Source of the DNA: Paraburkholderia sp. Tr-20389
Lineage (GTDB): Bacteria; Pseudomonadota; Gammaproteobacteria; Burkholderiales; Burkholderiaceae
Assembly (NCBI RefSeq): GCF_017104565.1
Contig: NZ_JAAGPD010000009.1
Location: forward strand, 124,001 to 188,000
DNA length: 64,000 bases
Direction of reading: 5' to 3'
A program made the position numbers and the translations under genes. Positions 1-64,000 of the stretch are shown here, piece by piece; positions within the stretch are counted from its first letter, which is position 1, and each line of letters opens with the position of its first letter. The notes beneath the pieces were generated by a model. It was not told the DNA's origin, did not search any database, and saw only the letters and a list, made by a program, of their open reading frames with translations.

Positions 1-558
1 GCGGGGGAACGGGTCGCGCTCGTCGGCCCCGCGTATGATGATCCGCGTCTTGGCGGCGTCGCGCCGTTCGTGAGGTTCCGTCACTGGAAACTCGAACGGC
101 TGGTGCCCGAGGGCAACGAGCCCATCGATGTCGACTTTCTGATTACCTCCGGTTCCTGCATTAACCTGCGCTACTGGTCCGAGGTGGGCCCGATGGACGA
201 CGCGCTTTTTATCGATTTCGTCGATCTGGAGTGGTGTGTGCGGGCGAAGCAGAAGGGCTACCGTATTCTGGGGCTGCCGTGGATACGGATGAGCCACGAA
301 CTCGGCGCCGAACCCGTGCGGATTTTTGGCCGCCCGTACCCGATGCACGGGCCGTTGCGCCATTATTATCAGTTCCGCAACGTCATCGCTCTGCTCAAGC
401 GCTCGTACATGCCGTGGAGCTGGAAAACCACGGAGCTGGTCAAGCTTCCCGTCCGGCTCGTGGTCTATTCGTTCTTCCCTGACCAGCGTTCGCAGCACAT
501 CATGATGGCCTTGCGGGGCCTGAGAGACGGCTGGGCTGGCCGGCTGGGGCGCCACTGA
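1..558 (+). CDS. Glycosyltransferase family 2, C-terminal part (5' end outside window)
   Basis: The reading frame is open from the first base, so the N-terminal nucleotide-binding half is missing; about 185 residues remain. What is visible is the second half of a GT2 domain of the rhamnosyltransferase type: a hydrophobic strand followed by SGSCINLRYW, then an acidic acceptor-side motif DFVDLEWCVRAKQKGYR, then a C-terminal helix-rich tail. The D-x-E-W-C pattern is typical of RfbF/WbbL-like rhamnosyltransferases, but the donor sugar cannot be fixed from sequence. It lies 158 bp upstream of the wzm/wzt exporter genes, so it most likely adds a sugar to the glycan they export. An internal GTG at 70 is not the true start. 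Confidence 0.85.
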   Translation, partial: AGERVALVGPAYDDPRLGGVAPFVRFRHWKLERLVPEGNEPIDVDFLITSGSCINLRYWSEVGPMDDALFIDFVDLEWCVRAKQKGYRILGLPWIRMSHELGAEPVRIFGRPYPMHGPLRHYYQFRNVIALLKRSYMPWSWKTTELVKLPVRLVVYSFFPDQRSQHIMMALRGLRDGWAGRLGRH

Positions 559-716
559 GGCGACGGAGCCCGGCCATTCGATTGCGACGTGGCCCGCGAG
601 CGGCGGGCTGCGCGACTTTATGACTACGCGAGTGTGAGTGTAATTGGGCGGCGCAGGCAGAGCGGCCGCGTTGCCCGCGATCACGGATTGAAGGAGCTTA
701 TTTTGGAGTGTTACGC

Positions 717-1574
717 ATGAACGTGCCGACGACCCGGGCGATCGACCCGCACGCGGCGACGCCTTGCGGCCCTGTTTCCCTGGTGTCGGGGCTGTGGCGC
801 AACCGCCAGCTTATCGCGCAGATGACGCGCCGCGAGGTGCTCGGCCGCTATAAAGGTTCCGCGATGGGACTCGCATGGTCATTTGTCCAGCCGCTGTTCA
901 TGCTGACCGTCTACACCTTCGTGTTTTCCGAAGTGTTCAAGGCGCGTTGGGGCGGTGCGGGCGCCGTGCAGAGCAAGACCGAGTTCGCCGTGCTGCTGTT
1001 CGTCGGGCTGATCGTGCTGAATCTGTTTTCGGAAGTGATCAACCGCTCGCCCACGCTGGTGATCGCGAACGTCAACTTCGTGAAGAAAGTGGTGTTTCCG
1101 ATCGAAGTGCTGCCGGTCTCCACGATGGGCGCGGCGCTCTTCCACAGTCTGGTCAGTGTCGCGGTGCTGTTGTGCGCGATCCTCATTTTCAACGGCAGCC
1201 TGCCCTGGACGGTCGTGTTCTTCCCGCTCGTGCTGCTGCCGCTCGTCATCGTCACGCTGGGCCTCGCGTGGATGCTCGCTTCGCTCGGCGTGTTCCTGCG
1301 CGACGTGGGGCAGACCATCTCGCTGCTGACTACCGTCCTGATGTTTCTTTCGCCCGTGTTCTATCCTGTTGACGCGGTGCCGCCGCGCTTTCGGCCGTTC
1401 ATCATGGCCAACCCGCTCACGTTTGTGATCGAGCAGGCGCGCGACGTGCTGGTTTGGGGAAAGCTGCCCAACTGGCTGGGGCTTGCCCTCTACCTGATCG
1501 CGGCGTGTCTCGTCGCGTGGGCCGGCTATGCGTGGTTCCAGAAGACAAGAAAGGGGTTCGCCGATGTCCTCTGA
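717..1574 (+). CDS. wzm: Polysaccharide ABC transporter permease Wzm
   Basis: About 285 residues of the ABC-2 membrane family with six hydrophobic segments. An N-terminal cytoplasmic stretch carries the usual QMTRREVLGRYKGSAMGL motif found ahead of the first transmembrane helix in Wzm/KpsM/TagG proteins. It should form the inner-membrane channel through which a finished, undecaprenyl-linked polysaccharide leaves the cytoplasm, with Wzt as ATPase. The ATG at 717 has GGAG eight bases upstream; a GTG at 708 is possible but less well placed. The 3' end overlaps wzt by 11 bases, so the two are translationally coupled. The family assignment is firm; the exported glycan is inferred to be O-antigen or a capsule-like polymer. 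Confidence 0.93.
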   Translation: MNVPTTRAIDPHAATPCGPVSLVSGLWRNRQLIAQMTRREVLGRYKGSAMGLAWSFVQPLFMLTVYTFVFSEVFKARWGGAGAVQSKTEFAVLLFVGLIVLNLFSEVINRSPTLVIANVNFVKKVVFPIEVLPVSTMGAALFHSLVSVAVLLCAILIFNGSLPWTVVFFPLVLLPLVIVTLGLAWMLASLGVFLRDVGQTISLLTTVLMFLSPVFYPVDAVPPRFRPFIMANPLTFVIEQARDVLVWGKLPNWLGLALYLIAACLVAWAGYAWFQKTRKGFADVL

Positions 1575-2919
1575 CGATATCGCTATCGGCGTACACCAGC
1601 TCGCCAAACGCTACCAGATCTACGAAACGCCGCGCGACCGCCTGAAGCAGTTCGTGCTGCCGCGCATCCAGCGGCTCGCCGGCGGGCAGCCGAAGCACTA
1701 TTTCAGCGAGTTCTGGGCGCTCAACGACGTGTCCTTCGAGGTGAAGAAGGGCGAGACGGTCGGCATCATCGGCCGCAACGGCAGTGGCAAGTCCACCCTG
1801 TTGCAGATGATCTGCGGCACCTTGAGCCCGACGCAGGGTCATGTCGAGGTGAATGGCCGTGTCGCCGCGCTGCTCGAACTGGGCGCGGGTTTCAACCCGG
1901 AGTTCACGGGTCGCGAGAACATCTTCATGAACGGCACGCTGCTTGGTCTCAGCAAGCAGGAGATCGAGGCGCGCTACGACGACATCGTCGCGTTCGCCGA
2001 CGTTGGCATGTTCATCGATCAACCCGTCAAAATGTATTCGTCGGGCATGTACGTCCGCGTTGCGTTTGCGATTGCGGCGAGCATGGATCCGAGCATTCTG
2101 ATCGTCGACGAGGCGTTGGCCGTCGGCGATCTCGCGTTTCAGGCCAAGTGCATGGTCCGGCTTCGCGAGCTGATGGACCGCGGCACGACGGTGCTGTTCG
2201 TGAGCCACGATATGAGCAGCGTGCGCAATATCTGCAGCAAGGTGCTCTGGCTGAAGCAGGGGCGGGCGGTCGCGTATGGCGCTCCGAAGCAGGTGGTCGG
2301 AGCTTACGTCAGCGAGATGAACCTCGAGATCAACCGGATCTCGGGCGGGCATCCCGTGGAAGCCGCGCCCGAGCAGGTGGACGTGGCGCCCGCAGACGAG
2401 GTCATTTCGCAGGAAGCCGCGACTTTCCTCGACGGTCATACGCGCTACGGCGACGGACGCGCCACGATCCTGAATGTCACTATCATGAACGCTCAGGGAA
2501 CGCCGACGGAACTGCTCGAGTTGCACGAGTCGTATACGGTGCGCGTGATCGTCAAGGCGAACGTGGATATCGAGCGGCCCGTGGTGGGCTATTCGGCGCG
2601 CGATTTCAAGGGCAACCAGGTGGTCGGGGCAATGAATTCCAACTTCCCCGACGTCGAGATGCCGTCCTTCGAGGCAGGCAAGGTTTACTGCATCGATATC
2701 ACGGGGACCAATACGCTGACCCAGGGCGGTTACACCGTGAACGTCGGCATCGAGAACATGGTTCAGCAGAACAAGGTTCATCAATACCTGGATGTGCTGG
2801 AAAACTGCAGGGTGTTTCAGAGTACATTCGGCCCGCGCGCCGAGAACATTTTCCCGGCGATGGTCTGGCAGGACGTCGAGTTCGAAGTCAGGGAAATCAG
2901 TGCACGCGTTGCGGCGTAG
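1564..2919 (+). CDS. wzt: Polysaccharide ABC transporter ATPase Wzt with C-terminal glycan-binding domain
   Basis: About 451 residues from the ATG at 1564, which has AAGGGG seven bases upstream; the in-frame ATG at 1528 lies inside wzm and is less likely. The N-terminal ABC domain shows Walker A GRNGSGKS (about 70-77), signature YSSGM (159-163), Walker B ILIVDEA (178-184) and switch His215. Residues about 270-445 form the extra beta-sandwich Wzt_C domain. In characterised systems (E. coli O8/O9a) this domain recognises the terminal modification of the finished chain before export. Its presence predicts that this polymer carries a non-reducing-end cap. A methyltransferase gene follows 30 bases downstream and is a candidate for making it. 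Confidence 0.93.
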   Translation: MSSDDIAIGVHQLAKRYQIYETPRDRLKQFVLPRIQRLAGGQPKHYFSEFWALNDVSFEVKKGETVGIIGRNGSGKSTLLQMICGTLSPTQGHVEVNGRVAALLELGAGFNPEFTGRENIFMNGTLLGLSKQEIEARYDDIVAFADVGMFIDQPVKMYSSGMYVRVAFAIAASMDPSILIVDEALAVGDLAFQAKCMVRLRELMDRGTTVLFVSHDMSSVRNICSKVLWLKQGRAVAYGAPKQVVGAYVSEMNLEINRISGGHPVEAAPEQVDVAPADEVISQEAATFLDGHTRYGDGRATILNVTIMNAQGTPTELLELHESYTVRVIVKANVDIERPVVGYSARDFKGNQVVGAMNSNFPDVEMPSFEAGKVYCIDITGTNTLTQGGYTVNVGIENMVQQNKVHQYLDVLENCRVFQSTFGPRAENIFPAMVWQDVEFEVREISARVAA

Positions 2920-2949
2920 AGCGAATGTATCGTTGGTGGAGGAATGAGC

Positions 2950-3699
2950 ATGGCGTCACCCAACCGGTTTGAACATATCGGCTTCGACGATTTCCGGCGC
3001 TTCGCGCAGGATGAGTCGATGTCGAAATACGAGCGCATCGGGTTTCCCGACTCATATCGTCAAGGCCACGAAGCGGCGATCTTCGCGGACATCTGCGCCA
3101 AGCTGACCAACCTGAATCAGGACGGCCGCAAGGTCGTCGATATCGGTCCCGGCTGCAGCGACTTGCCGAAAATGCTGATCGATCTGTGCGCGTCGAAGGG
3201 GCATCCGTTGACGCTGATCGACAGCATGGAAATGCTGAAGCTGCTCGACGATGCGCCTTTCATCGAAAAGGTGGACGCGATGTATCCGCAATGCCCGGAC
3301 TGGATTGCGGAGCAGGCGGGCAAGGTCGACGTGATCCTGTGCTACAGCGTGCTGCATTACGTGTTCGTCGATGTGAGCTTCTTCCGCTTTCTCGATGCGT
3401 CGCTGTCGTTGCTGGCGCCGGGCGGGCAGATGCTGATCGGCGACATCCCGAACATCTCGAAGCGCAAGCGTTTCTTCGCCAGCGAGACGGGTGTGCGCTT
3501 CCACAAGGATTACATGAAGACGGACGAGGCGCCCGTCGTCGAATTCAACAAGGTCGAATTCGACCAGATCGACGATGCCGTCGTGATGTCCCTCGTCCAG
3601 CGGGCGCGCGCGCAGGGATTCGATGCCTACGTGGTGCCTCAGGCCCCGGCGCTTCCAATGGCCAACCGCCGCGAGGATATCCTCATCGTCAGACCTTGA
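2950..3699 (+). CDS. SAM-dependent methyltransferase (class I-like)
   Basis: About 249 residues. Motif I is VVDIGPGCSDLP, followed by an acidic strand LTLIDSMEML and a motif II/III region VDVILCYSVLHY, the expected order for a Rossmann-fold SAM methyltransferase. No signal peptide or membrane segment is present, so it is cytoplasmic. The start is taken at ATG 2950 because GGAGGA at 2938-2943 directly abuts the alternative ATG at 2944. Position immediately after wzt suggests methylation of the sugar or chain end that Wzt recognises, but the target atom is unknown. An alternative is a small-molecule methyltransferase acting on a nucleotide sugar. Confidence 0.8.
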   Translation: MASPNRFEHIGFDDFRRFAQDESMSKYERIGFPDSYRQGHEAAIFADICAKLTNLNQDGRKVVDIGPGCSDLPKMLIDLCASKGHPLTLIDSMEMLKLLDDAPFIEKVDAMYPQCPDWIAEQAGKVDVILCYSVLHYVFVDVSFFRFLDASLSLLAPGGQMLIGDIPNISKRKRFFASETGVRFHKDYMKTDEAPVVEFNKVEFDQIDDAVVMSLVQRARAQGFDAYVVPQAPALPMANRREDILIVRP

Positions 3700-3708
3700 G
3701 GGCACGAT

Positions 3709-4386
3709 ATGACAAAGACGAAAAAGCTGGTCATTCTCGGCGACAGCGCCTTCGCGGAAGTCGCGTACGAGTGCTTCACGCACGACTCGGAATATGAAGT
3801 CGTCGGGTTCTCCGTCGACTCGGCCTTCCTTGGCCGCGATCAGTTGTTTGGCTTGCCCGTCGTGCCGTTCGAGGAGATCGAGCGTTTCTTCGATCCCGCC
3901 GAAGTCGAGTTCTATGCGGCGCTCGTCTATTCCCAGCTCAACCGTTTGAGGACGCGCTTTTACGATCTCGCCAAAGGCAAGGGCTATCGCGCGGCGAGCT
4001 ACGTGAGCAGCCGCGCGTTCGTATGGCCTAACGCCGTGATCGGCGAACACTGCTTCATCTTCGAAGACAACACCGTGCAGCCGTTCGTGAAGATCGGCAA
4101 CAACGTGGTGCTGTGGAGCGGCAATCACATCGGCCATCATTCGACCATCGAGGACAACTGCTTTATCTCCTCTCATGCCGTGATCTCCGGCTTTTGCACG
4201 GTCGGCGCCAACACGTTCATCGGCGTCAATTCCGCGATCGCCAATAACGTCGTCATCGGCGCGGATAACTGGCTCGGCGTGGGCGTCAACATACTCGGCA
4301 ACACCGAACCCGACTGCATTTTCAAGGGCGAGCAGCCTCAGCCGGCCAAGGTATCCGCGCGGCGTTTTTTCAAGGTCAAGGCATGA
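3709..4386 (+). CDS. NeuD/PglD-like left-handed beta-helix acyltransferase
   Basis: 225 residues. The N-terminal third is a small Rossmann-like domain (KLVILGDSAFAEVAYECF), and residues from about 95 on are hexapeptide repeats of a left-handed parallel beta-helix (VIGEHCFIFEDNTV, KIGNNVVLWSGNHIGHHS, TVGANTFIGVNSAI). The His-His pair in HIGHHS is where PglD/NeuD enzymes keep their catalytic histidine. Known members acetylate an amino or hydroxyl group of a sugar using acetyl-CoA. With the ketoisomerase and aminotransferase genes downstream, N-acylation of a 3-amino-3,6-dideoxyhexose is plausible (the FdtC role), though FdtC itself is shorter. It overlaps the next gene by ATGA. Confidence 0.85.
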   Translation: MTKTKKLVILGDSAFAEVAYECFTHDSEYEVVGFSVDSAFLGRDQLFGLPVVPFEEIERFFDPAEVEFYAALVYSQLNRLRTRFYDLAKGKGYRAASYVSSRAFVWPNAVIGEHCFIFEDNTVQPFVKIGNNVVLWSGNHIGHHSTIEDNCFISSHAVISGFCTVGANTFIGVNSAIANNVVIGADNWLGVGVNILGNTEPDCIFKGEQPQPAKVSARRFFKVKA

Positions 4387-5306
4387 AGTGGCACAAGCTG
4401 GGTGTCGTCTGGAAACCCGATGGATCGCTCGGCTGGGCGCGCACGCATGCGATGGGCCCCACGCCTTACCGGCTCAACGACGACGTGATTCGCGTCTATC
4501 TGACCTGCCTGGACGACAAGGGGCGCGGCCGGCCGGGTTATGTCGACGTGTCGAGCGCGGACCCGACGAAGGTCCTGAACGTGTCGACGCAGCCCGTGCT
4601 CGATATCGGCGAACCCGGAACGTTCGATGACAATGGACTGATGGTCCTGAGTCTCGTTCCCGTCGACGCCCGAACCGTGTACATGTACTACGCGGGCTTC
4701 GAACTCTGTCTGAACGTGCGGTATCGGATCTTCACGGGTCTCGCGATCAGCCGGGATGGCGGCGAGACGTTCGCCCGCTACAGCCGCGCGCCGATTCTCG
4801 ACCGTAGCGACAGCGAACGGATGATTCGCGGCGGCAGCTTCGTGATCAAGGACGGCGGCGTATTCAAGTTGTGGTACGTCGCGGGCAACGACTGGACCGA
4901 GCTTCGCGGAAAGATGATGCCCGTCTACGATCTGCGATACCAGGAGTCCGCCGACGGACTCAAGTGGTCGGACAGCGGCACGTTGTCGATGGCGCTGACA
5001 GGCGACGACGAGCATGGTTTCGGCCGGCCCTGGATCGTCAAGCGCGACGACGGCACGTACCAGATGTTCTATTCGATCAGGCGTGTTTCCTTTGCTGCGT
5101 ATCGTCTCGGCTATGCCGAATCCAGCGACGGCATCAACTGGTTGCGCAAGGACGACGACATGGGGCTCGACGTATCGCCGGACGGCGTGGATTCGGAAGC
5201 CATCATGTATTCGGCGCCGATATCGGTCGGCGCGAAAACGTACTGCTTCTACAACGGCAATAACTTTGGCGAGCAGGGTTTCTGCGTCGCGGAGCTCATG
5301 TCGTGA
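4383..5306 (+). CDS. Five-bladed beta-propeller protein, GH43/GINT1-N-like
   Basis: 307 residues without signal peptide. The sequence shows regularly spaced blades with W-x-D/S-x-G and DGxxFxK patterns (ARTHAMGPTP, MYYAGFELCLNVRYRIF, SRDGGETFARYSRAPILDR, KLWYVAGNDWTE, DGTYQMFYSIRR, ESSDGINW), the style of glycosidase-like five-bladed propellers and of the N-terminal domain of plant GINT1-type proteins. Similar stand-alone proteins occur in polysaccharide clusters, but no reaction has been firmly assigned as far as I know. It overlaps both neighbours (ATGA with the acyltransferase before it, GTGA with the FemAB-like gene after it), so the products are probably made together and act on the same sugar. 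Catalytic residues cannot be named. Confidence 0.6.
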   Translation: MKWHKLGVVWKPDGSLGWARTHAMGPTPYRLNDDVIRVYLTCLDDKGRGRPGYVDVSSADPTKVLNVSTQPVLDIGEPGTFDDNGLMVLSLVPVDARTVYMYYAGFELCLNVRYRIFTGLAISRDGGETFARYSRAPILDRSDSERMIRGGSFVIKDGGVFKLWYVAGNDWTELRGKMMPVYDLRYQESADGLKWSDSGTLSMALTGDDEHGFGRPWIVKRDDGTYQMFYSIRRVSFAAYRLGYAESSDGINWLRKDDDMGLDVSPDGVDSEAIMYSAPISVGAKTYCFYNGNNFGEQGFCVAELMS

Positions 5307-6262
5307 CTCTCGACGTCGTTCGCTATCAACCGTCCCTCAGCGAAGCCTGGGATGCGTTCTGCGAGAACGCGGTGAACGGCACGTTCCTGCATACGCGCCG
5401 TTTTCTCGCGTATCACGGCGACCGTTTTCGCGATGTATCCGCTTTGCTGATGCAGGACGGCGCCATCGTCGGCGTGTTTCCTGCCGCCGAAGCGCCCGCC
5501 GATCCTTCGATGGTCGTCAGCCATCCAGGCATCACCTATGGCGGCATCGTGCACACGGGTGCCTTGTGCGGCGGCAGAACGATCGAAGCTTTCGAGCGTC
5601 TGAGGGAGCACTACCGGGCGGACGGATATCGGCGTTTGCGCTACAAGGCGGTACCGCATCTCTATCAAGTCCGGCCTTCGCAGGACGATCTCTATGCGCT
5701 GTTCCGGATCGCCGCCGTCCGCTCGCGTTGCGACCTCTCCTGCACCATCGACCTGAACGATCGCGCCAGGCCTTCGGAGCGCCGTCGGCGCGGGTTGAAG
5801 AAGGCACAGAAGTCAGTGACCGTGGTGTCGGGTGCCGGGCAGGTGCGGTCGTTGTGGCAGGTGCTGGCCGATAATCTGACGCGTAAGCACGATGCCGCTC
5901 CCGTGCACAGCATCGATGAGATGGAGCAGTTGATCGCGCTGTTTCCTGATTTCATCGACTTGTTCTGCGCGCGGATAGACGGTCGAGTCGAGGCGGGTGT
6001 CGTCGTGTTCAAGACTCGCACCGCATGGCACGCGCAATATATCGCTGCGAGCGAAGCCGCCTACGCGGTGTCCGCGCTCGACGCGGTATTCGATCGCGTC
6101 ATTGCCGACGCAACTGCGGCGGGTGTCCGCTATTTCGACTTCGGCACGAGCAACGAGCGCGAGGGGACGGTCCTCAATGAAGGCCTCTACCAGTACAAGC
6201 ACGAGTACGGAGGCGGAGGCGTCGTGCACGAGTTTTACGATATCGATCTACTAGGTGCTTAG
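5303..6262 (+). CDS. FemAB/GNAT-fold acyltransferase (Acetyltransf_6 type)
   Basis: 319 residues starting at GTG 5303, overlapping the previous stop. The N-terminal half (WDAFCENAVNGTFLHTRRFL) and the C-terminal half (YFDFGTSNEREGTVLNEGLY, ending with a Lys-rich strand) match FemAB-related proteins with two GNAT-like lobes, the group used in exopolysaccharide loci for N-acylation of amino sugars, sometimes from aminoacyl-tRNA. No signal peptide or membrane helix. In this operon the likely acceptor is the 3-amino group made by the aminotransferase two genes on, or another amino sugar of the repeat unit. Two acyltransferase-like genes (this and the NeuD-like one) in one cassette imply two acyl decorations or an unusual acyl group. 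Confidence 0.75.
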   Translation: MTLDVVRYQPSLSEAWDAFCENAVNGTFLHTRRFLAYHGDRFRDVSALLMQDGAIVGVFPAAEAPADPSMVVSHPGITYGGIVHTGALCGGRTIEAFERLREHYRADGYRRLRYKAVPHLYQVRPSQDDLYALFRIAAVRSRCDLSCTIDLNDRARPSERRRRGLKKAQKSVTVVSGAGQVRSLWQVLADNLTRKHDAAPVHSIDEMEQLIALFPDFIDLFCARIDGRVEAGVVVFKTRTAWHAQYIAASEAAYAVSALDAVFDRVIADATAAGVRYFDFGTSNEREGTVLNEGLYQYKHEYGGGGVVHEFYDIDLLGA

Positions 6263-6263
6263 C

Positions 6264-6674
6264 ATGGCGCTGTCCGACTGCAAGATTATTGATTTGCCCA
6301 AGATCGCGGATCCGCGCGGGAATCTGACCTTTATGGAAGGTCAGCGACACGTTCCCTTCGATATCAAGCGGGTCTTTTACTTATACGATATTCCGACGGG
6401 CGAGTCTCGAGGCGCGCATGCGCACAAGGAACTGCATCAATTCCTGATCTGCCTGTCGGGCAGCTTCGACGTTGCACTGGACGACGGGACGGACAAGAAG
6501 ATCGTTCACCTCAACCGCCCTTGGCATGGCTTGCATATTCCGCCCATGATCTGGGCGGCCGAACTGAATTTCGATCCGGGTTCGGTGTGTCTGGTGCTGG
6601 CGTCGATGCCGTTCAACGAGTCGGACTACTATCGGGACTACGACCAGTTTCTGGCCGCTCTGCAGCCGCGTTGA
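6264..6674 (+). CDS. fdtA: dTDP-4-oxo-6-deoxyhexose 3,4-ketoisomerase (FdtA/QdtA family)
   Basis: 136 residues, a single cupin of the FdtA/WxcM-C family. It opens with DLPKIADPRGNLTF, and the active-site region reads RGAHAHKELHQFLICLSG, with the histidines expected for base catalysis in this family. The enzyme moves the keto group of dTDP-4-keto-6-deoxyglucose from C4 to C3, the committed step toward dTDP-Fuc3N or dTDP-Qui3N. Which epimer is produced (FdtA or QdtA) cannot be told from sequence. The substrate needs RmlA/RmlB, which are not in this window and may lie upstream. ATG 6264 sits just after the previous stop; a GTG at 6255 is an unlikely alternative. Confidence 0.85.
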   Translation: MALSDCKIIDLPKIADPRGNLTFMEGQRHVPFDIKRVFYLYDIPTGESRGAHAHKELHQFLICLSGSFDVALDDGTDKKIVHLNRPWHGLHIPPMIWAAELNFDPGSVCLVLASMPFNESDYYRDYDQFLAALQPR

Positions 6675-6720
6675 CGGTCGTCCACTGCCGCGATCCTCTT
6701 CGACAGTAAGGAACACAATT

Positions 6721-7818
6721 GTGAAAGTGCCATTTCTTGATGTCCGCAGCGCTTATGTCGAGCTCAAACCCCAACTCGACGAAGCCGTTGCGCGCGCGCT
6801 CGATTCGGGCTGGTACATCTTCGGACAAGAGGTTGCCGGATTCGAAAAGGCATTTGCCGAATACACGGGCACCCGCTTTGCGATCGGTGTCGGCAATGGT
6901 CTCGATGCGCTGCGTATCGCGCTGATGGCGATGGGCGTGTCGGAAGGCGACGAAGTGATCGTGCCGTCCAACACCTATATCGCGACGTGGCTGGCCGTGA
7001 CGCAGTGTGGCGCGCGCCCGGTGCCCGTCGAGCCCGACTTCGAGACGCTCAATATCGATCCGAATCGCATCGAGCAGGCGATGACCAGCAAGACCAAAGT
7101 CATCCTGCCCGTGCATCTGTATGGGCAGCCTGCGGAAATGGGGCCGATCGTCGATCTGGCGCGCAGCAAAGGGGTTCGGGTGCTGGAGGACGGTGCACAG
7201 GCACACGGCGCGCGCTACCGCGGCGAACTGATCGGCGGACATGGCGATGCCGTCACGTGGAGCTTCTATCCGGGCAAGAATCTCGGCGCGTTCGGCGATG
7301 CGGGCGGCGTCACGACCAATGACCCAGAACTCGCCGACCGGATTCGTACCATCGCGAACTATGGTTCCAAAGTGAAGTACGTGAACGAGGTGTGCGGGGT
7401 GAATAGCCGTCTCGATCCCATTCATGCTGCCGCGCTGGCAGTGAAGCTGCCGCTGCTTGAGGAGTGGAACGCGCGTCGTGTGGCGATCGCCGACTATTAC
7501 CGGAAAAATCTGACGAACGCCGCTGTGCGGGTGCCGACGCCGCATCCCGATTGCGCGTCGTCGTGGCACCTGTTCCCGGTGTTCACGGAGCGCCGCGATG
7601 CGCTGCAGGCGAGCTTGAAGGAGGCGGGCATCGAAACCCTCATCCATTACCCGATCCCTCCGCATTTGCAGCAGGCGTATCAGTCCCTCGGTTACCAGAA
7701 GGGTGCTTTCCCCATTGCCGAAGCACTGGCCGAGACGGAGCTGAGTCTGCCGATCGGGCCGCACATGTCGCTCGAGCAAGCGGCTTATGTTTGTGAAGTG
7801 ATCGCGAGTTTTCAGTAA
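6721..7818 (+). CDS. fdtB: Sugar aminotransferase, DegT/DnrJ/EryC1/StrS family (FdtB/QdtB-like)
   Basis: 365 residues, GTG start with AAGGAA seven bases upstream. PLP-binding features are clear: VGNGLDALRIAL near residue 57, EDGAQAHG (Asp157, Gln160) and the Schiff-base lysine in SFYPGKNLGAFGDAGG (Lys186). It transfers an amino group, usually from glutamate, onto the C3 keto sugar made by the preceding ketoisomerase to give dTDP-3-amino-3,6-dideoxyhexose. Length and motif spacing match FdtB/QdtB. The 46-bp gap from fdtA and overlap with the next gene (TAATG) keep it in the same operon. The nucleotide carrier (dTDP) is inferred from the family rather than visible. Confidence 0.88.
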   Translation: MKVPFLDVRSAYVELKPQLDEAVARALDSGWYIFGQEVAGFEKAFAEYTGTRFAIGVGNGLDALRIALMAMGVSEGDEVIVPSNTYIATWLAVTQCGARPVPVEPDFETLNIDPNRIEQAMTSKTKVILPVHLYGQPAEMGPIVDLARSKGVRVLEDGAQAHGARYRGELIGGHGDAVTWSFYPGKNLGAFGDAGGVTTNDPELADRIRTIANYGSKVKYVNEVCGVNSRLDPIHAAALAVKLPLLEEWNARRVAIADYYRKNLTNAAVRVPTPHPDCASSWHLFPVFTERRDALQASLKEAGIETLIHYPIPPHLQQAYQSLGYQKGAFPIAEALAETELSLPIGPHMSLEQAAYVCEVIASFQ

Positions 7819-9440
7819 TGCATGAACTTGATCTCGGCCGGCTGGAAGAGTCGGTCGCGAAACGTATATCGAAGTTGCAGTACGGCGATGCGATGGTGCG
7901 CATCAAGTCGTTCGTCGAGCAGGTCATCAATGATCCGGAGTCCGTTGCCGCCGTGTTCGCCAGCCGCGAACTCGATGCCCTGTGCAGTAGGCTTGCTAGC
8001 GTGTACTACGGGCATCGTCGCGAGCCGGGCAGCGAAGGGCGCGGCACGGTGATTCTGGCATCCGAACTGGTTCGGGCGGGAGGCCATGTCGAGCTGATCA
8101 AGGATTATCTGGCTCTTGGGCTATTCGAGAGCCCCGTCCGCGTCGCGTTGAGCGATCTGTTCAACCGGATGGATCGCAGCACGATAGAAGAGTGGGAATC
8201 CCTGCTCGGTTGTGAAGTCTTCATCGCGGAAGATGCGGGGCTCGACGGCAAGCTGGACGCTCTCGACGCGCAGATCAGCGAATGGAACCCGTCGACGATC
8301 CTGACGCTGGCTCACAACCAGGACGTCGTATGTGTAGTCGCGGCGCACTTTCCCGGTGCGACACGCCGCTATTACATCCATCATGGCGACCATCACCTGT
8401 CGCTCGGCGTCACGTGCGAAGCATTCGAGCATGTCGATTTGCACAATATGTCGTATGAACTGTGCAAACACGAGATCGGCGTGCAGCATCAGCACTATTG
8501 GCCGCTGACTGCCGTCAGACCGTCCCGGATCAAAACCGAGTTTCTCGAACGGGGCGCTTTGACGACAGCATCATGTGGACGGATGTCGAAGTTCGAGGCG
8601 GGCACGTACGCTTTTTGTTACGAGCGCGCAGTGGCGCTCATGCTGAAAGCAACGCGCGGTTATCACGTCCACATCGGCGAGTTGACTGCGGATTTCATGC
8701 AGAAGATTCACGCCGAACTCGATGCCGAGAACGTTAGCCACGACCGGTTCATTCACGTCGAGTGGGTCCCTTCGCTGTGCCAGGCGCTCATCGAGCACGC
8801 AGTCGACGTCTACGTCGCTTCTTTCCCGATTGGCGGAGGGAAGGCGTTGATCGAGGCGCTGTCCATCGGCCTTCCCGTCGTCACGCACGCGTCCTATCGC
8901 TCTCGCTATCATTCGAGCTTCGATCTGACGTATCCGGAGAGCTTTGTCTGGAGCGGCTATGAGGAGCTTGTGGAAATCTTTGGTCGATGGAACGAGGCGC
9001 TGGTGAAGGAGCAAGCCGCGTTGGCGTTGCAGTATTTCGAACGTTACTACTCCAAAGAAGCCTTTTTGAAGGCTTTCGCCGATGGTCGAAATGCTGATGC
9101 GGATGTTCCGCCATTGCACCTTTATCACGGCAATCGGCTTCAGACTTATCTTGATATAAGGCGTATGCGAGAACAGGTACTCGGTCCGCTTGAGTCGGAA
9201 AACAAGCGAATACTGACTGAGTGGGCCAATCTGCACGCTGCGTATGAGGAGCACAGTGCTACCATCCTGAGGCAGCAACTGGATATCGAGCGGCTGTCGA
9301 ATGAGAAGAACACACTGGCGATGAAACTCCTGGAGCAGCAGGCCGCCTTCCAGCAGGCGCGAGACGAAGAGCTTGCGCGGTCGTGGAAAAGCAAGGCGAA
9401 AAAGCTGCTTTATGTGATGCATGCAAATAAGAAGAGTTGA
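7818..9440 (+). CDS. GT-B glycosyltransferase with C-terminal coiled coil
   Basis: 540 residues. The middle (about 60-400) resembles a GT-B fold: TVILASELVRAGGHVELI as an N-terminal Rossmann start, and DVYVASFPIGGGKALIEALSIGLPVVTHASY as a donor-side motif where an acidic residue follows a Gly-rich turn. No membrane helix. Residues about 440-520 are a heptad-rich coiled coil (LESENKRILTEWANLHAAYE through LAMKLLEQQAAFQQARDEEL) ending in a basic tail (SWKSKAKKLLYVMHANKKS) that could bind the membrane. Donor and acceptor are unknown. The helical extension resembles in style the coiled coils that act as chain-length rulers next to ABC-exported O-antigens, but that link is speculative. Confidence 0.65.
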   Translation: MHELDLGRLEESVAKRISKLQYGDAMVRIKSFVEQVINDPESVAAVFASRELDALCSRLASVYYGHRREPGSEGRGTVILASELVRAGGHVELIKDYLALGLFESPVRVALSDLFNRMDRSTIEEWESLLGCEVFIAEDAGLDGKLDALDAQISEWNPSTILTLAHNQDVVCVVAAHFPGATRRYYIHHGDHHLSLGVTCEAFEHVDLHNMSYELCKHEIGVQHQHYWPLTAVRPSRIKTEFLERGALTTASCGRMSKFEAGTYAFCYERAVALMLKATRGYHVHIGELTADFMQKIHAELDAENVSHDRFIHVEWVPSLCQALIEHAVDVYVASFPIGGGKALIEALSIGLPVVTHASYRSRYHSSFDLTYPESFVWSGYEELVEIFGRWNEALVKEQAALALQYFERYYSKEAFLKAFADGRNADADVPPLHLYHGNRLQTYLDIRRMREQVLGPLESENKRILTEWANLHAAYEEHSATILRQQLDIERLSNEKNTLAMKLLEQQAAFQQARDEELARSWKSKAKKLLYVMHANKKS

Positions 9441-9484
9441 TTGCCTCACTCTTAGAAACCTTCAAATAATTTTGGTGTAAACAG

Positions 9485-10861
9485 GTGAGAATTGTCAAAA
9501 ACCTATTCAAGAAGACCGGTGTCAATGTCCAGAAGGCGCCGGTAGGACCGCCTGAAGATTTTGATCCGGAAACCTATCTGAAATTGAATATCGACGTTCG
9601 CGAGGCGGGTGTCGATCCCGTCCAGCATTACGTCGAACACGGTCGTGCGGAGAAGCGGGCGTACAGTTTCCCGCCGTTCGAGTACTTCAAGAAAGAATCA
9701 TTCGATCCCGCGCACCAAACCGCTCTGCTCGTCACGCACGAGTGTTCGCTGACGGGCGCCCCCGTTCTCGTCTACAACATCGCGGAGCAGTTGTCCCGCT
9801 CGATGAACGTGGTCGTGCTCGCACTTGGCCCGGGCATGCTCGAGGCTTTGTTCAAGGACCTCGATATTTCGTACGTGCCCGCGCATTACGCGCGCTTCAG
9901 CTCCCTGTATTCCGAGTATGCGATCGAGCGTCTCGTTCGTGAGTTCAAGCCCACGTTCGCGATCGTCAATAGCATCGAGTCGCAGCTCGTCGTCAAGCCT
10001 TTGCAGCAAGCCGGGATTCCCCAGGTCAGCCTGATTCACGAATTCGCGCCGTGCTATCCGGATCCGCGCGAGCGCTTCGAAACAATGATGAAGGTGCCGC
10101 AACAGGTCGTGTTCTCTGCGGACGTCACGTTCGAAGATGCGGCGCGTTTCGTCGACGACTACAACCCCGAGAAGATTCATATCCTGCCGCAGGGGCGTTC
10201 GAGCATCCCCGGCAAACGTCTCAATGACGAAACCGCGCAAAAGGAGCAGGCAAGGTTGCGTTCCATCTTGCGGCCCGAGGGTGACGATGGAAGGCAATAT
10301 GTCGTGCTCGGCGCGGGGTCGGTGAATTTTCGCAAGGGTATCGATCTGTTCCTGCAGTGTGCGAGCCGGATCAACGCGAAGGTCGGCGAGGGTAAATGCC
10401 GGTTCGTGTGGATCGGGCAGGGCTACCAGCCGCGCAAGGACCCTGCGTATTCCGTCTATCTCGAAGACCAGATCTTGCGAGCGGGTTTGACGGAAAGCGT
10501 CCAGATCATCGACGAGACGACGGAGATCGAAACGGCGTACGAGTTGTCGGATCTTTTCCTGCTGAGTTCGAGGCTCGACCCATTGCCGAACGTCGCACTC
10601 GACGCCATGTTCTTCAGCAAGCCCGTGGTTTGTTTCGACCAGACAACGGGGGTCGTGTCCTTCCTCGAACGCTTTGGGCTGAAAGAGGCCTGTGTTGCCG
10701 AGTATCTCAACGTCGAGGATCTCGCTGACAAGGCCAGCCGTCTGCTGCTTTCTCCGGAGAGCCGGGCGCATGTGGCCGAGACACTCGCAGGCCATGTCGC
10801 CGAAAGCTTCGACATGTCGCGCTATGTCGAGCGGATCGTCGCGCTGGTCAAGCCCACGTGA
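9485..10861 (+). CDS. Glycosyltransferase, GT4-like
   Basis: 458 residues from GTG 9485 (the ribosome-binding site is weak). Residues about 20-55 form the short DPETYLKLNIDVREAG...HYVEHGRAEKR module often found ahead of glycosyltransferase domains. The GT-B part follows: THECSLTGAPVLVYNIAEQL at the start and LLSSRLDPLPNVALDAMFFSKPVVCF near the C terminus, the position of the E-x7-E donor motif (here D-x7-D). It should be a cytosolic, retaining transferase acting on the lipid-linked glycan. Donor unknown. A 44-bp gap separates it from the coiled-coil transferase and 18 bp from the membrane transferase that follows, so it is part of the same operon. Confidence 0.8.
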   Translation: MRIVKNLFKKTGVNVQKAPVGPPEDFDPETYLKLNIDVREAGVDPVQHYVEHGRAEKRAYSFPPFEYFKKESFDPAHQTALLVTHECSLTGAPVLVYNIAEQLSRSMNVVVLALGPGMLEALFKDLDISYVPAHYARFSSLYSEYAIERLVREFKPTFAIVNSIESQLVVKPLQQAGIPQVSLIHEFAPCYPDPRERFETMMKVPQQVVFSADVTFEDAARFVDDYNPEKIHILPQGRSSIPGKRLNDETAQKEQARLRSILRPEGDDGRQYVVLGAGSVNFRKGIDLFLQCASRINAKVGEGKCRFVWIGQGYQPRKDPAYSVYLEDQILRAGLTESVQIIDETTEIETAYELSDLFLLSSRLDPLPNVALDAMFFSKPVVCFDQTTGVVSFLERFGLKEACVAEYLNVEDLADKASRLLLSPESRAHVAETLAGHVAESFDMSRYVERIVALVKPT

Positions 10862-10879
10862 CGCAAATCGGGTGTCGAT

Positions 10880-12616
10880 ATGAATTCGAATAGCCTTGGA
10901 ACGTCGAGGTCGCTGGCCGTCGATGCCGTCGTCGCATTGATGTTGGCCGGGCTTGCTGCGTGGGCCAATATCCTGTGGATCGAATACAACCGGTTCGGTC
11001 TCGCGTTGACGATCGACGAAGCCGGCTACATGTCCCAGGCGATCGCCTACGCAAGAGCGCTCAAATACGGCGGCGTGACCGGGTGGTTGGCCGCATTGTC
11101 GTATCCGACGAAGTTCGCTCCGCTAAGCCCGATCGTTTCGTCCGCCCTGATGGCTCGCTGGGGCATCGACGAAAACATAGCCTTCTACACCCACATCCTG
11201 TTCTATGCGGGCATCGTACTGATCGTCTTCTGGTGGGTGCGCGAGCAATCAACCCGGCTCGCCGCCATTTGCGCAGCGTTGCTCGTTGCGACCCTGCCCG
11301 ATATCGTTTTTTATACGAGAACGTATCAATATGGGCTGCCGACGGCGTTCTTCTTCTTGCTGAGTCACTTCGCCTACTACAAGTCGAGGCGTTTCAGCTC
11401 ATGGTTCTGGTCGTTTTGCCTGGGTGCGGCGCTAGGGCTGATGCTGCTGTCCCGAACCATGAGCATCGCGTTTCTGCCGGCGTTTGGCCTCATATGGCTC
11501 GTGGACAGCTGGAAGCTTCTCAAGCAGAACATGGCGCGGCTGGTGATGAGCATCGTGGTGTTCGCGCTCGTCGCCGTTCCCTGGTATGCGTTGAACTTCC
11601 ACGAGATATTCGGCTATCTCTTTTCGTTCGGCTATGGCGCCAACTCCAAAGAGTATGGCGGCACGATTCCGTACTTGTCTCTTACCTACGTGAGCCGACG
11701 AATCCAGTTCTTCATGGATTCGATCTATAACGTTCACTTCGTATTGGTATTCGTATTCTTCGCGATCTGCGTCGTGCAGCAGGCAAGGGCGCTGATCAGG
11801 AAAGACAAGTCCGCGAATCCGACGCTTTGGGTTCCCGCCTTCGTCTCGGTGCTGTGCATCGCTATCCTGCTTTCGTCGAAGAACATCGGGTCAGGGTTCG
11901 ACGCGCCTCTTTATCCTGTCATGGCGATATGTGCCGTCTGTACGGTGCCGAACCTGACGACTAGCCGCGCGGTGCGGGGCGTCATCTATGCGGTCATGCT
12001 TCTGGGCGCGTTGATGGTCGGCTATCTGCAATCCACGACAAGCGCGTGCGGAAATGCGCCGCGATTGCTGGTCCGGCCACTGATGGGCTCAACCCAGAAG
12101 AAGGTCTGCGACGGATTCATCGGGGAATATATTCGCGGCGTGGGGGAAAACGGTGAAGACAAAACCAACTGGGACGATATTCCTTATCCCGTTCAAAAGC
12201 AGTGGCGAGATGTGAGCTCGCAGCTGGCTGACCGGATGCATGACGTCAACAAGAGCGGTGGCGGGATCATCTACGGTACGCGTAACCGGCTGGTGAACGT
12301 GAACACCGTCATGCTGGAGTTCATCAAGAAGTTCGGCTATATCTTGCCCGCCGCGCAAATCGATCCCTTGTTGCTCGACCCAACGTATAAGGCGTACCGC
12401 GAGTGGCTCGATCAGACGGCCACGCCCAACACCTGTGCGGTGGTGATGATGAGCAGCGTCAGTGGCGACTTCTTTCCCAGGCCGGACCTCGGTTTGCTGA
12501 AGCAGGTTGTCGCGGATCGCGGATTTGAATTGACCGCGCGAATTCCAACGCCTGAATCCGACATGTACGCGGAACTCTGGACCTCCAAACACGGATGTAG
12601 TAATGACGGAAAATAA
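10880..12616 (+). CDS. Polytopic membrane glycosyltransferase (GT-C/ArnT-like), first of a tandem pair
   Basis: 578 residues with about 10-11 hydrophobic helices followed by a soluble, probably periplasmic, C-terminal domain from about residue 390. The first periplasmic loop has WIEYNRFGLALTIDEAGYMS, with the acidic dyad (D-E) expected in GT-C enzymes that use polyprenyl-phosphate sugars. It is likely to decorate a glycan on the periplasmic face. It overlaps the next gene by 14 bases, and the two are paralogous: both contain FGYLFSFGYGA after the sixth or seventh helix, a GFDAP motif in a late loop, and IQIDP or AQIDP in the tail. Sugar donor unknown. Confidence 0.75.
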   Translation: MNSNSLGTSRSLAVDAVVALMLAGLAAWANILWIEYNRFGLALTIDEAGYMSQAIAYARALKYGGVTGWLAALSYPTKFAPLSPIVSSALMARWGIDENIAFYTHILFYAGIVLIVFWWVREQSTRLAAICAALLVATLPDIVFYTRTYQYGLPTAFFFLLSHFAYYKSRRFSSWFWSFCLGAALGLMLLSRTMSIAFLPAFGLIWLVDSWKLLKQNMARLVMSIVVFALVAVPWYALNFHEIFGYLFSFGYGANSKEYGGTIPYLSLTYVSRRIQFFMDSIYNVHFVLVFVFFAICVVQQARALIRKDKSANPTLWVPAFVSVLCIAILLSSKNIGSGFDAPLYPVMAICAVCTVPNLTTSRAVRGVIYAVMLLGALMVGYLQSTTSACGNAPRLLVRPLMGSTQKKVCDGFIGEYIRGVGENGEDKTNWDDIPYPVQKQWRDVSSQLADRMHDVNKSGGGIIYGTRNRLVNVNTVMLEFIKKFGYILPAAQIDPLLLDPTYKAYREWLDQTATPNTCAVVMMSSVSGDFFPRPDLGLLKQVVADRGFELTARIPTPESDMYAELWTSKHGCSNDGK

Positions 12617-14345
12617 CTATTCAAAGACCGGACGTAGTGATGTGCCGCTCTACGTTCTATTCGGGGTTTTGCTAGCCTTTTTCATCTATCAGAATGTCGA
12701 ATGGCTGCTCAAATATCGATTCGGTCAATCACTCGATATCGACGAGTCCGGCTATCTGTCGACGGCGATCGTGTTCGCGCAAGCGAAGTTGGGTGGCCAC
12801 TGGTCGGGCTGGTGGCACGCGATTGCCTCGCCGCTCGGGTTCGCGCCGATGGCGCCCGTTGTCGCGTCGCTTGCGATGATCGGCTTCGGCGTCAACGAGA
12901 ATTACGGTTTTCTCTGCAATGTCGGCTTCTGTGCCGGATCGCTGATCTTGATGTTCGTCGCGCTGCGCCGCCTTTCGCTGCCGCACGCATTGCTCGCTTC
13001 CGTGCTGCTGGCCTGTCTGCCCGGTTTCGTCATTTTCAGCCGTAGCTTCCAGTTCGTATCGGCGACGACGTTCTTCTATTTCGCGGCCTTCGTTTTCTTT
13101 GCATTCTCCGATGGCTATCGTCGTACGCCTTACGCCATTCTGGTCGGCGTCGCGCTGGGAGGCATGATCCTGTCCCGAACGATGGCGTTGGCCTTCCTGC
13201 CGGCGTTCGCGTTTGCGTTTCTCGTTTATCTCTTTCTGGTGCGCGGCTTTTCACGCGTAGTCTTCAGGAACATCGTATTGTCGATCGTCGCGTTTGCTGT
13301 CGTGGCGGGGCCTTGGTACGTGAAGAACTTCCAGAGTGTGTTCGGCTATCTTTTCTCGTTTGGCTATGGAGCGCACGCGGCGGAGTACGGGCATTCGCAA
13401 GGCATCTTCACGATGGCGAACCTGAGCCTGCGCGTCGAAATGATCTTCGTGCAGATGCGTCTTCCGCATTTCGTTATCATCGTTCCCACCTTTTTTGCGG
13501 CGCTTCTGTTCCTGTTGGTCGGCAAGCGACGTGACAAGACGGATAACCTCATTCTCGCCGCCTGTGTGCTTTGCCTGTCCTGCTTCATGATTCTCTGGAC
13601 GAGCCAGAACATGGGAACGGGCTTCGATGCGCCCATCTATACCGTGATGATCTTCGGTGCAGTCGCCTGGCTGAGCAGAATCAGCTGGCGCTGGATTCAG
13701 TTCGTCTTTGGTGCGCTGACACTCGCTACGTTCTCGTTGGCCAGCTACGCGCATCAGGATCTTTACCGCTGCTCGGCAATGCCGAAAGCGTTCATTCAGG
13801 GGGCCGCCGGGTTTAGACCTTTGGTCGACTGTGGTTCGCTCGTGCACGTATCGTTGAAGCAAAACGGATTTGCCCCAGAAAATGATCCGAATTTCATCCT
13901 GAGTCGCGACGGTGCTGTCGCGTGGCGCGATCTGAATCGGCATATTGCGTCGTATCTGGTGCAAGAGGATGCCAACAGAAGTCCTGTTTTGCTCCTGTCC
14001 CGTCACATGATCGCCAACGTGAATTCCATCGGCCTGGAAACGATCAAGAAGTACGGCTTCAATTTGCCGATGATTCAGATCGATCCAAGTGTGTTGACGC
14101 CGACACAGGAGTCTTACTCGCACTGGCTTGCGGATGCGCCTCAAGATTCGGCGTGTTTCGCGTTGATGTTGAATGAACAACAGGGTGAGTTTTCGCCGCG
14201 TGCGGATCCGGCAGTGATGTCGTCGGCTTTGAAGAGTTCGAATTTCGAGCCGGTTGGTCAATTCGACACACCGCGACCGGGACAGCATTTCACGGTTTGG
14301 AAGCGGAATGTGGCCGCATGTCATGTCGCTGCGGCTCAGCAATAG
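12603..14345 (+). CDS. Polytopic membrane glycosyltransferase (GT-C/ArnT-like), second of a tandem pair
   Basis: 580 residues, same layout as the preceding gene: around 10 transmembrane helices, first-loop motif FGQSLDIDESGYLSTAIV containing the D-E dyad, FGYLFSFGYGA near residue 240, GTGFDAPIYTVM near 340, and a soluble tail with MIQIDPSVLTPTQESY. The two proteins are clearly homologous but well diverged, so the duplication is not recent. It may add a second sugar or have a different acceptor. A rho-independent terminator begins 54 bases after the stop and marks the end of the plus-strand operon that started before the window. Confidence 0.75.
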   Translation: MTENNYSKTGRSDVPLYVLFGVLLAFFIYQNVEWLLKYRFGQSLDIDESGYLSTAIVFAQAKLGGHWSGWWHAIASPLGFAPMAPVVASLAMIGFGVNENYGFLCNVGFCAGSLILMFVALRRLSLPHALLASVLLACLPGFVIFSRSFQFVSATTFFYFAAFVFFAFSDGYRRTPYAILVGVALGGMILSRTMALAFLPAFAFAFLVYLFLVRGFSRVVFRNIVLSIVAFAVVAGPWYVKNFQSVFGYLFSFGYGAHAAEYGHSQGIFTMANLSLRVEMIFVQMRLPHFVIIVPTFFAALLFLLVGKRRDKTDNLILAACVLCLSCFMILWTSQNMGTGFDAPIYTVMIFGAVAWLSRISWRWIQFVFGALTLATFSLASYAHQDLYRCSAMPKAFIQGAAGFRPLVDCGSLVHVSLKQNGFAPENDPNFILSRDGAVAWRDLNRHIASYLVQEDANRSPVLLLSRHMIANVNSIGLETIKKYGFNLPMIQIDPSVLTPTQESYSHWLADAPQDSACFALMLNEQQGEFSPRADPAVMSSALKSSNFEPVGQFDTPRPGQHFTVWKRNVAACHVAAAQQ

Positions 14346-14682
14346 GCGCGCAATATCGCTGTGACCCGAACGACGTAACAGTCGATTCTCTGCAGCAGGC
14401 CCGGGAGCTGACGCAATCGGGCTTTTTTTATTGCAGCATCGAGCATGCGATCTAGCGATTTATTCGCATTCTGAAACGCTGGCTTCTGAATAAGATTTCG
14501 TAACCGCTGGTCGCTTGATGCCCACTTATGTTTGGGCTACCTTCTCCTGTGCGGACCGCAGCCTTGTACTCATTCAACGTGAATTCAGATCGAGACGGCA
14601 GTCTGGCTTATCTCTCCAATGACATTGACGTGCCGACAACCGGATTGACGCTACTGTCATAGGGTTTAATGGAAATTGCAGC
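14346..14682. other. Intergenic stretch upstream of the sulfotransferase
   Basis: 337 bp without a gene. It begins with the terminator at 14399-14429. The rest has lower GC than its surroundings and should hold the promoter of the sulfotransferase, but I could not pick a convincing -35/-10 pair. No repeat or RNA gene was seen. Confidence 0.5.
14399..14429 (+). terminator. Rho-independent terminator after the membrane transferase pair
   Basis: A GCCCG/CGGGC stem is followed directly by seven T. It ends the wzm/wzt-containing operon. Confidence 0.75.
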
Positions 14683-15507
14683 ATGATTAATCGCTTATTC
14701 GATCTCGGTGTCGAGACGTTCATTGAGTCCAGTCTTGATAACGATGACGAACTCAGAAAACCTCTTGTGTTCATTCACATCGGCAAAACGGCGGGCTCGT
14801 CGTTTCGCGAGGAACTGGCCGACCGGTTTCAGCCCTGCGAAAATGTTTTCGTCGACTTTTCCAAAGTCGAATTGCCCGTTACGCCCGAAAAGTACGCGGC
14901 AATCATGGAAAGCAATCTGGCCGACCTGAACGATAATCGCATGCGCAGGTGCCGGATGGTCTCCGGGCACTTTTCGTACAGTCAGATTTCCCGGCAGCCC
15001 GATCTGGCTCGGGGCAGGCTGATAACGTTTCTTCGGAATCCGATTTCGAGGCTCACGTCGTCCTACGAATATCATGGTTCAGCCGCTCATCCCGATCGCG
15101 ATTCGTTCAAAGCGCAATACCCGACGTTTCGCCATTACATTCAGGATCCGCAAAACATCAATGAGATGTATCGCCAGCTCACGCCAGCTAATTTCAGCGA
15201 TGGCGCGGATGCGGCGGAATGGATCAAGCAGAACTATTACTGGATTGGGCTGCAGGAAAACTACGTCGCATCCGTCAAGCTACTGTTTGCAATGAACGGT
15301 ATGCGTTTTTCTCCGCAACATAGCATTAGAAAGTCAGAGTCGAGCCACACGGGTTTCAGCGCCGAGGACATCCGTCTTGCCGAAGAACTCAATCGGTTCG
15401 ACCTGCAAATATTCAACAGCTTCAACGAACGCTATGCGTCGATGTGGGCCGAAATCTATCATTGGACGGATTTCGACCGCATTTTCAGTCAGTATCTTTC
15501 GAAGTGA
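14683..15507 (+). CDS. Sulfotransferase-family protein
   Basis: 274 residues. Two PAPS-binding elements are visible: the 5'-phosphosulfate loop FIHIGKTAGSSFREEL (about 30-45) and the 3'-phosphate motif LITFLRNPISRLTSSYEY, where R-N-P-x-x-R-x-x-S is the diagnostic pattern. This matches the Sulfotransfer_2 group that sulfates carbohydrates (heparan 2-O, chondroitin and nodulation-factor-like enzymes). No signal peptide, so it would act in the cytoplasm on a sugar or lipid-linked glycan. It stands alone, 337 bp after the previous operon and convergent with the next. It lacks PAPS synthesis genes nearby, so PAPS would come from general sulfur assimilation. The acceptor is unknown; sulfated O-antigen is the natural guess. 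Confidence 0.82.
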   Translation: MINRLFDLGVETFIESSLDNDDELRKPLVFIHIGKTAGSSFREELADRFQPCENVFVDFSKVELPVTPEKYAAIMESNLADLNDNRMRRCRMVSGHFSYSQISRQPDLARGRLITFLRNPISRLTSSYEYHGSAAHPDRDSFKAQYPTFRHYIQDPQNINEMYRQLTPANFSDGADAAEWIKQNYYWIGLQENYVASVKLLFAMNGMRFSPQHSIRKSESSHTGFSAEDIRLAEELNRFDLQIFNSFNERYASMWAEIYHWTDFDRIFSQYLSK

Positions 15508-15518
15508 GATCAGCGCAA

Positions 15519-15556
15519 CGGCCAATCAGCTAAGGTCGTTAAAGCTCGATTGGCCG
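15519..15556. terminator. Hairpin between convergent genes
   Basis: A 9-bp perfect stem (CGGCCAATC/GATTGGCCG) with a 20-nt loop lies between the sulfotransferase and the minus-strand GT2 gene. No T-run follows on either side, so it may be a weak or Rho-assisted bidirectional terminator. Confidence 0.4.
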
Positions 15557-15575
15557 AAGTAAAGGGGCAGGGGCG

Positions 15576-16538
15576 TCAGGCTATGGACGCTTCAGCCGGC
15601 TCGGTTCGCTCCGAGGTGCTAAACGGCGAATACTGCAAATACGCCAGCAATCGCACCTCTCTACGCCCGCGGCTGACGGTGTCCAGGATCATCCCCGTCA
15701 TCAGGCTCAAAGAAGCCAGTATCACCAGGCTCATCGACAGGATGGCCGTCGGCAGGCGCGGCACCAGGCCCGTCTCCACGTAGTGCGCGAACACCGGCTC
15801 GATCAGCACCAGTGCGATCAACGTCAGCAGTGCGCTGAAACAGGTGAAAAAGAACATCGGCCGTTCGTGACGGATCAGCTTCATGATCAGCATGAGGATC
15901 CGGTAGCCGTCACGATAGGTGTTCAGCTTGCTTTCCGAGCCCTCGGGCCGGCCGCGATACGGACCCTCGACGTGCGAAATCGGCATCGACAGTTCGAGCG
16001 CGTGGATGGTCAGCTCGGTCTCGATGTCGAAGCCGGCAGACAACGCGGGAAACGACTTCACGAAGCGTCGAGAGAACACCTTATAGCCCGACAGCATGTC
16101 CTTGACCCGGTTGCCGAAGATCTTGCGTACGACGCCCGTCAGCATCTGGTTGCCGAAGCGGTGGCCGCCCCGATAGGCCGCATCCTCGGTTTCCTTGCGG
16201 ATGTAGTTGACCAGATCGTACGGACCGGACATGGCCGTGCGCAACATGTCGGGCGCGAGGCTGGCTTCGTAGGTGTCGTCGCCGTCGGCCATGATGTAGT
16301 AGTCGGCGTCGATGTCACGGAACATCCTGCGCACGACATGGCCTTTGCCCTGTTGCGTTTCTTTCCGCACGATCGCGCCTGCCTGCGCGGCAACGCTTGC
16401 CGTGTTGTCGCGCGAGTTGTTGTCGTAGACATAGATCGTCGCGTCGGGGAGGGCTTCCCTGAAGTTGCGGACCACCTTGCCGATGGCGACTTCCTCGTTG
16501 TAGCAGGGAATCAGTACTGCGATCTTGCACGGCCTCAT
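15576..16538 (-). CDS. GT2 polyprenyl-phosphate glycosyltransferase (GtrB/DPMS-like)
   Basis: 320 residues from ATG at 16538, which has AGAGGAAA upstream; an earlier start would run into the upstream gene. The N-terminal GT2 domain begins KIAVLIPCYNEEVAIGKVV, with YVYDNNSRDNT and a DxD-type metal motif MADGDDTYE. Two hydrophobic helices near the C terminus (about 240-265 and 275-300) anchor it in the inner membrane. This layout fits enzymes that load a hexose from a nucleotide sugar onto undecaprenyl phosphate. The 11-bp gap to the large YfhO-like membrane protein suggests it supplies that protein with a lipid-linked sugar for periplasmic transfer. Confidence 0.85.
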   Translation of the reverse strand: MRPCKIAVLIPCYNEEVAIGKVVRNFREALPDATIYVYDNNSRDNTASVAAQAGAIVRKETQQGKGHVVRRMFRDIDADYYIMADGDDTYEASLAPDMLRTAMSGPYDLVNYIRKETEDAAYRGGHRFGNQMLTGVVRKIFGNRVKDMLSGYKVFSRRFVKSFPALSAGFDIETELTIHALELSMPISHVEGPYRGRPEGSESKLNTYRDGYRILMLIMKLIRHERPMFFFTCFSALLTLIALVLIEPVFAHYVETGLVPRLPTAILSMSLVILASLSLMTGMILDTVSRGRREVRLLAYLQYSPFSTSERTEPAEASIA

Positions 16539-16549
16539 TATTGTTTCCT

Positions 16550-19291
16550 CTATTGCGACTTCTTTTTCGTGGCAGGCATCAGCAACATGCCAAAAGCGAT
16601 GAGCATGGCAATCCATGCCCAGATCATATGCGGCGGCTCGTAGCCGAAGACGATGCTGCTGTTGCCCGCAGGCAAAGCGATGGTCTGGAACAGGTCTTTG
16701 TGTTCAGCAATCGGGGTCGGCGAACCGTTGACCTTCGCCGTCCATCCGGGAAAGAACAATTCGCGCCGCAGCAAGGTGGATGGCGCAGAGCAGTCCACCG
16801 AGACGTGTTCGCGATCGTGCGCCGTGATGCGGCACGCCCGACCAGGCTCTTCGAAGTAAGGCTTCGGTTTGCCGAGCTCGTAAATGTTCATGACCTGGTC
16901 GGCATAGACCTGTTTGGCCAGCGTCCGCTTGTCGTCGCGTATCGGCAATCTGATCTGCAAGCCGTGACCCGTCTGTACGCCCGCGGGCCCGGTCAGTTGC
17001 TGATCGTCGGCCGGTTCGCGTGCAGCTGCCATCCATAGCGCGAGGGGCTTGCTGCCGCCGCTGCGCGCAAAGCGGTAGCGGATGACAGAGTGTGCGTCCA
17101 CCGGCAGCACGCGGGACAGCGGGATATAGAACGTCGAATTGTCGTTCGATCCCTTCAGGTCCCGCTGTCCGCTGGCACACGCCGAGTCGATGCAGACTTC
17201 CGCTGCGAGCATGCCGTCCGACGTGTTGCCGTAGTTGCCGATCGACACGCCGATCTGGTCGATCGTGACGGGTTTGTCCGTCATGCCGGGCGGCAACGCG
17301 CCCGACACGGCTTCGCCGGGCATGATGGGAAGCGGCGCTTGCGACGCGGCGTCTGTCTTGCTGGAGAGCGTCGAGACGAACGGGTTGTCGCCGGCCCGTG
17401 CGATGACGTATTTAACCCCGATCCATTCGTAGTTCTCCAGATTGCGGACCAGCTCCTGGCTCGACGTCGGCACCGTGGAACCGGCAGTCCGATAGTTGCC
17501 GATGAAGGCGATGGGATCCGCGTAGGCATCGAGATTCGCCCGAATCCAGTCTACCCAGCGCCGGTTGATCGGCAAGTAGTTGTGGTTGATCGCGGCGAGG
17601 CCGAAGTAGGCGCCATAGTTCGCCTGGATCGGACCGAGCGAATAGATGCGTTGCAGTCCGACGTTTTTCTGCAGGAAGCCGATTGCTTCCATGTCCACGT
17701 CGCCCGAGCGTGGGTTGCTCAGCGTCGGCACCGAGAACATCAGCACGCTGTCGACGATGAGCAACGCGGCAATCGCCGTGGCGGCCCGAGCCGGACGGAA
17801 GCGCAACAGAATCGCGCCGAACACGCCCACGGAAATCACGCCCCACAGAACGGAAGCCAGCGCCGCGTTCCGCACCGGCACGAAGCCGCGAAGATGGGAC
17901 CATAGCGACGCCGCATAGACGACGCCCGCGATCAGCAGCAGCGCGGACAGAATCGCGATGTGGCGTCGATGCGTGGCTCGCTCGTGCTGTTGTGAGCGAA
18001 GATCGTCGAGTGCCTGTGCTGCGAGGATGATGAAGGCGAGTTCCCACGTAGGTACCGCGTAGCGATAGAACGCGGCCTGCGAGACCCCGGGGATCAGGTT
18101 CCACAACGTGCTCACGACGGGAACGCCGAACGATTTACCCAGCACCATGAACAGCCAGCCCAGCAGCAGCCACGTGAGCGGCGTACGTCGCAGCATGGCA
18201 CCGTACAGTCCGACGACAACCACGATCAAGCTGAGATAGCCGCCTATGCCGCCCCAGATCGCGCCCAGGCGGTCCCAGGCAAACCCGCCGGCAGCAATCG
18301 GACCGAACACATAAGGGAACAGCAGACTTGGCAACACGCCTGCCGGATCGAGCGCGGCGTGGGCGAACCCGCCGTCATGGCCGCCGAGCCAGGCATGCGG
18401 CAGGAACTCGAAGAAGGCGAGGACTTGCGGCGCGCAAAGCGCCAGTCCGACCACGCCGCCGATCGCGAGGCGCACGATGAACGCGAGCCTGAATCCCGGC
18501 GCTTGCCACAGGCGCAACAGCGACCATGCGAGCGCGAGCAGGCCATTGAGATACGCGGTTTCGGGAAAGCCGGCGACGACGCTCATCCACAGAGCAACGG
18601 CGAACAGGCGCCAGCCGCGCGGCATCCCGAGCGCCGATTTGGCGAATGCGCGCTCGACGCCCCACAGCATCCACGGCAGGAAAGGCACAGGCAGCGCGGG
18701 CGCGTGATCGAACCAGGCGAGCGCACCGTTGAACGCAAAGAGCGCGCCGCCGGTCGCAGCGGCGAAACGGCTCAGTCCCAACTGACGAAGCAGCCCATAC
18801 GTGCCCCAGCCTGCGATGATTTGCAGCAGGACGTGCTGCAGCAGCATGCCGTTGGGCAACAGCAGCATCAAGGTCGGCGGGAAGAATGCGGCCGGCTGAT
18901 ATTCGGCCGCGAGCGGCAAGCCGACACCCGAGAAATAATTCCACCAGGGCACGGTGCCGTTGAGCCACTCCAACGCCGCGCGATAGCCGAGCGCCTGAGC
19001 GGTGAAAGCGTTGTTGGGATCGACGTACGGGAAGCCTTGCGTCAGGCCAGGCTTGTAGTGCTGAGCCACCATGCCGAGATACAGCATCGGGTTCGCATGA
19101 TAAAGACCTGCGAGTCCGGGCAGCGCCGCGATGACGGGCAGCAGAAAAAGCAAAAGCAACGGAACAGCGTCCGTTCTCCGAATACGCCAGATTGTCGTCG
19201 ACAAAAGGTAATCCCCGAGTGAATCCGAACGCGCCCGGCCGCGTAGGGCGGGGCGCCGGCATGCCCCTGAATCCGGGTCGCGGCAAGGCAT
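16550..19291 (-). CDS. Large polytopic membrane protein, YfhO-like
   Basis: Up to 913 residues from ATG 19291; the first about 30 residues look non-native and a TTG at 19204 just before the first helix is a possible true start. About 11-13 hydrophobic helices occupy residues 40-510 and a final one closes the protein (WAWIAMLIAFGMLLMP). Between them is a large soluble, probably periplasmic, beta-rich domain. Early loops carry GFPYVDPNNAFTAQALGYR and WWNYFSGVGLPLAAEYQP, typical of the YfhO family, GT-C-like proteins that glycosylate cell-wall polymers using lipid-linked sugars. Adjacent to a GtrB-like synthase, it is the probable periplasmic transferase. Sugar and acceptor are unknown. Confidence 0.75.
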   Translation of the reverse strand: MPCRDPDSGACRRPALRGRARSDSLGDYLLSTTIWRIRRTDAVPLLLLFLLPVIAALPGLAGLYHANPMLYLGMVAQHYKPGLTQGFPYVDPNNAFTAQALGYRAALEWLNGTVPWWNYFSGVGLPLAAEYQPAAFFPPTLMLLLPNGMLLQHVLLQIIAGWGTYGLLRQLGLSRFAAATGGALFAFNGALAWFDHAPALPVPFLPWMLWGVERAFAKSALGMPRGWRLFAVALWMSVVAGFPETAYLNGLLALAWSLLRLWQAPGFRLAFIVRLAIGGVVGLALCAPQVLAFFEFLPHAWLGGHDGGFAHAALDPAGVLPSLLFPYVFGPIAAGGFAWDRLGAIWGGIGGYLSLIVVVVGLYGAMLRRTPLTWLLLGWLFMVLGKSFGVPVVSTLWNLIPGVSQAAFYRYAVPTWELAFIILAAQALDDLRSQQHERATHRRHIAILSALLLIAGVVYAASLWSHLRGFVPVRNAALASVLWGVISVGVFGAILLRFRPARAATAIAALLIVDSVLMFSVPTLSNPRSGDVDMEAIGFLQKNVGLQRIYSLGPIQANYGAYFGLAAINHNYLPINRRWVDWIRANLDAYADPIAFIGNYRTAGSTVPTSSQELVRNLENYEWIGVKYVIARAGDNPFVSTLSSKTDAASQAPLPIMPGEAVSGALPPGMTDKPVTIDQIGVSIGNYGNTSDGMLAAEVCIDSACASGQRDLKGSNDNSTFYIPLSRVLPVDAHSVIRYRFARSGGSKPLALWMAAAREPADDQQLTGPAGVQTGHGLQIRLPIRDDKRTLAKQVYADQVMNIYELGKPKPYFEEPGRACRITAHDREHVSVDCSAPSTLLRRELFFPGWTAKVNGSPTPIAEHKDLFQTIALPAGNSSIVFGYEPPHMIWAWIAMLIAFGMLLMPATKKKSQ

Positions 19292-19401
19292 GCCGCTTCT
19301 GTAGCGGCCGGATGCCTGATCTCACCGGGCCAGCATCCACATACACAGCACCCGTCAGACTGATGCGTACGCGAGGCGGGTCCCCGCGTGCGCTTCGGCC
19401 G

Positions 19402-20334
19402 TTATTCGTGGATCTGCGAGCGCAGCCATGCGGCCGTCATTTTAATTCCAGCGTCCAAAGCGACCTTGGGTTCCCAGCCGAGCTCTCTTTTAGCCAGCGT
19501 GTTATCGAGCACGCTCGCGGGAACGTCGAACGGACGACCCGGACGATACGTCCGCTCGACGGGATGCCCGAGTATCGCTTCGATCTTGCCGATGATTTCG
19601 TTCAGGCTCGTGCCATAGCCCGAGCTGATGTTGAACACCGACTCGCTGCCATCGTATTGAACCGCGCGCGCAAAGGCCTCGGCGACGTCGCCGATGTACA
19701 GGTAGTCGCGCGTGACCGTGCCGTCGCCCCAGATCTCGAATGGCTGCTTTCTGAGCGCCTTGTCGAGAAAGACGGCGATCGCGCCCTGCGCCGTCTCGAC
19801 GCGTTGCCGCTCTCCATAAGGATTCGCGACGCGCAGGATGTTCGCCTTGATCCCGTACTGATACTGGTAGAGCAGCAGGTATTTCTCGATCGCCAGTTTC
19901 GTGATGCCGTACGACACCTTCGGATTGGTCGGATGCTTCTCGTCGATAGGCAGATAGACGGGGTCGCCATACACGGTTCCGCCCGACGAAATGAACACGA
20001 TCTTCTTCACGTTCTTCGCGACCATCGCGTTCAGCAACTGCAGCGTCGCGACGAGATTGCTCTGGACGTCGTAGATGGGATCGTCGTTCGAACTCTTCGG
20101 CAGCGTGGTCGACACCAGATGGACGACGATGTCGGAGCCGTCGATGGCCTCCGTGACGTCGTGCACGCTGGTGAGATCGCCCGTCATCCAGTGAACCTTC
20201 TCGCTGTCGTTGAACTGACGATAAGGGTCGACACGCGGGCGCTCGAACACGCAGATCTCGTGGTTGTCGCGCAGCAGGCGATCGACGATCGTCGAACCGA
20301 TGAACCCGCCGCCACCGAAGACGGTAATTCTCAT
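19402..20334 (-). CDS. NAD-dependent sugar epimerase/dehydratase (extended SDR)
   Basis: 310 residues. It starts with the NAD-binding motif FGGGGFIGSTIVDRLL, contains VHLVSTTLPKSS, the catalytic Ser region FISSGGTVYGDP and the Y-x-x-x-K pair in SYGITKLAIEKYL. It therefore belongs with UDP-glucose 4-epimerase-like and 4,6-dehydratase/reductase enzymes acting on nucleotide sugars in the cytoplasm. The B. pseudomallei O-antigen epimerase WbiG is a likely relative, but the substrate cannot be decided. The start codon overlaps the stop of the upstream two-domain glycosyltransferase (ATGA), so they are co-translated. Confidence 0.85.
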   Translation of the reverse strand: MRITVFGGGGFIGSTIVDRLLRDNHEICVFERPRVDPYRQFNDSEKVHWMTGDLTSVHDVTEAIDGSDIVVHLVSTTLPKSSNDDPIYDVQSNLVATLQLLNAMVAKNVKKIVFISSGGTVYGDPVYLPIDEKHPTNPKVSYGITKLAIEKYLLLYQYQYGIKANILRVANPYGERQRVETAQGAIAVFLDKALRKQPFEIWGDGTVTRDYLYIGDVAEAFARAVQYDGSESVFNISSGYGTSLNEIIGKIEAILGHPVERTYRPGRPFDVPASVLDNTLAKRELGWEPKVALDAGIKMTAAWLRSQIHE

Positions 20335-22229
20335 GCCATTTCCTTTTTCGCGAGCGGCGCGGCATGGCGCGGCAGCGGTTCGATCCGGGGAGGGCTGGCG
20401 AGGGAGAAGTCGGTTCGGTCCAGCGCCAGGTTCGGACTGTAGGCGGGATCGTAGTTCAACGTATGTCCCCAGCGTGCCTGCATGTAATCGACTTCACGAG
20501 CGAAGCGCGCCGCCTTTTCCGGATTGTCGTCCGTGCCGCGCGTTGCCGATTCGTGATGATACAACTCCGCGAAAGGCGTCCAGACGTTGCGATAACCGGC
20601 ATCCCGGACGCGCAGGCAGAAGTCGACGTCGTTGAAAGCGACGGTCAGATCGGCTTCGTTCAAGCCACCCACCTGCTCATAGATCGACTTGCGGATGATC
20701 AGGCAGGCGGCCGTGACAGCGGAAAACGAACTGATGACCGCGTTGCGCGAGAAATAGCCGAAGCTGTCGCGTGCGAACAGCCGGTGCGCATGGCCGGCTA
20801 CGCCCCCGAGTCCCGTGACGACGCCCGCATGCTGGATCGTTCCGTCGGGGTAGAGCAGCTTCGCGCCGACGGCGCCGACGCCCGGCTGGAGGGCCAGCGA
20901 CACCATCTCTTCGAGCCACGTGTCGGTGATCACCTCGATATCGTTGTTGATCAGGCCGACGAGTTCGCCGTTCGCGCTCGCGACCGCCATGTTGTTGAGC
21001 GCGGAGTAGTTGAACGGGCGGTCGTCGCGAATCACGCGGATGTTGTCGGCGGCCTTCAGGCTCTCCAGGTAGTCGAGCGTGGCCTGCTCGTCGGAGCCGT
21101 TGTCGACGACGATGATTTCGTACGGCGCGTAAGTCGTCTTGTTCTGGATGCTGTCGATACACTGCTTGAGCAGACCGACGCCGTTGCGCGTCGGAATGAT
21201 CAGGCTGACGAGCGGCAGACGTTCGGGCAGGCGATAGCGCACGCGATAGCCGAATGACAGGCCTTCGACGCTGGCGTCGACGCCTTGCCGCGCGAAATGC
21301 TCGTTCAACGCGCGCTCGCCGGCGATGACGGCATAAGGCTTGGCGTCGCCCGATGCGGCCGTGCTCGAAGGATGCACCCGCCAGTGATACAGCACGCGCG
21401 GAATGTGAACGATCGCCTTCGCCCCGATGCGCTCCAGGCAACGCAGCGCGAGGTCATGGTCCTGCGAGCCTTCGAGGCCGGTGCGGAAGCCGCCGATTTC
21501 ATCGAGCAGAAGCTTCTGATAGACGCCGAAGTGGGAAATCATGTTCTGCGAATAGAACAGGTCGATGTTCATATCGCATTTGAAGTAAGGATCGTGACGC
21601 CGGCCCTTCGTATCGATCTTGTCTTCGTCGGAGTAGAGCAGGCGCGCGTCGGGGCGGCGGATGATTTCCTTGGCCACGAAGTAGAGCGCATGCGGCGCGA
21701 GCAGGTCGTCGTGATCCAGCAAGCCGACCCAGTCGGACGTCACCAGTTCGAGCGCGCTATTCGATGCCGCCGAAATGTGGCCGTTCTTCTCACGGAACGC
21801 GACGCGGATTCGCGAATCTTCCCGCATGTATCGCTCGAGCAGCGGACGGACTTTCGGACTCGTCGATGCGTCATCAGCAATGCAAAGTTCCCAGTGCGGA
21901 TAAATCTGATTGCGGACGGAGTCGATGGCTTCGGCCAGCCATACGGGATCCGCGTTGTAGGTCGGCATGAGCACCGAGATGCGCGGTGGCGCGGCCATCG
22001 CCGCGATCTCCGACTTCATCGCCGCGATTACTTCCGCGTCGAGCGTGTCGTACTTCTCGATCCAGTCGGCGTAGGCCTGGCCGGGGATCGGACGATTCCC
22101 GGCGCGCCTTCTCAGCCCGGTCAACCCTTCGCGCCTGAAGACGCCCACGCTTTTCTTCAGCAACGGATAGGCGCCGTCGCGTCGGACGAGGCCAATGAAC
22201 CGCTGGGCGAAGTTGACATATCTCTTCAT
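20331..22229 (-). CDS. Bifunctional glycosyltransferase with two GT2 domains
   Basis: 632 residues from ATG 22229 (MKRYVNFAQRF); a longer frame back to 22457 reads through the upstream gene and is rejected. The first GT2 domain begins RISVLMPTYNADPVWLAEAI (DHDD metal motif in GLLDHDDLLAPHAL). The second begins LVSLIIPTRNGVGLLKQCID (LINNDIEVI motif, followed by FNDVDFCLRVRDAGY). Two-domain GT2 proteins of this size often add two consecutive sugars, such as rhamnose residues, in O-antigen synthesis. Soluble, cytoplasmic side. The downstream epimerase gene overlaps it by ATGA. Linkages and donors are unknown. Confidence 0.87.
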   Translation of the reverse strand: MKRYVNFAQRFIGLVRRDGAYPLLKKSVGVFRREGLTGLRRRAGNRPIPGQAYADWIEKYDTLDAEVIAAMKSEIAAMAAPPRISVLMPTYNADPVWLAEAIDSVRNQIYPHWELCIADDASTSPKVRPLLERYMREDSRIRVAFREKNGHISAASNSALELVTSDWVGLLDHDDLLAPHALYFVAKEIIRRPDARLLYSDEDKIDTKGRRHDPYFKCDMNIDLFYSQNMISHFGVYQKLLLDEIGGFRTGLEGSQDHDLALRCLERIGAKAIVHIPRVLYHWRVHPSSTAASGDAKPYAVIAGERALNEHFARQGVDASVEGLSFGYRVRYRLPERLPLVSLIIPTRNGVGLLKQCIDSIQNKTTYAPYEIIVVDNGSDEQATLDYLESLKAADNIRVIRDDRPFNYSALNNMAVASANGELVGLINNDIEVITDTWLEEMVSLALQPGVGAVGAKLLYPDGTIQHAGVVTGLGGVAGHAHRLFARDSFGYFSRNAVISSFSAVTAACLIIRKSIYEQVGGLNEADLTVAFNDVDFCLRVRDAGYRNVWTPFAELYHHESATRGTDDNPEKAARFAREVDYMQARWGHTLNYDPAYSPNLALDRTDFSLASPPRIEPLPRHAAPLAKKEMA

Positions 22230-22284
22230 GTTGAACTGGGGCAGATGCTGTAGGTGGTCCGGGCTCGAATCGATGGCTGCGCGC

Positions 22285-23415
22285 TTACTTGTGCCACGTG
22301 AGTACGGACGACGCCGCATAGTTGAAGACCGCACCGAGGATCGCACCGGCCAGGCCTGCAAGAATCTGGTTCGGCTCGAACTGGACGAGCCAGCTGGCTG
22401 CACCGACGTTCGCAAACGTGCCCAGGCTGCAGACCAGATAGAACGTCGCCATGCCAATCACGAATTTTATGCCCTTCAGCCGGCGATCGCGGTAGGTGAG
22501 CTGGTTGTTCAGCACGAAGTTCCAGGCCATCGCGACCAGCGTGGCTGTCAATTGCGCGGACGGGAACGCCATGCTGAACCCATGCAGTGCGGTCTGCAGC
22601 ACGGCCAGGTGCACCGCGATCCCTGTGGCGCCGACGATCAGGAACATCAGGAAGCGGATCGGCAGGAAACCGCCCGACAACTTGGAAAACAGCAGCCCCA
22701 GATATTCGGCCGTCACCAGCGTGTCGAGCTTGGACTCGCCGGCCACGCGCTCGCGGAAGTGATAGGGGATTTCGACCGTCTTGAGATGCGTCGGCGTGGA
22801 CGCGATGATGTCGAGCAGGATCTTGAAGCCTTCTTCGGACAGCTTTCCGGCGACGGCGTCGACGCGCGCGCGCGGAATCATGAAGAAGCCGCTCATCGGG
22901 TCGCTCACGTCGATGCGCAGGAACTTGCGCGCCAGGTTGGTCGCCTGGTTGGAGCCCCATTGGCGGATCGGCGAAAGGCCCTGGCTGGAGGCATCCTCGC
23001 CGGCGTAGCGGGTGCCGATCACGAGATCCGCACCGTCCTTGATCGCCTGGTACATTTTCGGCAGGATCGATTCGTCGTGCTGCAGGTCGGCATCCATCAC
23101 GGCGACCGTCGGCGCAGCGCTCGACAGGATGCCCTCGATACAGGCGCCCGACAGTCCGCGGCGTCCGATACGGTGGATACAGCGAACACGGGAGTCGCCG
23201 TGAGCGATCTGCTTGACCGTTTCGAACGTCTTGTCCGGGCTGTTGTCATCGACAAAGATGACTTCCCAGCGGATATCGGTCAGGACGCGATCGAGCTTGC
23301 GAACGAGTTCGCCGACATTGGCCTTTTCGTTGTAGGTCGGGACAACGATGGACAGTTCTGGCGCGATCGAATTGCTGGCCGGTGCGATCGACTGTTGCGG
23401 ATGCGTGGAATGCAT
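22285..23415 (-). CDS. Polyprenyl-phosphate sugar synthase fused to a GtrA domain
   Basis: 376 residues from ATG 23415; the frame extends to a TTG at 23463 that is unlikely. Residues about 25-245 are a GT2 domain (LSIVVPTYNEKANVGELV, FVDDNSPDKT, VMDADLQHDES as the D-x-D region) like dolichol-phosphate mannose synthase. Residues about 255-375 contain four hydrophobic helices of the GtrA family (FLMFLIVGATGIAVHLAVLQ). The fusion would both charge undecaprenyl phosphate with a sugar and help flip it to the periplasm. A separate GtrA protein is encoded just upstream, so the locus has spare flipping capacity. The target is presumably a glycan decorated outside the cell membrane. Confidence 0.87.
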   Translation of the reverse strand: MHSTHPQQSIAPASNSIAPELSIVVPTYNEKANVGELVRKLDRVLTDIRWEVIFVDDNSPDKTFETVKQIAHGDSRVRCIHRIGRRGLSGACIEGILSSAAPTVAVMDADLQHDESILPKMYQAIKDGADLVIGTRYAGEDASSQGLSPIRQWGSNQATNLARKFLRIDVSDPMSGFFMIPRARVDAVAGKLSEEGFKILLDIIASTPTHLKTVEIPYHFRERVAGESKLDTLVTAEYLGLLFSKLSGGFLPIRFLMFLIVGATGIAVHLAVLQTALHGFSMAFPSAQLTATLVAMAWNFVLNNQLTYRDRRLKGIKFVIGMATFYLVCSLGTFANVGAASWLVQFEPNQILAGLAGAILGAVFNYAASSVLTWHK

Positions 23416-23737
23416 GGAGGGCGATCCCTTGAACACTATCTTTAAATTTCGTGAATGGAGCAATCGAAGTGCTGGCGGTCGGCTGTTCGGCGGGTTGTTA
23501 CTGTTCTCGCTTCAACCTCGGGGCACGGCCGCATTTTCAGGATGCGGGTCACGCATGCCTTCGGCAGACGGCTCCAGTTTTTTAGTAAATGGCGAGTCGT
23601 TTTTCTAATGGAATGCGCGAGGCCGCTCCAGGTGGCGATGCGCATGACGACGCGACTGCCCTCGTGCACAGCGGCGCAGTCGCGATTAGCGGAAAACGGG
23701 CGCGGCGACCGGGTGACGACCCGCCGGCCCCCGACGA
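23416..23737. other. Intergenic gap between two GtrA-containing genes
   Basis: 322 bp without a credible gene. It contains short T-rich and A-rich patches around 23575-23610 that could belong to a minus-strand promoter for the synthase-GtrA fusion. No terminator hairpin or repeat was recognised. Confidence 0.4.
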
Positions 23738-24196
23738 TCAACCGATTTCGGCATGAAGCGGCACATCGGCGGTCTCAACCGACCGGTCCCGGTGCTTGAA
23801 CAAGATCATGCGAGAGCTCATGAGGTTCACGAACATGCCGGCGATGCTGCCCACGGCGACACCGATGATCGGATGTGCCGCCGCAACGGGATACTTCGAT
23901 ACCGTGAAATAGTAGGCCGAATAATTGACGGCGCCGCCCATCAGCATGAGCAGGAAATAAACGGCGAATTCGGATTTCGCGTCGAGCGACGAGCGCTTGT
24001 TCTTGAAAGTCCACGCCCGGTTGATGAGCCAGGTCGTGAATGCGGCGCAGACGAACGAGGTCGCCCGGCCGTAGAAGAGGCCGAAATGGCCTTTCGTCAG
24101 ATAAAGGACACTGGTGTCGACGACAAAGCCGATTGTACCGACGACACCGAATGCAAAAATTTCCCTAATAAAGGCGATCGAAAAGAAGCGGGTCAT
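23738..24196 (-). CDS. GtrA family membrane protein (lipid-linked sugar flippase type)
   Basis: 152 residues from ATG 24196 (MTRFFSIAFIREIFAF). Four hydrophobic helices with the GtrA signature FGVVGTIGFVVDTSVLYLT and the conserved W in TTWLINRAWTFK; the last segment GSIAGMFVNLMSSRMILFK is also typical. In serotype-conversion systems GtrA moves undecaprenyl-phosphate glucose across the inner membrane for a periplasmic transferase. Here the partners may be the GtrB-like enzyme at 15.6-16.5 kb or the synthase-GtrA fusion downstream. Start choice rests on the strong family N terminus, since the longer frame adds a charged, non-conserved leader. Confidence 0.85.
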   Translation of the reverse strand: MTRFFSIAFIREIFAFGVVGTIGFVVDTSVLYLTKGHFGLFYGRATSFVCAAFTTWLINRAWTFKNKRSSLDAKSEFAVYFLLMLMGGAVNYSAYYFTVSKYPVAAAHPIIGVAVGSIAGMFVNLMSSRMILFKHRDRSVETADVPLHAEIG

Positions 24197-24346
24197 ATGC
24201 TGGTTGCCTAAGTGGGATATCGACGGCCCACACCGTTTACGCAAGGAATGCTGTCCTTTCGGTCGCACTGCCAAGTGGCGTATGGTACATGAACGGGCAT
24301 CCGGCGACGAGCGCGTTGAGGCGAGCGTGCCGGAAGGGCTTGACCT

Positions 24347-25780
24347 TTACTTCCTTTCGTGTCTGCCGTAGCGGTCGTCGAAGCGGACGATGTCGTCTTC
24401 GCCGAGATAAGCGCCGGATTGGACTTCGATCAATTCCAGCGGGATCTTGCCCGGATTTTCCAGCGCGTGGACGTTCCCCACGGGGATATAGACCGACTCG
24501 TTCTCGGTCAGCAGCGTTTCGTGCTCGCCGTTCTGGACACGAGCGGTGCCCGACACGACCACCCAGTGCTCTGCCCTATGATGGTGCATTTGCACGGAAA
24601 GCTTGGCGCCGGGGTTCACCGTGATGCGCTTCACCTGATAGCGCGCGCCTTTGTCGATCGAATCGTAGCTTCCCCACGGACGGTAGACCAGACGGTGCTG
24701 AACGGCCTCCGAGCGCTGCTCGGCCTTCAGCTTCTCGACGATTTTCTTGACGTGCTGGACATCCTTTTTGTTCGCAATCAGAACGGCGTCGTCGGTGTCG
24801 ACGACGATCAGGTTGTCGAGGCCGACAGCCGCGACCAGACGGCCGCCCGACGACTGCAGGAAGCAGTTTTCGTTGCCGAAGCCGATCACGTCGCCCTTGG
24901 TCACGTTGCCTTCACCGTCCTTCTCGGCGACGTCCCACAGCGCGGACCACGAGCCGACGTCGCTCCAGCCCGCATCGAGCGAGACGATCATCGCCTTGTC
25001 GGTCTTCTCCATGACGGCGTAGTCGACGGAATCTTCCGGCGACTGGGCGAACGCTTCCTTGTCGAGCCGCACGAAGTCCAGGTCGTCCTTGGCGGCGTCG
25101 AGCGAAGCACGGCAGGCCGCCAGCATCTCCGGCGCGAATTTCTCGAGTTCTTTCAGATACACCGACGCGCGGAACAGGAACATGCCGCTGTTCCAGAAGT
25201 ATTCGCCGGATGCCAGGTAAGCGCGCGCGGTATCCAGATCGGGTTTTTCGACGAACGTCGCGAGCCGCATCACCTGGCCTTGCTCGCCGGGTGCCGCGCG
25301 CAGATAGCCGTAGCCCGTTTCCGGCGCGACGGGTTTGATGCCGAAGGTCGCCATCGCGCCGGTTTCGGCAACCTGCGCGGCCGCTGCGACGGCTTGATGG
25401 AACACCTCGACGTCGCGGATCACGTGGTCGGCGGCGAGAACCAGCAGCAGCGGGTCGGAGCCGTCGCGCAATGCCTGCAGCGCCGAGACGGCGATGGCAG
25501 GCGCGGTATTGCGGCTAACCGGTTCCAGAATGATGGTGGCGTCGAGCGAATGGCGCTGACGCAGCTGTTCGGCGACGATGAACCGATGGTCGTCGTGACA
25601 AACGACCAGCGGGCTGCACAGGCCCTCGATACCTTCCAGCCGGTTCAGCGTTTCCTGCAGCATGGTGCGTTCGCCCGTCAGCGGCAGAAACTGCTTCGGG
25701 AAAAGCGCTCGGGAAAGGGGCCACAACCGCGTTCCGGAGCCGCCAGCGAGGATGACGGGCACGATGGGTAGGTTCGCCAT
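24347..25780 (-). CDS. manC: Mannose-1-phosphate guanylyltransferase / mannose-6-phosphate isomerase
   Basis: 477 residues from ATG 25780 with GAAGG nine bases upstream. The nucleotidyltransferase domain opens [24 protein letters not shown] (pyrophosphorylase signature). The C-terminal cupin (about 360-470) has [17 protein letters not shown] and [16 protein letters not shown], typical of type II phosphomannose isomerases. It makes GDP-mannose, the precursor of mannose, rhamnose-D and related GDP sugars, working with ManB encoded at 38.9 kb. It is the first gene of the minus-strand block and is divergent from the GT2 gene at 26.1 kb. A short remnant of a second such cupin lies at 34.3 kb. Confidence 0.95.
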
Positions 25781-26109
25781 GAGGAAGCCTTCAAGCAATA
25801 AAATTCTGGATCACGCTCGATAAAGCGTGGAAAACGCCGGCCCGGCGTCGTTCTCGCCGGTTCGGCGAGGGTGCAAAGTGCACGCGACTTTACTTCGTCG
25901 TCGTTTATTGAGCAAGTGAAAGCGCTTTACAGAAAGAATGCCGAAATATGGCGCGCGCCCGATTTGTCCTGTTTTGTTATTTACTGTTTCTTTACGGTAA
26001 CAAAGCGAAAATCGAGTTGCCGAATCCTCGCATTTTCCGCAAACTTGCGACTCCGATTTGCCCCTACCAAAAATACAGTGTCGCCCACCAGACACGCTGC
26101 TTTAACCAC
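25781..26109. promoter_or_regulatory. Divergent intergenic region between manC and a GT2 gene
   Basis: 329 bp, clearly more AT-rich than the flanking genes (for example around 25970-26010), as expected for two back-to-back promoters serving the minus-strand manC block and the plus-strand wbp-like block. No specific operator was identified, and no JUMPstart/ops element (GGCGGTAG) was found. Confidence 0.45.
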
Positions 26110-26955
26110 ATGAACACTACGCGTGAGTCGGGCAACGAGATCGAGGGTCTCTCCGTGTCTTTGGTCGTGTACCGGACGGACCCGGCGCAGCTCGCACAGA
26201 CACTGAAAAGTCTCGCTGCCGCATACGATGCGCTGAAAGAGGCGCGTCCGGCATTCAAACTGCATGTCAGTCTCGTCGATAACGGCGGGTCGCCCGATAC
26301 GACGGCCTCCGTCGGTGCGCTGCGCGCGCGCGGCGCGACCTGCTCGATCATTGCCGGGCACGGCAACGTAGGTTATGGCCGCGGCCACAATCTGGCCATC
26401 GAGGGCGCGGCGTATCGCTACCACCTCGTGCTGAACCCGGACATCGATCTCGACCGGAACGCGCTGGTGCGCGCGGTCGATTTCTTCGAAAGCCATCCGG
26501 ACGTCGGTTTGCTGACGCCGCGCATCGGCGAGGAAGACGGCAGCATCCAGTATCTGTGCCGCCGCTACCCGACGCTGCTCGACCTGTTCGTACGCGGTTT
26601 CCTGCCCGCACGCGTCCGCCGGTTCTTCACGCGGCGTCTTGCGCGCTACGAAATGCGCGATGTCATCAACGACCGCGACATCGTGTGGGATCCGCCCATC
26701 GTCAGCGGCTGTTTCATGCTGTATCGAACCAATGTGCTGAAGCAGCTCGCCGGCTTCGACCCGCGCTATTTCCTCTATTTCGAGGACTACGACCTGAGCC
26801 TGCGCACGCACGAAGTCGCCCGGATCGCCTATCTGCCCGCGATGCGCGTGCTGCATCATGGCGGCGGCGCGGCTCGCAAAGGCTCCGCGCACATCCGGAT
26901 GTTCGTCGCGTCGGCGTTCCGGTTCTTCAACCGTTTCGGCTGGAAGTGGCTATGA
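26110..26955 (+). CDS. Glycosyltransferase family 2 (rhamnosyltransferase-like)
   Basis: 281 residues from ATG 26110; the frame is open back to 25948 but that part lies in the AT-rich promoter region and has no family similarity. GT2 elements: LSVSLVVYRTDPAQLAQTL at the start, VSLVDNGGSPDTT, a D-x-D-type NPDIDLDRN, and LYFEDYDLSLRTHEVARIAY near the C terminus, the same E-D-x-D-L-S pattern as rhamnosyltransferases. Cytoplasmic. The stop overlaps the start of the next gene (ATGA). In related Burkholderia loci a gene in this place adds an early sugar to the QuiNAc-primed lipid. Confidence 0.85.
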   Translation: MNTTRESGNEIEGLSVSLVVYRTDPAQLAQTLKSLAAAYDALKEARPAFKLHVSLVDNGGSPDTTASVGALRARGATCSIIAGHGNVGYGRGHNLAIEGAAYRYHLVLNPDIDLDRNALVRAVDFFESHPDVGLLTPRIGEEDGSIQYLCRRYPTLLDLFVRGFLPARVRRFFTRRLARYEMRDVINDRDIVWDPPIVSGCFMLYRTNVLKQLAGFDPRYFLYFEDYDLSLRTHEVARIAYLPAMRVLHHGGGAARKGSAHIRMFVASAFRFFNRFGWKWL

Positions 26956-27908
26956 GTCATGTGGTCGTGAGCGGGGCGAACGGGTTCGTCGGACGCGCGC
27001 TGTGTCGCGCGCTGCTCGACGCGGGTCATCGCGTGACGGGACTCGTGCGGCGTTCGGGCACATGCGTGGACGGCGTGGTGGAATGGGTCGACGCGAGCAC
27101 GGACTACAACGGCATCGCGCAGTCCTGGCCCGCCGGCCTGACAGCCGACTGCATCGTGCATCTGGCCGCTCGCGTGCACGTGATGCACGACACCGCGGCT
27201 GACCCCGATGCCGCGTTCCGCGCGACCAATGTCGACGGCACGCTGCGGCTCGCGGCGGCGGCGCAGCAGCGTGGCGTGCCGCGTTTCGTGTTCGTCAGCA
27301 GCATCAAGGCCGTCGCCGAGAGCGACCACGGCAAGCCCTTGCGTGAAGACGATACGCCGCGCATCGACGACGCGTATGGCCGCTCGAAGCGTGCCGCCGA
27401 AGAAGACCTCATCCGTCTCGGCGACGCGACGGGGTTGGAGATCGTCATCGCCCGCCCGCCGCTCGTCTACGGGCCGCAAGTGCGCGCTAACTTCCTGCGT
27501 CTGATGGACGCCGTCTGGCGCGGCGTGCCGCTGCCGCTCGGCGGCGCCGACGCACGGCGCAGCATGGTCTACGTCGGCAATCTGGCGGATGCGCTGATGC
27601 GCTGTGCAACCGATCCGCGCGCGGCAGGCCAGCGCTTTCACGTCGCGGACAGCACCGCACCGACTGTCGCGGAACTGGTGCGCGCGCTGGCGCGGCATCT
27701 CGGCAAGCCGGCGCGGCTGCTGCCCGTGCCGGCCGGCTGGCTGCGGGCGGCGGGGCGATTGACGGGCCGCTCAGCGCAGGTCGATCGTCTGATCGGCGGT
27801 CTGCAGGTCGATACGTCGCACATTCGCGACGTGCTTGGCTGGCAACCCCCGTTCTCGACCGACGAAGGTCTGTCGGCAACCGCCGACTGGTATCGTTCGA
27901 CTCACTGA
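26952..27908 (+). CDS. wbpV: Nucleotide-sugar 4-ketoreductase/epimerase (WbpV-like SDR)
   Basis: 318 residues from ATG 26952. Rossmann motif VSGANGFVGRALCRALL, VHLAARVHVM, catalytic Ser in FVSSIKAVAES, and Y-x-x-x-K in DAYGRSKRAAEE. The family neighbours are WbpV, WbpK and WbiG, which reduce UDP-4-keto-6-deoxy-GlcNAc to UDP-QuiNAc or UDP-FucNAc. The gene order reductase, WbpL-like transferase, WbpM-like dehydratase is the one seen in Pseudomonas and Burkholderia LPS loci and supports this role. It cannot be decided from sequence whether the product is quinovosamine or fucosamine. Confidence 0.8.
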   Translation: MSHVVVSGANGFVGRALCRALLDAGHRVTGLVRRSGTCVDGVVEWVDASTDYNGIAQSWPAGLTADCIVHLAARVHVMHDTAADPDAAFRATNVDGTLRLAAAAQQRGVPRFVFVSSIKAVAESDHGKPLREDDTPRIDDAYGRSKRAAEEDLIRLGDATGLEIVIARPPLVYGPQVRANFLRLMDAVWRGVPLPLGGADARRSMVYVGNLADALMRCATDPRAAGQRFHVADSTAPTVAELVRALARHLGKPARLLPVPAGWLRAAGRLTGRSAQVDRLIGGLQVDTSHIRDVLGWQPPFSTDEGLSATADWYRSTH

Positions 27909-27915
27909 ACCGTTC

Positions 27916-28944
27916 ATGCAGATGCAAGATTCACTGATGTCTCCGTGGACTTTTCCCCTCGTTGCCGGCGTGGCCGTCTGCGCGTGCGCGGCGATCCTGT
28001 ATCTGCTGCTGAAGACAGGCCTCGCGTGGCGTCTCGCGACCGACATCCCCAACGACCGCTCGCTGCACGTGCGCCCGACGCCGCGCGTCGGCGGCTGGGG
28101 CATCGTGCCTGTCGCCGTCGTCGCGATGCTGCTGGTTGCGCCGTCCCTGTGGTTCGTCGCGCTGGCGACGGCGTTTCTCGCCGCCGTGTCGCAGGTCGAC
28201 GACCGGCGCGGTTTGCCCGCGCGCGTGCGTTTCGCCGCGCATCTGATCGCCGTCGTCGCCACTGTCGCGCTGTTTCCGGCTGCGGCGTCGTGGTGGGTGC
28301 TCGTGGCGCTGGCATTTCTGATGATCTGGCTGGTCAATCTCTACAATTTCATGGACGGCGCGGACGGTCTCGCGGGCGGCATGGCGCTGTTCGGCTTCGC
28401 GGGTTACGCGGCGGCGGCGCTGCTCTCCGACCATCCGATGCCCGAGCTCGCCCTCGCATCGCTGGCGGTAGCGGCGGCAGCGCTCGGTTTCCTGTTCTTC
28501 AATTTCCACCCGGCACGGATCTTTCTCGGCGACGCGGGCTCGATTTCGCTCGGTTACCTGGCGGGCGCGCTCGGTTACTGGGGCTGGCGCGGCGGCGCGT
28601 GGCCCGTGTGGTTCCCGGCACTCGTGTTCGCGCCGTTCATCGGCGATGCGTCAGTGACGCTCGCGCGGCGCCTCGCGCGCGGTGAAAAGTTTTGGCAAGC
28701 GCACCGTGAGCACTACTATCAACGCATGGTCCGCTCGGGCGTCGGTCATGCCGGCACCGCGTGGACGTGGTATGCGGTGATGGTCATCGGCATAGCACTT
28801 GCTTTATTCGCACTCGGCCGGTCTGCGGCCACTCAGTGGGGCATCGTAGTGGGATGGGCCGGCGTGCTGGTCGTCGTCGGAAGCATCGTCGATCTGCGCT
28901 GGCGCCGGTTCCAGGCCACACTGTCCAAACATTCCGAGGTATGA
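27916..28944 (+). CDS. wbpL: Undecaprenyl-phosphate sugar-1-phosphate transferase (WbpL/WecA family)
   Basis: 342 residues, polytopic (about 10-11 helices). Starts at ATG 27916, with 27937 also possible. Family motifs are clear: NDRSLHVRPTPRVGG on the first cytoplasmic loop, the aspartate-rich LVNLYNFMDGADGLAGG, and NFHPARIFLGDAGSISLGYL. This enzyme starts a glycan by moving a 6-deoxy-HexNAc-1-phosphate from its UDP carrier to undecaprenyl phosphate at the cytoplasmic face. The flanking genes make UDP-QuiNAc or UDP-FucNAc, the expected substrate. It overlaps the next gene (ATGA). A second member of the superfamily is encoded at 31.3-32.4 kb. Confidence 0.92.
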   Translation: MQMQDSLMSPWTFPLVAGVAVCACAAILYLLLKTGLAWRLATDIPNDRSLHVRPTPRVGGWGIVPVAVVAMLLVAPSLWFVALATAFLAAVSQVDDRRGLPARVRFAAHLIAVVATVALFPAAASWWVLVALAFLMIWLVNLYNFMDGADGLAGGMALFGFAGYAAAALLSDHPMPELALASLAVAAAALGFLFFNFHPARIFLGDAGSISLGYLAGALGYWGWRGGAWPVWFPALVFAPFIGDASVTLARRLARGEKFWQAHREHYYQRMVRSGVGHAGTAWTWYAVMVIGIALALFALGRSAATQWGIVVGWAGVLVVVGSIVDLRWRRFQATLSKHSEV

Positions 28945-30839
28945 CGCTGATGCTCAGAACCAAAGCCAGCTGGCTATCCTTCAGCGCTTTCCTGTTCGAC
29001 CTGGCCGCCGTCGCCGGCACGTGGCTCGTCGCCTACGTGATCCGCTTCAACGGGGCCGTGCCCGTCGATTTCCGCGACGGCGCGCTGCACGCGCTCATCT
29101 GGGTGCTGCCCGTCTACGGCATGATGTTCCGCATCTTCGGCCTGTACCGCGGCATGTGGGTGTTCGCGAGCCTGCCCGACCTGATGCGTATTTCGAAGGC
29201 GGTCGCGACGGGCGCGTTGCTGTCGATGATTCTCGCCGTGATGATCCAGCCCGTCCCGATCATTCCGCGTTCCGTGCTGCTCGTCTCGCCGCTGCTGCTG
29301 TTTCTCGGCATGGGCGGCTCGCGCGCGTTGTACCGCGCGGCGAAAGAGTTCTATCTATACGGCGGCCTCGTCGCGCAGGGCAAGCCTGTCGTCGTGATCG
29401 GCGCGGGCACGGCGGGCGCGATGCTGGCGCGCGAACTGTCGCGTTCGAGCGAATGGCGCCTGATCGGCCTGCTGGATGACGACGTGTCGAAGCAGGGCCG
29501 CGAGATCTACGGCTACAAGGTGCTGGGTCCGATCAGCAAGCTGCCGGAAATCGCCGAGGCGATGAAGACCGAGTACGCGATCATCGCGATTCCGTCTGCA
29601 CCCGTCGAGCAGCAGCGCCGCGCGGCCACGCTGTGCGTGCGCGCGGGCGTGCGCGCGATGGTGCTGCCCGCGTTGGCGGATATGACGGAAGGGCAGGCGT
29701 CGATGTCGCGCGTGCGTCATATCGACCTCGAAGATCTGCTCGGACGCGAGCCCGTGCATATCGACACGCCGCACGTCGAAGCGTTGCTGCACGCGCGCGT
29801 GGTGATGGTGACGGGCGCGGGCGGCTCGATCGGCTCGGAACTGTGCCGCCAGATCCTGCGCTTCAAGCCCGCGCAACTGATCGCCTTCGATATCTCCGAG
29901 TACGCGATGTACCGGCTCGTCGAAGAGTTGCACGAGCGCTTCCCCGGGCTGTCGATCGTCCCGGTGATCGGCGACGCGAAGGATTCGCTGCTGCTCGATC
30001 ATGTGATGGCGCGCTTCACGCCGCACATCGTCTACCACGCGGCCGCCTACAAGCACGTGCCGCTGATGGAAGAGCAGAACGCGTGGCAGGCGCTGCGCAA
30101 CAACGTGCTCGGCACCTATCGCGTGGCGCGCGCGGCGATTCGCCATGACGTGAAGCGCTTCGTTCTGATTTCGACCGACAAGGCCGTCAATCCGACCAAC
30201 GTGATGGGCGCGAGCAAGCGACTCGCGGAAATGGCCTGTCAGGCGCTGCAGCAGACCAGCGAGCGCACGCAGTTCGAGACGGTGCGCTTCGGCAACGTGC
30301 TCGGCAGCGCGGGCAGCGTGATTCCCAAGTTCCAGCAGCAGATCGCGAAGGGCGGCCCCGTCACGGTCACGCACCCGGAAATCACGCGCTTCTTCATGAC
30401 GATTCCCGAGGCGTCGCAACTCGTGCTGCAGGCATCGAGCATGGGTCACGGCGGCGAAATCTTCATTCTCGACATGGGCGAGCCGATGAAGATCGTCGAT
30501 CTCGCGCGCGACCTGATCCGTCTGTACGGCTTTACCGAAGAGCAGATCCGCATCGAGTTCACAGGTTTGCGCCCCGGCGAGAAGCTGTACGAAGAACTGC
30601 TCGCCGACGAGGAAACCACGACGCGCACGCCGCATTCGAAACTGCGCATCGCGCAGGCGCGCGGCGTGCCCGACAATCTGCTCGACGAACTGTTGCCGTG
30701 GCTGATGCAGCATCGCGTGCTGACGGACGACGAAGTGCGCCGCGATCTGCGTCGCTGGGTCGCCGAATATCAGCCGACGCTGCTCGCGCCGCCGCTGCGC
30801 AGCGTGCCGTCGCCGGCGGGCAAGCGGGCATTGATGTAA
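28941..30839 (+). CDS. wbpM: UDP-HexNAc 4,6-dehydratase, membrane-bound (WbpM/CapD family)
   Basis: 632 residues from ATG 28941. The N-terminal ~145 residues hold four hydrophobic helices. A first nucleotide-binding region follows (VVVIGAGTAGAMLARELS, about 150), then the catalytic SDR domain starting VMVTGAGGSIGSELCRQIL near 290. In the active site the usual Tyr of Y-x-x-x-K is a Met (NVMGASKRLAEM, with Ser in LISTDKA), the Ser-Met-Lys arrangement characteristic of WbpM/FlaA1-type enzymes. It converts UDP-GlcNAc to UDP-4-keto-6-deoxy sugar, feeding the WbpV-like reductase. Last gene of its operon; a terminator follows seven bases after the stop codon. Confidence 0.93.
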   Translation: MTLMLRTKASWLSFSAFLFDLAAVAGTWLVAYVIRFNGAVPVDFRDGALHALIWVLPVYGMMFRIFGLYRGMWVFASLPDLMRISKAVATGALLSMILAVMIQPVPIIPRSVLLVSPLLLFLGMGGSRALYRAAKEFYLYGGLVAQGKPVVVIGAGTAGAMLARELSRSSEWRLIGLLDDDVSKQGREIYGYKVLGPISKLPEIAEAMKTEYAIIAIPSAPVEQQRRAATLCVRAGVRAMVLPALADMTEGQASMSRVRHIDLEDLLGREPVHIDTPHVEALLHARVVMVTGAGGSIGSELCRQILRFKPAQLIAFDISEYAMYRLVEELHERFPGLSIVPVIGDAKDSLLLDHVMARFTPHIVYHAAAYKHVPLMEEQNAWQALRNNVLGTYRVARAAIRHDVKRFVLISTDKAVNPTNVMGASKRLAEMACQALQQTSERTQFETVRFGNVLGSAGSVIPKFQQQIAKGGPVTVTHPEITRFFMTIPEASQLVLQASSMGHGGEIFILDMGEPMKIVDLARDLIRLYGFTEEQIRIEFTGLRPGEKLYEELLADEETTTRTPHSKLRIAQARGVPDNLLDELLPWLMQHRVLTDDEVRRDLRRWVAEYQPTLLAPPLRSVPSPAGKRALM

Positions 30840-30845
30840 CGAAAA

Positions 30846-30866
30846 GGGCGCCGAGGCGCCTTTTTT
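30846..30866 (+). terminator. Rho-independent terminator after wbpM
   Basis: Perfect GGCGCC-GAG-GGCGCC-type hairpin flanked by AAAA on the left and six T on the right, just downstream of the wbpM stop. Confidence 0.85.
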
Positions 30867-30936
30867 CATGTCTGTCGCGGGTGGCCGTCGTTCGGGTCGC
30901 CAGGTAAGCCGCGGCTTGCGCCGGCCCCGGAAGCCA

Positions 30937-31239
30937 TCAGAAGCCGGAACGGCAGGGATCCGGCACGCCGCCGTTCGAGTGGCCCACCCTTGACATCGCA
31001 ACCGTCGCGACGGCCGTTCCCAGGAGCTTCAACGCAATGTCCACGGCGTCGGGGTCGTCGACCTGCTTGTCGAGCCGGCGTTTCGAGTAGGCCGTGCATT
31101 CAGGCGCGGTATGGGACGTATCGACGTGGGTCGCGCTCCATTTGACGTTGTCGATTACCACGGTGTTGGCGAACGCGAGCGGGGCAACGGAAAGCGCACA
31201 TAGCGCAAAAAGCGCGACGCCGATCTGACTGATGCTCAT
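30937..31239 (-). CDS. Small secreted hypothetical protein
   Basis: 100 residues with a clear Sec signal peptide (hydrophobic GVALFALCALSVAPLAFA, cleavage before NTVV). The mature part of about 76 residues has two cysteines (PECTAY and DPCRSG) that could form a disulfide, an acidic middle, and a Gly-rich end. I do not recognise the family. It stands alone on the minus strand between the wbpM terminator and a second initiating transferase gene, with a 102-bp gap upstream. Signal peptide and codon use support a real gene; function unknown. Confidence 0.6.
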   Translation of the reverse strand: MSISQIGVALFALCALSVAPLAFANTVVIDNVKWSATHVDTSHTAPECTAYSKRRLDKQVDDPDAVDIALKLLGTAVATVAMSRVGHSNGGVPDPCRSGF

Positions 31240-31341
31240 CGAACGCTCCCGGGTTCAGAAAGAGCACCGCCTCGTCAGAATATGGCGCGGTGCGCTATCT
31301 CATGGTAGAGAGTCGTTGCGCGCCTGCCATTGGGGATTCCA

Positions 31342-32442
31342 TCAGGAATGCCGTCTTTTGCGGACCACCAGCCAGCGCGGCACCTTGAACCGCACGATGC
31401 TCACGTACAGCCACACATACGTCGCGGCGAACACGATCACGAAGCAGAACAGATGCAGCGTGTGCCGCCAGAACAGCGTCGCGGGAACCACGGCGATCAG
31501 GCAGAGCAGCCAGAGATACGGCGACGTCAGCGAATTGCGCCGCGTCAGCTCGCGCGCGGTGCGTGCGCCGACCGCCCAGCGCATCAGGCGCTTGTAGACG
31601 AGCATGTGCAGATGCACGCCGTCGGGAATGCCGGGCGAGATGCCGCGGATGAACTTCTTCCGGTAGATCGAGAAGCAGGTTTCGAAGATCGGGTACATGA
31701 ACAGCAGCACGGGATACCACGCCGACACGTCGCGGTTGCGCATCACGAGCATGATCGACAGTTCGCCGAGCATGAAGCCGATGAAGTAGGCGCCGCCGTC
31801 GCCGAGAAAGATCAGGCCCGCCGGGAAATTCCAGATGAAGAAGCCCATCACCGCGCCCATCATGATCAGCGACGCCGACAGCACGATCGGGTCGTGCACC
31901 TGGAACGCGACATAGGCCAGCGACGCGAACATCATGAACGCGACCATCGACGCCAGCCCGTTGAAGCCGTCGATGATATTGATCGCGTTGGCAAGCGCCG
32001 CGACGGCCAGAACGGTCACCGCGCAGGAGATCGCGGCATAGGAGAGCAGAAAGTCGAGCGGCGGCACGCTGATGCGCGTGACGGCGATGCCGAGCACGAA
32101 GTAGGCGAGCGCGGCGGCGACCATCGTGCAGATGAGCCGTGCGAGCGGCGACACCTTCTTGGTCAGGTCTTCGATCAGACCCGAAGCGAACGCGGGAAGG
32201 CCGCACGCGACGACGCCGAGTATTCCCGCCGACACGCCCGGATAAGGGCGATACAGCTGGATCGCCGACACCACCAGTCCAATCAGAATGCCCGTTCCGC
32301 CGATTCGCGGCACGGGCCGCGCGTGGAATTTCTGCACGCCGGCCAGATCGGTGTCCGCAAACGTTTCATGCAGATGCGCGTACCGCACGATCACGAGCGT
32401 GACCAGTAGTGAAACGATGAAGCCGAGCGCGAAACTGAGCAT
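31342..32442 (-). CDS. MraY/WecA-family undecaprenyl-phosphate glycosylphosphotransferase
   Basis: 366 residues, about 11 hydrophobic helices. Motifs of the WecA/TagO group: KFHARPVPRIGGTGIL on the first cytoplasmic loop, ANAINIIDGFNGLASM with the catalytic aspartates, NFPAGLIFLGDGGAYFIGF, and a His-rich cytoplasmic loop GIPDGVHLHMLVYKRLM. It loads a HexNAc-1-phosphate on undecaprenyl phosphate. Diverged from the WbpL-like enzyme at 27.9 kb, it presumably starts a different glycan, perhaps the one flipped by Wzx encoded at 37.4 kb. Monocistronic by position; divergent from the chemoreceptor gene. Confidence 0.9.
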   Translation of the reverse strand: MLSFALGFIVSLLVTLVIVRYAHLHETFADTDLAGVQKFHARPVPRIGGTGILIGLVVSAIQLYRPYPGVSAGILGVVACGLPAFASGLIEDLTKKVSPLARLICTMVAAALAYFVLGIAVTRISVPPLDFLLSYAAISCAVTVLAVAALANAINIIDGFNGLASMVAFMMFASLAYVAFQVHDPIVLSASLIMMGAVMGFFIWNFPAGLIFLGDGGAYFIGFMLGELSIMLVMRNRDVSAWYPVLLFMYPIFETCFSIYRKKFIRGISPGIPDGVHLHMLVYKRLMRWAVGARTARELTRRNSLTSPYLWLLCLIAVVPATLFWRHTLHLFCFVIVFAATYVWLYVSIVRFKVPRWLVVRKRRHS

Positions 32443-32652
32443 GAAAGTCGGGGCTGGAAAGCAAACGGTGGATTATACAAATGAAACGCAGCGCGCCCGG
32501 ACGGGTTGACCGGAGCGCTATTTTCAGCAAACGTCGCGCGCCGTCCCACATGCTGCGTCATGGATTCTCCCTATTCGGAGTCCGCCACGCGATGCCGATA
32601 GCCATCGATGGGGCTGCCATCCCGGCCAGCCGACTGCACGTCACGGACACTC

Positions 32653-34218
32653 ATGCTCAATAACATCACAATCCGGCAGGGACTGACGCTCGTCATCGGC
32701 ATCTTCGCGGCATTTCTTCTGATCGTGATCGGCGTCGGCTGGGGCGCGCTGAAAGTCACCAATGACGGCTTGCAGGATGTGCAGCAGTCGTCGGCGGCGA
32801 TGAGCGCGCTCACGTCGAGTTCTGAGAAGCTCTTGCAGGTGCGGCTGTCGCTCGGCAGCTACGAGACGCTCTTCAGCGTCGGCAAGGATACGGACGGACT
32901 GCTCGCCGCCGCACACAAGGTGCTCGACTCGTCGAACGAGGATTTCCGCAGCTACATGGCTTCGCCGTTCGGCAGCGATGAAGAGCGCAAGCTCGCGCAG
33001 ACCGTCGCCGACGCGCGCACGGCGCTCGTCAATCAGGCGATCGAGCCGGAGCACAAGGCGCTCGTCGACAACGACTTCAACACCTTCCGCACGATTCAGG
33101 GCGAAACGGCCGACCGCTTCTACGGCGTCTACGCGAAGGCGATCGCCGCGCTCCAGCATGCGCAGGCCGACAATCGCCGGCATGAGGCCGAGCAGTTGAG
33201 CCGGCGCTTCGTGATTTCGACGGGCCTGTTCATCGCGATCGGCGTAGCCGCGTTGGTGGTCGGCGCGATGGCGCGCGCGGGTTTGTCGTCGGCGGTGGTG
33301 AAGCCGGTGAACCAGACGATCCGCCATTTCCGCAGCATGGCCGACGGCGATCTGACAACGGCCGTCAAGGTGCGCTCGCGCAACGAAATGGGCCAGCTGC
33401 TGCAGGCGCTGTCGCAGATGCGCGACGGGCTGGTCGACACGGTGTCGAAAGTGCGTGGCAGCACGCATTCGATTACGCTCGGCGCGAACGAGATCGCCGC
33501 CGGCAATGCAGACCTGTCGAGCCGGACCGAGCAGCAGGCGGCCGCGTTGCAGGAAACGGCGGCGAGCATGGAAGAGCTGTCGGCGACCGTCAAGCAGAAC
33601 ACCGACAACGCGAAGCTCGCGAGCCGTCTCGCGCAGGGCGCGCTGGAAACGGTGGTGCGCGGCAGCGACGTGGTGACGCGCGTCACGGAAACGATGGACG
33701 GCATCACGACATCGTCGCGCAAGGTCGGCGAGATCATCGGCATCATCGAGGGCATTGCGTTTCAGACCAACATCCTTGCGCTGAACGCGGCCGTCGAAGC
33801 GGCGCGCGCGGGCGAGCAGGGGCGCGGCTTCGCCGTGGTCGCGTCGGAAGTGCGCGCGCTGGCGCAGCGCTCGGGTGCGGCGGCAAAGGAGATTCGCGAG
33901 CTGATCGGCGATTCGACGGCACAGGTCGCGCAGGGCGCGTCGCTCGTTGCTGATGCTCGCAAGACGATGGAAGAGGCGATGAACTCCGTCCAACGTGTGA
34001 CGGGCATCATGAACGAGATCGAGGGCGCCGCTCACGAGCAGAGCGACGGCATCGAGCAGATCAACAAGGCGATCGGGCAGATCGATGAAGTGACGCAGCA
34101 GAACGCGGCGCTCGTCGAGCAGGCCGCAGCGGCAGCAAAGACGCTCGAAGCGCAGGCTGTTGTGCTGCGCGAGGCGGTTGCCGTATTCAGGCTCGAAGCC
34201 GCGCATGGCGCAGCCTGA
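32653..34218 (+). CDS. Methyl-accepting chemotaxis protein
   Basis: 521 residues from ATG 32653; an ATG at 32608 is in frame but adds a non-hydrophobic leader. Topology is classic: TM1 (about 10-32), periplasmic four-helix-bundle sensor (about 35-190), TM2 (about 191-213), HAMP (QTIRHFRSMADGDLTT), then the long cytoplasmic coiled coil with the conserved tip IAFQTNILALNAAVEAARAG. The C terminus has no NWETF-like CheR/CheB tether. Ligand unknown. It is an odd neighbour inside a polysaccharide locus, flanked by an initiating transferase on one side and galE on the other, with a broken manC-like fragment between it and galE. Confidence 0.93.
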   Translation: MLNNITIRQGLTLVIGIFAAFLLIVIGVGWGALKVTNDGLQDVQQSSAAMSALTSSSEKLLQVRLSLGSYETLFSVGKDTDGLLAAAHKVLDSSNEDFRSYMASPFGSDEERKLAQTVADARTALVNQAIEPEHKALVDNDFNTFRTIQGETADRFYGVYAKAIAALQHAQADNRRHEAEQLSRRFVISTGLFIAIGVAALVVGAMARAGLSSAVVKPVNQTIRHFRSMADGDLTTAVKVRSRNEMGQLLQALSQMRDGLVDTVSKVRGSTHSITLGANEIAAGNADLSSRTEQQAAALQETAASMEELSATVKQNTDNAKLASRLAQGALETVVRGSDVVTRVTETMDGITTSSRKVGEIIGIIEGIAFQTNILALNAAVEAARAGEQGRGFAVVASEVRALAQRSGAAAKEIRELIGDSTAQVAQGASLVADARKTMEEAMNSVQRVTGIMNEIEGAAHEQSDGIEQINKAIGQIDEVTQQNAALVEQAAAAAKTLEAQAVVLREAVAVFRLEAAHGAA

Positions 34219-34261
34219 GACCCGACTGCGCGTGCGCTTTTGCCGGTGGCCTGAGCCCGGC

Positions 34262-34315
34262 GAAGCCGCCCGATTTCACCTCGATGATGTCGAGCGGCGT
34301 CTTGCCGGGATTTTC
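34262..34315 (-). pseudogene. Remnant of a ManC-type phosphomannose isomerase cupin
   Basis: Read on the minus strand, 18 codons give ENPGKTPLDIIEVKSGGF, matching 12 of 18 residues of [18 protein letters not shown] in the ManC protein at 24.3-25.8 kb. On either side the similarity stops and no pyrophosphorylase domain is present within the 123 bp between the chemoreceptor gene and galE. It looks like the residue of a second manC deleted during rearrangement of the locus. Confidence 0.65.
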
Positions 34316-34341
34316 CCGCCGGCGTAACTGAGCAAAACCCG

Positions 34342-35364
34342 TTACTCGAAGCCGCGCGGATTCTGCGCCTGCCAGCGCCAGTGGTCCGCACACATGCGCT
34401 CGATGCCGTATTGCGCTTGCCAGCCGATCACGTCGAGCGCCTTCGCGGGGTTCGCGAAGCACTGCGCGACGTCGCCCGGGCGGCGCGCGACGATCTCGTA
34501 CGGCACCGGCTTGCCGGACGCCTTCTCGAACGCCTTCACGACGTCGAGCACGCTATAGCCCTGGCCCGTGCCGAGATTGACGACGAAGCTCGCGTCGCGC
34601 TTGACGAGGGCATCGAGCGCCGCGATGTGTCCGCGCGCCAGATCGACGACGTGAATGTAATCGCGCACGCCTGTGCCGTCCGGCGTGTCGTAATCGCCGC
34701 CGAACACGCGCAGCCTTTCGAGCTTGCCGACGGCGACCTGCGCGACATACGGCATCAGGTTGTTCGGCACGCCGCCCGGGTCTTCGCCGATCAGGCCGCT
34801 TTCGTGCGCGCCGACCGGGTTGAAATACCGCAGCGTCGCGATGCGCCACGACGGATCGGAGAGTTCGAGGTCGCGCAGGATCTGCTCGGCGATCAGCTTG
34901 CTCTGGCCGTACGGATTGGTCGCCGAGAGCGGGAACGATTCGTCGATGGGCGAGCTCTTCGGCACGCCGTAGACGGTCGCCGACGAGCTGAATACAAACT
35001 GCTTCACATTGCGCGCGCGCATCACGTCGAGCAGCACGAGCAGGCCGTCCATGTTGTTCCGGTAGTACTCGAGCGGCTTCGCGACCGATTCGCCCACCGC
35101 CTTCAGCGCGGCAAAGTGAATCGCGCCCGTGATGGGATGCGTGTCGAAGATCGTGTTGAGCACGGCCTCGTCGCGCACGTCGGCTTCGTAGAACGCGACT
35201 TTCTTGCCCGTGATCTTCTCGACGCGCACGATCGATTCGCGCTTGCTGTTCACGAGATTGTCGATCACGACCACGTCGTAATCGCTGTTGAGCAGTTCCA
35301 CGCACGTGTGCGAACCGATAAAGCCTGCACCGCCCGTTACCAGAATCGTGCCCTTCGTGGTCAT
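34342..35364 (-). CDS. galE: UDP-glucose 4-epimerase
   Basis: 340 residues, the usual GalE length. NAD-binding ILVTGGAGFIGSHTCVELL at the N terminus, IHFAALKAVGES, catalytic Ser in FSSSATVYG and the Y-x-x-x-K pair in NPYGQSKLIAEQIL. It interconverts UDP-glucose and UDP-galactose (and possibly the N-acetyl forms), supplying galactose donors for the glycan. AAGGGAG lies eight bases before the ATG. It is the last gene of a minus-strand run wzx, GT2, GT4, galE, with only 14 bases between the GT4 stop and its start. Confidence 0.95.
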   Translation of the reverse strand: MTTKGTILVTGGAGFIGSHTCVELLNSDYDVVVIDNLVNSKRESIVRVEKITGKKVAFYEADVRDEAVLNTIFDTHPITGAIHFAALKAVGESVAKPLEYYRNNMDGLLVLLDVMRARNVKQFVFSSSATVYGVPKSSPIDESFPLSATNPYGQSKLIAEQILRDLELSDPSWRIATLRYFNPVGAHESGLIGEDPGGVPNNLMPYVAQVAVGKLERLRVFGGDYDTPDGTGVRDYIHVVDLARGHIAALDALVKRDASFVVNLGTGQGYSVLDVVKAFEKASGKPVPYEIVARRPGDVAQCFANPAKALDVIGWQAQYGIERMCADHWRWQAQNPRGFE

Positions 35365-35378
35365 GCTGAGCTCCCTTA

Positions 35379-36551
35379 TTAGAGTGATATGCCCGTCAAC
35401 TGCTGGATCAGGCTCTTGTACCGTTCGACGACACCGCGTTCGTCGAATTCACGCGTGACTTTCGCCCGGCCGCGCTCGGCCATCGCGCGACGTTCGTCGT
35501 CGTGCATGTCGAGCATTCGCGCGAGCGCCGCTGCGAGGCTATCTACACTACGCGCTTCGCATAACAGGCCGTTGACACCGTCCGCGACGACTTCGCGGCA
35601 GCCCGGCACGTTGGTCGCGACAATGGGCCGTCCCATCGCCGATGCTTCCATCAGCGTACGCGGCACGCCTTCGCGGTACGAAGGCAGCACGACGCAATCG
35701 GCGGCGGCGATCAGCGGGCGCACGTCATGCGCTTCGCCCAGATAGTCGATTACGCCTTCGCGCACCCATGCATCGACTTCGGCCTGCGAAATCGCGCTCG
35801 GATTGTCGACGCCGACAGGGCCGAGCAACTGAAAGCGCGCATCAGGATAGGTTGCGCGCAGTCGTCTTGCTGCTTCGACATATTCGCCCACGCCTTTATC
35901 CCACAACAGGCGGCCGATTAATACAAAAGAAAATGCCCGCTGATTATTTTCATCGGCATTTTTACGATCAGGCAAAGGCGTGAAAGAAAACTGTTCGAGA
36001 TCCACGCCTTCGCCATGCAGAAGCCGAGCGCGCTCGGGATGCGCCAGCAGCTTCTGGTCGCGAAAAGCGGCTTCGTCGTCCTGATTCAGAAACCATATTT
36101 CGCGCGGAAAACGGAATGCAAAACGATACAAAAGTTTGGCAATCTGCGCGGCGCGGCTCTTCTGGATAAAAACATAGCCGAGGCCCGTCGTAACGGCAAC
36201 GGAATCGACGCCCGCCAGCTTCGCCGCGATCGTGCCGTAGATGTTCGGCTTGATCGTGTAGTGAAACACGATATGCGGACGGATCGACCGATACAGCTTG
36301 TATAGCGCGCCCATCGTGCGCAGATCGTCGCGCGGATTCGTGCCTTTCGACGCGACGTGCAGTTCGATGCAGTTGCAGCCCATCTGTTCGAGCAGCGCAG
36401 TCGTGCGGTCGCGCGGCGCGATCACCGTCACCGCGACGCCGCGCGCGACGAGTGTCCGTATCAGCCCTTGCCGGTACTGGTAGATCGCGAACGCGGTGTT
36501 GCAGACGAGCGCGATGCGCAGCGCGCCGGCGGATTCGATGGATGGCTTCAT
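35379..36551 (-). CDS. Glycosyltransferase family 4
   Basis: 390 residues, GT-B fold. The N-terminal domain starts LRIALVCNTAFAIYQYRQGL, with NIYGTIAAKLAGVDSVAVTTGLG and the C-terminal domain holds PSYREGVPRTLMEASAMGRPIV, the E-x7-E retaining-transferase motif. The overall pattern resembles PglA-like or WbnH-like HexNAc transferases that add the second sugar to a lipid-linked HexNAc. Soluble, inner-membrane associated. Thirty bases separate it from the upstream GT2 gene and 14 bases from galE downstream. Donor unknown, with UDP-Gal/GalNAc suggested by the neighbour. Confidence 0.88.
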   Translation of the reverse strand: MKPSIESAGALRIALVCNTAFAIYQYRQGLIRTLVARGVAVTVIAPRDRTTALLEQMGCNCIELHVASKGTNPRDDLRTMGALYKLYRSIRPHIVFHYTIKPNIYGTIAAKLAGVDSVAVTTGLGYVFIQKSRAAQIAKLLYRFAFRFPREIWFLNQDDEAAFRDQKLLAHPERARLLHGEGVDLEQFSFTPLPDRKNADENNQRAFSFVLIGRLLWDKGVGEYVEAARRLRATYPDARFQLLGPVGVDNPSAISQAEVDAWVREGVIDYLGEAHDVRPLIAAADCVVLPSYREGVPRTLMEASAMGRPIVATNVPGCREVVADGVNGLLCEARSVDSLAAALARMLDMHDDERRAMAERGRAKVTREFDERGVVERYKSLIQQLTGISL

Positions 36552-36581
36552 GCTTGCGATGCGTTGTAGTGTGTGCGCATG

Positions 36582-37409
36582 TCAGGTGGGCGCGTAGAGC
36601 CGCTTTTTCATGCGTTGAAGCGTCTTGTAAGGCGTCACGAAGTGCAGCAGGTTCTTCGCGAGACCCAGCCAATCGCACACGTTCAGCACATTGAAATACC
36701 GCATCTGCAAACGCAGCGTCGATGCGATCTGGCGGCGGCGTTTCGTCGCGCTGATGCCGCCTTCGTTCAATTCGTAATACAGGCCGAGTTCGGGCAGGTT
36801 CGCGCAGTCGTAGCGCTGCATCAGGCGCAGGAACAGATCGAGGTCTTCGGCCGCCTTGTAGGCTTCGCGATAGTTGCCGACGGCCAGCACGGCGTCGACC
36901 CGCAGCATCATCGACGGATGCACGAAACACGCGCGCAGAAAGCGCACGCGGCGGATCGTGCGCGGCTCGGCGGGCGGCGTCAGCATGAACAACGGCGCAC
37001 CATCGCGCGACACCACTTGCGTCCACATGCCGAGACCCGCGACCTGCGGATGTGCTTCGAGATACGCGCGCTGCTTCGCGAGACGCCCCCGCACGGCCAG
37101 ATCGCCGGCATCGATGCGCGCGGCGTAGCGGAAGCCGCGTGCCGCGAGCGCTTCGATGCCCGCCTGCAACGCGCGTTCGATCCCGCCGTTCTGCGGCATG
37201 CGCAGCACGTCGATCGACATGTTCGGCAGCGTCGGCGCGACGATGGGCGGCGTGCTGCCATCGTCGACGATCAGCACGTGAATGCGCGCGTCTTCGCTGA
37301 ATGAGGCCAGCGTGCGGTCGACGTCGACCTGGCCGTTGTACGCGGGCATCAGCACCGCGACATCGTCGAGTGAGCCGGTTAGGGGCTGCGTGAGTGAAGG
37401 AGACGTCAT
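36582..37409 (-). CDS. Glycosyltransferase family 2
   Basis: 275 residues from ATG 37409, whose codon overlaps the wzx stop (ATGA); the frame continues upstream to 37556 only by reading through wzx. GT2 features: VAVLMPAYNGQVDVDRTLA, IHVLIVDDGSTPP, ARIDAGDLAVRGRLAKQ (metal-binding D-x-G-D variant) and a C-terminal amphipathic and basic end KRRQIASTLRLQMRYFN. Cytoplasmic face, nucleotide-sugar donor, substrate unknown. Co-transcribed with wzx and the GT4 gene. Confidence 0.87.
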   Translation of the reverse strand: MTSPSLTQPLTGSLDDVAVLMPAYNGQVDVDRTLASFSEDARIHVLIVDDGSTPPIVAPTLPNMSIDVLRMPQNGGIERALQAGIEALAARGFRYAARIDAGDLAVRGRLAKQRAYLEAHPQVAGLGMWTQVVSRDGAPLFMLTPPAEPRTIRRVRFLRACFVHPSMMLRVDAVLAVGNYREAYKAAEDLDLFLRLMQRYDCANLPELGLYYELNEGGISATKRRRQIASTLRLQMRYFNVLNVCDWLGLAKNLLHFVTPYKTLQRMKKRLYAPT

Positions 37410-38689
37410 GGACGCAGCTTGTAACGGATGTAATAAATATTGACCGACGCCGCAGCCAGATAGCCGCACGCGAGTCCGATCAGCGCGCCATACGCGCCGA
37501 AGCGGGGGATCGCCAGCAGGTTGACGACGCACGCGACAGCGAGCGCGAGCAGCCATTTCGACAGCAACACGAACTTCGCCTGATACTTGAGGACGACCAG
37601 GTTACCGATCGCCTCGATGCCCGCGGGAACGGACAACCATACGGCCCAGCGGAAAATATCGACGGCCTCTTCGAAGTTCGGCCCGAACACGCGGCGAATG
37701 ATGAAACCCGCCAGCAGGTCCAGCACGAACGCACCCGCGATCATCAACACGGCCGTCATCGCCGTGAGCCGCCACATGTTGCGGCGCAGTTGTACGGCGT
37801 CCTGAATCCGGTAGACGAAAGCCGGCGCAAGCGTTTGCGCCAGCATCAGCGCCAGCGTGATCCAGTTTTCGTTCAGCTGTTGCGCGGCCGAATAGCGGCC
37901 GAGATCGGCGAATGAAATTGCGCGCTCCAGCATCAGCCGGTCGAGCTTGAGGAACAGGTACATGCAGATCAGGCCGAGCCAGAACACCGTGCCCGCCGTC
38001 GCGAAGTGGCGGAAGAGCGCGCGGTCGATGTGCCAGCCGAGCTTGCCGCCGTGGCGCTGCATGTAATAGATGACCAGCACTGCGCCAATCACGGCCGATT
38101 CGAGCGCCCACAGCCAGCCGAAGCGAGACGGCGCGGCGGCGGCGCGCACCAGCAGCCAGACGAGGAGCGCCTTGGCGATGGCCGTCGTCATGCTGGTGAG
38201 CAACTGCGGCTTGCTGTAGGTCATGCTTTGCAGCCACGCGTTGATCACGCCGACGAACGGCTCGCGGAACAGCATCGTCACGGCGAGGCCGGCGAGCATC
38301 GCGCCGACGACGGGATCCGTGAGGCCGGCGGCAATCCCGATCCATGTCAGCACCAGCGCCACGGCCGACACCGAGAGGCGCAGCGCGAATGCGCTGCCGA
38401 GCACGGTGCCCACCTCGCCGGGCGGACGATGGACGATGGTCGGCACGAGAATCTCGGCACCGCAGACCCATGTAATCGGCGACAGCACGAGCAAAAGCGT
38501 GTTGGCGTACTGCCATTTGCCGAACACGTCGGGGCCGAAATAACGCGCCAGCACGCCGCTGATCGCGATCGCCACGCCGATCTGGGTCAGGCGCTCGAGC
38601 CCAAGCCAGACAAGGTTTGCGACAGCGCGCGTGACGTCGGGATTCGCGAAACGCTTAAGCGCCGGCATCCGCATGATGTCCGGACGCAC
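37406..38689 (-). CDS. wzx: O-unit flippase, Wzx-like (MOP superfamily)
   Basis: 427 residues with about 12 hydrophobic helices spread along the whole length and a basic, short N terminus, the layout of Wzx/RfbX polysaccharide flippases. Opening helix VWLGLERLTQIGVAIAISG with the conserved ARYFGPDVFGKWQYANTL loop. It would flip an undecaprenyl-diphosphate oligosaccharide to the periplasm. No Wzy polymerase or Wzz regulator is visible in the window, so its product may be a short unpolymerised unit or Wzy lies elsewhere. It is the first gene of the minus-strand operon ending with galE and is divergent from manB. Confidence 0.85.
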   Translation of the reverse strand: MRPDIMRMPALKRFANPDVTRAVANLVWLGLERLTQIGVAIAISGVLARYFGPDVFGKWQYANTLLLVLSPITWVCGAEILVPTIVHRPPGEVGTVLGSAFALRLSVSAVALVLTWIGIAAGLTDPVVGAMLAGLAVTMLFREPFVGVINAWLQSMTYSKPQLLTSMTTAIAKALLVWLLVRAAAAPSRFGWLWALESAVIGAVLVIYYMQRHGGKLGWHIDRALFRHFATAGTVFWLGLICMYLFLKLDRLMLERAISFADLGRYSAAQQLNENWITLALMLAQTLAPAFVYRIQDAVQLRRNMWRLTAMTAVLMIAGAFVLDLLAGFIIRRVFGPNFEEAVDIFRWAVWLSVPAGIEAIGNLVVLKYQAKFVLLSKWLLALAVACVVNLLAIPRFGAYGALIGLACGYLAAASVNIYYIRYKLRP

Positions 38690-38914
38690 GCTGCGGGCAC
38701 GGGAGGTGCATGTAGTCTTGATATTGGCGTGCCCAGCCGATCTTGCGATGCGGCAACTTTGTGAGCGCGAGGCGTCTAAGCATTAGAATGGCGCCAGTAA
38801 GGCGTCGCTGAAAAGCGCAATTATAAGTTGTATCCGGATCGCTTCCGGCAAGGCACAGTGCCATGACCACGCTGTGTCAACCCCATTTCCCATTGCACGT
38901 AAGTGAGCCAATCC

Positions 38915-40309
38915 ATGATCTCGCAATCCATATTCAAGGCATATGACATCCGCGGAGTGATCGGCAAGACGCTCGACGCCGAGACCGCGCGTTCGATCGG
39001 CCGCGCATTCGGCAGCGAAGTGCGCGCACAGGGCGGCGATGCTGTCGTCGTTGCACGCGACGGACGTCTCTCCGGTCCCGAATTGATCCAGGCGCTGTCC
39101 GACGGCCTGCGCTCGGCGGGTGTCGACGTGGTCAACGTCGGCATGGTGCCGACGCCCGTCGGCTACTTTGCGGCCAGCGTGCCGCTCAAGCTCGACGGCG
39201 GCGAACGCCGGGTCGACTCGTGCATCGTCGTCACGGGCAGCCACAATCCGCCGGACTACAACGGCTTCAAGATGGTGCTGCGCGGCGCGGCCATCTACGG
39301 CGAGCAGATTCAAGGCCTGTACAAGCGCATCACCGAAAACCGCTTCGAAAGCGGCAGCGGCACGTATCAGGACTACGACATTGCCGATGCGTACCTCGAG
39401 CGCATCACGAGCGACATCAAGCTCGCGCGTCCGCTGAAGCTGGTGGTCGACACGGGCAACGGCGTCGCGGGCGGCCTTGCGCCGCGTCTGTTCAAGGCGC
39501 TCGGCTGCGAGCTGGTCGAGCTGTTCACGGAGATCGACGGCAACTTCCCGAATCACCATCCGGACCCGGCGCATCCTGAGAATCTGCAGGACGTGATTCG
39601 CGCGCTGAAGGAAACGGACGCGGAGATCGGCTTTGCGTTCGACGGCGACGGCGATCGTCTGGGCGTGGTCACGAAGGACGGCCAGATCATTTATCCCGAC
39701 CGTCAGCTGATGTTGTTCGCCGAAGAAGTGCTGTCGCGCAACCAGGGTGCGCAGATCATTTACGACGTGAAGTGCACGCGCAATCTTGCGACGTGGGTGA
39801 AGGAGAAGGGCGGCGAGCCGCTGATGTGGAAGACGGGCCACTCGCTGGTGAAGGCGAAGCTGCGTGAAACGGGCGCGCCGCTGGCGGGCGAAATGAGCGG
39901 CCACGTGTTCTTCAAGGACCGCTGGTATGGATTCGACGATGGTCTTTACACGGGTGCGCGTTTGCTCGAAATTCTTGCGCGTGTGCAGGATCCGAGCGCG
40001 CTGCTCAACAGCCTGCCGAATTCGCACTCGACGCCGGAATTGCAGCTGAAGCTGCAGGAAGGCGAGAACTTCGAGTTGATCGCGCGTTTGCAGAAGAGCG
40101 CGACGTTTCCTGACGCCGATCAGGTTGTGACGATTGACGGCTTGCGCGTCGAGTATCCCGATGGGTTTGGGTTGGCGCGTTCGTCGAATACGACGCCTGT
40201 CGTTGTCATGAGGTTTGAGGCCGACAATGATGCGGCCTTGAAGAGGATTCAGGAAGACTTCCGGCGTGTCATCCTCGCTGAGAAGGCTGACGCCAAGTTG
40301 CCGTTCTGA
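38915..40309 (+). CDS. manB: Phosphomannomutase/phosphoglucomutase
   Basis: 464 residues from ATG 38915. Hallmarks: KAYDIRGVIG at the N terminus, phosphoserine loop VVTGSHNPPDYNG (Ser109), metal loop FDGDGDRLGVV and the sugar loop GEMSGHVFF. This family (AlgC/ManB) interconverts hexose 6- and 1-phosphates, feeding GDP-mannose through ManC and also UDP-glucose precursors for LPS. A GTG at 38903 would add four residues. It is followed by a long palindromic repeat rather than a gene, so it is probably transcribed alone. Confidence 0.95.
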   Translation: MISQSIFKAYDIRGVIGKTLDAETARSIGRAFGSEVRAQGGDAVVVARDGRLSGPELIQALSDGLRSAGVDVVNVGMVPTPVGYFAASVPLKLDGGERRVDSCIVVTGSHNPPDYNGFKMVLRGAAIYGEQIQGLYKRITENRFESGSGTYQDYDIADAYLERITSDIKLARPLKLVVDTGNGVAGGLAPRLFKALGCELVELFTEIDGNFPNHHPDPAHPENLQDVIRALKETDAEIGFAFDGDGDRLGVVTKDGQIIYPDRQLMLFAEEVLSRNQGAQIIYDVKCTRNLATWVKEKGGEPLMWKTGHSLVKAKLRETGAPLAGEMSGHVFFKDRWYGFDDGLYTGARLLEILARVQDPSALLNSLPNSHSTPELQLKLQEGENFELIARLQKSATFPDADQVVTIDGLRVEYPDGFGLARSSNTTPVVVMRFEADNDAALKRIQEDFRRVILAEKADAKLPF

Positions 40310-40376
40310 TTTTGGCTTTTTTGGTTTTGTCTGCGACGTCTTTGGGTTCTTGCCTGGAGGCGTCGTTGTTTTTTTA

Positions 40377-40418
40377 GTTGCTGTTGCTGTTGCTGTGTTG
40401 TTGTTGTTGTTGTTGTTG
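40377..40418 (+). repeat. Trinucleotide microsatellite (TTG/CTG type)
   Basis: About 42 bp of TGC/TGT-TTG triplets, including six or so pure TTG units, lies just outside the left end of the palindromic element that follows manB. It is non-coding and could vary in length by slippage. Confidence 0.8.
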
Positions 40419-41060
40419 GCATCCGCGATTTGCCTTCGTAGTTCATGCGTTGCCCCTGTGCGGGGCTGCACTCACTTTCTTTGCCGCCGCAAAGAAAGTA
40501 AGCAAAGAAAGCGGGCTCACACCGCCAGTGCTAGTCGTTGCCTGCGGGCCCCCAACGGGTCCCGCACTCCACGCGGCAACTCATCGTTTTGCGCCCGTTG
40601 CCAGCGCCTCGAACAGGCGCATCACCCACTCCAGTCACCCGTAGCGCATTCAGCGGCAGCGAATCGTCTGCGCTGCCCAGGTGGCAAACTATGTGTAGGT
40701 TGTCGCACCGCATGCGTTCGCGCTCTTACGACACCGATCCGCTTTTCAGTCCGGAGTGGTGCACTTCCAGCGCGACGGCCTACACATGGTTTGCCACCTG
40801 GGCGGCGGTGGACGCCTGATAACGCAGTTCGTGACGCGGGAGTGTGAAGTGGGTGATGCGTGCAGTTAGCACGCTGGCAACGGGCGCAAACAAGCGCGTT
40901 GCCGCGAGGAGCGTAAGAACTGTTGGGGGCCCGCAGGCAAGAACACGGGCTGGCGGTGTGAGCCCGCTTTCTTTGCTTACTTTCTTTGCGGCGGCAAAGA
41001 AAGTGAGTGCCGCCCCGCACAGGGGCAACGCATGAACTACGACGTGAAACCGCGGATGCC
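40418..41060. repeat. Large palindromic intergenic element, copy A
   Basis: Nested inverted repeats fill the manB-waaC gap. Outer arms 40444-40528 and 40950-41034 are reverse complements at 84 of 85 positions. Inner arms (about 40672-40706 and 40774-40808) surround a central segment CCGGAGTGGTGCACTTCC shared by all four copies. Each outer arm contains its own 26-bp palindrome built on ACTTTCTTTGC/GCAAAGAAAGT. The outer ends GGCATCCGCG (40418) and CGCGGATGCC (41051) also pair. The short frames within are Arg/Ala-rich and differ between copies, so I see no protein gene. Confidence 0.9.
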
Positions 41061-41135
41061 AGCGGCAACTCATCGCGGATGCCAGCGATAGCTCACCGCG
41101 GATGCCATCGGCAACTCACCGCGGATGCCAGCGAA
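41051..41135 (+). repeat. 23-bp tandem repeat, about 3.6 units
   Basis: CGCGGATGCCA recurs at 41051, 41074, 41097 and 41120, exact 23-bp spacing, starting with the end motif of element copy A. The units look like an expansion of the element's terminal sequence. It ends about 140 bp before the waaC start. Confidence 0.85.
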
Positions 41136-41273
41136 AGAAAAAAACCGGCAACGCCGCGCCGCAGGCAAAAACCGAAGACAAAAAACCGGATTCCGCGCGC
41201 CCGGCAAAGACCGCGCTAAAATTGCGCTTTCAATGAAAACCCCCTTCACGCCGACCAATCGGCGTTCCCATTC

Positions 41274-42275
41274 TTGAGCGCGCAAAAGATACTAATCGTG
41301 AGAGTGTCGTCGCTGGGCGACGTCGTTCACAACATGCCCGTCATCGCCGATATTCGCCGCCGTCATCCCGATGCGCAGATTGACTGGCTCGTCGAGGAGA
41401 GTTTCGTCAAACTCGTCGAACTGGTTCACGGCGTCCGGCGCGCGATTCCGGTCTCGTTGCGGCGCTGGCGCAAGCGCATTCTTTCCGTCGACAACTGGCG
41501 CGAAATCGGCGCGTTCCGCCGCGCACTCGCGGCAGAAAACTACGATCTCGTCATCGACTGCCAGGGGCTCATCAAGACCGCGTGGGTCGCGAAGATGGCG
41601 CGCGGGCCGCTCGTCGGCCTCGGCAATCGAACGGACGGCGCGGGTTACGAATGGCCCGTGCGCTTCTTCTACGACCGTTGTGTGCCGATCGAGCCGCGCA
41701 CGCACGTCGTCGAACGTACACGGCAACTGGTGGCGGCAGCGCTAGGCGATCCCGCGCCGAAGCCCACCGACGAGATCGACTTCGGACTCGACACCAGCCG
41801 CGCAGCACTCGCGCTGTCGGAAGCACAGCTGAATCTTCCCGTGCCTTACGTGGTGTTCGTCCACGCGACGTCCCGCGCGGACAAGCAGTGGCCCGACGCC
41901 GCGTGGATCGAACTGGGCCAGACGCTCGTGCGGCGCGGCGCGTCGATCGTTCTGCCGTGGGGCAGCGACGCCGAACGCGCAACGAGCGAGCGCCTTGCGA
42001 AGGAGTTCGGCGCAGCCGCGATCGTGCCGCCGAAACTGTCGCTGCCCGCCGTGGTCGGACTGATCGAGGGCGCGTCGGCCACGGTCGGGGTTGATACAGG
42101 TCTGGTTCATATCGCAGCCGCGCTGAAGCGCCCGACTGTCGAGTTGTACAATTTCGCCACTTCATGGCGCACGGGCGGCTACTGGTCGCCGAACGTCGTG
42201 AATCTCGGCACGGCGGGCCAACCGCCGACGCTGCAGCAGGTGAAGTCCGCGCTGACCAGCTTCGGCCTGCTGTGA
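41274..42275 (+). CDS. waaC: LPS heptosyltransferase I
   Basis: 333 residues starting at TTG 41274; other starts would remove the conserved first strand KILIVRVSSLGDVVHNMPVI, which is diagnostic of the GT9 ADP-heptose family. Further motifs: CQGLIKTAWVAKMARG, VFVHATSRADKQWPDAAW and the C-terminal VGVDTGLVHIAAALKRPTV. It adds the first L-glycero-D-manno-heptose to Kdo of the lipid A-Kdo inner core. Upstream is the palindromic element with its tandem repeats; downstream kdoO follows after 30 bases and waaA after that, an inner-core cluster. The TTG start may keep expression low. Confidence 0.93.
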   Translation: MSAQKILIVRVSSLGDVVHNMPVIADIRRRHPDAQIDWLVEESFVKLVELVHGVRRAIPVSLRRWRKRILSVDNWREIGAFRRALAAENYDLVIDCQGLIKTAWVAKMARGPLVGLGNRTDGAGYEWPVRFFYDRCVPIEPRTHVVERTRQLVAAALGDPAPKPTDEIDFGLDTSRAALALSEAQLNLPVPYVVFVHATSRADKQWPDAAWIELGQTLVRRGASIVLPWGSDAERATSERLAKEFGAAAIVPPKLSLPAVVGLIEGASATVGVDTGLVHIAAALKRPTVELYNFATSWRTGGYWSPNVVNLGTAGQPPTLQQVKSALTSFGLL

Positions 42276-42305
42276 CGCGGCTTTATCCGCTTTGAAAAGG
42301 CGATC

Positions 42306-43190
42306 ATGAACGAATCCCAGATCATCGAAGTTGCAAGCGCCGACTGGCACGGCCAGGGTTTGTCGGTGCCGCGCGAGACGCTGCTCGCCGGCGTCGAACG
42401 CGGCAAGGTGCTGTATTTCCCGAACCTCGCGTTTGCGATCGAAGGCGGCGAACGTGCTCTGCTCGATCCCGCACTGGCTGACCCCAAGCGCAAGAACATC
42501 AGCCTCGCGCCGAACGGCGGCGCGCTGCACGGCGTGCTGGGCGATGCCGTCACGCAATCGGCCGTGCGCGCGCTGATTGCGCGCTATCAGTCGAATGCGC
42601 GGTCGCTCGTCGACGGCCTCTTTCCCGAGTACAAGGGCAAGCTGCGCGTCGCGCCGACCAGCTTGCGCCTGCATCAGGTGGAAACGCGCCAGACGTCGTG
42701 GCGCAAGGACGATAGCCGCCTGCACGTCGATGCATTCCCATCGCGTCCCAACTACGGCGAGCGCATCCTGCGCGTGTTCACGAACATCAATCCGGCCGGC
42801 GCGCCGCGCGTGTGGCGCGTCGGCGAACCGTTCGAAGATATGGCGAAGCGCTTTCTGCCGCGCATCAAACCGCAGATGCCGGGCTCGGCATGGCTGCTGA
42901 ATCTGCTGCACGTGACCAAGTCGACGCGCAGCGAGTACGACCATCTGATGCTGAATCTGCACGACGGCATGAAGGCCGATCTCGACTACCAGAAGGTGTC
43001 GCCGCAAGTGACGATGCCGTTCCCGCCGGGCAGCGTGTGGGTATGTTTCTCCGATCAGACATCGCATGCCGTGATGTCCGGCCAGTTCATGATGGAGCAG
43101 ACCTTCTTCTTGCCCGTCAAGTCGATGGTGCAGCCCGAGTGCGCACCGCTTGGCATTCTTGAGCGTCTGAAGGGCAGGGCGCTGGTTTGA
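42306..43190 (+). CDS. kdoO: Kdo hydroxylase, Fe(II)/2-oxoglutarate-dependent
   Basis: 294 residues. The metal triad is visible as H-x-D in SRLHVDAFPSRPNYGERIL (His140, Asp142) and a distal His in DQTSHAVMSGQF (His254), the pattern of 2-oxoglutarate oxygenases. This family converts Kdo to D-glycero-D-talo-oct-2-ulosonic acid (Ko) on the inner core, described in Burkholderia and Yersinia, where the gene sits with the core genes. Position between waaC and waaA fits that role exactly. It should act at the cytoplasmic face after Kdo transfer. No membrane anchor visible. Confidence 0.88.
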   Translation: MNESQIIEVASADWHGQGLSVPRETLLAGVERGKVLYFPNLAFAIEGGERALLDPALADPKRKNISLAPNGGALHGVLGDAVTQSAVRALIARYQSNARSLVDGLFPEYKGKLRVAPTSLRLHQVETRQTSWRKDDSRLHVDAFPSRPNYGERILRVFTNINPAGAPRVWRVGEPFEDMAKRFLPRIKPQMPGSAWLLNLLHVTKSTRSEYDHLMLNLHDGMKADLDYQKVSPQVTMPFPPGSVWVCFSDQTSHAVMSGQFMMEQTFFLPVKSMVQPECAPLGILERLKGRALV

Positions 43191-43290
43191 ACGGCGCGCT
43201 GCTTGTTCTGCTGAAAACATCGCGAGACACCGCTGCGGGCGTGTCCATGTCCGCTGTCATCACGCGCTTCATGTCGTGCATGGAGGCCCG

Positions 43291-44592
43291 ATGCTGAGGG
43301 CTGTCTATAACGCGTTGTGGTGGCTGGTCGCGCCGCTTGCGGTGCTGCGTCTTTTGATCCGTTCGCGCAAGGAGCGCGGCTATCGCGAGCATATCGGCGA
43401 GCGCTTCGGTTTCGGGCGCGGCCGCGTGCCCGAGGACGATACGCCGCTGATCTGGGTGCATGCGGTGTCGGTGGGCGAGACGCGGGCGGCGCAGCCGCTG
43501 GTCGAAGCGCTCATCAAGGCGAGGCCCGACGCGCGCATTCTGCTTACGCACATGACGCCGAGCGGCCGCGCAACGGGCGAGCAGATCTTTGGCGACCGCG
43601 TGTTGCGCTGCTATCTGCCGTACGACATGCCGCGGGCGGTGCGGCGTTTTCTGAAGGCATGGCGACCGTCCGTCGGTCTCGTGATGGAAACGGAAGTGTG
43701 GCCGACGCTGATCGACGAATGCCGGCGCGCGGACGTGCCGCTCGTGCTGACGAATGCGCGGATGTCGGAGCGCTCGTACCGGCGCGCGGCGAAGTTCGGC
43801 ACGGCGACGCGCGGCGTGTTCGGCGGCTTTGCGCGCGTGCTGGCGCAGAGTCCATCGGATGCTTCGCGGCTTTCATCGCTCGGCGCGCGCAACGTAGCGG
43901 TGCTCGGCAATCTCAAGTTCGACATGAACACGCCGCCCGAACTCGCGGCGCGCGGCCATGCGTGGCGCGCGGCGATCGGCACGCGTCCCGTGTGGGTCGC
44001 GGCGAGCACGCGCGAGGGCGAAGAGGAGCTGGTGCTGCAGGCATTCGCTGCGCTTGGCGTCGACGATGCGCTGCTGGTTGTCGTGCCGCGTCATCCGCAG
44101 CGCTTCAATGAAGTGGCGGCGCTGGTCGAAAAGAAGGATTTACGTTGCGTGCGGCGCTCGGCCTGGGCGCCGACGGGTGCGGTGGCGGCGGACGAAAGCG
44201 CCGTGCCCGAGTTGCCACGCGATGTGAAGGTGCTGCTGGGCGATTCGATGGGTGAGCTGGGTGCTTACTATGCTGCGTCGGATGTGGCGTTTATCGGCGG
44301 CAGTCTGCTGCCGTTGGGCGGGCAGAATCTGATCGAGGCATGCGGTGTGGGTGTGCCCGTGCTGATCGGGCCGCACGTGTTCAATTTTACGCAGGCCACG
44401 GCCGATGCTGTGGCTGCCGGCGCGTGTGTGCAGGTGAAAGATCCTGTCGATCTGGCCCGCGTCCTGCGGGAGTTGTTCGAGGACAAGCCTCGACGTGTTG
44501 CAATGGGGGGGGCGGCTTCTGCCTTCGCCGCTCGGCATAGGGGTGCTACTTCGCGCACCGTGGATGTGCTCACTACGCTGTTGCCTGGTTGA
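43291..44592 (+). CDS. waaA: 3-deoxy-D-manno-octulosonic acid transferase
   Basis: 433 residues from ATG 43291, with GGAGG five bases upstream (a GTG at 43276 is less likely). The N-terminal hydrophobic helix ALWWLVAPLAVLRLLI anchors it. Kdo transferase motifs: VHAVSVGETRAAQPL, METEVWPTLIDECRRADVPL, LGDSMGELGAYYAASDVAFIG and GGQNLIEACGVGVPVLIGP. It transfers Kdo from CMP-Kdo to lipid IVA, an essential step of LPS synthesis. Downstream lies a 1.4-kb gene-free repeat region before the convergent urease cluster. Confidence 0.95.
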   Translation: MLRAVYNALWWLVAPLAVLRLLIRSRKERGYREHIGERFGFGRGRVPEDDTPLIWVHAVSVGETRAAQPLVEALIKARPDARILLTHMTPSGRATGEQIFGDRVLRCYLPYDMPRAVRRFLKAWRPSVGLVMETEVWPTLIDECRRADVPLVLTNARMSERSYRRAAKFGTATRGVFGGFARVLAQSPSDASRLSSLGARNVAVLGNLKFDMNTPPELAARGHAWRAAIGTRPVWVAASTREGEEELVLQAFAALGVDDALLVVVPRHPQRFNEVAALVEKKDLRCVRRSAWAPTGAVAADESAVPELPRDVKVLLGDSMGELGAYYAASDVAFIGGSLLPLGGQNLIEACGVGVPVLIGPHVFNFTQATADAVAAGACVQVKDPVDLARVLRELFEDKPRRVAMGGAASAFAARHRGATSRTVDVLTTLLPG

Positions 44593-44689
44593 GTTGTGCT
44601 TTTTTTGATGTCTGCGACGCAGTCGCCATTCTTGCCTTCTCGGCGCGGGCTTCGCCTTTTAGTTTCTGCTCTGTGGTCTCGCTTTCGCT

Positions 44690-45236
44690 GGCGTCCGCGT
44701 TTTCGTGTTGGTAGTACATGCGTTGCCCCTGTGCGGGGCGGCACCTACTTTTCTTTGCAGCGGCAAAGAAAAGTAGGCAAAAGAAAGCCGCTCACACCGC
44801 CAGCACGTGTGATTGCCCAGGGGCTCTCAACGTCCCCGTCCCCCGCGCGGCAACGCATTGTTTTGCACCCGTTGCCAGCGCCTTGAACCGGCGCATCACC
44901 CACTCCAATCATCCGTAGCGCAGCCAGCGGCAGCGACCCGTTAGCGCCGCCCAGGTGGCAAACTGTGTGTAGGTCGTCGCGCCGTTTGCGTTGGCGCTTC
45001 TACGACACCGATCCCGCTTTTCAGTCCGGAGTGGTGCACTTCCGTTGCGACGGCCTGCACACAGTTTGCCACCTAGGCGGCAGTCGACTTCCTGGTAATG
45101 CGGTCCGTGATGCGGGAATGTGAAGCGGGTGATGCGTGCAGTTAGCACGCTGGCAACCGGCGCAAACGAGCACGATGCCGCGTGGAGCGTAAGAACTGTC
45201 GGGGGCCCGCAGGCAAGCACAAGAGCTGGCGGTGCT
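44690..45236. repeat. Large palindromic intergenic element, copy B (right arm missing)
   Basis: Left outer arm, central segment and inner arms match the other copies, but the sequence breaks off just after the right-hand CTGGCGGTG (about 45226-45234). It then jumps to the sequence that precedes the left end of the element (TTGCCTTCTCGGCGCGGGC), which is present at 44632 and again at 45237, exactly 605 bp apart. Copy B is therefore the first unit of a tandem duplication whose right outer arm was lost. Confidence 0.85.
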
Positions 45237-45294
45237 TTGCCTTCTCGGCGCGGGCTTCGCCTTTTAGTTTCCGTCCCGTGGTCTCGCTTTCGCT

Positions 45295-45936
45295 GGCATC
45301 CGCGCTTTGCCTTCGTAGTTCATGCGTTGCCCCTGTGCGGGGCGGCACCTACTTTTCTTTGCCGCGGCAAAGAAAAGTAGGCAAAAGAAAGCCGCTCACA
45401 CCGCCAGCCCGTGTGATTGCCCAGGAGCCCCATCGTCCCCGTCCTTCTCGCAGCAACACGTTGTTTTCCGCCCGTTGCCAACGCACCGAACCGGCGCAGC
45501 ACCCACTCCAATTACCCGCAGTCAGCCAGCGGCAGCGAATCGTCCGCGCCGCCCAGGTGGCAAACTGTGTGTAGGTTGTCGCGCCGTATGCGTTGGCGAT
45601 CCTACGACACCGATCCCGCTTTTCAGTCCGGAGTGGTGCACTTCCGTTGCGACGGCCTGCACACAGTTTGCCACCTGGGCGGCAGTCGAACTCTGGTAAC
45701 GCAGGCCGTGACGCGGGAGTGCGAAGCGGGTGATGCGTGAGTGAGCACACTGGCAACGGGCGCGAACGAGCACGTTGCCGCGTGGAGCGTAAGAACTGGT
45801 GGGGGCCCGCAGGCAAAAACAAGGATTGGCGGTGTGAGCCCGCTTTCTTTGCTTACTTTCTTTGCGGCGGCAAAGAAAGTGAGTGCCGCCCCGCACAGGG
45901 GCAACGCATGAACTACGAAGGCAAATCGCGGATGCC
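45295..45936. repeat. Large palindromic intergenic element, copy C
   Basis: Complete 642-bp copy. Left outer arm is the type-2 variant (CCTACTTTTCTTTGC with paired GCAAAGAAAAGTAGG); right outer arm is type 1 (ACTTTCTTTGC/GCAAAGAAAGT), so the arms are less well matched to each other than in copy A, while each local hairpin stays perfect. Central motif CCGGAGTGGTGCACTTCC is present, as are the inner arms (CACACAGTTTGCCACCTGGG on the right). Confidence 0.9.
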
Positions 45937-45970
45937 AGCAAAAAAACCCCAAAGAAAAGCCAGAATGCCG

Positions 45971-46057
45971 ACTACGTCGCAGACATCAAAAAACCAAACA
46001 GCGACTGCGTCGCAGACATCAAAAAACCAAACAGCGACTGCGTCGCAGACAAAAAAA
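45971..46057. repeat. 33-bp tandem repeat next to ureG
   Basis: ACTRCGTCGCAGAC recurs at 45971, 46004 and 46037 (33-bp period, about 2.6 units), separated by A-rich ACATCAAAAAACC. It ends four bases before the ureG stop codon and on the minus strand could serve as a degenerate T-rich transcription end. Confidence 0.85.
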
Positions 46058-46060
46058 ACC

Positions 46061-46702
46061 TCACACCACCAGCAACCCCTTGCGTTCAATAAACGAAATC
46101 ACATCGGCCAGCCCTTCAAGCGCCTTGAGATTACACATGACAAAAGGCCGCGCGCCGCGCATCTTCGCGGCATCAGACGCCATCACGTCGAGATTCGCGC
46201 CGACCATAGGCGCCAGATCCGTCTTGTTGATGACGAGCAGATCGGACTTCGTAATACCAGGCCCGCCCTTGCGCGGAATCTTCTCGCCGCCAGCGACATC
46301 GATCACATAAATCGTCAGATCGGACAACTCAGGACTGAACGTCGCGGCAAGATTATCGCCACCCGATTCAATAAACACGATGTCGGCATCAGGAAAGCGC
46401 CCAAGCATCCGGTCCACCGCTTCCAGGTTGATGGAAGCATCCTCGCGGATCGCCGTATGCGGACAGCCGCCCGTCTCGACACCCATGATGCGCTCGGCGG
46501 GCAGCGCGCCCGCCACCGTCAGCAGGCGCTGGTCTTCCTTCGTGTAGATGTCGTTGGTGATCGCGACGAGGTCGTACTTGTCGCGCATCGCCTTGCACAG
46601 CATTTCAAGCAGCGTCGTCTTGCCGGAGCCGACAGGCCCGCCGACGCCCACACGCAGCGGCGGCAGTTTCTTCGTGCGATGCATCGTATGAGGTGCGTTC
46701 AT
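46061..46702 (-). CDS. ureG: Urease accessory GTPase UreG
   Basis: 213 residues from ATG 46702 ([12 protein letters not shown]); the longer frame to 47086 is only read-through over ureF. SIMIBI GTPase with P-loop [17 protein letters not shown], metal motif [10 protein letters not shown] (Cys-Pro-His binds Ni or Zn), [18 protein letters not shown] and base motif VINKTDLAP. With UreD, UreF and UreE it delivers nickel and activates UreC through lysine carbamylation. Last gene of the urease operon; convergent with waaA across the repeat region. Confidence 0.95.
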
Positions 46703-46728
46703 GATTCGATGGAAAGAAAAGCAAAAGG

Positions 46729-47409
46729 CTATGAGCGGAAAAGCCGCGAATACTGCGACTCGTGACGCGCCGACAGAATGCCGAGTTGCGGCGCGAAGGT
46801 ATTGATATCGTCGGGCGACGTGGCGAGCGCCTGCTTGACGGCAGCATCGATCGGCTCGCGCAGCGCGACGATGATGCGCTGTCCGGCAAGCTGTCCGAGC
46901 GGCACAGCCTTCAACGCAGCCGCCGCCTGGTTCTCGACCCAGCTGAATGCATAAGCGGCGAGGGCGGCATCGGTGGCGGCGTCGTGCGCGAATGCGGCGA
47001 ACGCGAAGGCCGTCGGCTGCCCGATCGGCGTCATCGATGCGAGCGTCGCGCGCCGCCCATCGTCGCCCCATTCGAGCGATGCGCACAACTGCCGCAACGA
47101 CCAGCCCATCTGTTCCGTCTCGCGCCGCAATTCCGCCGATTCGCGGCTCGCGAGAAACTCGCGGTTCGCCTCAGCCAACCCGGACCGATCATGCGCGCGC
47201 CAACGTTCGATCTGATGCGCGAGAAACGGCAGCTCGCCATGCGCAAGCACATCCGACAGACCGCTTCTGATCCACGCGCAAGCCGTCTCGGCATCGGTGA
47301 CGAACTGCGCTTCGATGGCCGCTTCGAGCCCCTGCGAATAGCTGAACGCACCGATCGGCAGCGCCGGCGATGCGAGATGCAGCAGCGCAGTCAGTTCAGC
47401 GATGCGCAT
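46729..47409 (-). CDS. ureF: Urease accessory protein UreF
   Basis: 226 residues from ATG 47409, overlapping the ureE end by 14 bases. All-alpha protein with the conserved opening [25 protein letters not shown] and [18 protein letters not shown]. UreF bridges UreD and UreG in the urease activation complex and gates nickel transfer. The frame is open further upstream to 47595, but that part is the His-codon-rich 3' end of ureE read in another frame. Confidence 0.95.
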
Positions 47410-48028
47410 GTCGATGGCCGTGGTCATGATCGTGACCACACGACGAACCGCAATCGCCATGATCGTGACCATGAGCGTGAGCATGCGAATGATCGTGCGA
47501 GTGCGTATGCCCATGATGCTCGCCATACACCTGCTGCGCGAGCGCATAGTCTTCGGCAAACGTCTCGTCGTGACCATGCCGATGGCCGCCGCCATACGCG
47601 CCCGTTTCGGGCTGGAACGGCATCTCGACCTGATCGACGGAAGCGCCGAGCCGCTTGAGCATATCGGCGAGCACAGGATCGTATTCGAGCTTCAGATAAT
47701 CCGCGCCGACTTCGACGGGCGTGTGCCGGTTGCCGAGGTGATACGCAGCGCGCGTCAGCGTCAGCACGTCGGGCGCGCGCACGTACAGCACCGATTCAGG
47801 CGCCGCGACCACGCGTACCAGACCGCCATCGTCGGCGACGAGCACATCGCCGTCGCGCAACACCGTGCCGCGCGGCAGCACCAGCGCGATTGCTTCGCCG
47901 TTGTCGAGCGTGGCGGCGAGGCGGCTCTTGCAGCGCGCATCGAACGCCAGCGTGAGCGTCGGTGCGCGTTTGATCAGGACGGGCGCAAGTTTGATATGTG
48001 CGCCCAACAGCTTGTCGATCGTTCGCAT
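47396..48028 (-). CDS. ureE: Urease nickel metallochaperone UreE
   Basis: 210 residues. N-terminal beta domain ([38 protein letters not shown]) and ferredoxin-like middle with the conserved [12 protein letters not shown] nickel site. From about residue 148 the tail is extremely His-rich (HRHGHDETF, then [21 protein letters not shown] and a [18 protein letters not shown] end), about 20 histidines and two cysteines. Such tails store several nickel ions. Only one base separates the ureC stop from the ureE start. Confidence 0.95.
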
Positions 48029-48029
48029 G

Positions 48030-49736
48030 TCAGAACAGGAAATAGCGTTGCGCCATCGGCAGGACTTTCGCCGGCTCGCAGGTCAGCAACTGTCCATCGG
48101 CGATCACCTGATACGTCTCGGGATCGACGCTGATCGACGGCTGCCACGCGTTGTGGATCATGTGCGCCTTCGAGACGCTGCGGCAGTTCTTCACTGCAAC
48201 GATACGCTTGCTCAGGCCGTAGCGCCCGGCAATGTTCGCATCGAGCGCCATCTGCGAAACGAAGGTCAGCGAGGTGCGCCCCAGGGCGCCGCCGCGCGTG
48301 CCGAACATCTCGCGATAATGCACGGGCTGCGGCGTCGGAATCGACGCATTCGGGTCGCCCATCTGCGCCATCGCGATCATGCCGCCCTTCAGGATCAGCG
48401 CAGGCTTGACGCCGAAGAACGCCGGTTCCCAGAACACGATATCGGCCCATTTGCCCGGCTCGATCGAACCGACTTCGTGCGCGATGCCATGCGTGAGCGC
48501 CGGATTGATCGTGTACTTCGCGACATAGCGCTTCGCGCGGAAGTTGTCGTTGCGCGCATTGTCCTCGGGCAGCGCGCCACGCTGCACCTTCATCTTGTGC
48601 GCGGTCTGCCACGTGCGGATGATCACTTCGCCGACCCGGCCCATCGCCTGCGAATCGGACGAGATCATCGACAGCGCGCCGAGATCGTGAAGGATGTCTT
48701 CGGCCGCGATCGTCTCGCGGCGAATGCGCGATTCGGCGAACGCGATGTCTTCCGCAATCGACGGGTCGAGGTGATGGCAGACCATCAGCATGTCGAGATG
48801 TTCGTCGAGCGTGTTGACGGTGTACGGGCGCGTCGGATTCGTCGACGACGGCAGCACGTTCGCTTCGCCGCAGACCTTGATGATGTCGGGCGCGTGGCCG
48901 CCGCCCGCGCCTTCCGTGTGATACGTGTGGATCGTGCGGCCCTTGAACGCGGCCACCGTCGCTTCGACGAAGCCCGCTTCGTTCAAGGTATCGGTGTGGA
49001 TCGCGACCTGCGTGTCGGTATCGTCGGCAACGGAGAGACAGTTGTCGATCGCGGCGGGCGTCGTGCCCCAGTCCTCGTGCAGCTTCAGGCCGATCGCGCC
49101 CGCCGCGATCTGTTCGAGCGCGGGCTGCGGCTGGCTCACATTGCCCTTGCCGAGAAAGCCGAGATTCATCGGATAGCCGTCGGCCGCCTGCAGCATGCGC
49201 TCCATATGCCACGGCCCAGGCGTGCAGGTCGTCGCATTGGTGCCCGTCGCGGGGCCCGTGCCGCCGCCCAGCATCGTCGTTACGCCGCTCGCGAGCGCTT
49301 CGTCGATCTGCTGCGGGCTGATGAAGTGAATGTGCGTGTCGATACCGCCTGCCGTCACGATCATCCCTTCGCCCGCGATCACTTCCGTTGCCGCGCCGAT
49401 CGCGATCGTCACGCCGGGTTGAATGTCGGGATTGCCCGCCTTGCCGATCGCCGCGATGCGGCCGTTCTTGATGCCGATGTCGGCCTTGACGATGCCCCAG
49501 TGGTCGAGAATCAGCGCGTTCGTCACGACGGTATCGACCACGTCGGCCGCAACGCGCTGCGACTGGCCCATGCCGTCGCGAATCACCTTGCCGCCGCCGA
49601 ACTTCACTTCCTCGCCGTAGATCGTGTAGTCGCGCTCGACTTCGATCAGCAGGTCCGTATCCGCGAGACGCACGCGGTCGCCCGTCGTCGGGCCGAACAT
49701 TTCCGCGTACGCGCGGCGGCCAATGCGTAATGTCAT
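48030..49736 (-). CDS. ureC: Urease alpha subunit
   Basis: 568 residues, standard length. Nickel ligands and catalytic residues are all present: His135 and His137 ([11 protein letters not shown]), carbamylated Lys218 (GLKLHEDWG), His220, His247 ([10 protein letters not shown]), His273 ([10 protein letters not shown]), the flap Cys-His-His (MVCHHLDPS, 320-322) and Asp361 ([13 protein letters not shown]). It hydrolyses urea to ammonia and carbamate in the cytoplasm. Co-transcribed with ureA, ureB and the accessory genes. The downstream 64 bp to ureB contains short CGCGAA repeats without evident function. Confidence 0.97.
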
Positions 49737-49800
49737 GTTTGAGAGGTTCCTGAATAGGTCCGCGAATGTGCCCGCGAACAGGCCCGCGAATGCGCAGCTA

Positions 49801-50106
49801 TCACAGCTTGCCCATCACCTTGCCATTGAAGCCATAGACGACGCGATCGCCCGCCAGCGCGACGAGTTCGACGGTGCGTTCCTGGCCCGGCTCGAAGCGC
49901 ACGGCAGTGCCTGCCGCAATGTTCAAGCGGAAGCCGCGCGCAGTTTCGCGATCGAATGACAGCGCCGCGTTGACTTCGTAGAAGTGGTAGTGCGAGCCGA
50001 CCTGCACCGGACGATCGCCCGTGTTCGACACTGTGACCGAAACGGTCGCGCGCCCTGCGTTGAGTTCGAGTTCGCCGTCGTCGGTAATCAGTTCGCCTGG
50101 GATCAT
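49801..50106 (-). CDS. ureB: Urease beta subunit
   Basis: 101 residues, separate from ureA as is usual in Burkholderiaceae. Typical opening [19 protein letters not shown] and [17 protein letters not shown], then [19 protein letters not shown]. Structural subunit of the (alpha-beta-gamma)3 enzyme. It starts ten bases after the ureA stop. Confidence 0.96.
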
Positions 50107-50116
50107 GCGCGCCTCG

Positions 50117-50419
50117 TCACGGAATGGGGTGATGGACGGTCACGAGCTTGGTGCCGTCGGGGAAGGTGGCTTCGACCTGGATATCGGGAATCATCTCGGG
50201 CACGCCGTCCATCACGTCGTCGCGCGTGAGCAGCGTGGTGCCGTAGTGCATGACTTCGGCGACCGTCTTGCCGTCGCGCGCGGCTTCCATCAGCGCCGCC
50301 GTGATAAATGCGACGGCTTCCGGATAGTTGAGCTTGAGTCCGCGTGCGCGGCGCCGTTCCGCGAGCAGCGCGGCCGTGAAGATCAGGAGTTTGTCTCTTT
50401 CGCGTGGAGTGAGCTTCAT
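50117..50419 (-). CDS. ureA: Urease gamma subunit
   Basis: 100 residues from ATG 50419 ([20 protein letters not shown]); longer frames upstream are read-through. Conserved [34 protein letters not shown] and the TVHHPIP end. It begins 118 bp after the end of an amino-acid-type binding-protein gene that separates it from ureD. This placement is unusual, since ureD is normally next to ureA. Confidence 0.96.
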
Positions 50420-50537
50420 CGCATTCGTTGTGTGGCGCCCGCATGGAGGCGGGCGCGTGAGTCGTTCTATGGATGCATGGGCGGCGCACGTCGTACGCAG
50501 CGCCGCCTCACGATACCAGCTTCTACCGACGCACCGC

Positions 50538-51338
50538 TTACAGATCGGCCGGCAGTCCCGTGCCGAACCATTTCTTCGACATCGCGTTGAGCGTGCCGTC
50601 GTGCTTCGCTTGCGCGATGGCGGCATCGACCTTCTGCTGCAGACGCGGCTCGTTCTTGTTGAGCCCCACGAAGCACGGTGAGTTCTTGATCACGAACTTC
50701 GGTTCCGGACGGCGCGGCGGGTTCTTCGCGAGAATCGCCGCGGCGACGATATTGCCTGCCGCGATCAGTTGCACCTGGCCCGACAGGAACGCGGCGATGG
50801 TCGCGTTGTTGTCTTCGAAGCGTTTGATGGTCGCATTGGGCGCCATCTGCGTGAGCGCGATTTCTTCGAGCGCGCCGCGCGTTGCGCCGACGGTCTTGCC
50901 CGTCAGATCGGCGGGGCTGCTCACCTTGACGTCTGCGGGACCGAATACGCCTTGATAGTAGGGCGCATAGGCCGACGAAAAGTCGATGACCTTCTCGCGC
51001 TCCGCTGTCTTGCCGAGCGACGAGATCACAAGATCGACCTTGTTGGTTTGCAGATACGGAATCCGGTTCGCGCTGTTGACGGGTACCAGTTCGAGCTTCA
51101 CGTTCATCGACTTCGCGAGCAGCGCGGCCGTATCGATGTCGTAGCCTTGCGGCTTCAGATCCGGACCGACCGAGCCGAACGGCGGATAGTCTTCGGGCAC
51201 GGCGACCTTGAGGACGCCTGCCTTCGCGATGTTGTCGAGTGCGTCGGCGTGCGCGAAGGGCGCGGCGAGCAGGAGTGGTGCGAGCAGCAGCGTGGCGAGC
51301 CACGCGCGGCGCGGGAGATGGGCGGTTGTACAGGTCAT
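50538..51338 (-). CDS. Periplasmic solute-binding protein (amino-acid type, SBP_bac_3)
   Basis: 266 residues from ATG 51338. Sec signal peptide with hydrophobic core [18 protein letters not shown], mature start [10 protein letters not shown]. Family 3 binding-protein pattern: [51 protein letters not shown] (aligned with the classic signature), and [16 protein letters not shown]. It should bind an amino acid or similar small N compound in the periplasm, but no permease or ATPase partner is adjacent. It sits between ureD and ureA in the same orientation; the gap to ureD contains a strong hairpin. Perhaps recruited to the nitrogen regulon or shared with a transporter elsewhere. Confidence 0.88.
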
Positions 51339-51375
51339 GTCGGCGATGGGCTTCGGCGTGTGATTTTTAGCGGAT

Positions 51376-51409
51376 CTCGCAGACGCATGTCGAGGCATGC
51401 GTCTGCGAG
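51376..51409. promoter_or_regulatory. 14-bp perfect stem-loop between ureD and the binding-protein gene
   Basis: CTCGCAGACGCATG pairs perfectly with CATGCGTCTGCGAG across a six-base loop. No T-run follows on the minus strand, so it is not a standard intrinsic terminator. In the operon transcript it could act in RNA processing, stabilise the downstream mRNA or partly block read-through. Confidence 0.6.
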
Positions 51410-51532
51410 GCGCCAATAGCAGCAAAGGCTATGCCATGCTTTATGTGAAAGGCTTGGCCGATTGTCGCGCAGCGCTGTTGCACCACGTCGACGCGCAGAC
51501 GTGCCCGATGATGGTGCGCCGAGGTTGATCGC

Positions 51533-52414
51533 TCAGGTCGTCCAGAGACGCAGCGGCGTCGCCTCGACACGATGCACGATTGGCCGCAGATGCAACCAGC
51601 ATTGGGTCAACGCATGCTGGAGCGTTTCCATCGATCGCGCGACGCCTCGCACGATCAGCACGCCGGGACAGACACACGATGCAGCGGCGCGGATCGTATC
51701 GTCGAAGGGCAACTGCGCGGTGACCGACTCGGCGAGCGCGTCGTCGCATCGAGGGCTGACGGCCCACAGCGTGCCGAATGCAGGGAAGTGCGCGAGGCCT
51801 TGCGGCGCGTTGCGCAACGGGTCGCCGGCGGCGAGCTTCGTGCGCTCGAACCACAACGGCTGACCATCGGCGCCGACGATGCGTGAGACCGCGCGCAGTT
51901 GACCCGCCGACCATGTTTCGCCCGCCGCCTGCCGGCCGAGCTGGGTTGCGTCCCAGCCGAGCGCCGTCGCGCCTTCGTCGAGTGAGAGCGTGAAGTCGAG
52001 CGCAGCGTTCGCGTGATCGAAGACGATGTTGTTCTGGGGCAGCCAGTCGAGCTTCGCGTTCGCGCCGACGCGAATCGCGATGCGCTGTTGCGCCGTGCGC
52101 CCATTGGACTTGTACCACTTGGTTGCACCGGGCGTCGTCAGCACGGCATGCGTGTCGGCGCCGAGGCGAATGTCGATATCGAGCCGGTCGCCACCTGCCA
52201 CGCCGCCGGGCGGATGCACGATGACGGCGTGGCAGATCGACGGTCCCTCGGGATAGAGGGGCCGTTGCAGTCGCAGGGGCCCTTCGTGCAGCCGGTGCGC
52301 GAGGGTCGTGCGTTCGCCGTGCCGGGCGAAGCCGAGTTCGAGCCGCGCGCGCCATTGGGCGTGCGAGGGGTCGTCGATGGAGGCGAGTGTGGCGTGCTGT
52401 TCGTGTAGCGACAT
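51533..52414 (-). CDS. ureD: Urease accessory protein UreD
   Basis: 293 residues, no signal peptide. Family hallmarks: [56 protein letters not shown] and [16 protein letters not shown]. UreD (UreH) forms the scaffold that binds apo-urease and channels nickel from UreG. It starts 36 bp after the end of urtE, so the transporter and urease genes most likely share one transcript. The next gene downstream is an unrelated binding protein rather than ureA. Confidence 0.95.
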
Positions 52415-52450
52415 GCGGCGAGGATAGCAGTTGATGGCGTTCCTCGGGCG

Positions 52451-53143
52451 TCACACCGCGATCAGATGGCGCACGCCGTCGGCGTCCATATTGACGCCTT
52501 CGCCGCCTGCGACGATCTCGCCGCGGCTCATCACCCAGTAGCGGTCGGCGATGGCTTTGGCGAAGTCGTAGTACTGCTCGACGAGCAACACGGTGAGACC
52601 CATTTCCTCAACGAGTTGCCTGAGGGTTCTGCCGATGTCCTGGATGATCGACGGTTGAATGCCTTCTGTCGGTTCATCGAGGATCAGCAATTGCGGTTCG
52701 CTCATGAGTGCGCGGCCGATGGCCAGTTGTTGCTGCTGACCGCCGGACAGGTCGCCGCCGCGGCGTGATTTCATGTCCTTCAGGACGGGGAAGAGTTCGT
52801 AGATTCTGTCCGGGATTTTCTTCGGAGCTTTTTTGCTGGCTGCGCCCACCAGCAGGTTTTCTTCGATCGTCAGTCTCGGGAAGATGTCCCGGCCTTGTGG
52901 CACATAAGCGAGTCCCTGCGCGACTCGGGCGTGCGGAGCGAGTTTTGTTATCGGCGTGTCACGCCAGCTGATTTCGCCGGTTTTGATGGGGGCTACGCCC
53001 ATCAGGGTTCTTAATAGCGTCGTCTTGCCGACGCCATTTCGCCCTAGCAGCACGGTCAGTTTTCCGTCCGGTACGGTTAGCTTCACATTTCTTAATATGT
53101 GGCTGCCGCCGTAGTACTGGTTCAGGTTTTCTACTTCAAGCAT
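52451..53143 (-). CDS. urtE: Urea ABC transporter ATPase UrtE
   Basis: 230 residues, LivF-like. Walker A LLGRNGVGKTTLLR, Q-loop YVPQGRDIFPRLT, signature LSGGQQQQLAIGRAL, Walker B LLILDEPTEGIQPS, switch His replaced by the family's LLVEQYYDFA (Gln in place of His is usual in LivF/UrtE). It powers high-affinity urea import together with UrtD. It is separated from urtD by 814 bp containing palindromic element copy D, whereas the other urt genes overlap or abut. Confidence 0.95.
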   Translation of the reverse strand: MLEVENLNQYYGGSHILRNVKLTVPDGKLTVLLGRNGVGKTTLLRTLMGVAPIKTGEISWRDTPITKLAPHARVAQGLAYVPQGRDIFPRLTIEENLLVGAASKKAPKKIPDRIYELFPVLKDMKSRRGGDLSGGQQQQLAIGRALMSEPQLLILDEPTEGIQPSIIQDIGRTLRQLVEEMGLTVLLVEQYYDFAKAIADRYWVMSRGEIVAGGEGVNMDADGVRHLIAV

Positions 53144-53210
53144 GTCGGTTCCTTTTTTTGCCTTCTTGCGGCAGGCGGCCTTTTTTTTGCTGGTCTTTCT
53201 TTGTTGTCGC

Positions 53211-53856
53211 TGGCGTTCGCGATATGTTGTCTCGCTTCATGCGTTGCCCCTGTGCGGGGCGGCACCTACTTTTCTTTGCAGCGGCAAAGAAAAGTAGGCA
53301 AAAGAAAGCCGCTCACACCGCCAACTCTTGTGCTTGCCTGCGGGCCCCCAACGGGTCCCGCACTCCACACGGCAACACGTTGCTTTGCGCCCGTTGCCAG
53401 CACCTTGATCCGGCGCATCACCCACTCCAGTCACCCGCAGGCAGCCAGCGGCAGCGATTCGTCAGCGCCGCCCAGGTGGCAAACTGTGTGTAGGTTGTCG
53501 CACCGCATCCATCGGCGCTTCTACGACACCGATCCGCTTTTCAGTCCGGAGTGGTGCACTTCCATCTCGACAACCTACACACAGTTTGCCACCTGGGCGG
53601 CGGTCGATTTCTGCTAACGCGGTCCGTGACGCGGGAGTGCGAAGTGGGTGATGCGTGCAGTTAGCACGATGGCAACGCGCAAAAAATAGCGCGTTGCCGC
53701 GTGGAGTGCGGGACCGGTTGGGGGCCCGCAGGCAATGACTAGCATTAGCGGTGTTAGCCCGCTTTCTTTGCTTACTTTCTTTGCGGCGGCAAAGAAAGTA
53801 AGTGCCGCCCCGCACAGGGGCAACGCTAGCAAACCAGAAGCAAAACCGCGGATGCC
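53211..53856. repeat. Large palindromic intergenic element, copy D
   Basis: Complete copy of about 646 bp. The inner arms match perfectly over GGCAAACTGTGTGTAGG and its reverse complement, and the central CCGGAGTGGTGCACTTCC is present (53544-53570 region). The left outer arm is type 2 (CCTACTTTTCTTTGC) and the right outer arm type 1 (ACTTTCTTTGC), as in copy C. Ends GGCGTTCGCG and CGCGGATGCC are as in the other copies. Confidence 0.9.
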
Positions 53857-53868
53857 AGCGAACGCCCT

Positions 53869-53948
53869 AGCAAACCAAAACCCCAGCAAACCAAAACCCC
53901 AGCAAACCAAAACCCCAGCAAACCAAAACCCCAGCAAACCAAAACCCA
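53869..53948. repeat. 16-bp tandem repeat, five units
   Basis: AGCAAACCAAAACCCC is repeated five times (starts at 53869, 53885, 53901, 53917, 53933) immediately before the urtD stop codon, adjoining the right end of element copy D. The units are nearly identical, a sign of recent slippage expansion. Confidence 0.9.
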
Positions 53949-53957
53949 ACCCGCCTC

Positions 53958-54821
53958 CTAACGCCCAAGATAACTCTCAATCACGCTCTCATCCCGCTTA
54001 ACCTCATCGAGAGAGCCTTCAGCAAGAACGCGACCTTCGGCCATCACAGTCACCTTGCCGGTTTCACCGGCCAGAGCAGCCACAAACTCCATATCATGCT
54101 CAACGACCATCATGGAACACGATCCGCGAAGGTGATTCAACAACCCAGCCAACTCCATAGTCTCATCATCAGTCATGCCGGCCGCAGGCTCATCGAGCAA
54201 CAAAAGTGCAGGTTGCTGCATCAGCAACATCCCAATCTCGAGACGCTGTTTCTGTCCGTGCGATAACTCGCCGGCAGGCCGCAACGCCTCGCCCTCGAGG
54301 CGAATCAACGACAACGTCTCTTCGATCCGCGCCTGCGCCGAACGATCCAGCCGCGCCCGCAGCGAAGCCATCCACCCCTTGTCCATCTTCATCGCGAGTT
54401 CGAGGTTTTCCCACACGGGATGCTGCTCGAACACCGTCGGCTTCTGAAACTTGCGGCCAATGCCCGCGCGGGCAATCGACGGCTCGTTCATGCGCGTCAG
54501 GTCGATCGTCTGCCCGAGAAACACCTTGCCGGAATCGGGCGCGGTCTTGCCGGTAATCACGTCCATCATCGTCGTCTTGCCCGCACCGTTCGGGCCGATG
54601 ATGCAACGCAGTTCGCCCACATCGATCGACAGCGACAACGCATTCAACGCGCGAAAACCATCGAACGAAACGGTCACGTCTTCCAGATACAGAATCGCAC
54701 CGTGCGATACGTCGATCTCGCCAGGCGTGACGACGCGCCCCATCGACGCGACGCCGGAGAGCGCGCGTCCATCGTGTTCTTCAGGTAACGCGAGATCGGG
54801 AACCATCGGGTTTTCGTTCAT
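53958..54821 (-). CDS. urtD: Urea ABC transporter ATPase UrtD
   Basis: 287 residues from ATG 54821, overlapping the urtC stop (ATGA); the frame further upstream is read-through of urtC. LivG-like ATPase with a longer N terminus than LivG (about 38 residues before YLEDVTVSFDGF). Walker A IIGPNGAGKTTMMDVITG, signature LSHGQKQRLEIGMLL, Walker B LLLLDEPAAGMTDDE, switch VVEHDMEFVA. The second ATPase subunit of the urea importer. Confidence 0.95.
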   Translation of the reverse strand: MNENPMVPDLALPEEHDGRALSGVASMGRVVTPGEIDVSHGAILYLEDVTVSFDGFRALNALSLSIDVGELRCIIGPNGAGKTTMMDVITGKTAPDSGKVFLGQTIDLTRMNEPSIARAGIGRKFQKPTVFEQHPVWENLELAMKMDKGWMASLRARLDRSAQARIEETLSLIRLEGEALRPAGELSHGQKQRLEIGMLLMQQPALLLLDEPAAGMTDDETMELAGLLNHLRGSCSMMVVEHDMEFVAALAGETGKVTVMAEGRVLAEGSLDEVKRDESVIESYLGR

Positions 54822-56014
54822 TGGCGGTTCCTCTTGCGTGTGACGAGTTCGAGCAATCCCATGATCCCGTTCGGCAACAGCAACGGCACCAGCACGAAAA
54901 TCAGCCCCAGGAAGAACAGCCAGTACTCCGCGAAATAAGCCGTGAAAAAGCTCTTCGCGCCATTCACCGCAAACGCGCCGATGATCGGTCCGATCAACGT
55001 GCCGCGTCCGCCTACCGCCACCCAGATCGCCATCTCGATCGAGTTGCCCGGCGACATCTCGCCCGGATTGATGATGCCGACCTGCGGCACATACAGCGCA
55101 CCCGCAATGCCGCACAACACGGCCGATACCGTCCACACGAACAGCTTGTACGCGAGCGGGTTGTAGCCGAGGAACATCAGACGCGTCTCGCCGTCGCGCA
55201 CAGCCGTCACGACGCGCCCGAGCTTCGACGTCACGATCGCACGCGCGCCGATGAACGCCAGCACCAGCACCCCGAACGTCATCAGAAAGAGCGTGGTGCG
55301 CGTGCCCGGATGCGTGATGGGGAAACCCGCTATGCGCTTGAAATCGGTGAAGCCGTTGTTGCCGCCGAAGCCCGTTTCGTTGCGATAGAACAGCAGCATC
55401 GCGGCGAAGGTCATCGCCTGCGTGATGATCGACAGATACACGCCCTTCACCCGCGAACGGAACGTGAAGAAGCCGAATACCCACGCAATCACGGCAGGCA
55501 CCAGCACGACGAGCAACAGCGCATACGCGAGATGCTGCGTGCCTTCCCAGTACCACGGCAACTGATGCCAGTCGAGAAACACCATGAAGTCGGGCAGGTC
55601 GCTGCCGTATTTGCCGTCATGGCCGATCGCGCGCATCAGGTACATGCCGATCGCGTAGCCGCCGAGTGCAAAGAACAGGCCGTGCCCGAGGCTCAGGATG
55701 CCGCAGTAGCCCCACACGAGATCGAGCGCTAGCGCGGCGATTGCGTAGCACATCAGCTTGCCCGTCAGCGTCATCGCATACGCGGACAGATGGAACGCGC
55801 TCGTCTCGGGCAGCACCAGCGCCGTGAACGGCACGCCGAGTCCCACGGCAATGATCAGCGCGATCAGGAATTGCCATGCGCGCCGGGACAGCAGTGCAGG
55901 GCGCGGCGGCAAGCCGAGCGCGAAACCTTCGAGTCGTTCGCGTTCGCCCGTAGGCGCGATACCGCGTGCGTTGTCCGCTGCGGACGGAGAAGCATGAGAA
56001 GTCGCCGATGTCAT
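54818..56014 (-). CDS. urtC: Urea ABC transporter permease UrtC
   Basis: 398 residues, LivM-like, with about 10 hydrophobic helices after a 45-residue hydrophilic N terminus. Conserved DLVWGYCGILSLGHGLFFALGG and the cytoplasmic EAA-like loop VTAVRDGETRLMFLGYNP. With UrtB it forms the urea channel across the inner membrane. One base separates it from the urtB stop; it overlaps urtD downstream. Confidence 0.95.
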   Translation of the reverse strand: MTSATSHASPSAADNARGIAPTGERERLEGFALGLPPRPALLSRRAWQFLIALIIAVGLGVPFTALVLPETSAFHLSAYAMTLTGKLMCYAIAALALDLVWGYCGILSLGHGLFFALGGYAIGMYLMRAIGHDGKYGSDLPDFMVFLDWHQLPWYWEGTQHLAYALLLVVLVPAVIAWVFGFFTFRSRVKGVYLSIITQAMTFAAMLLFYRNETGFGGNNGFTDFKRIAGFPITHPGTRTTLFLMTFGVLVLAFIGARAIVTSKLGRVVTAVRDGETRLMFLGYNPLAYKLFVWTVSAVLCGIAGALYVPQVGIINPGEMSPGNSIEMAIWVAVGGRGTLIGPIIGAFAVNGAKSFFTAYFAEYWLFFLGLIFVLVPLLLPNGIMGLLELVTRKRNRQ

Positions 56015-56015
56015 G

Positions 56016-57635
56016 TCACGCCTCCGCGCTGCGGCCCTTGAGGGCGAACATGCCCTGCGGACGCTTCTGGATAAACAGGACGATCAGCAAGAGCACCGCG
56101 ATCTTCGCGAGCACGGCGCCCCAGAACGGCTCGATGGCCTTGCTGACGAGTCCGAGCCCGAAGCCGCCGATCACCGTGCCCGCCAGCTGGCCGACGCCGC
56201 CCAGCACGACGGCCATGAACGAATCGATGATGTAGCTCTGTCCGAGGTCCGGGCCGACATTGCCGATCTGCGACAGCGCGCAGCCGCCGAGTCCCGCGAT
56301 GCCCGCGCCGAACGCGAACGCATAGGAATCGACGTATGCCGTCTTCACGCCGACGCACGCGGCCATGCGGCGGTTCTGCGTGACGGCGCGCACGAACAGC
56401 CCGAGGCGCGTCTTCGTCAGCACGGCCCATGCAATCGCGACGACGATCAGCGAAAACGCGAGAATCGCGAGCCGGTTGTACGGCAGGATCAGGTTCTGCA
56501 TCACCGTGACGCCGCCGCTCATCCACGACGGATTCACGACCTGCACGTTCTGCGCGCCGAACAGCATGCGCGTCGCCTGAATCAGGATCAGGCTGATACC
56601 GAAGGTGGTGAGCAGCGTTTCGAGCGGACGTCCATACAGATGCTTCAGCACGAGCCGTTCGAGCACGATGCCGACGAGTGCGGCCACCGCGAACGACGCG
56701 GGCACGGCGAGCAGCGGATACCAGTCGAACGCGCCCGGCACGTAGCGCTGTACGAGGTTCTGCACCACGTACGTTGCATACGCGCCGATCATCAGAAACT
56801 CGCCGTGCGCCATGTTGATCACGCCGATCAGACCATAGGTGATCGCCAGGCCGAGCGCCGCGAGCAGCAGCACGCTGCCGAGCGACAATCCCGCGAACAG
56901 CGTCCCCGCAATCTCGCTGCGGCGCTGAATCGAGTCGAGTGCATCGATGCCTTGCTGCGCCGTCTCGCGCACCTGCGCATCGCTTTCGACGAACGTGCCG
57001 TCGGGTTTCTTCGCGACGAGCGGGCGCAGCAGTTCGTACATGTCGAGATCGTGCCGCGCGGCAACGAGCTTCACGGCTTCGAGGCGCTTCGCCGCATCGC
57101 TGTCGTGCAGTGCCGTCATCGCCCAGAGCGTGTCGAGGCGCTTCTTCAGCGCCGGGTCGGTTTCCTTCGCGCGCGCGGCGTCGATCTGCGGCTTCATCGA
57201 AGGATCGGGGCTTTGCAGCAGCGCGGCAATGGCGGCGGCGCGTTTGGCCGGGTCGGGCGAGTCGAGTTGCAGGCCCGACAGCGCGCCCGCGACTTTCGAG
57301 CGCAACAGGTTGTTCAGTGTGACCGGCTGCGCGTCGCCGGCGGCGACGGTCTTGCCCGTCACGGCGTCGCGCGCGGTGTCGTTGTCCTGTATCAGGACCT
57401 CGCCGCTATCCGTGGCGAGCGCGCTGTCTTCGGAGAGCGCCTTCAGCAGTGCAAGCGAGGGCGCATCGTGATTCGCGATCAGCTTGTCGATGGCGGCCGA
57501 CTTCGCATCGAAATCGTCGCCGGCAAGCGGCGCGACTTCGTCGGTCGTCAACGCGTAGGCACTCGCCGGCAGGGCGATGGTCAGCGCCGCAATGAGCGCG
57601 ACGCGGGCCGCGAGCGTGGAAATTGAATACGCCAT
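56016..57635 (-). CDS. urtB: Urea ABC transporter permease UrtB with N-terminal extension
   Basis: 539 residues. A signal-peptide-like start (VALIAALTIALPASAYA) leads into an alpha-helical, HEAT-like periplasmic domain of about 200 residues (repeats such as AIDKLIANHDAPSLALLKAL and RAAAIAALLQSPDPSMKPQI). The LivH-like permease follows from about 245 (LFAGLSLGSVLLLAALGLAI, GVINMAHGEFLMIGAYATYV, GMCALSQ-like loop). The long N-terminal domain is usual for proteobacterial UrtB and absent from LivH; its role is not known. The gene lies 113 bp downstream of urtA. Confidence 0.95.
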   Translation of the reverse strand: MAYSISTLAARVALIAALTIALPASAYALTTDEVAPLAGDDFDAKSAAIDKLIANHDAPSLALLKALSEDSALATDSGEVLIQDNDTARDAVTGKTVAAGDAQPVTLNNLLRSKVAGALSGLQLDSPDPAKRAAAIAALLQSPDPSMKPQIDAARAKETDPALKKRLDTLWAMTALHDSDAAKRLEAVKLVAARHDLDMYELLRPLVAKKPDGTFVESDAQVRETAQQGIDALDSIQRRSEIAGTLFAGLSLGSVLLLAALGLAITYGLIGVINMAHGEFLMIGAYATYVVQNLVQRYVPGAFDWYPLLAVPASFAVAALVGIVLERLVLKHLYGRPLETLLTTFGISLILIQATRMLFGAQNVQVVNPSWMSGGVTVMQNLILPYNRLAILAFSLIVVAIAWAVLTKTRLGLFVRAVTQNRRMAACVGVKTAYVDSYAFAFGAGIAGLGGCALSQIGNVGPDLGQSYIIDSFMAVVLGGVGQLAGTVIGGFGLGLVSKAIEPFWGAVLAKIAVLLLIVLFIQKRPQGMFALKGRSAEA

Positions 57636-57748
57636 GATGTGCTTGAGAAATGGATCAGCAAGACCAGCAGGCCGGCGCGGTGCGCCGCCCGCATATGGCG
57701 CACCGTCGGTTGCAGTAACTCAGTTCCGTTGAGTCAGATCAGATCGAA

Positions 57749-59050
57749 TCAGGCCACGCGCGAGCGCCGGCGCAGGAACTCGGGAATCGACGTGACGACA
57801 TCCGGCTTGCCCTGGTTGCCCGCGATATACGGGCTCCACGGCTGCGCGCGAATGGCGGTCTTGGTCTTCCACACGACGTTGAACTGGCCGTCCGCGCGCA
57901 CTTCGCCGATCATCACCGGCTTGTGCAGATGGTGGTTGCCGTCCATCTCCAGCGTGAAGCCCGACGGCGCGGCGAACTTCTGGCCGACCATCGCGACGCG
58001 CACCTTGTCGACGTCGGTGCTCTTCGCTTTTTCGACAGCCTGCTTCCACATGTGGATGCCTACGTACGTCGCTTCCATCGGGTCGTTCGTCACGCGCTTC
58101 GTGCCGCCGGGCAGATTCTGCGACTTGACCCATCCGGCCCACTGTTCCTTGAACTTCGTATTCGACGGGCCCTTCACCGACATGAAGTAGTTCCATGCCG
58201 CGAGGTTGCCGACCAGCGGCTTCGTGTCGATGCCGCGCAGTTCTTCCTCGCCCACCGAGAACGCGACGACGGGCACGTCGGTCGCCTTCAGCCCCTGGTT
58301 GCCGAGTTCCTTGTAGAACGGCACGTTCGAGTCGCCGTTCACCGTCGAGATCACGCAGGTCTTGCCGCCCTGCGCAAAGGTCTTGATGCTCGCGACGATC
58401 GTCTGATAGTCGCTGTGGCCGAACGGCGTGTAGACCTCCTGGATGTCGCTCTCCTGCACGCCTTTCGACTTGAGGAAGGCGCGCAGAATCTTGTTGGTCG
58501 TGCGTGGATACACATAGTCGGTCCCGAGCAGGAAGAAGCGCTTGGCGCCGCCGCCTTCCGCGCTCATCAGGTATTCGGTGGCGGGAATCGCCTGCTGGTT
58601 GGGCGCGGCACCTGTGTAGAACACGTTGCGCGACATCTCTTCGCCTTCGTACTGCACCGGATAGAAGAGCAGGCCGTTCAGTTCCTCGAACACGGGCAGC
58701 ACCGACTTGCGCGACACGGACGTCCAGCAGCCGAACACGCAGGCGACCTTGTCCTGCGTCAGCAACTGGCGGGCTTTCTCGGCGAACAGCGGCCAGTTCG
58801 ACGCGGGATCGACGACGACGGGCTCGAGCTTGCGTCCCATCACGCCGCCGCTCGCATTGATTTCGGCGATCGTCATCAGCGCGGTGTCTTTCAGCGAGGT
58901 CTCCGAAATCGCCATCGTGCCCGACAGGGAGTGCAGGATGCCGACCTTGATCGGGCCGCTGCCCGTATCGGCATGCGCGAAAGGAACCTTGCCCGCGAGC
59001 GCGAGCGCGCCCGACATGGAGCCGAGCTTCAGCAGACTGCGACGTTTCAT
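57749..59050 (-). CDS. urtA: Urea ABC transporter periplasmic binding protein UrtA
   Basis: 433 residues from ATG 59050 with AAGGGGAAG upstream; the longer frame is non-coding leader. The N terminus KRRSLLKLGSMSGALALAG is a twin-arginine-type signal, so it may be exported folded by Tat. Mature domains follow the LivJ/AmiC plan: VGILHSLSGTMAISETSLKD, ACVFGCWTSVSRKSVLPVFE, YPVQYEGEEMSRNVFYTGA, all matching UrtA. It captures urea (and short amides) at low concentration. First gene of the operon, preceded by a sigma-54-type promoter about 100 bp upstream. Confidence 0.95.
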   Translation of the reverse strand: MKRRSLLKLGSMSGALALAGKVPFAHADTGSGPIKVGILHSLSGTMAISETSLKDTALMTIAEINASGGVMGRKLEPVVVDPASNWPLFAEKARQLLTQDKVACVFGCWTSVSRKSVLPVFEELNGLLFYPVQYEGEEMSRNVFYTGAAPNQQAIPATEYLMSAEGGGAKRFFLLGTDYVYPRTTNKILRAFLKSKGVQESDIQEVYTPFGHSDYQTIVASIKTFAQGGKTCVISTVNGDSNVPFYKELGNQGLKATDVPVVAFSVGEEELRGIDTKPLVGNLAAWNYFMSVKGPSNTKFKEQWAGWVKSQNLPGGTKRVTNDPMEATYVGIHMWKQAVEKAKSTDVDKVRVAMVGQKFAAPSGFTLEMDGNHHLHKPVMIGEVRADGQFNVVWKTKTAIRAQPWSPYIAGNQGKPDVVTSIPEFLRRRSRVA

Positions 59051-59150
59051 GTGCTTCCCCTTGCCATAGGATGGTGTTGAGCGGCGGACGGACAGCGTGT
59101 GTCCATTCCTTGTCTGGTTATGTGTGTGCAGCGCTTGCCGGGCCGGATAC

Positions 59151-59166
59151 TGCAAGGCATATGCCA
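59151..59166 (-). promoter_or_regulatory. Sigma-54 (RpoN) promoter of the urt-ure operon
   Basis: On the minus strand the sequence reads TGGCATATGCCTTGCA. It fits TGGCAY-N5-TTGCA, with the invariant GG and GC ten bases apart. It lies about 100 bp ahead of the urtA start codon, giving a leader of roughly 90 nt. It points to nitrogen-limitation control of urea uptake and hydrolysis, probably through NtrC. Confidence 0.75.
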
Positions 59167-59433
59167 ACTTTGCATCGAACGCTTCAAAGGGCGCCGTGCT
59201 TGCTGTGGTGCGGCTCGCTGGCGGTGCGGCCGCCTGTGCCGTTATGCGCGTTGGGCGCGAAAGCGGTGCAGCGCTGAGGGTCGCGCCTCGTTCAGGTGCG
59301 CGCCGCGCAGCAACGGAGCGTGTGGCGCGATTCCGCGGATGGATGAGCGCGACGTCGGTGCATCGCCGCCGCGCTGTTGTGCACGGACGCGGAAGCGTCA
59401 AGGGAAGTCGATTGAGGGAGCGCGGCGAGCATG

Positions 59434-59468
59434 AAAAAACGGCGGATGGCTTGTATGCCGATCCGCCG
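59434..59468 (-). terminator. Rho-independent terminator after the DUF3443 gene
   Basis: Read on the minus strand: CGGCGGAT pairs with ATCCGCCG around a short loop with extra pairing (GGC/GCC), followed by six T. It separates the DUF3443 gene from the urtA promoter region. Confidence 0.8.
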
Positions 59469-59502
59469 CTGGTTGTGTGGGCATCAGTTGATGCGCTGTC
59501 GA

Positions 59503-61008
59503 TCAGAACGCCACGTAGGGTCCTGTTTGCGGGCCCGCCAATACGCCGCTCAGCGCCGTATAGACGCTGCGTCCGAAGAAGAACGGCAAGCCCCACATGA
59601 ACATGCTGTTCAGCGGTGCGCCGAGATTGTCGTGCGCCGCATAGCCCAGAGGGAACAGGCTCGACGAATCGGCGATCGCGAACGGGACGGTCGATTGCGC
59701 ATTGCCGGTGTTCGACATCATCGAAGCGCTCAGATTCTGAGTGATGGTCGGCACGTACCAGCCTCCGGAGATGGCGGGCAGCGTCGAATCATAGAAAAAC
59801 AGTCCATTCGAGCCGCTGTCGATGATGCTCGAGAACGTGCGCCCCTTGTAACTCGTCGTGAACAGTCCGCGATCCGTTACGGTGAGGCGCGTGGCGCCGG
59901 CCGGCAGCGCGTTGTTGTCGCGTGTGCCGATGCCGAACAGCAGTTCCCCTGTGACGCTCGCCTGGCCTGTTGCAGGCAGCGCGGGCAAGCGGATGACCGT
60001 GCCGTTGTTGTCGGTCGCGAACGCGGCGACGGGGTTGGCCGTCTGTTTGTCGAGCGGCACAGTCGCGGCGGTGCACGACCAGGGCGTCGGGCAGTAGTAG
60101 TACGTGGCCGCGAGCGCCGTTTGTGCCGCCTCCGGGAAGTCGTGCGCCAGATGGCCTATGCCGACGATCCCGTTCGCGCCCAATTTCGCGACATCATTCA
60201 TGCTGGACGCACCACGTGCGGTGCAGTCATTGGGTATCCACGTGAATCCGCTGTCGCCGATCACCTGAATCGGAATATTGCTCGCCGTCTCGCCGCCGAT
60301 CTTCACATCTGCGCGCTTTATCGGCCCCCACGTGTAACCGGACGCGAAGATCGCGCACTGGGCGAGCGCTGCCTTGCCCGTCGTATCGTTACCGGCACCC
60401 GTCTGCGCGGGCAATCTGGCGGCGAACGCCGCGCCGAGGGCGGCCGATGTCACGCGTACGCCAGCCGAGCCCGTGTCGAGCAGCATGTGATCGACGGTCG
60501 CGCATTGCGTCGCGCCTTGGGCGCCCGGCACACAGATCTTCACGCTGACGTAGGGTGTATTGACGATCGTGGAGTCGAGCGTGTTGTCGACCGTGATGGG
60601 CACGGTGTTGACGACGACGGGAGGAGACGGTGGCGGATCGTTCGCTTTGGTGTTGCCGGTCGTGCTGCTGCCGTTGTTTGCCGTCTGTGTGCCGCCTGTT
60701 GTGCTCGTCCCGCTTGCGGGCGTGGCGGCAGAAGGTGTGCTCGCGGCGATCGGCGAACTCGCAACCGCAGGCGCACTGGCTGCAGGAGACGGACTCGCTG
60801 CGGCAGGCGCACTCGCTGCCGGCACTGCACTCGCCACCACCGGTGCGATCGCCGAACCTGCCGGCTTGTTGGGCGCCACATCGTTGACGGGCGCATTCGG
60901 GCTGTCGTCGCCGCCACCGCCGCCACATGCCGTCAACGCAACGCTTGCCGCGAGTAACGCGACGACGAGCGGCCGACCCGAAGCGCGACACGAGAAGAAT
61001 GTTTTCAT
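59503..61008 (-). CDS. DUF3443 lipoprotein with pepsin-like motifs
   Basis: 501 residues from ATG 61008. Lipoprotein signal with lipobox LTAC (Cys28), then a 110-residue Ala/Ser/Pro/Thr-rich linker. The globular part (about 135-501) has two D-(T/S)-G-S motifs, MLLDTGSAGVRV (178-181) and SIIDSGSNGLFF (397-400), spaced as in two-lobed aspartic proteases, and an NGIVGIG strand at about 280 like the GILGLG of pepsins. The family is described only as DUF3443 to my knowledge; a protease role is inference. The start overlaps the DUF2844 stop (ATGA), so the pair is co-translated. A terminator follows. Confidence 0.85.
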   Translation of the reverse strand: MKTFFSCRASGRPLVVALLAASVALTACGGGGGDDSPNAPVNDVAPNKPAGSAIAPVVASAVPAASAPAAASPSPAASAPAVASSPIAASTPSAATPASGTSTTGGTQTANNGSSTTGNTKANDPPPSPPVVVNTVPITVDNTLDSTIVNTPYVSVKICVPGAQGATQCATVDHMLLDTGSAGVRVTSAALGAAFAARLPAQTGAGNDTTGKAALAQCAIFASGYTWGPIKRADVKIGGETASNIPIQVIGDSGFTWIPNDCTARGASSMNDVAKLGANGIVGIGHLAHDFPEAAQTALAATYYYCPTPWSCTAATVPLDKQTANPVAAFATDNNGTVIRLPALPATGQASVTGELLFGIGTRDNNALPAGATRLTVTDRGLFTTSYKGRTFSSIIDSGSNGLFFYDSTLPAISGGWYVPTITQNLSASMMSNTGNAQSTVPFAIADSSSLFPLGYAAHDNLGAPLNSMFMWGLPFFFGRSVYTALSGVLAGPQTGPYVAF

Positions 61009-61460
61009 TGCAGCGCATCCACGTTGACGTTGGCGGGCACGAGCCGCAGCACGTAAGCCCGGCCGGCGAAGGCACCCTGGTTCCCGACGGACTCGATCTG
61101 CAAATCGCCGTCGCGCGCGATCAGTGGGCCCGTGCCGCGCGAGGCGCGTTGTCCGGCAGCGACCAGGTTGGGAAAATAGCTGCCGAGCAGCGCCTGCATG
61201 TCGGGCCGGGTGGGCCCTTGCCAGGTCACCGCGAACACGACATTCGCCGCCGATGCATATTCGCGGACCGTGACGCCGTCGGCGGTTCGTGTTTCGTGAA
61301 CGGTGTAAGGCGCGGAGGAAGCTGGCGCGGTCAACGCGGCCCGCGAAGTAGTGGACGTGGCGCGGACGCCTGCCGATGACGACGGCGCAGCGCCAAGCGT
61401 CGCGTGGCAAACGACGGGCAATAACATCGCCGCCGCCGCGACGACCCTGATCGATTTCAT
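61005..61460 (-). CDS. DUF2844 secreted protein
   Basis: 151 residues with a Sec signal peptide (VVAAAAMLLPVVCHA, mature from TLGAAPSS). After a Ser/Ala/Thr-rich stretch the conserved core starts at about residue 50: YTVHETRTADGVTVREYAS, then VFAVTWQGPTRPDMQALLGSYFP. This corresponds to DUF2844, found in Burkholderiaceae next to DUF3443, as here. Likely periplasmic or surface-exposed and acting with the DUF3443 lipoprotein (substrate, chaperone or inhibitor). No known enzymatic motif. Confidence 0.8.
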   Translation of the reverse strand: MKSIRVVAAAAMLLPVVCHATLGAAPSSSAGVRATSTTSRAALTAPASSAPYTVHETRTADGVTVREYASAANVVFAVTWQGPTRPDMQALLGSYFPNLVAAGQRASRGTGPLIARDGDLQIESVGNQGAFAGRAYVLRLVPANVNVDALQ

Positions 61461-61606
61461 ACGGTCATGCTCCTGAAAGGGAGCGTCGTATGTTGATCGA
61501 TGAAATTTTAGGATGGCGTAATAATTGGCTGTTTTTTGTGTGGGATAATTCCGAAACTTTTAAGTCGTGTCGCGGGACAGTCGCCTCGCAACCGAAGGTA
61601 CAAATG

Positions 61607-61631
61607 AAAAGCGCCGGCATGAAGCCGGCGC
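61607..61631 (-). terminator. Rho-independent terminator after the rhodanese gene
   Basis: On the minus strand GCGCCGGC-TTCAT-GCCGGCGC is followed by TTTT. It lies 31 bases beyond the rhodanese stop codon. Confidence 0.85.
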
Positions 61632-61661
61632 CCGATATGAAGCGGTGAAACGCAGCAGCGC

Positions 61662-61985
61662 TCAATAAGTCGGCACGGAAGGATCCACCTGACGCGACCA
61701 CGCGTCGATGCCGCCGTACAGATTGAACACGTCCTTGTGGCCGCGCGATTCGAGGAACATCGCGACCTGCGCGCTGCGTGCGCCGTGATGGCAGATGCAG
61801 ACGATCTGCACGTCGTCATCGAGTTCTTCGCTTCGCGCGGGAATGTCGCGCATCGGAATCGACACGCTGCCGGCGATCTTCGCTGTTTCGATTTCCCACG
61901 GTTCGCGCACGTCGAGCAGCACGGGCGTCGGGCGCGACTTGTCGGCGAGCCATTCGGCAAGAGCGGGAGCGGTCAGGTTTTGCAT
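61662..61985 (-). CDS. Single-domain rhodanese (GlpE-like)
   Basis: 107 residues, one rhodanese domain: LLDVREPWEIETAKIAGSVS and the active-site loop CICHHGARSAQVAMFL with catalytic Cys65; GGIDAWSRQVDPSVPTY closes it. Cytoplasmic sulfurtransferase, moving sulfane sulfur from thiosulfate or a persulfide carrier to an acceptor. It lies 31 bp after the Pcm-like gene and shares its direction, so the two may be co-transcribed. The terminator at 61607 ends the unit. Confidence 0.92.
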   Translation of the reverse strand: MQNLTAPALAEWLADKSRPTPVLLDVREPWEIETAKIAGSVSIPMRDIPARSEELDDDVQIVCICHHGARSAQVAMFLESRGHKDVFNLYGGIDAWSRQVDPSVPTY

Positions 61986-62016
61986 CGTCAGCCTCGCGGT
62001 TTAATCAGGGTAGTGC

Positions 62017-62670
62017 TCAGAACTTGAAGCGCGGTGCGTGCACGGCGTTCTGCAGCGGTTCGACATAGGTTTCGAACACGTCGGCGATGCGGAACTGCTT
62101 CTCGTCGACGCGCGTGATGATCTGCGCCTTCATCACGGGCGCGGTGCCGACGAACGCGGCAAGACGGCCGCCGACCTTCAGATGCTCGAGGATTTCCTGC
62201 GGCAGCACGGGCAGGCCGCCCGACACGCAGATGATGTCGTACGGTGCGGCTGCCGCCCAGCCGCGTGCGCCGTCGCCCGTGGCGACTTCGGCGTTCAGCA
62301 CGCCGTTCGCGGCGAGATTCGCCTTCGCGAGTTCGGCCAGTTCCGGCTCGATATCCACCGTCAGCACATGCTGGGCACGGTGCGCGAGGAGGGCTGCCAT
62401 GTAGCCCGAGCCCGCGCCGATTTCCAGCACCGACTCGTGCTTCTTCACCGCCAGTTCCTGCAGCACGCGTGCCTCGACGCGCGGCGCGAGCATGTGCTGT
62501 CCGGCGGGCAGCGGAACTTCGAAATCGACGAACGCCAGCTCGCGGTATGCGGCGGGCACGAAATTCTCACGCTTGACGATCGACAGCAGATTCAGCACGT
62601 CCTGGTCGAGCACTTCCCACGGACGGATTTGCTGTTCAATCATGTTGAAACGCGCTTGTTCGATGTTCAT
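62017..62670 (-). CDS. pcm: Protein-L-isoaspartate O-methyltransferase family
   Basis: 217 residues from ATG 62670. Starts ARFNMIEQQIRPWEVLDQDV, with the conserved MLAPRVEARVLQEL region and SAM motif VLEIGAGSGYMAALLAHRA. This is the Pcm-like group common in betaproteobacteria; some members repair isoaspartyl residues, while others seem to have different targets. The characteristic active-site SxxH/Thr region is not strongly conserved here (VPLPAGQHMLAPRV), so the exact substrate is uncertain. Cytoplasmic. Divergent from the LacI-type regulator. Confidence 0.85.
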   Translation of the reverse strand: MNIEQARFNMIEQQIRPWEVLDQDVLNLLSIVKRENFVPAAYRELAFVDFEVPLPAGQHMLAPRVEARVLQELAVKKHESVLEIGAGSGYMAALLAHRAQHVLTVDIEPELAELAKANLAANGVLNAEVATGDGARGWAAAAPYDIICVSGGLPVLPQEILEHLKVGGRLAAFVGTAPVMKAQIITRVDEKQFRIADVFETYVEPLQNAVHAPRFKF

Positions 62671-62903
62671 GATCAATTCGGCGGTGTGGTTGGGACGCGG
62701 GAAGTGGGCAAGCGGGTGGATCGAGGGACCACTTTTGCCGTTGTTCCCGTTGTTCGTTAACTGCGAAATTGTACCAAACCACGCGGCCCCGCCGTCCGCT
62801 CGCGGGCACATCGTCTGCAGGCAGCCGCTCGGGCCGAGCGCAGCGAGCCTCGGTGAAAGTCCCTAGGCAATAGGGCTTGCGATTCGCCGCCGTGTCGACC
62901 AAG

Positions 62904-62921
62904 AATGTAATCGATTACATT
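62904..62921. promoter_or_regulatory. Palindromic operator before the LacI-family gene
   Basis: AATGTAATCGATTACATT is a perfect 18-bp palindrome with a central CG, the pattern of LacI/GalR-family operators. It lies directly upstream of the regulator's ribosome-binding site, implying autorepression, and about 235 bp ahead of the divergent pcm gene, which it could also affect. Confidence 0.75.
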
Positions 62922-62937
62922 TCCGGAGCGAAACCCG

Positions 62938-64000
62938 GTGGACAAACCGTCCCAGCGCGGGTCTCAGCGCGTGTCACAGCATGACCCGCACGCACAGCCG
63001 TCCTATGCCGCCGAGCCCGGCGCACGCGCTGGCGGGGAAGGGCTGTCGATTGCGGGCGTCGCGGAACAGGCGGGGGTGTCGGTGGCCACCGTGTCGCGCG
63101 TGCTGAACGGACATTCCAACGTGCGCCCGGAAACGCGCGACAAGGTGTTGGCCGCCGTCGCGACGAGCGGTTACCGCGTGAACGAACTCGCGCGCAACCT
63201 GCGTACGGCCGAAAGCCGCCTGTTGCTGACGATGGTGCCCGACGTCGGCAACCCGTTTTACGCGGAGGTGATACGCGGCATCGATTTCATCGCGCGCCAG
63301 CACGGTTACTTCATGCTGTTGTGCGACACGGGTGCCGATCCGGGCCGCGAGCGCAGCTATTTCGACCTGCTGCGCCGCCGTCGCGCGGACGGCGCGATCT
63401 GCCTCGATCCCGCCACCGTGCAGCAGGCACTCGCTGAGGAGTCGAACGCGCTGCCGTGGGTCGCGTGCTGCGAATTCGATTCGTCGGTGGGCGTGCCGTA
63501 TGTCGGCATCGACAACTACCGTGCAGCGGGCGACGCCGTGCGCCATCTGCTCGTGCGCGGTCACCGGCGCATCGCGCTGATCAATTCCGACGATCACTAT
63601 CTCTACGCGCAGCAGCGTCAGCAAGGCTATCTGGATGCGTTGCGCGACGCCGGCATTGCGCCCGACGAGCGCTGGCGCATCAACGTGAACAGCCTCGACT
63701 ACGAGGCGGGCGCGTCGGCGGCCGCGCTGCTGATGACATACGCCGACGCGCCGACAGCGGTGTTCGCGGTGTCCGACACGCTTGCCATCGGCGTGATGAG
63801 CGGCTTGCGCCGCGTCCGCAAGCGTGTGCCGGACGACGTGGCCGTGGTCGGGTTCGACGACATTTCGCTGGCCGCGCAGATCGATCCGCCGCTCACGACG
63901 ATCGCGCAGCCGATGCGCGAGCTTGGCGAAACGGCCGCGCGTCTGCTGTTGCAGCGGCTGGCGAATCCGAATGAAAACGTGCCGGGCGTGCTGCTGCAGC
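62938..64000 (+). CDS. LacI/GalR-family transcriptional regulator (3' end outside window)
   Basis: Starts at GTG 62938 with GGAG nine bases upstream; the reading frame stays open to the end of the window (about 354 codons visible). A hydrophilic N-terminal extension of about 37 residues precedes the helix-turn-helix LSIAGVAEQAGVSVATVSRVL and the hinge RVNELARNLRTAESRLLLTM. The periplasmic-binding-protein-like effector domain is nearly complete (VPDVGNPFYAEVIRGIDF, GHRRIALINSDDHYLYAQQR, VPDDVAVVGFDDISLAAQIDPPLTTIAQP). It probably binds the palindrome just upstream. The effector is likely a sugar or nucleoside; CytR-like sequence is suggested by the FDDI.LAA pattern but not proven. Confidence 0.9.
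   Translation, partial: MDKPSQRGSQRVSQHDPHAQPSYAAEPGARAGGEGLSIAGVAEQAGVSVATVSRVLNGHSNVRPETRDKVLAAVATSGYRVNELARNLRTAESRLLLTMVPDVGNPFYAEVIRGIDFIARQHGYFMLLCDTGADPGRERSYFDLLRRRRADGAICLDPATVQQALAEESNALPWVACCEFDSSVGVPYVGIDNYRAAGDAVRHLLVRGHRRIALINSDDHYLYAQQRQQGYLDALRDAGIAPDERWRINVNSLDYEAGASAAALLMTYADAPTAVFAVSDTLAIGVMSGLRRVRKRVPDDVAVVGFDDISLAAQIDPPLTTIAQPMRELGETAARLLLQRLANPNENVPGVLLQ

Follow-up and report, generated by a model that had tools for sequence, protein, structure and literature searches.

Four large nested palindromes in a 64,000-nucleotide stretch of Paraburkholderia sp. Tr-20389 (hereafter the window) are members of a composite extragenic palindrome family whose ~650-bp elements combine two inward-reading ~90-bp arms bearing hairpins, a self-complementary interior and a clade-specific centre. 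The copies, of which the 9.0-Mb host genome holds ~110, undergo ectopic gene conversion in place, with short tracts that range from tens of bp to roughly 100 bp. A bidirectional RNA 3′-end element is the function we prefer for this family, and the elements may mark transcript ends. No published name for the element was recognised in the freely available papers searched.

Architecture and distribution of the palindromes

The four palindromes lie, to within 1 base, where an initial annotation of the same sequence had placed them (A, 40418-41060; B, 44690-45236; C, 45295-45936; D, 53212-53856). The ends extend another 3 bp outward at either side, as GCTGGCATCCGCG and CGCGGATGCCAGC; copy D starts with GGCGTTCGCG. 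On the + strand, defined as that of the centre motif, copies A (40415..41063, 649 bp), C (45292..45939, 648 bp) and D (53209..53859, 651 bp) are complete, while copy B (44687..45236, +) lacks its right end, as its description as truncated had implied; beyond it come a repeat of copy B's left flank and, next, copy C. Copy A is flanked by same-direction genes, presumably phosphomannomutase-like and heptosyltransferase-like, copy C lies between convergent genes that we take to be kdtA-like and ureG-like, and copy D between same-direction genes, presumably for two ABC-transporter ATPases. The site of copy D is also occupied by elements in the genomes of a sister species (G408) and a more distant relative (G398).

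The exact centre CCGGAGTGGTGCACTTCC, previously called invariant, is present in all four copies, and the inner arms, put at ~35 bp, measure 35-36 bp in each. Without assignment to a strand, they span 40671..40807 in copy A (36 bp each, 32/36 paired; centre 40750-40768), 44946..45081 in copy B (centre 45025-45043), 45548..45683 in copy C (centre 45627-45645) and 53466..53602 in copy D (35 nt, 100% complementary; centre 53545-53563). In copy A imperfect outer arms reach ~198 nt (86%), past the ~85 bp given initially. Over the outer 85 positions, copy A agrees ungapped at 80/85 rather than the 84/85 reported before; the values for copies C (67/85) and D (48/85) arise because arm lengths differ. 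The arm core, exemplified by the left arm of copy B (44722..44771, +), consists of a GC hairpin (GTTGCCCC-TGTGC-GGGGCGGC), a T-rich stretch and a second hairpin (CCTACTTTTCTTTGC..GCAAAGAAAAGTAGG). This pattern recurs, reading inward, in the left and right arms of copy C (45326..45375, +; 45857..45905, -), and is found in the right arm of copy A (40981..41029, -) and in both arms of copy D (53243..53292, +; 53776..53824, -); the left arm of copy A has no match to the exact pattern. Six matches occur in the window, compared with none in 100 shuffles. Copy C, folded as suggested at the outset, reached -433 kcal/mol, whereas 20 shuffles averaged -267 (z -15.5). In keeping with the earlier view that no protein is credible here, 0/89 host copies lie within a gene called by a home-made gene caller; a protein-coding role was rejected, as no copy falls inside a called gene in the host or in other species.

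The search for further copies, also proposed earlier, returned 112 centres genome-wide at <=3 mismatches (3 for a reversed-pattern control). Two of 91 extracted centres were left out before alignment, giving 89 host copies, 85 of which are 645-654 bp long, and most host copies carry the inverted terminal repeat GCTGGCATCCGCG. Element ends vary between clades, with arms retained. A 20-base outer-arm pattern has matches in 81/398 family genomes (control, 0), with 13/60 sampled same-genus genomes lacking one. The arm is conserved across Paraburkholderia and Caballeronia, with identities of 90-100%, mostly 95-100%, among the best matches listed, where the kdtA of the same genomes is 78-83% identical to that of the window. 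In a plasmid collection, full-length copies are found on seven Paraburkholderia megaplasmids, and one more at 88% coverage in P. phymatum. The family was not found in E. coli, and a search for a phage origin gave 0 matches in 50,697 phage records and 0 exact arm matches in viral contigs.

Exchange between copies and retention of pairing

Among the 89 host copies, linkage disequilibrium has an r2 of 0.28 at 1-3 bp but of 0.015-0.018 once sites lie more than 100 bp apart (null, 0.012); in 69 G408 copies it falls from 0.46 to 0.015-0.026 (null, 0.016). Exchange is incomplete: the correlation of 0.66 between the distance matrices of two interior segments (200-280, 360-450) shows that part of the history or age of whole copies persists. 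When all 69 G408 copies were offered as alternatives, the nearest relative of every host copy (89/89) was another host copy. An orthology comparison using 91/112 host centres and 69/115 G408 centres yielded 28 orthologous pairs, whose mean identity is 0.835 against 0.822 for non-orthologous pairs and whose interiors have the same orientation at 12 loci and the inverted one at 16. IS insertions were observed in some copies. The suggestion that the palindrome is a recombination site thus gains support in a sense that was not foreseen, namely gene conversion, inversion and IS insertion among copies.

Single conversion tracts can be seen in two strains of P. caribensis, in which 5/5 elements occupy common places. 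The elements are 0.88-0.95 identical between strains, compared with 0.98-0.996 for nine of ten flanks, and the element differences are clustered in patchy tracts. One 95-bp tract is 98.9% identical to a copy ~40 kb away on the same record, while the counterparts in the other strain are at 86.3% and 83.0%. For a second tract, a donor search in the plasmid collection, which holds no main chromosomes, found only the tract itself.

Divergence of the arms without retained pairing, which would have spoken against the palindromes as described, is not clearly seen. Interiors in other species are self-complementary (z 8 to 60 versus shuffles in 28 elements, a foreign element containing a stretch of N being left out here and in the base-composition analysis below), but the long arms of host copies mostly lack copy-by-copy covariation, with a complementarity of 0.7435 against 0.742 when shuffled. 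Covariation in the host genome is confined to the outer 30 bp (z 6.8) and, more weakly, the adjacent 30 bp (z 2.7), and columns 210-260 are less complementary than shuffled (z -5.2). Palindrome repair within each copy was not seen, apart from these outer segments and a slight linkage excess at mirror sites (r2 0.021 vs 0.015). The best partner of an element's half is its own other half in only 3/28 elements of other species, because halves of related elements fit too. A paired hairpin is retained despite sequence change in 168/175 parsed host arms and 115/128 arms elsewhere; these local hairpins stay paired via double changes, and perfectly paired variants occur. Mismatch counts show no excess of G-U over A-C (757 vs 807) and therefore no RNA-strand signal, and selection on a one-stranded RNA was rejected.

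The arm as a candidate transcript-end signal

The arm is homologous to the unit of Rfam family RF02421 (Bp1_684), which has 132 matches in the host genome at E<=0.01 and none in 14 control genomes; unlike the element, RF02421 models one 113-nt unit, and not a paired nested ~650-bp structure, its copy number or its conversion. No match in the window attains the gathering score (44 bits), copy C giving two sub-threshold outward matches of 26-28 bits (45281-45358, -; 45873-45960, +). A solo arm in the host, however, scores 47 bits, above that threshold. In eight genomes, drawn from two genera, a solo arm occupies one common site that we take to lie between two pyruvate-dehydrogenase (pdh) genes, and the best RF02421 match lies between two operon genes in 8/10 genomes having matches. 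Four genomes grouped as g12, presumably Burkholderia, have 2-4 matches each. Solo arms face the transcription of the upstream gene in 17/21 cases; six of these 17 represent the one pdh site, and 11/15 remain when they are excluded.

Full elements favour gene 3′ ends. Of 87 classified host copies, 48 lie in convergent, 36 in tandem and 3 in divergent gaps, and 38 classified elements of other species divide 17/18/3, against 15 convergent, 88 tandem and 54 divergent among other gaps of at least 100 bp, a baseline drawn from other species' loci with the home-made gene caller, where a position between two called genes could not be assigned to 13/51 elements. Since arms face incoming transcription and 48/87 copies are convergent, we prefer the bidirectional 3′-end reading, and the earlier idea of a structured RNA that blocks transcription appears plausible on such indirect evidence. 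The same 3′ and convergent preference would equally be expected if copies inserted at other places were just deleterious. The left arms of copies B and C carry a terminator-like hairpin, but a 1.5-kb scan found seven terminator-like sites where 2.7 are expected, just two of them at the arm GC hairpin. The T-rich stretch 3′ of this hairpin is interrupted (TACTTTTCTTT) and doubles as one side of the second hairpin, and would therefore make a poor intrinsic terminator. Rho-dependent terminators work through C-rich, G-poor RNA that is unstructured. Reading inward, C exceeds G on both sides of 89/89 host copies, and the region folds strongly, as in copy C; the excess is weak in several other-species interiors, being <=0.00 in 3/27 left and 1/27 right halves.

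Proposed mechanism and competing explanations

In the mechanism we propose, the palindrome would extrude or stall as a DNA hairpin, which may be broken by SbcCD-type processing or provoke template switching. Repair could then be templated by any other copy, in either orientation because the arms are inverted repeats, the possible outcomes being conversion, inversion, hybrid copies and, occasionally, loss that leaves just the terminal repeats. RNA entering from either side would meet the GC hairpin, a U-rich stretch and the second long hairpin before reading into a C-rich, G-poor interior, clearest in the host's clade, which might end or stabilise the transcripts of the genes on either side and shield convergent operons from each other. 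Taken whole, this combination of break- or template-switch-driven conversion with a two-way transcript-end function is reasonably probable. More tentatively, one can sketch a history, possible though doubtful, in which a single pdh intercistronic hairpin was doubled into a giant palindrome that, in certain Paraburkholderia and Caballeronia, spread to as many as 100-180 sites as a bidirectional 3′-end element, its own DNA structure driving continuous ectopic conversion such that the copies form nearly one recombining population, the interior changing as a whole and the arm being kept.

The family could instead be a non-autonomous transposon of MITE or REPIN type that is still active and served by a transposase in trans, its copies alike through recent spread. 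The mobile-element reading of the initial annotation has in its favour the >100 copies and the inverted terminal repeat, and G408 indeed has no copies at sites A and B/C, with just short gaps at window copy sites in several more distant relatives. Both G408 sites nevertheless retain terminal-repeat remnants, and the more distant G398 carries copies there, which gives the two the look of losses; exact fused-end sites are absent from the host, G408 and G398, this pattern allowing no mismatch and missing the G408 remnant. The insertion duplications whose count had been advised did not appear beyond 2 bp, as 86 flank pairs show no direct-repeat excess at 3-6, 8 or 9 bp (offsets 0-4), only one of 2-bp repeats (5.8% vs 2.0%). 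For Y1_Tnp, the only transposase family covered, there are one match in the host, one in G408 and two in G398, none with an element within 1.5 kb; the host relative, whose catalytic motif we take to be lost, scores 52 bits on NCBIfam NF047646, below the REP-transposase cut-off of 80. Mobilisation by a tyrosine transposase was rejected on these degenerate relatives. Ends that differ by clade while arms are kept, and the five of five common loci in P. caribensis, where copies stay put, also argue against active movement, as does the near-absence of linkage, since whole-copy spread predicts linkage along the length. Ongoing transposition is unsupported and, as the full account, improbable; movement may explain the original spread only.

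Alternatively, the elements may have no function, being old palindromes that are tolerated nowhere but behind genes and that recombination homogenises since they are repetitive and break-prone. Repetition alone would explain conversion, inversion and IS insertion, and the missing RNA-strand signal, the same-genus genomes without the arm pattern and the two apparent losses in G408 fit as well. We consider this reading rather unlikely, given arms better conserved than kdtA among the best matches listed, hairpins that stay paired via double changes, a solo arm held at one site across two genera and the tendency of solo arms to face transcription. That the copies serve as genes or decoys of a trans-acting sRNA is suggested by the 132 RF02421 matches in the host against none in the controls, and by PMC3521395, in which Bp1_Cand684 is among RT-PCR-validated sRNAs, with a possible trans-acting role. 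PMC3521395 also reports relatives in Actinobacteria, Cyanobacteria and Firmicutes; the 14 control genomes yielded none. The intra-operon position of best matches, as expected of a cis element, the sub-threshold score of copy C and the lack of promoter-like sites in the 1.5-kb stretch with copies B and C, where chance would give just 0.2, make such a source decidedly improbable. A role as DNA site for some protein that organises the nucleoid or chromosome would accord with the conserved arm and centre and with the contig distribution in G408, where the 100 listed of 115 centres sit on contigs of 3.7, 3.2 and 2.7 Mb, the smallest carrying few, but the random interior orientation between sister species leaves it very doubtful.

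Relation to known repeats

Dispersed bacterial repeats are usually taken as mobile or inert. MITEs, Correia elements and ERIC/IRU resemble the present family in being non-coding, with inverted ends and many intergenic copies, whereas the element is much longer and is replaced in place rather than observed to move; it has terminal inverted repeats, with ends varying by clade, but, among the lengths examined (2-6, 8 and 9 bp), no target-site duplication beyond a possible one of 2 bp. REP, BIME and REPIN sequences of E. coli, Pseudomonas and others share with it a hairpin unit that occurs singly or in inverted pairs, >100 extragenic copies mostly at gene 3′ ends, and insertion by IS elements. REP units, however, are 20-40 bp with an unpaired GTAG or CGTC tag (PMC3733652), a description that the element's unit does not fit: it is a ~90-bp two-hairpin unit within a ~650-bp nested palindrome, for which no intact RAYT was found and which evolves by short-tract conversion. 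The word "Burkholderia" is absent from the main text of PMC3733652, PMC2817692 and PMC12306157.

Linkage among ~100 unlinked copies decays as in a recombining population, and single tracts, one with a likely donor, can be picked out in two strains. How often ectopic conversion occurs, over what tract lengths and by which enzymes thus becomes directly measurable in a natural system. A repeat whose own hairpin provokes exchange would offer a simple explanation for the concerted evolution of dispersed repeats, and the chain from an Rfam sRNA through a conserved operon hairpin to genome-wide paired elements suggests a cis function for the RF02421 family.

A dispersed family of nested palindromes

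All four palindrome copies described in the initial annotation are present in the window, at 40415..41063 (copy A), 44687..45236 (copy B, truncated), 45292..45939 (copy C) and 53209..53859 (copy D), each with the exact centre it had called invariant. Further copies, which it had left to a genome-wide search, were recovered as 112 centres (≤3 mismatches; 3 for a control) from the Tr-20389 genome (8,997,065 bases in 129 contigs), of which 91 distinct centres were extracted and 89 aligned. The length between end motifs is 645–654 bp in 85 of these 89 copies, the exceptions being copy B, one copy whose ends are doubled, and two split by an insertion sequence. The consensus starts with TTTCGCTGGCATCCGCG and finishes with CGCGGATGCCAGCGAAA; conservation is high in the outer arms, lower across the more variable interior, and high again in the inner arms, which flank a conserved centre. 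When the two ends of a copy are compared, agreement is above expectation in the outermost 30 bp (0.793 vs 0.737, z 6.8) and slightly so in the next 30 bp inward (z 2.7). Beyond the outer 60 bp no excess agreement between the two halves was detected in these copies, and in one segment they agree less than expected (z −5.2).

The arms, outer units of ~90 bp facing inward, carry a GC hairpin (GTTGCCCC-TGTGC-GGGGCGGC) followed by a T-rich stretch that doubles as one side of a second hairpin. This second hairpin has two main alleles in Tr-20389, TTACTTT..AAAGTAA and CTACTTTT..AAAAGTAG. Pairing over the tested part of the stem is perfect in 168 of 175 parsed arms (178 in total), with no hybrids of the two alleles among the 175. 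At 80 loci from named other species, 115 of 128 arms have a perfectly paired stem of 10 bp or longer, and variants such as CTACTTCTCTTTGC and CCCCTTTTCTTTGC are matched on both sides. Because the arms face inward, transcription from either neighbouring gene meets the same arm strand first.

The nearest kind of known repeat is the REP/BIME-type palindrome, from which the element differs in the size and tag of the unit, in the transposase, and in the way its copies evolve. A literature search, including one by the element's sequence letters, did not find it under any name. Y1_Tnp matches number one in Tr-20389, one in its sister species (G408) and two in a more distant relative (G398). The locus L226 of Tr-20389 encodes a relative of REP-associated tyrosine transposases (1459–2166; NF047646, 52 bits vs a cut-off of 80) that has apparently lost its catalytic residues and, by our reading, adjoins a gltB-like gene.

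Distribution and exchange between copies

A 20-base arm pattern (≤1 mismatch) matches 81 of 398 family genomes, its reversed control none of the 398. Within the genus it occurs in 47 of 60 sampled genomes (Tr-20389 included), and counts range from 1 to 360 per genome, with 254 in Tr-20389. Among named genomes, an exact 25-base sequence from the arm is found in at least 113 stretches, in records of Paraburkholderia, Caballeronia, and Burkholderia sp. The interior has full-length relatives at 76–78% identity in P. caribensis, P. largidicola, and two further Paraburkholderia records, at best at 84% and 81% in G408 and G398, and at ~70% in P. phymatum and two other relatives (G400 and G409). In most other matches among the 60 relatives searched, the arm alone matches and the interior is different; in one clade the element ends are TGTTGGCCTTTCCTTG instead. 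Interiors that differ nevertheless remain self-complementary (28 elements, z 8.2 to 60 vs shuffles). The self score of each of these 28 elements is at least about 1.7 times the median of its cross scores and ranks first for only three, because halves of related elements fit too. In the inferred Burkholderia genome G102 there is also a long palindrome, whose 302-nt arms are 91% complementary.

Arm identity in other genomes, for the best of the matches listed, is 90–100% (mostly 95–100%) over ~75–105 bp; kdtA in those genomes is 78–83% identical to the window's, and 88–91% in the four closest. Since homogenisation within genomes would not by itself slow divergence between them, we infer selection on the arm, or its horizontal spread.

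Linkage disequilibrium among the 89 copies (159 variable sites) falls from an r2 of 0.28 at 1–3 bp to 0.015–0.018 beyond 100 bp, close to a permutation null of 0.012, and in 69 G408 copies from 0.46 to 0.015–0.026 (null 0.016). Linkage thus decays with distance, and short tracts are therefore exchanged between copies. Under recurrent mutation alone, linkage would be low throughout, and under a transposition tree it would persist at every distance; the observed decay differs from both. Between two interior segments, the distance matrices of the Tr-20389 copies have a correlation of 0.66, so that some copy-wide history, or differences in age, remain.

Of 28 loci that match G408 on both flanks (86.5–93.8% identical), 16 have an inverted interior and 12 have it in matching orientation. 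Orthologous pairs have a mean identity of 0.835 and non-orthologous pairs 0.822; the orthologous G408 copy is never the top-ranked one (at best third of 69), and the closest relative of every Tr-20389 copy (89/89) is another Tr-20389 copy. A similar comparison was made within P. caribensis, using 200 kb from each of three megaplasmids (strains 852011, MWAP64, and MBA4). All five elements of 852011 have a counterpart in MWAP64; four have one in MBA4 by inner-arm scan, with the fifth arm pair at the expected place. Nine of ten flanks are 0.98–0.996 identical between 852011 and MWAP64, the tenth (0.72) being displaced by an insertion in MWAP64, vs 0.884–0.953 for the elements themselves. Identity in 50-bp blocks ranges from 0.71 to 1.0 in the four insertion-free elements, and in two alignments examined the ends are unchanged, the centre nearly so, and the differences clustered between. 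For one 95-bp tract, a match of 98.9% identity lies ~40 kb away in a different element of that record, in opposite orientation; the corresponding tract in the other strain is 86.3% identical, and the counterpart of the donor 83.0%. For a second tract examined, no donor was found. MBA4 also carries an inverted segment of ~1.9 kb between two adjacent elements.

Gene context and homology of the arm to Bp1_684

Of the 89 copies in Tr-20389, none lies within a called gene; 48 sit between convergent genes, 36 between tandem and 3 between divergent genes, with 2 unassigned. A simple codon score served to call genes. As a baseline, other gaps of at least 100 bp at 80 loci of other species were used (15 convergent, 88 tandem, 54 divergent); relative to these, convergent contexts are in excess (p 2e-14). 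The 38 classified elements of other species show the same bias (17 convergent, 18 tandem, 3 divergent; p 2e-6). Of the arms in paired elements, 60 of 86 are oriented to face transcription arriving from an upstream gene, as are 17 of 21 solo arms (single unpaired units); six of those 17 are at the pyruvate dehydrogenase (pdh) site.

Together with the hairpins, this context suggests that the arms are a putative bidirectional 3′-end signal acting on RNA. Copies B and C each have a terminator-like hairpin-plus-T structure at the left arm (7 sites in the whole scan vs 2.7 expected). All 89 copies are richer in C than in G when either side is read inward (averaging 0.25 and 0.26, against a background with a 95th percentile of 0.167 and a maximum of 0.366); in 27 elements from other genomes this bias is generally weaker (4 of 54 half-interiors at or below 0.00). 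Counting against a role in RNA, the T tract after the GC hairpin is interrupted and mismatches carry no strand signal. Long palindromes are unstable, and SbcCD is implicated in this instability; a DNA palindrome could provoke breaks or template switches, which would drive the conversion. A neutral, break-prone repeat with no function accounts for the conversion equally well, but explains less easily the conservation of the arm and the orientation of solo arms.

The arm is homologous to the Rfam sRNA family RF02421 (Bp1_684). No copy in the window reaches the gathering cut-off, the arms of copy C scoring 28.0 and 25.8 bits vs 44. At E ≤ 0.01, RF02421 has 132 matches in Tr-20389 and matches in 10 of 12 chosen genomes, with none in the two chosen genomes without arms (G171 and G150) or in 14 control genomes. 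In 8 of the 10 the best match is a solo arm at one orthologous place (loci L355–L360, L363, and L364, the last at 699–812 of Tr-20389 contig C57; eight genomes, two genera), whose neighbours, from the L355 translations, read as genes for dihydrolipoamide acetyltransferase and dihydrolipoamide dehydrogenase. This pdh solo arm is read in the operon's direction wherever the gene caller placed it (six loci), and the other two loci have the same arrangement by alignment. The dispersed elements may descend from such a pdh-type unit. Bp1_Cand684_SIPHT is listed in a table of validated sRNAs (PMC3521395). The pdh solo arm is possibly the cis identity of Bp1_684. Elsewhere in the window, 49298–49583 (+) matches RF02514, the 5′ ureB small RNA (108 bits; gathering 40).

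Probable element losses, with insertions and local rearrangements

The sister species G408 lacks the element at site A, where a single right end is left, and at site B/C, where the fused ends TTTTTTTCGCTGGCATCCGGATACCAGC remain; G398 has elements at all three sites (A, B/C, and D). Given these remnants and the filled G398 sites, palindrome loss is likelier than a pristine target, and both gaps look like losses. Exact fused-end sites were absent from Tr-20389, G408, and G398, and the same search found one short hairpin of element ends in each of G400 and G409. Beside element ends, direct repeats of 2 bp are in excess, and those of 3–6, 8 or 9 bp are not.

The elements are landing pads for insertion sequences. 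A ~1.17-kb sequence with a DDE transposase, IS5-like by our reading, lies in an arm of two Tr-20389 loci (L065 and L073) and of 14 of 70 G408 loci (L154–L223), and L235 carries, at about 41449–42927, a ~1.5-kb insertion, presumably IS66-like, in an arm-hairpin tip with an 8-bp duplication (GCGGCGGC).

At and beyond the end of copy A, the right end CGCGGATGCCA occurs four times in exact 23-bp steps (41052–41131), and in locus L007 the terminal 60 bp are repeated in 72-bp steps, as if palindrome ends grew outward. The truncated copy B and copy C probably arose by local duplication, since B's left flank and end (44631–44736) recur before C (45236–45340). An outer inverted layer lies beyond the element at 44601–44638 and 45956–45993 (38 nt, 89% complementary), and many copies are surrounded by similar layers, GTCTGCGACGC-type and T-rich/A-rich.
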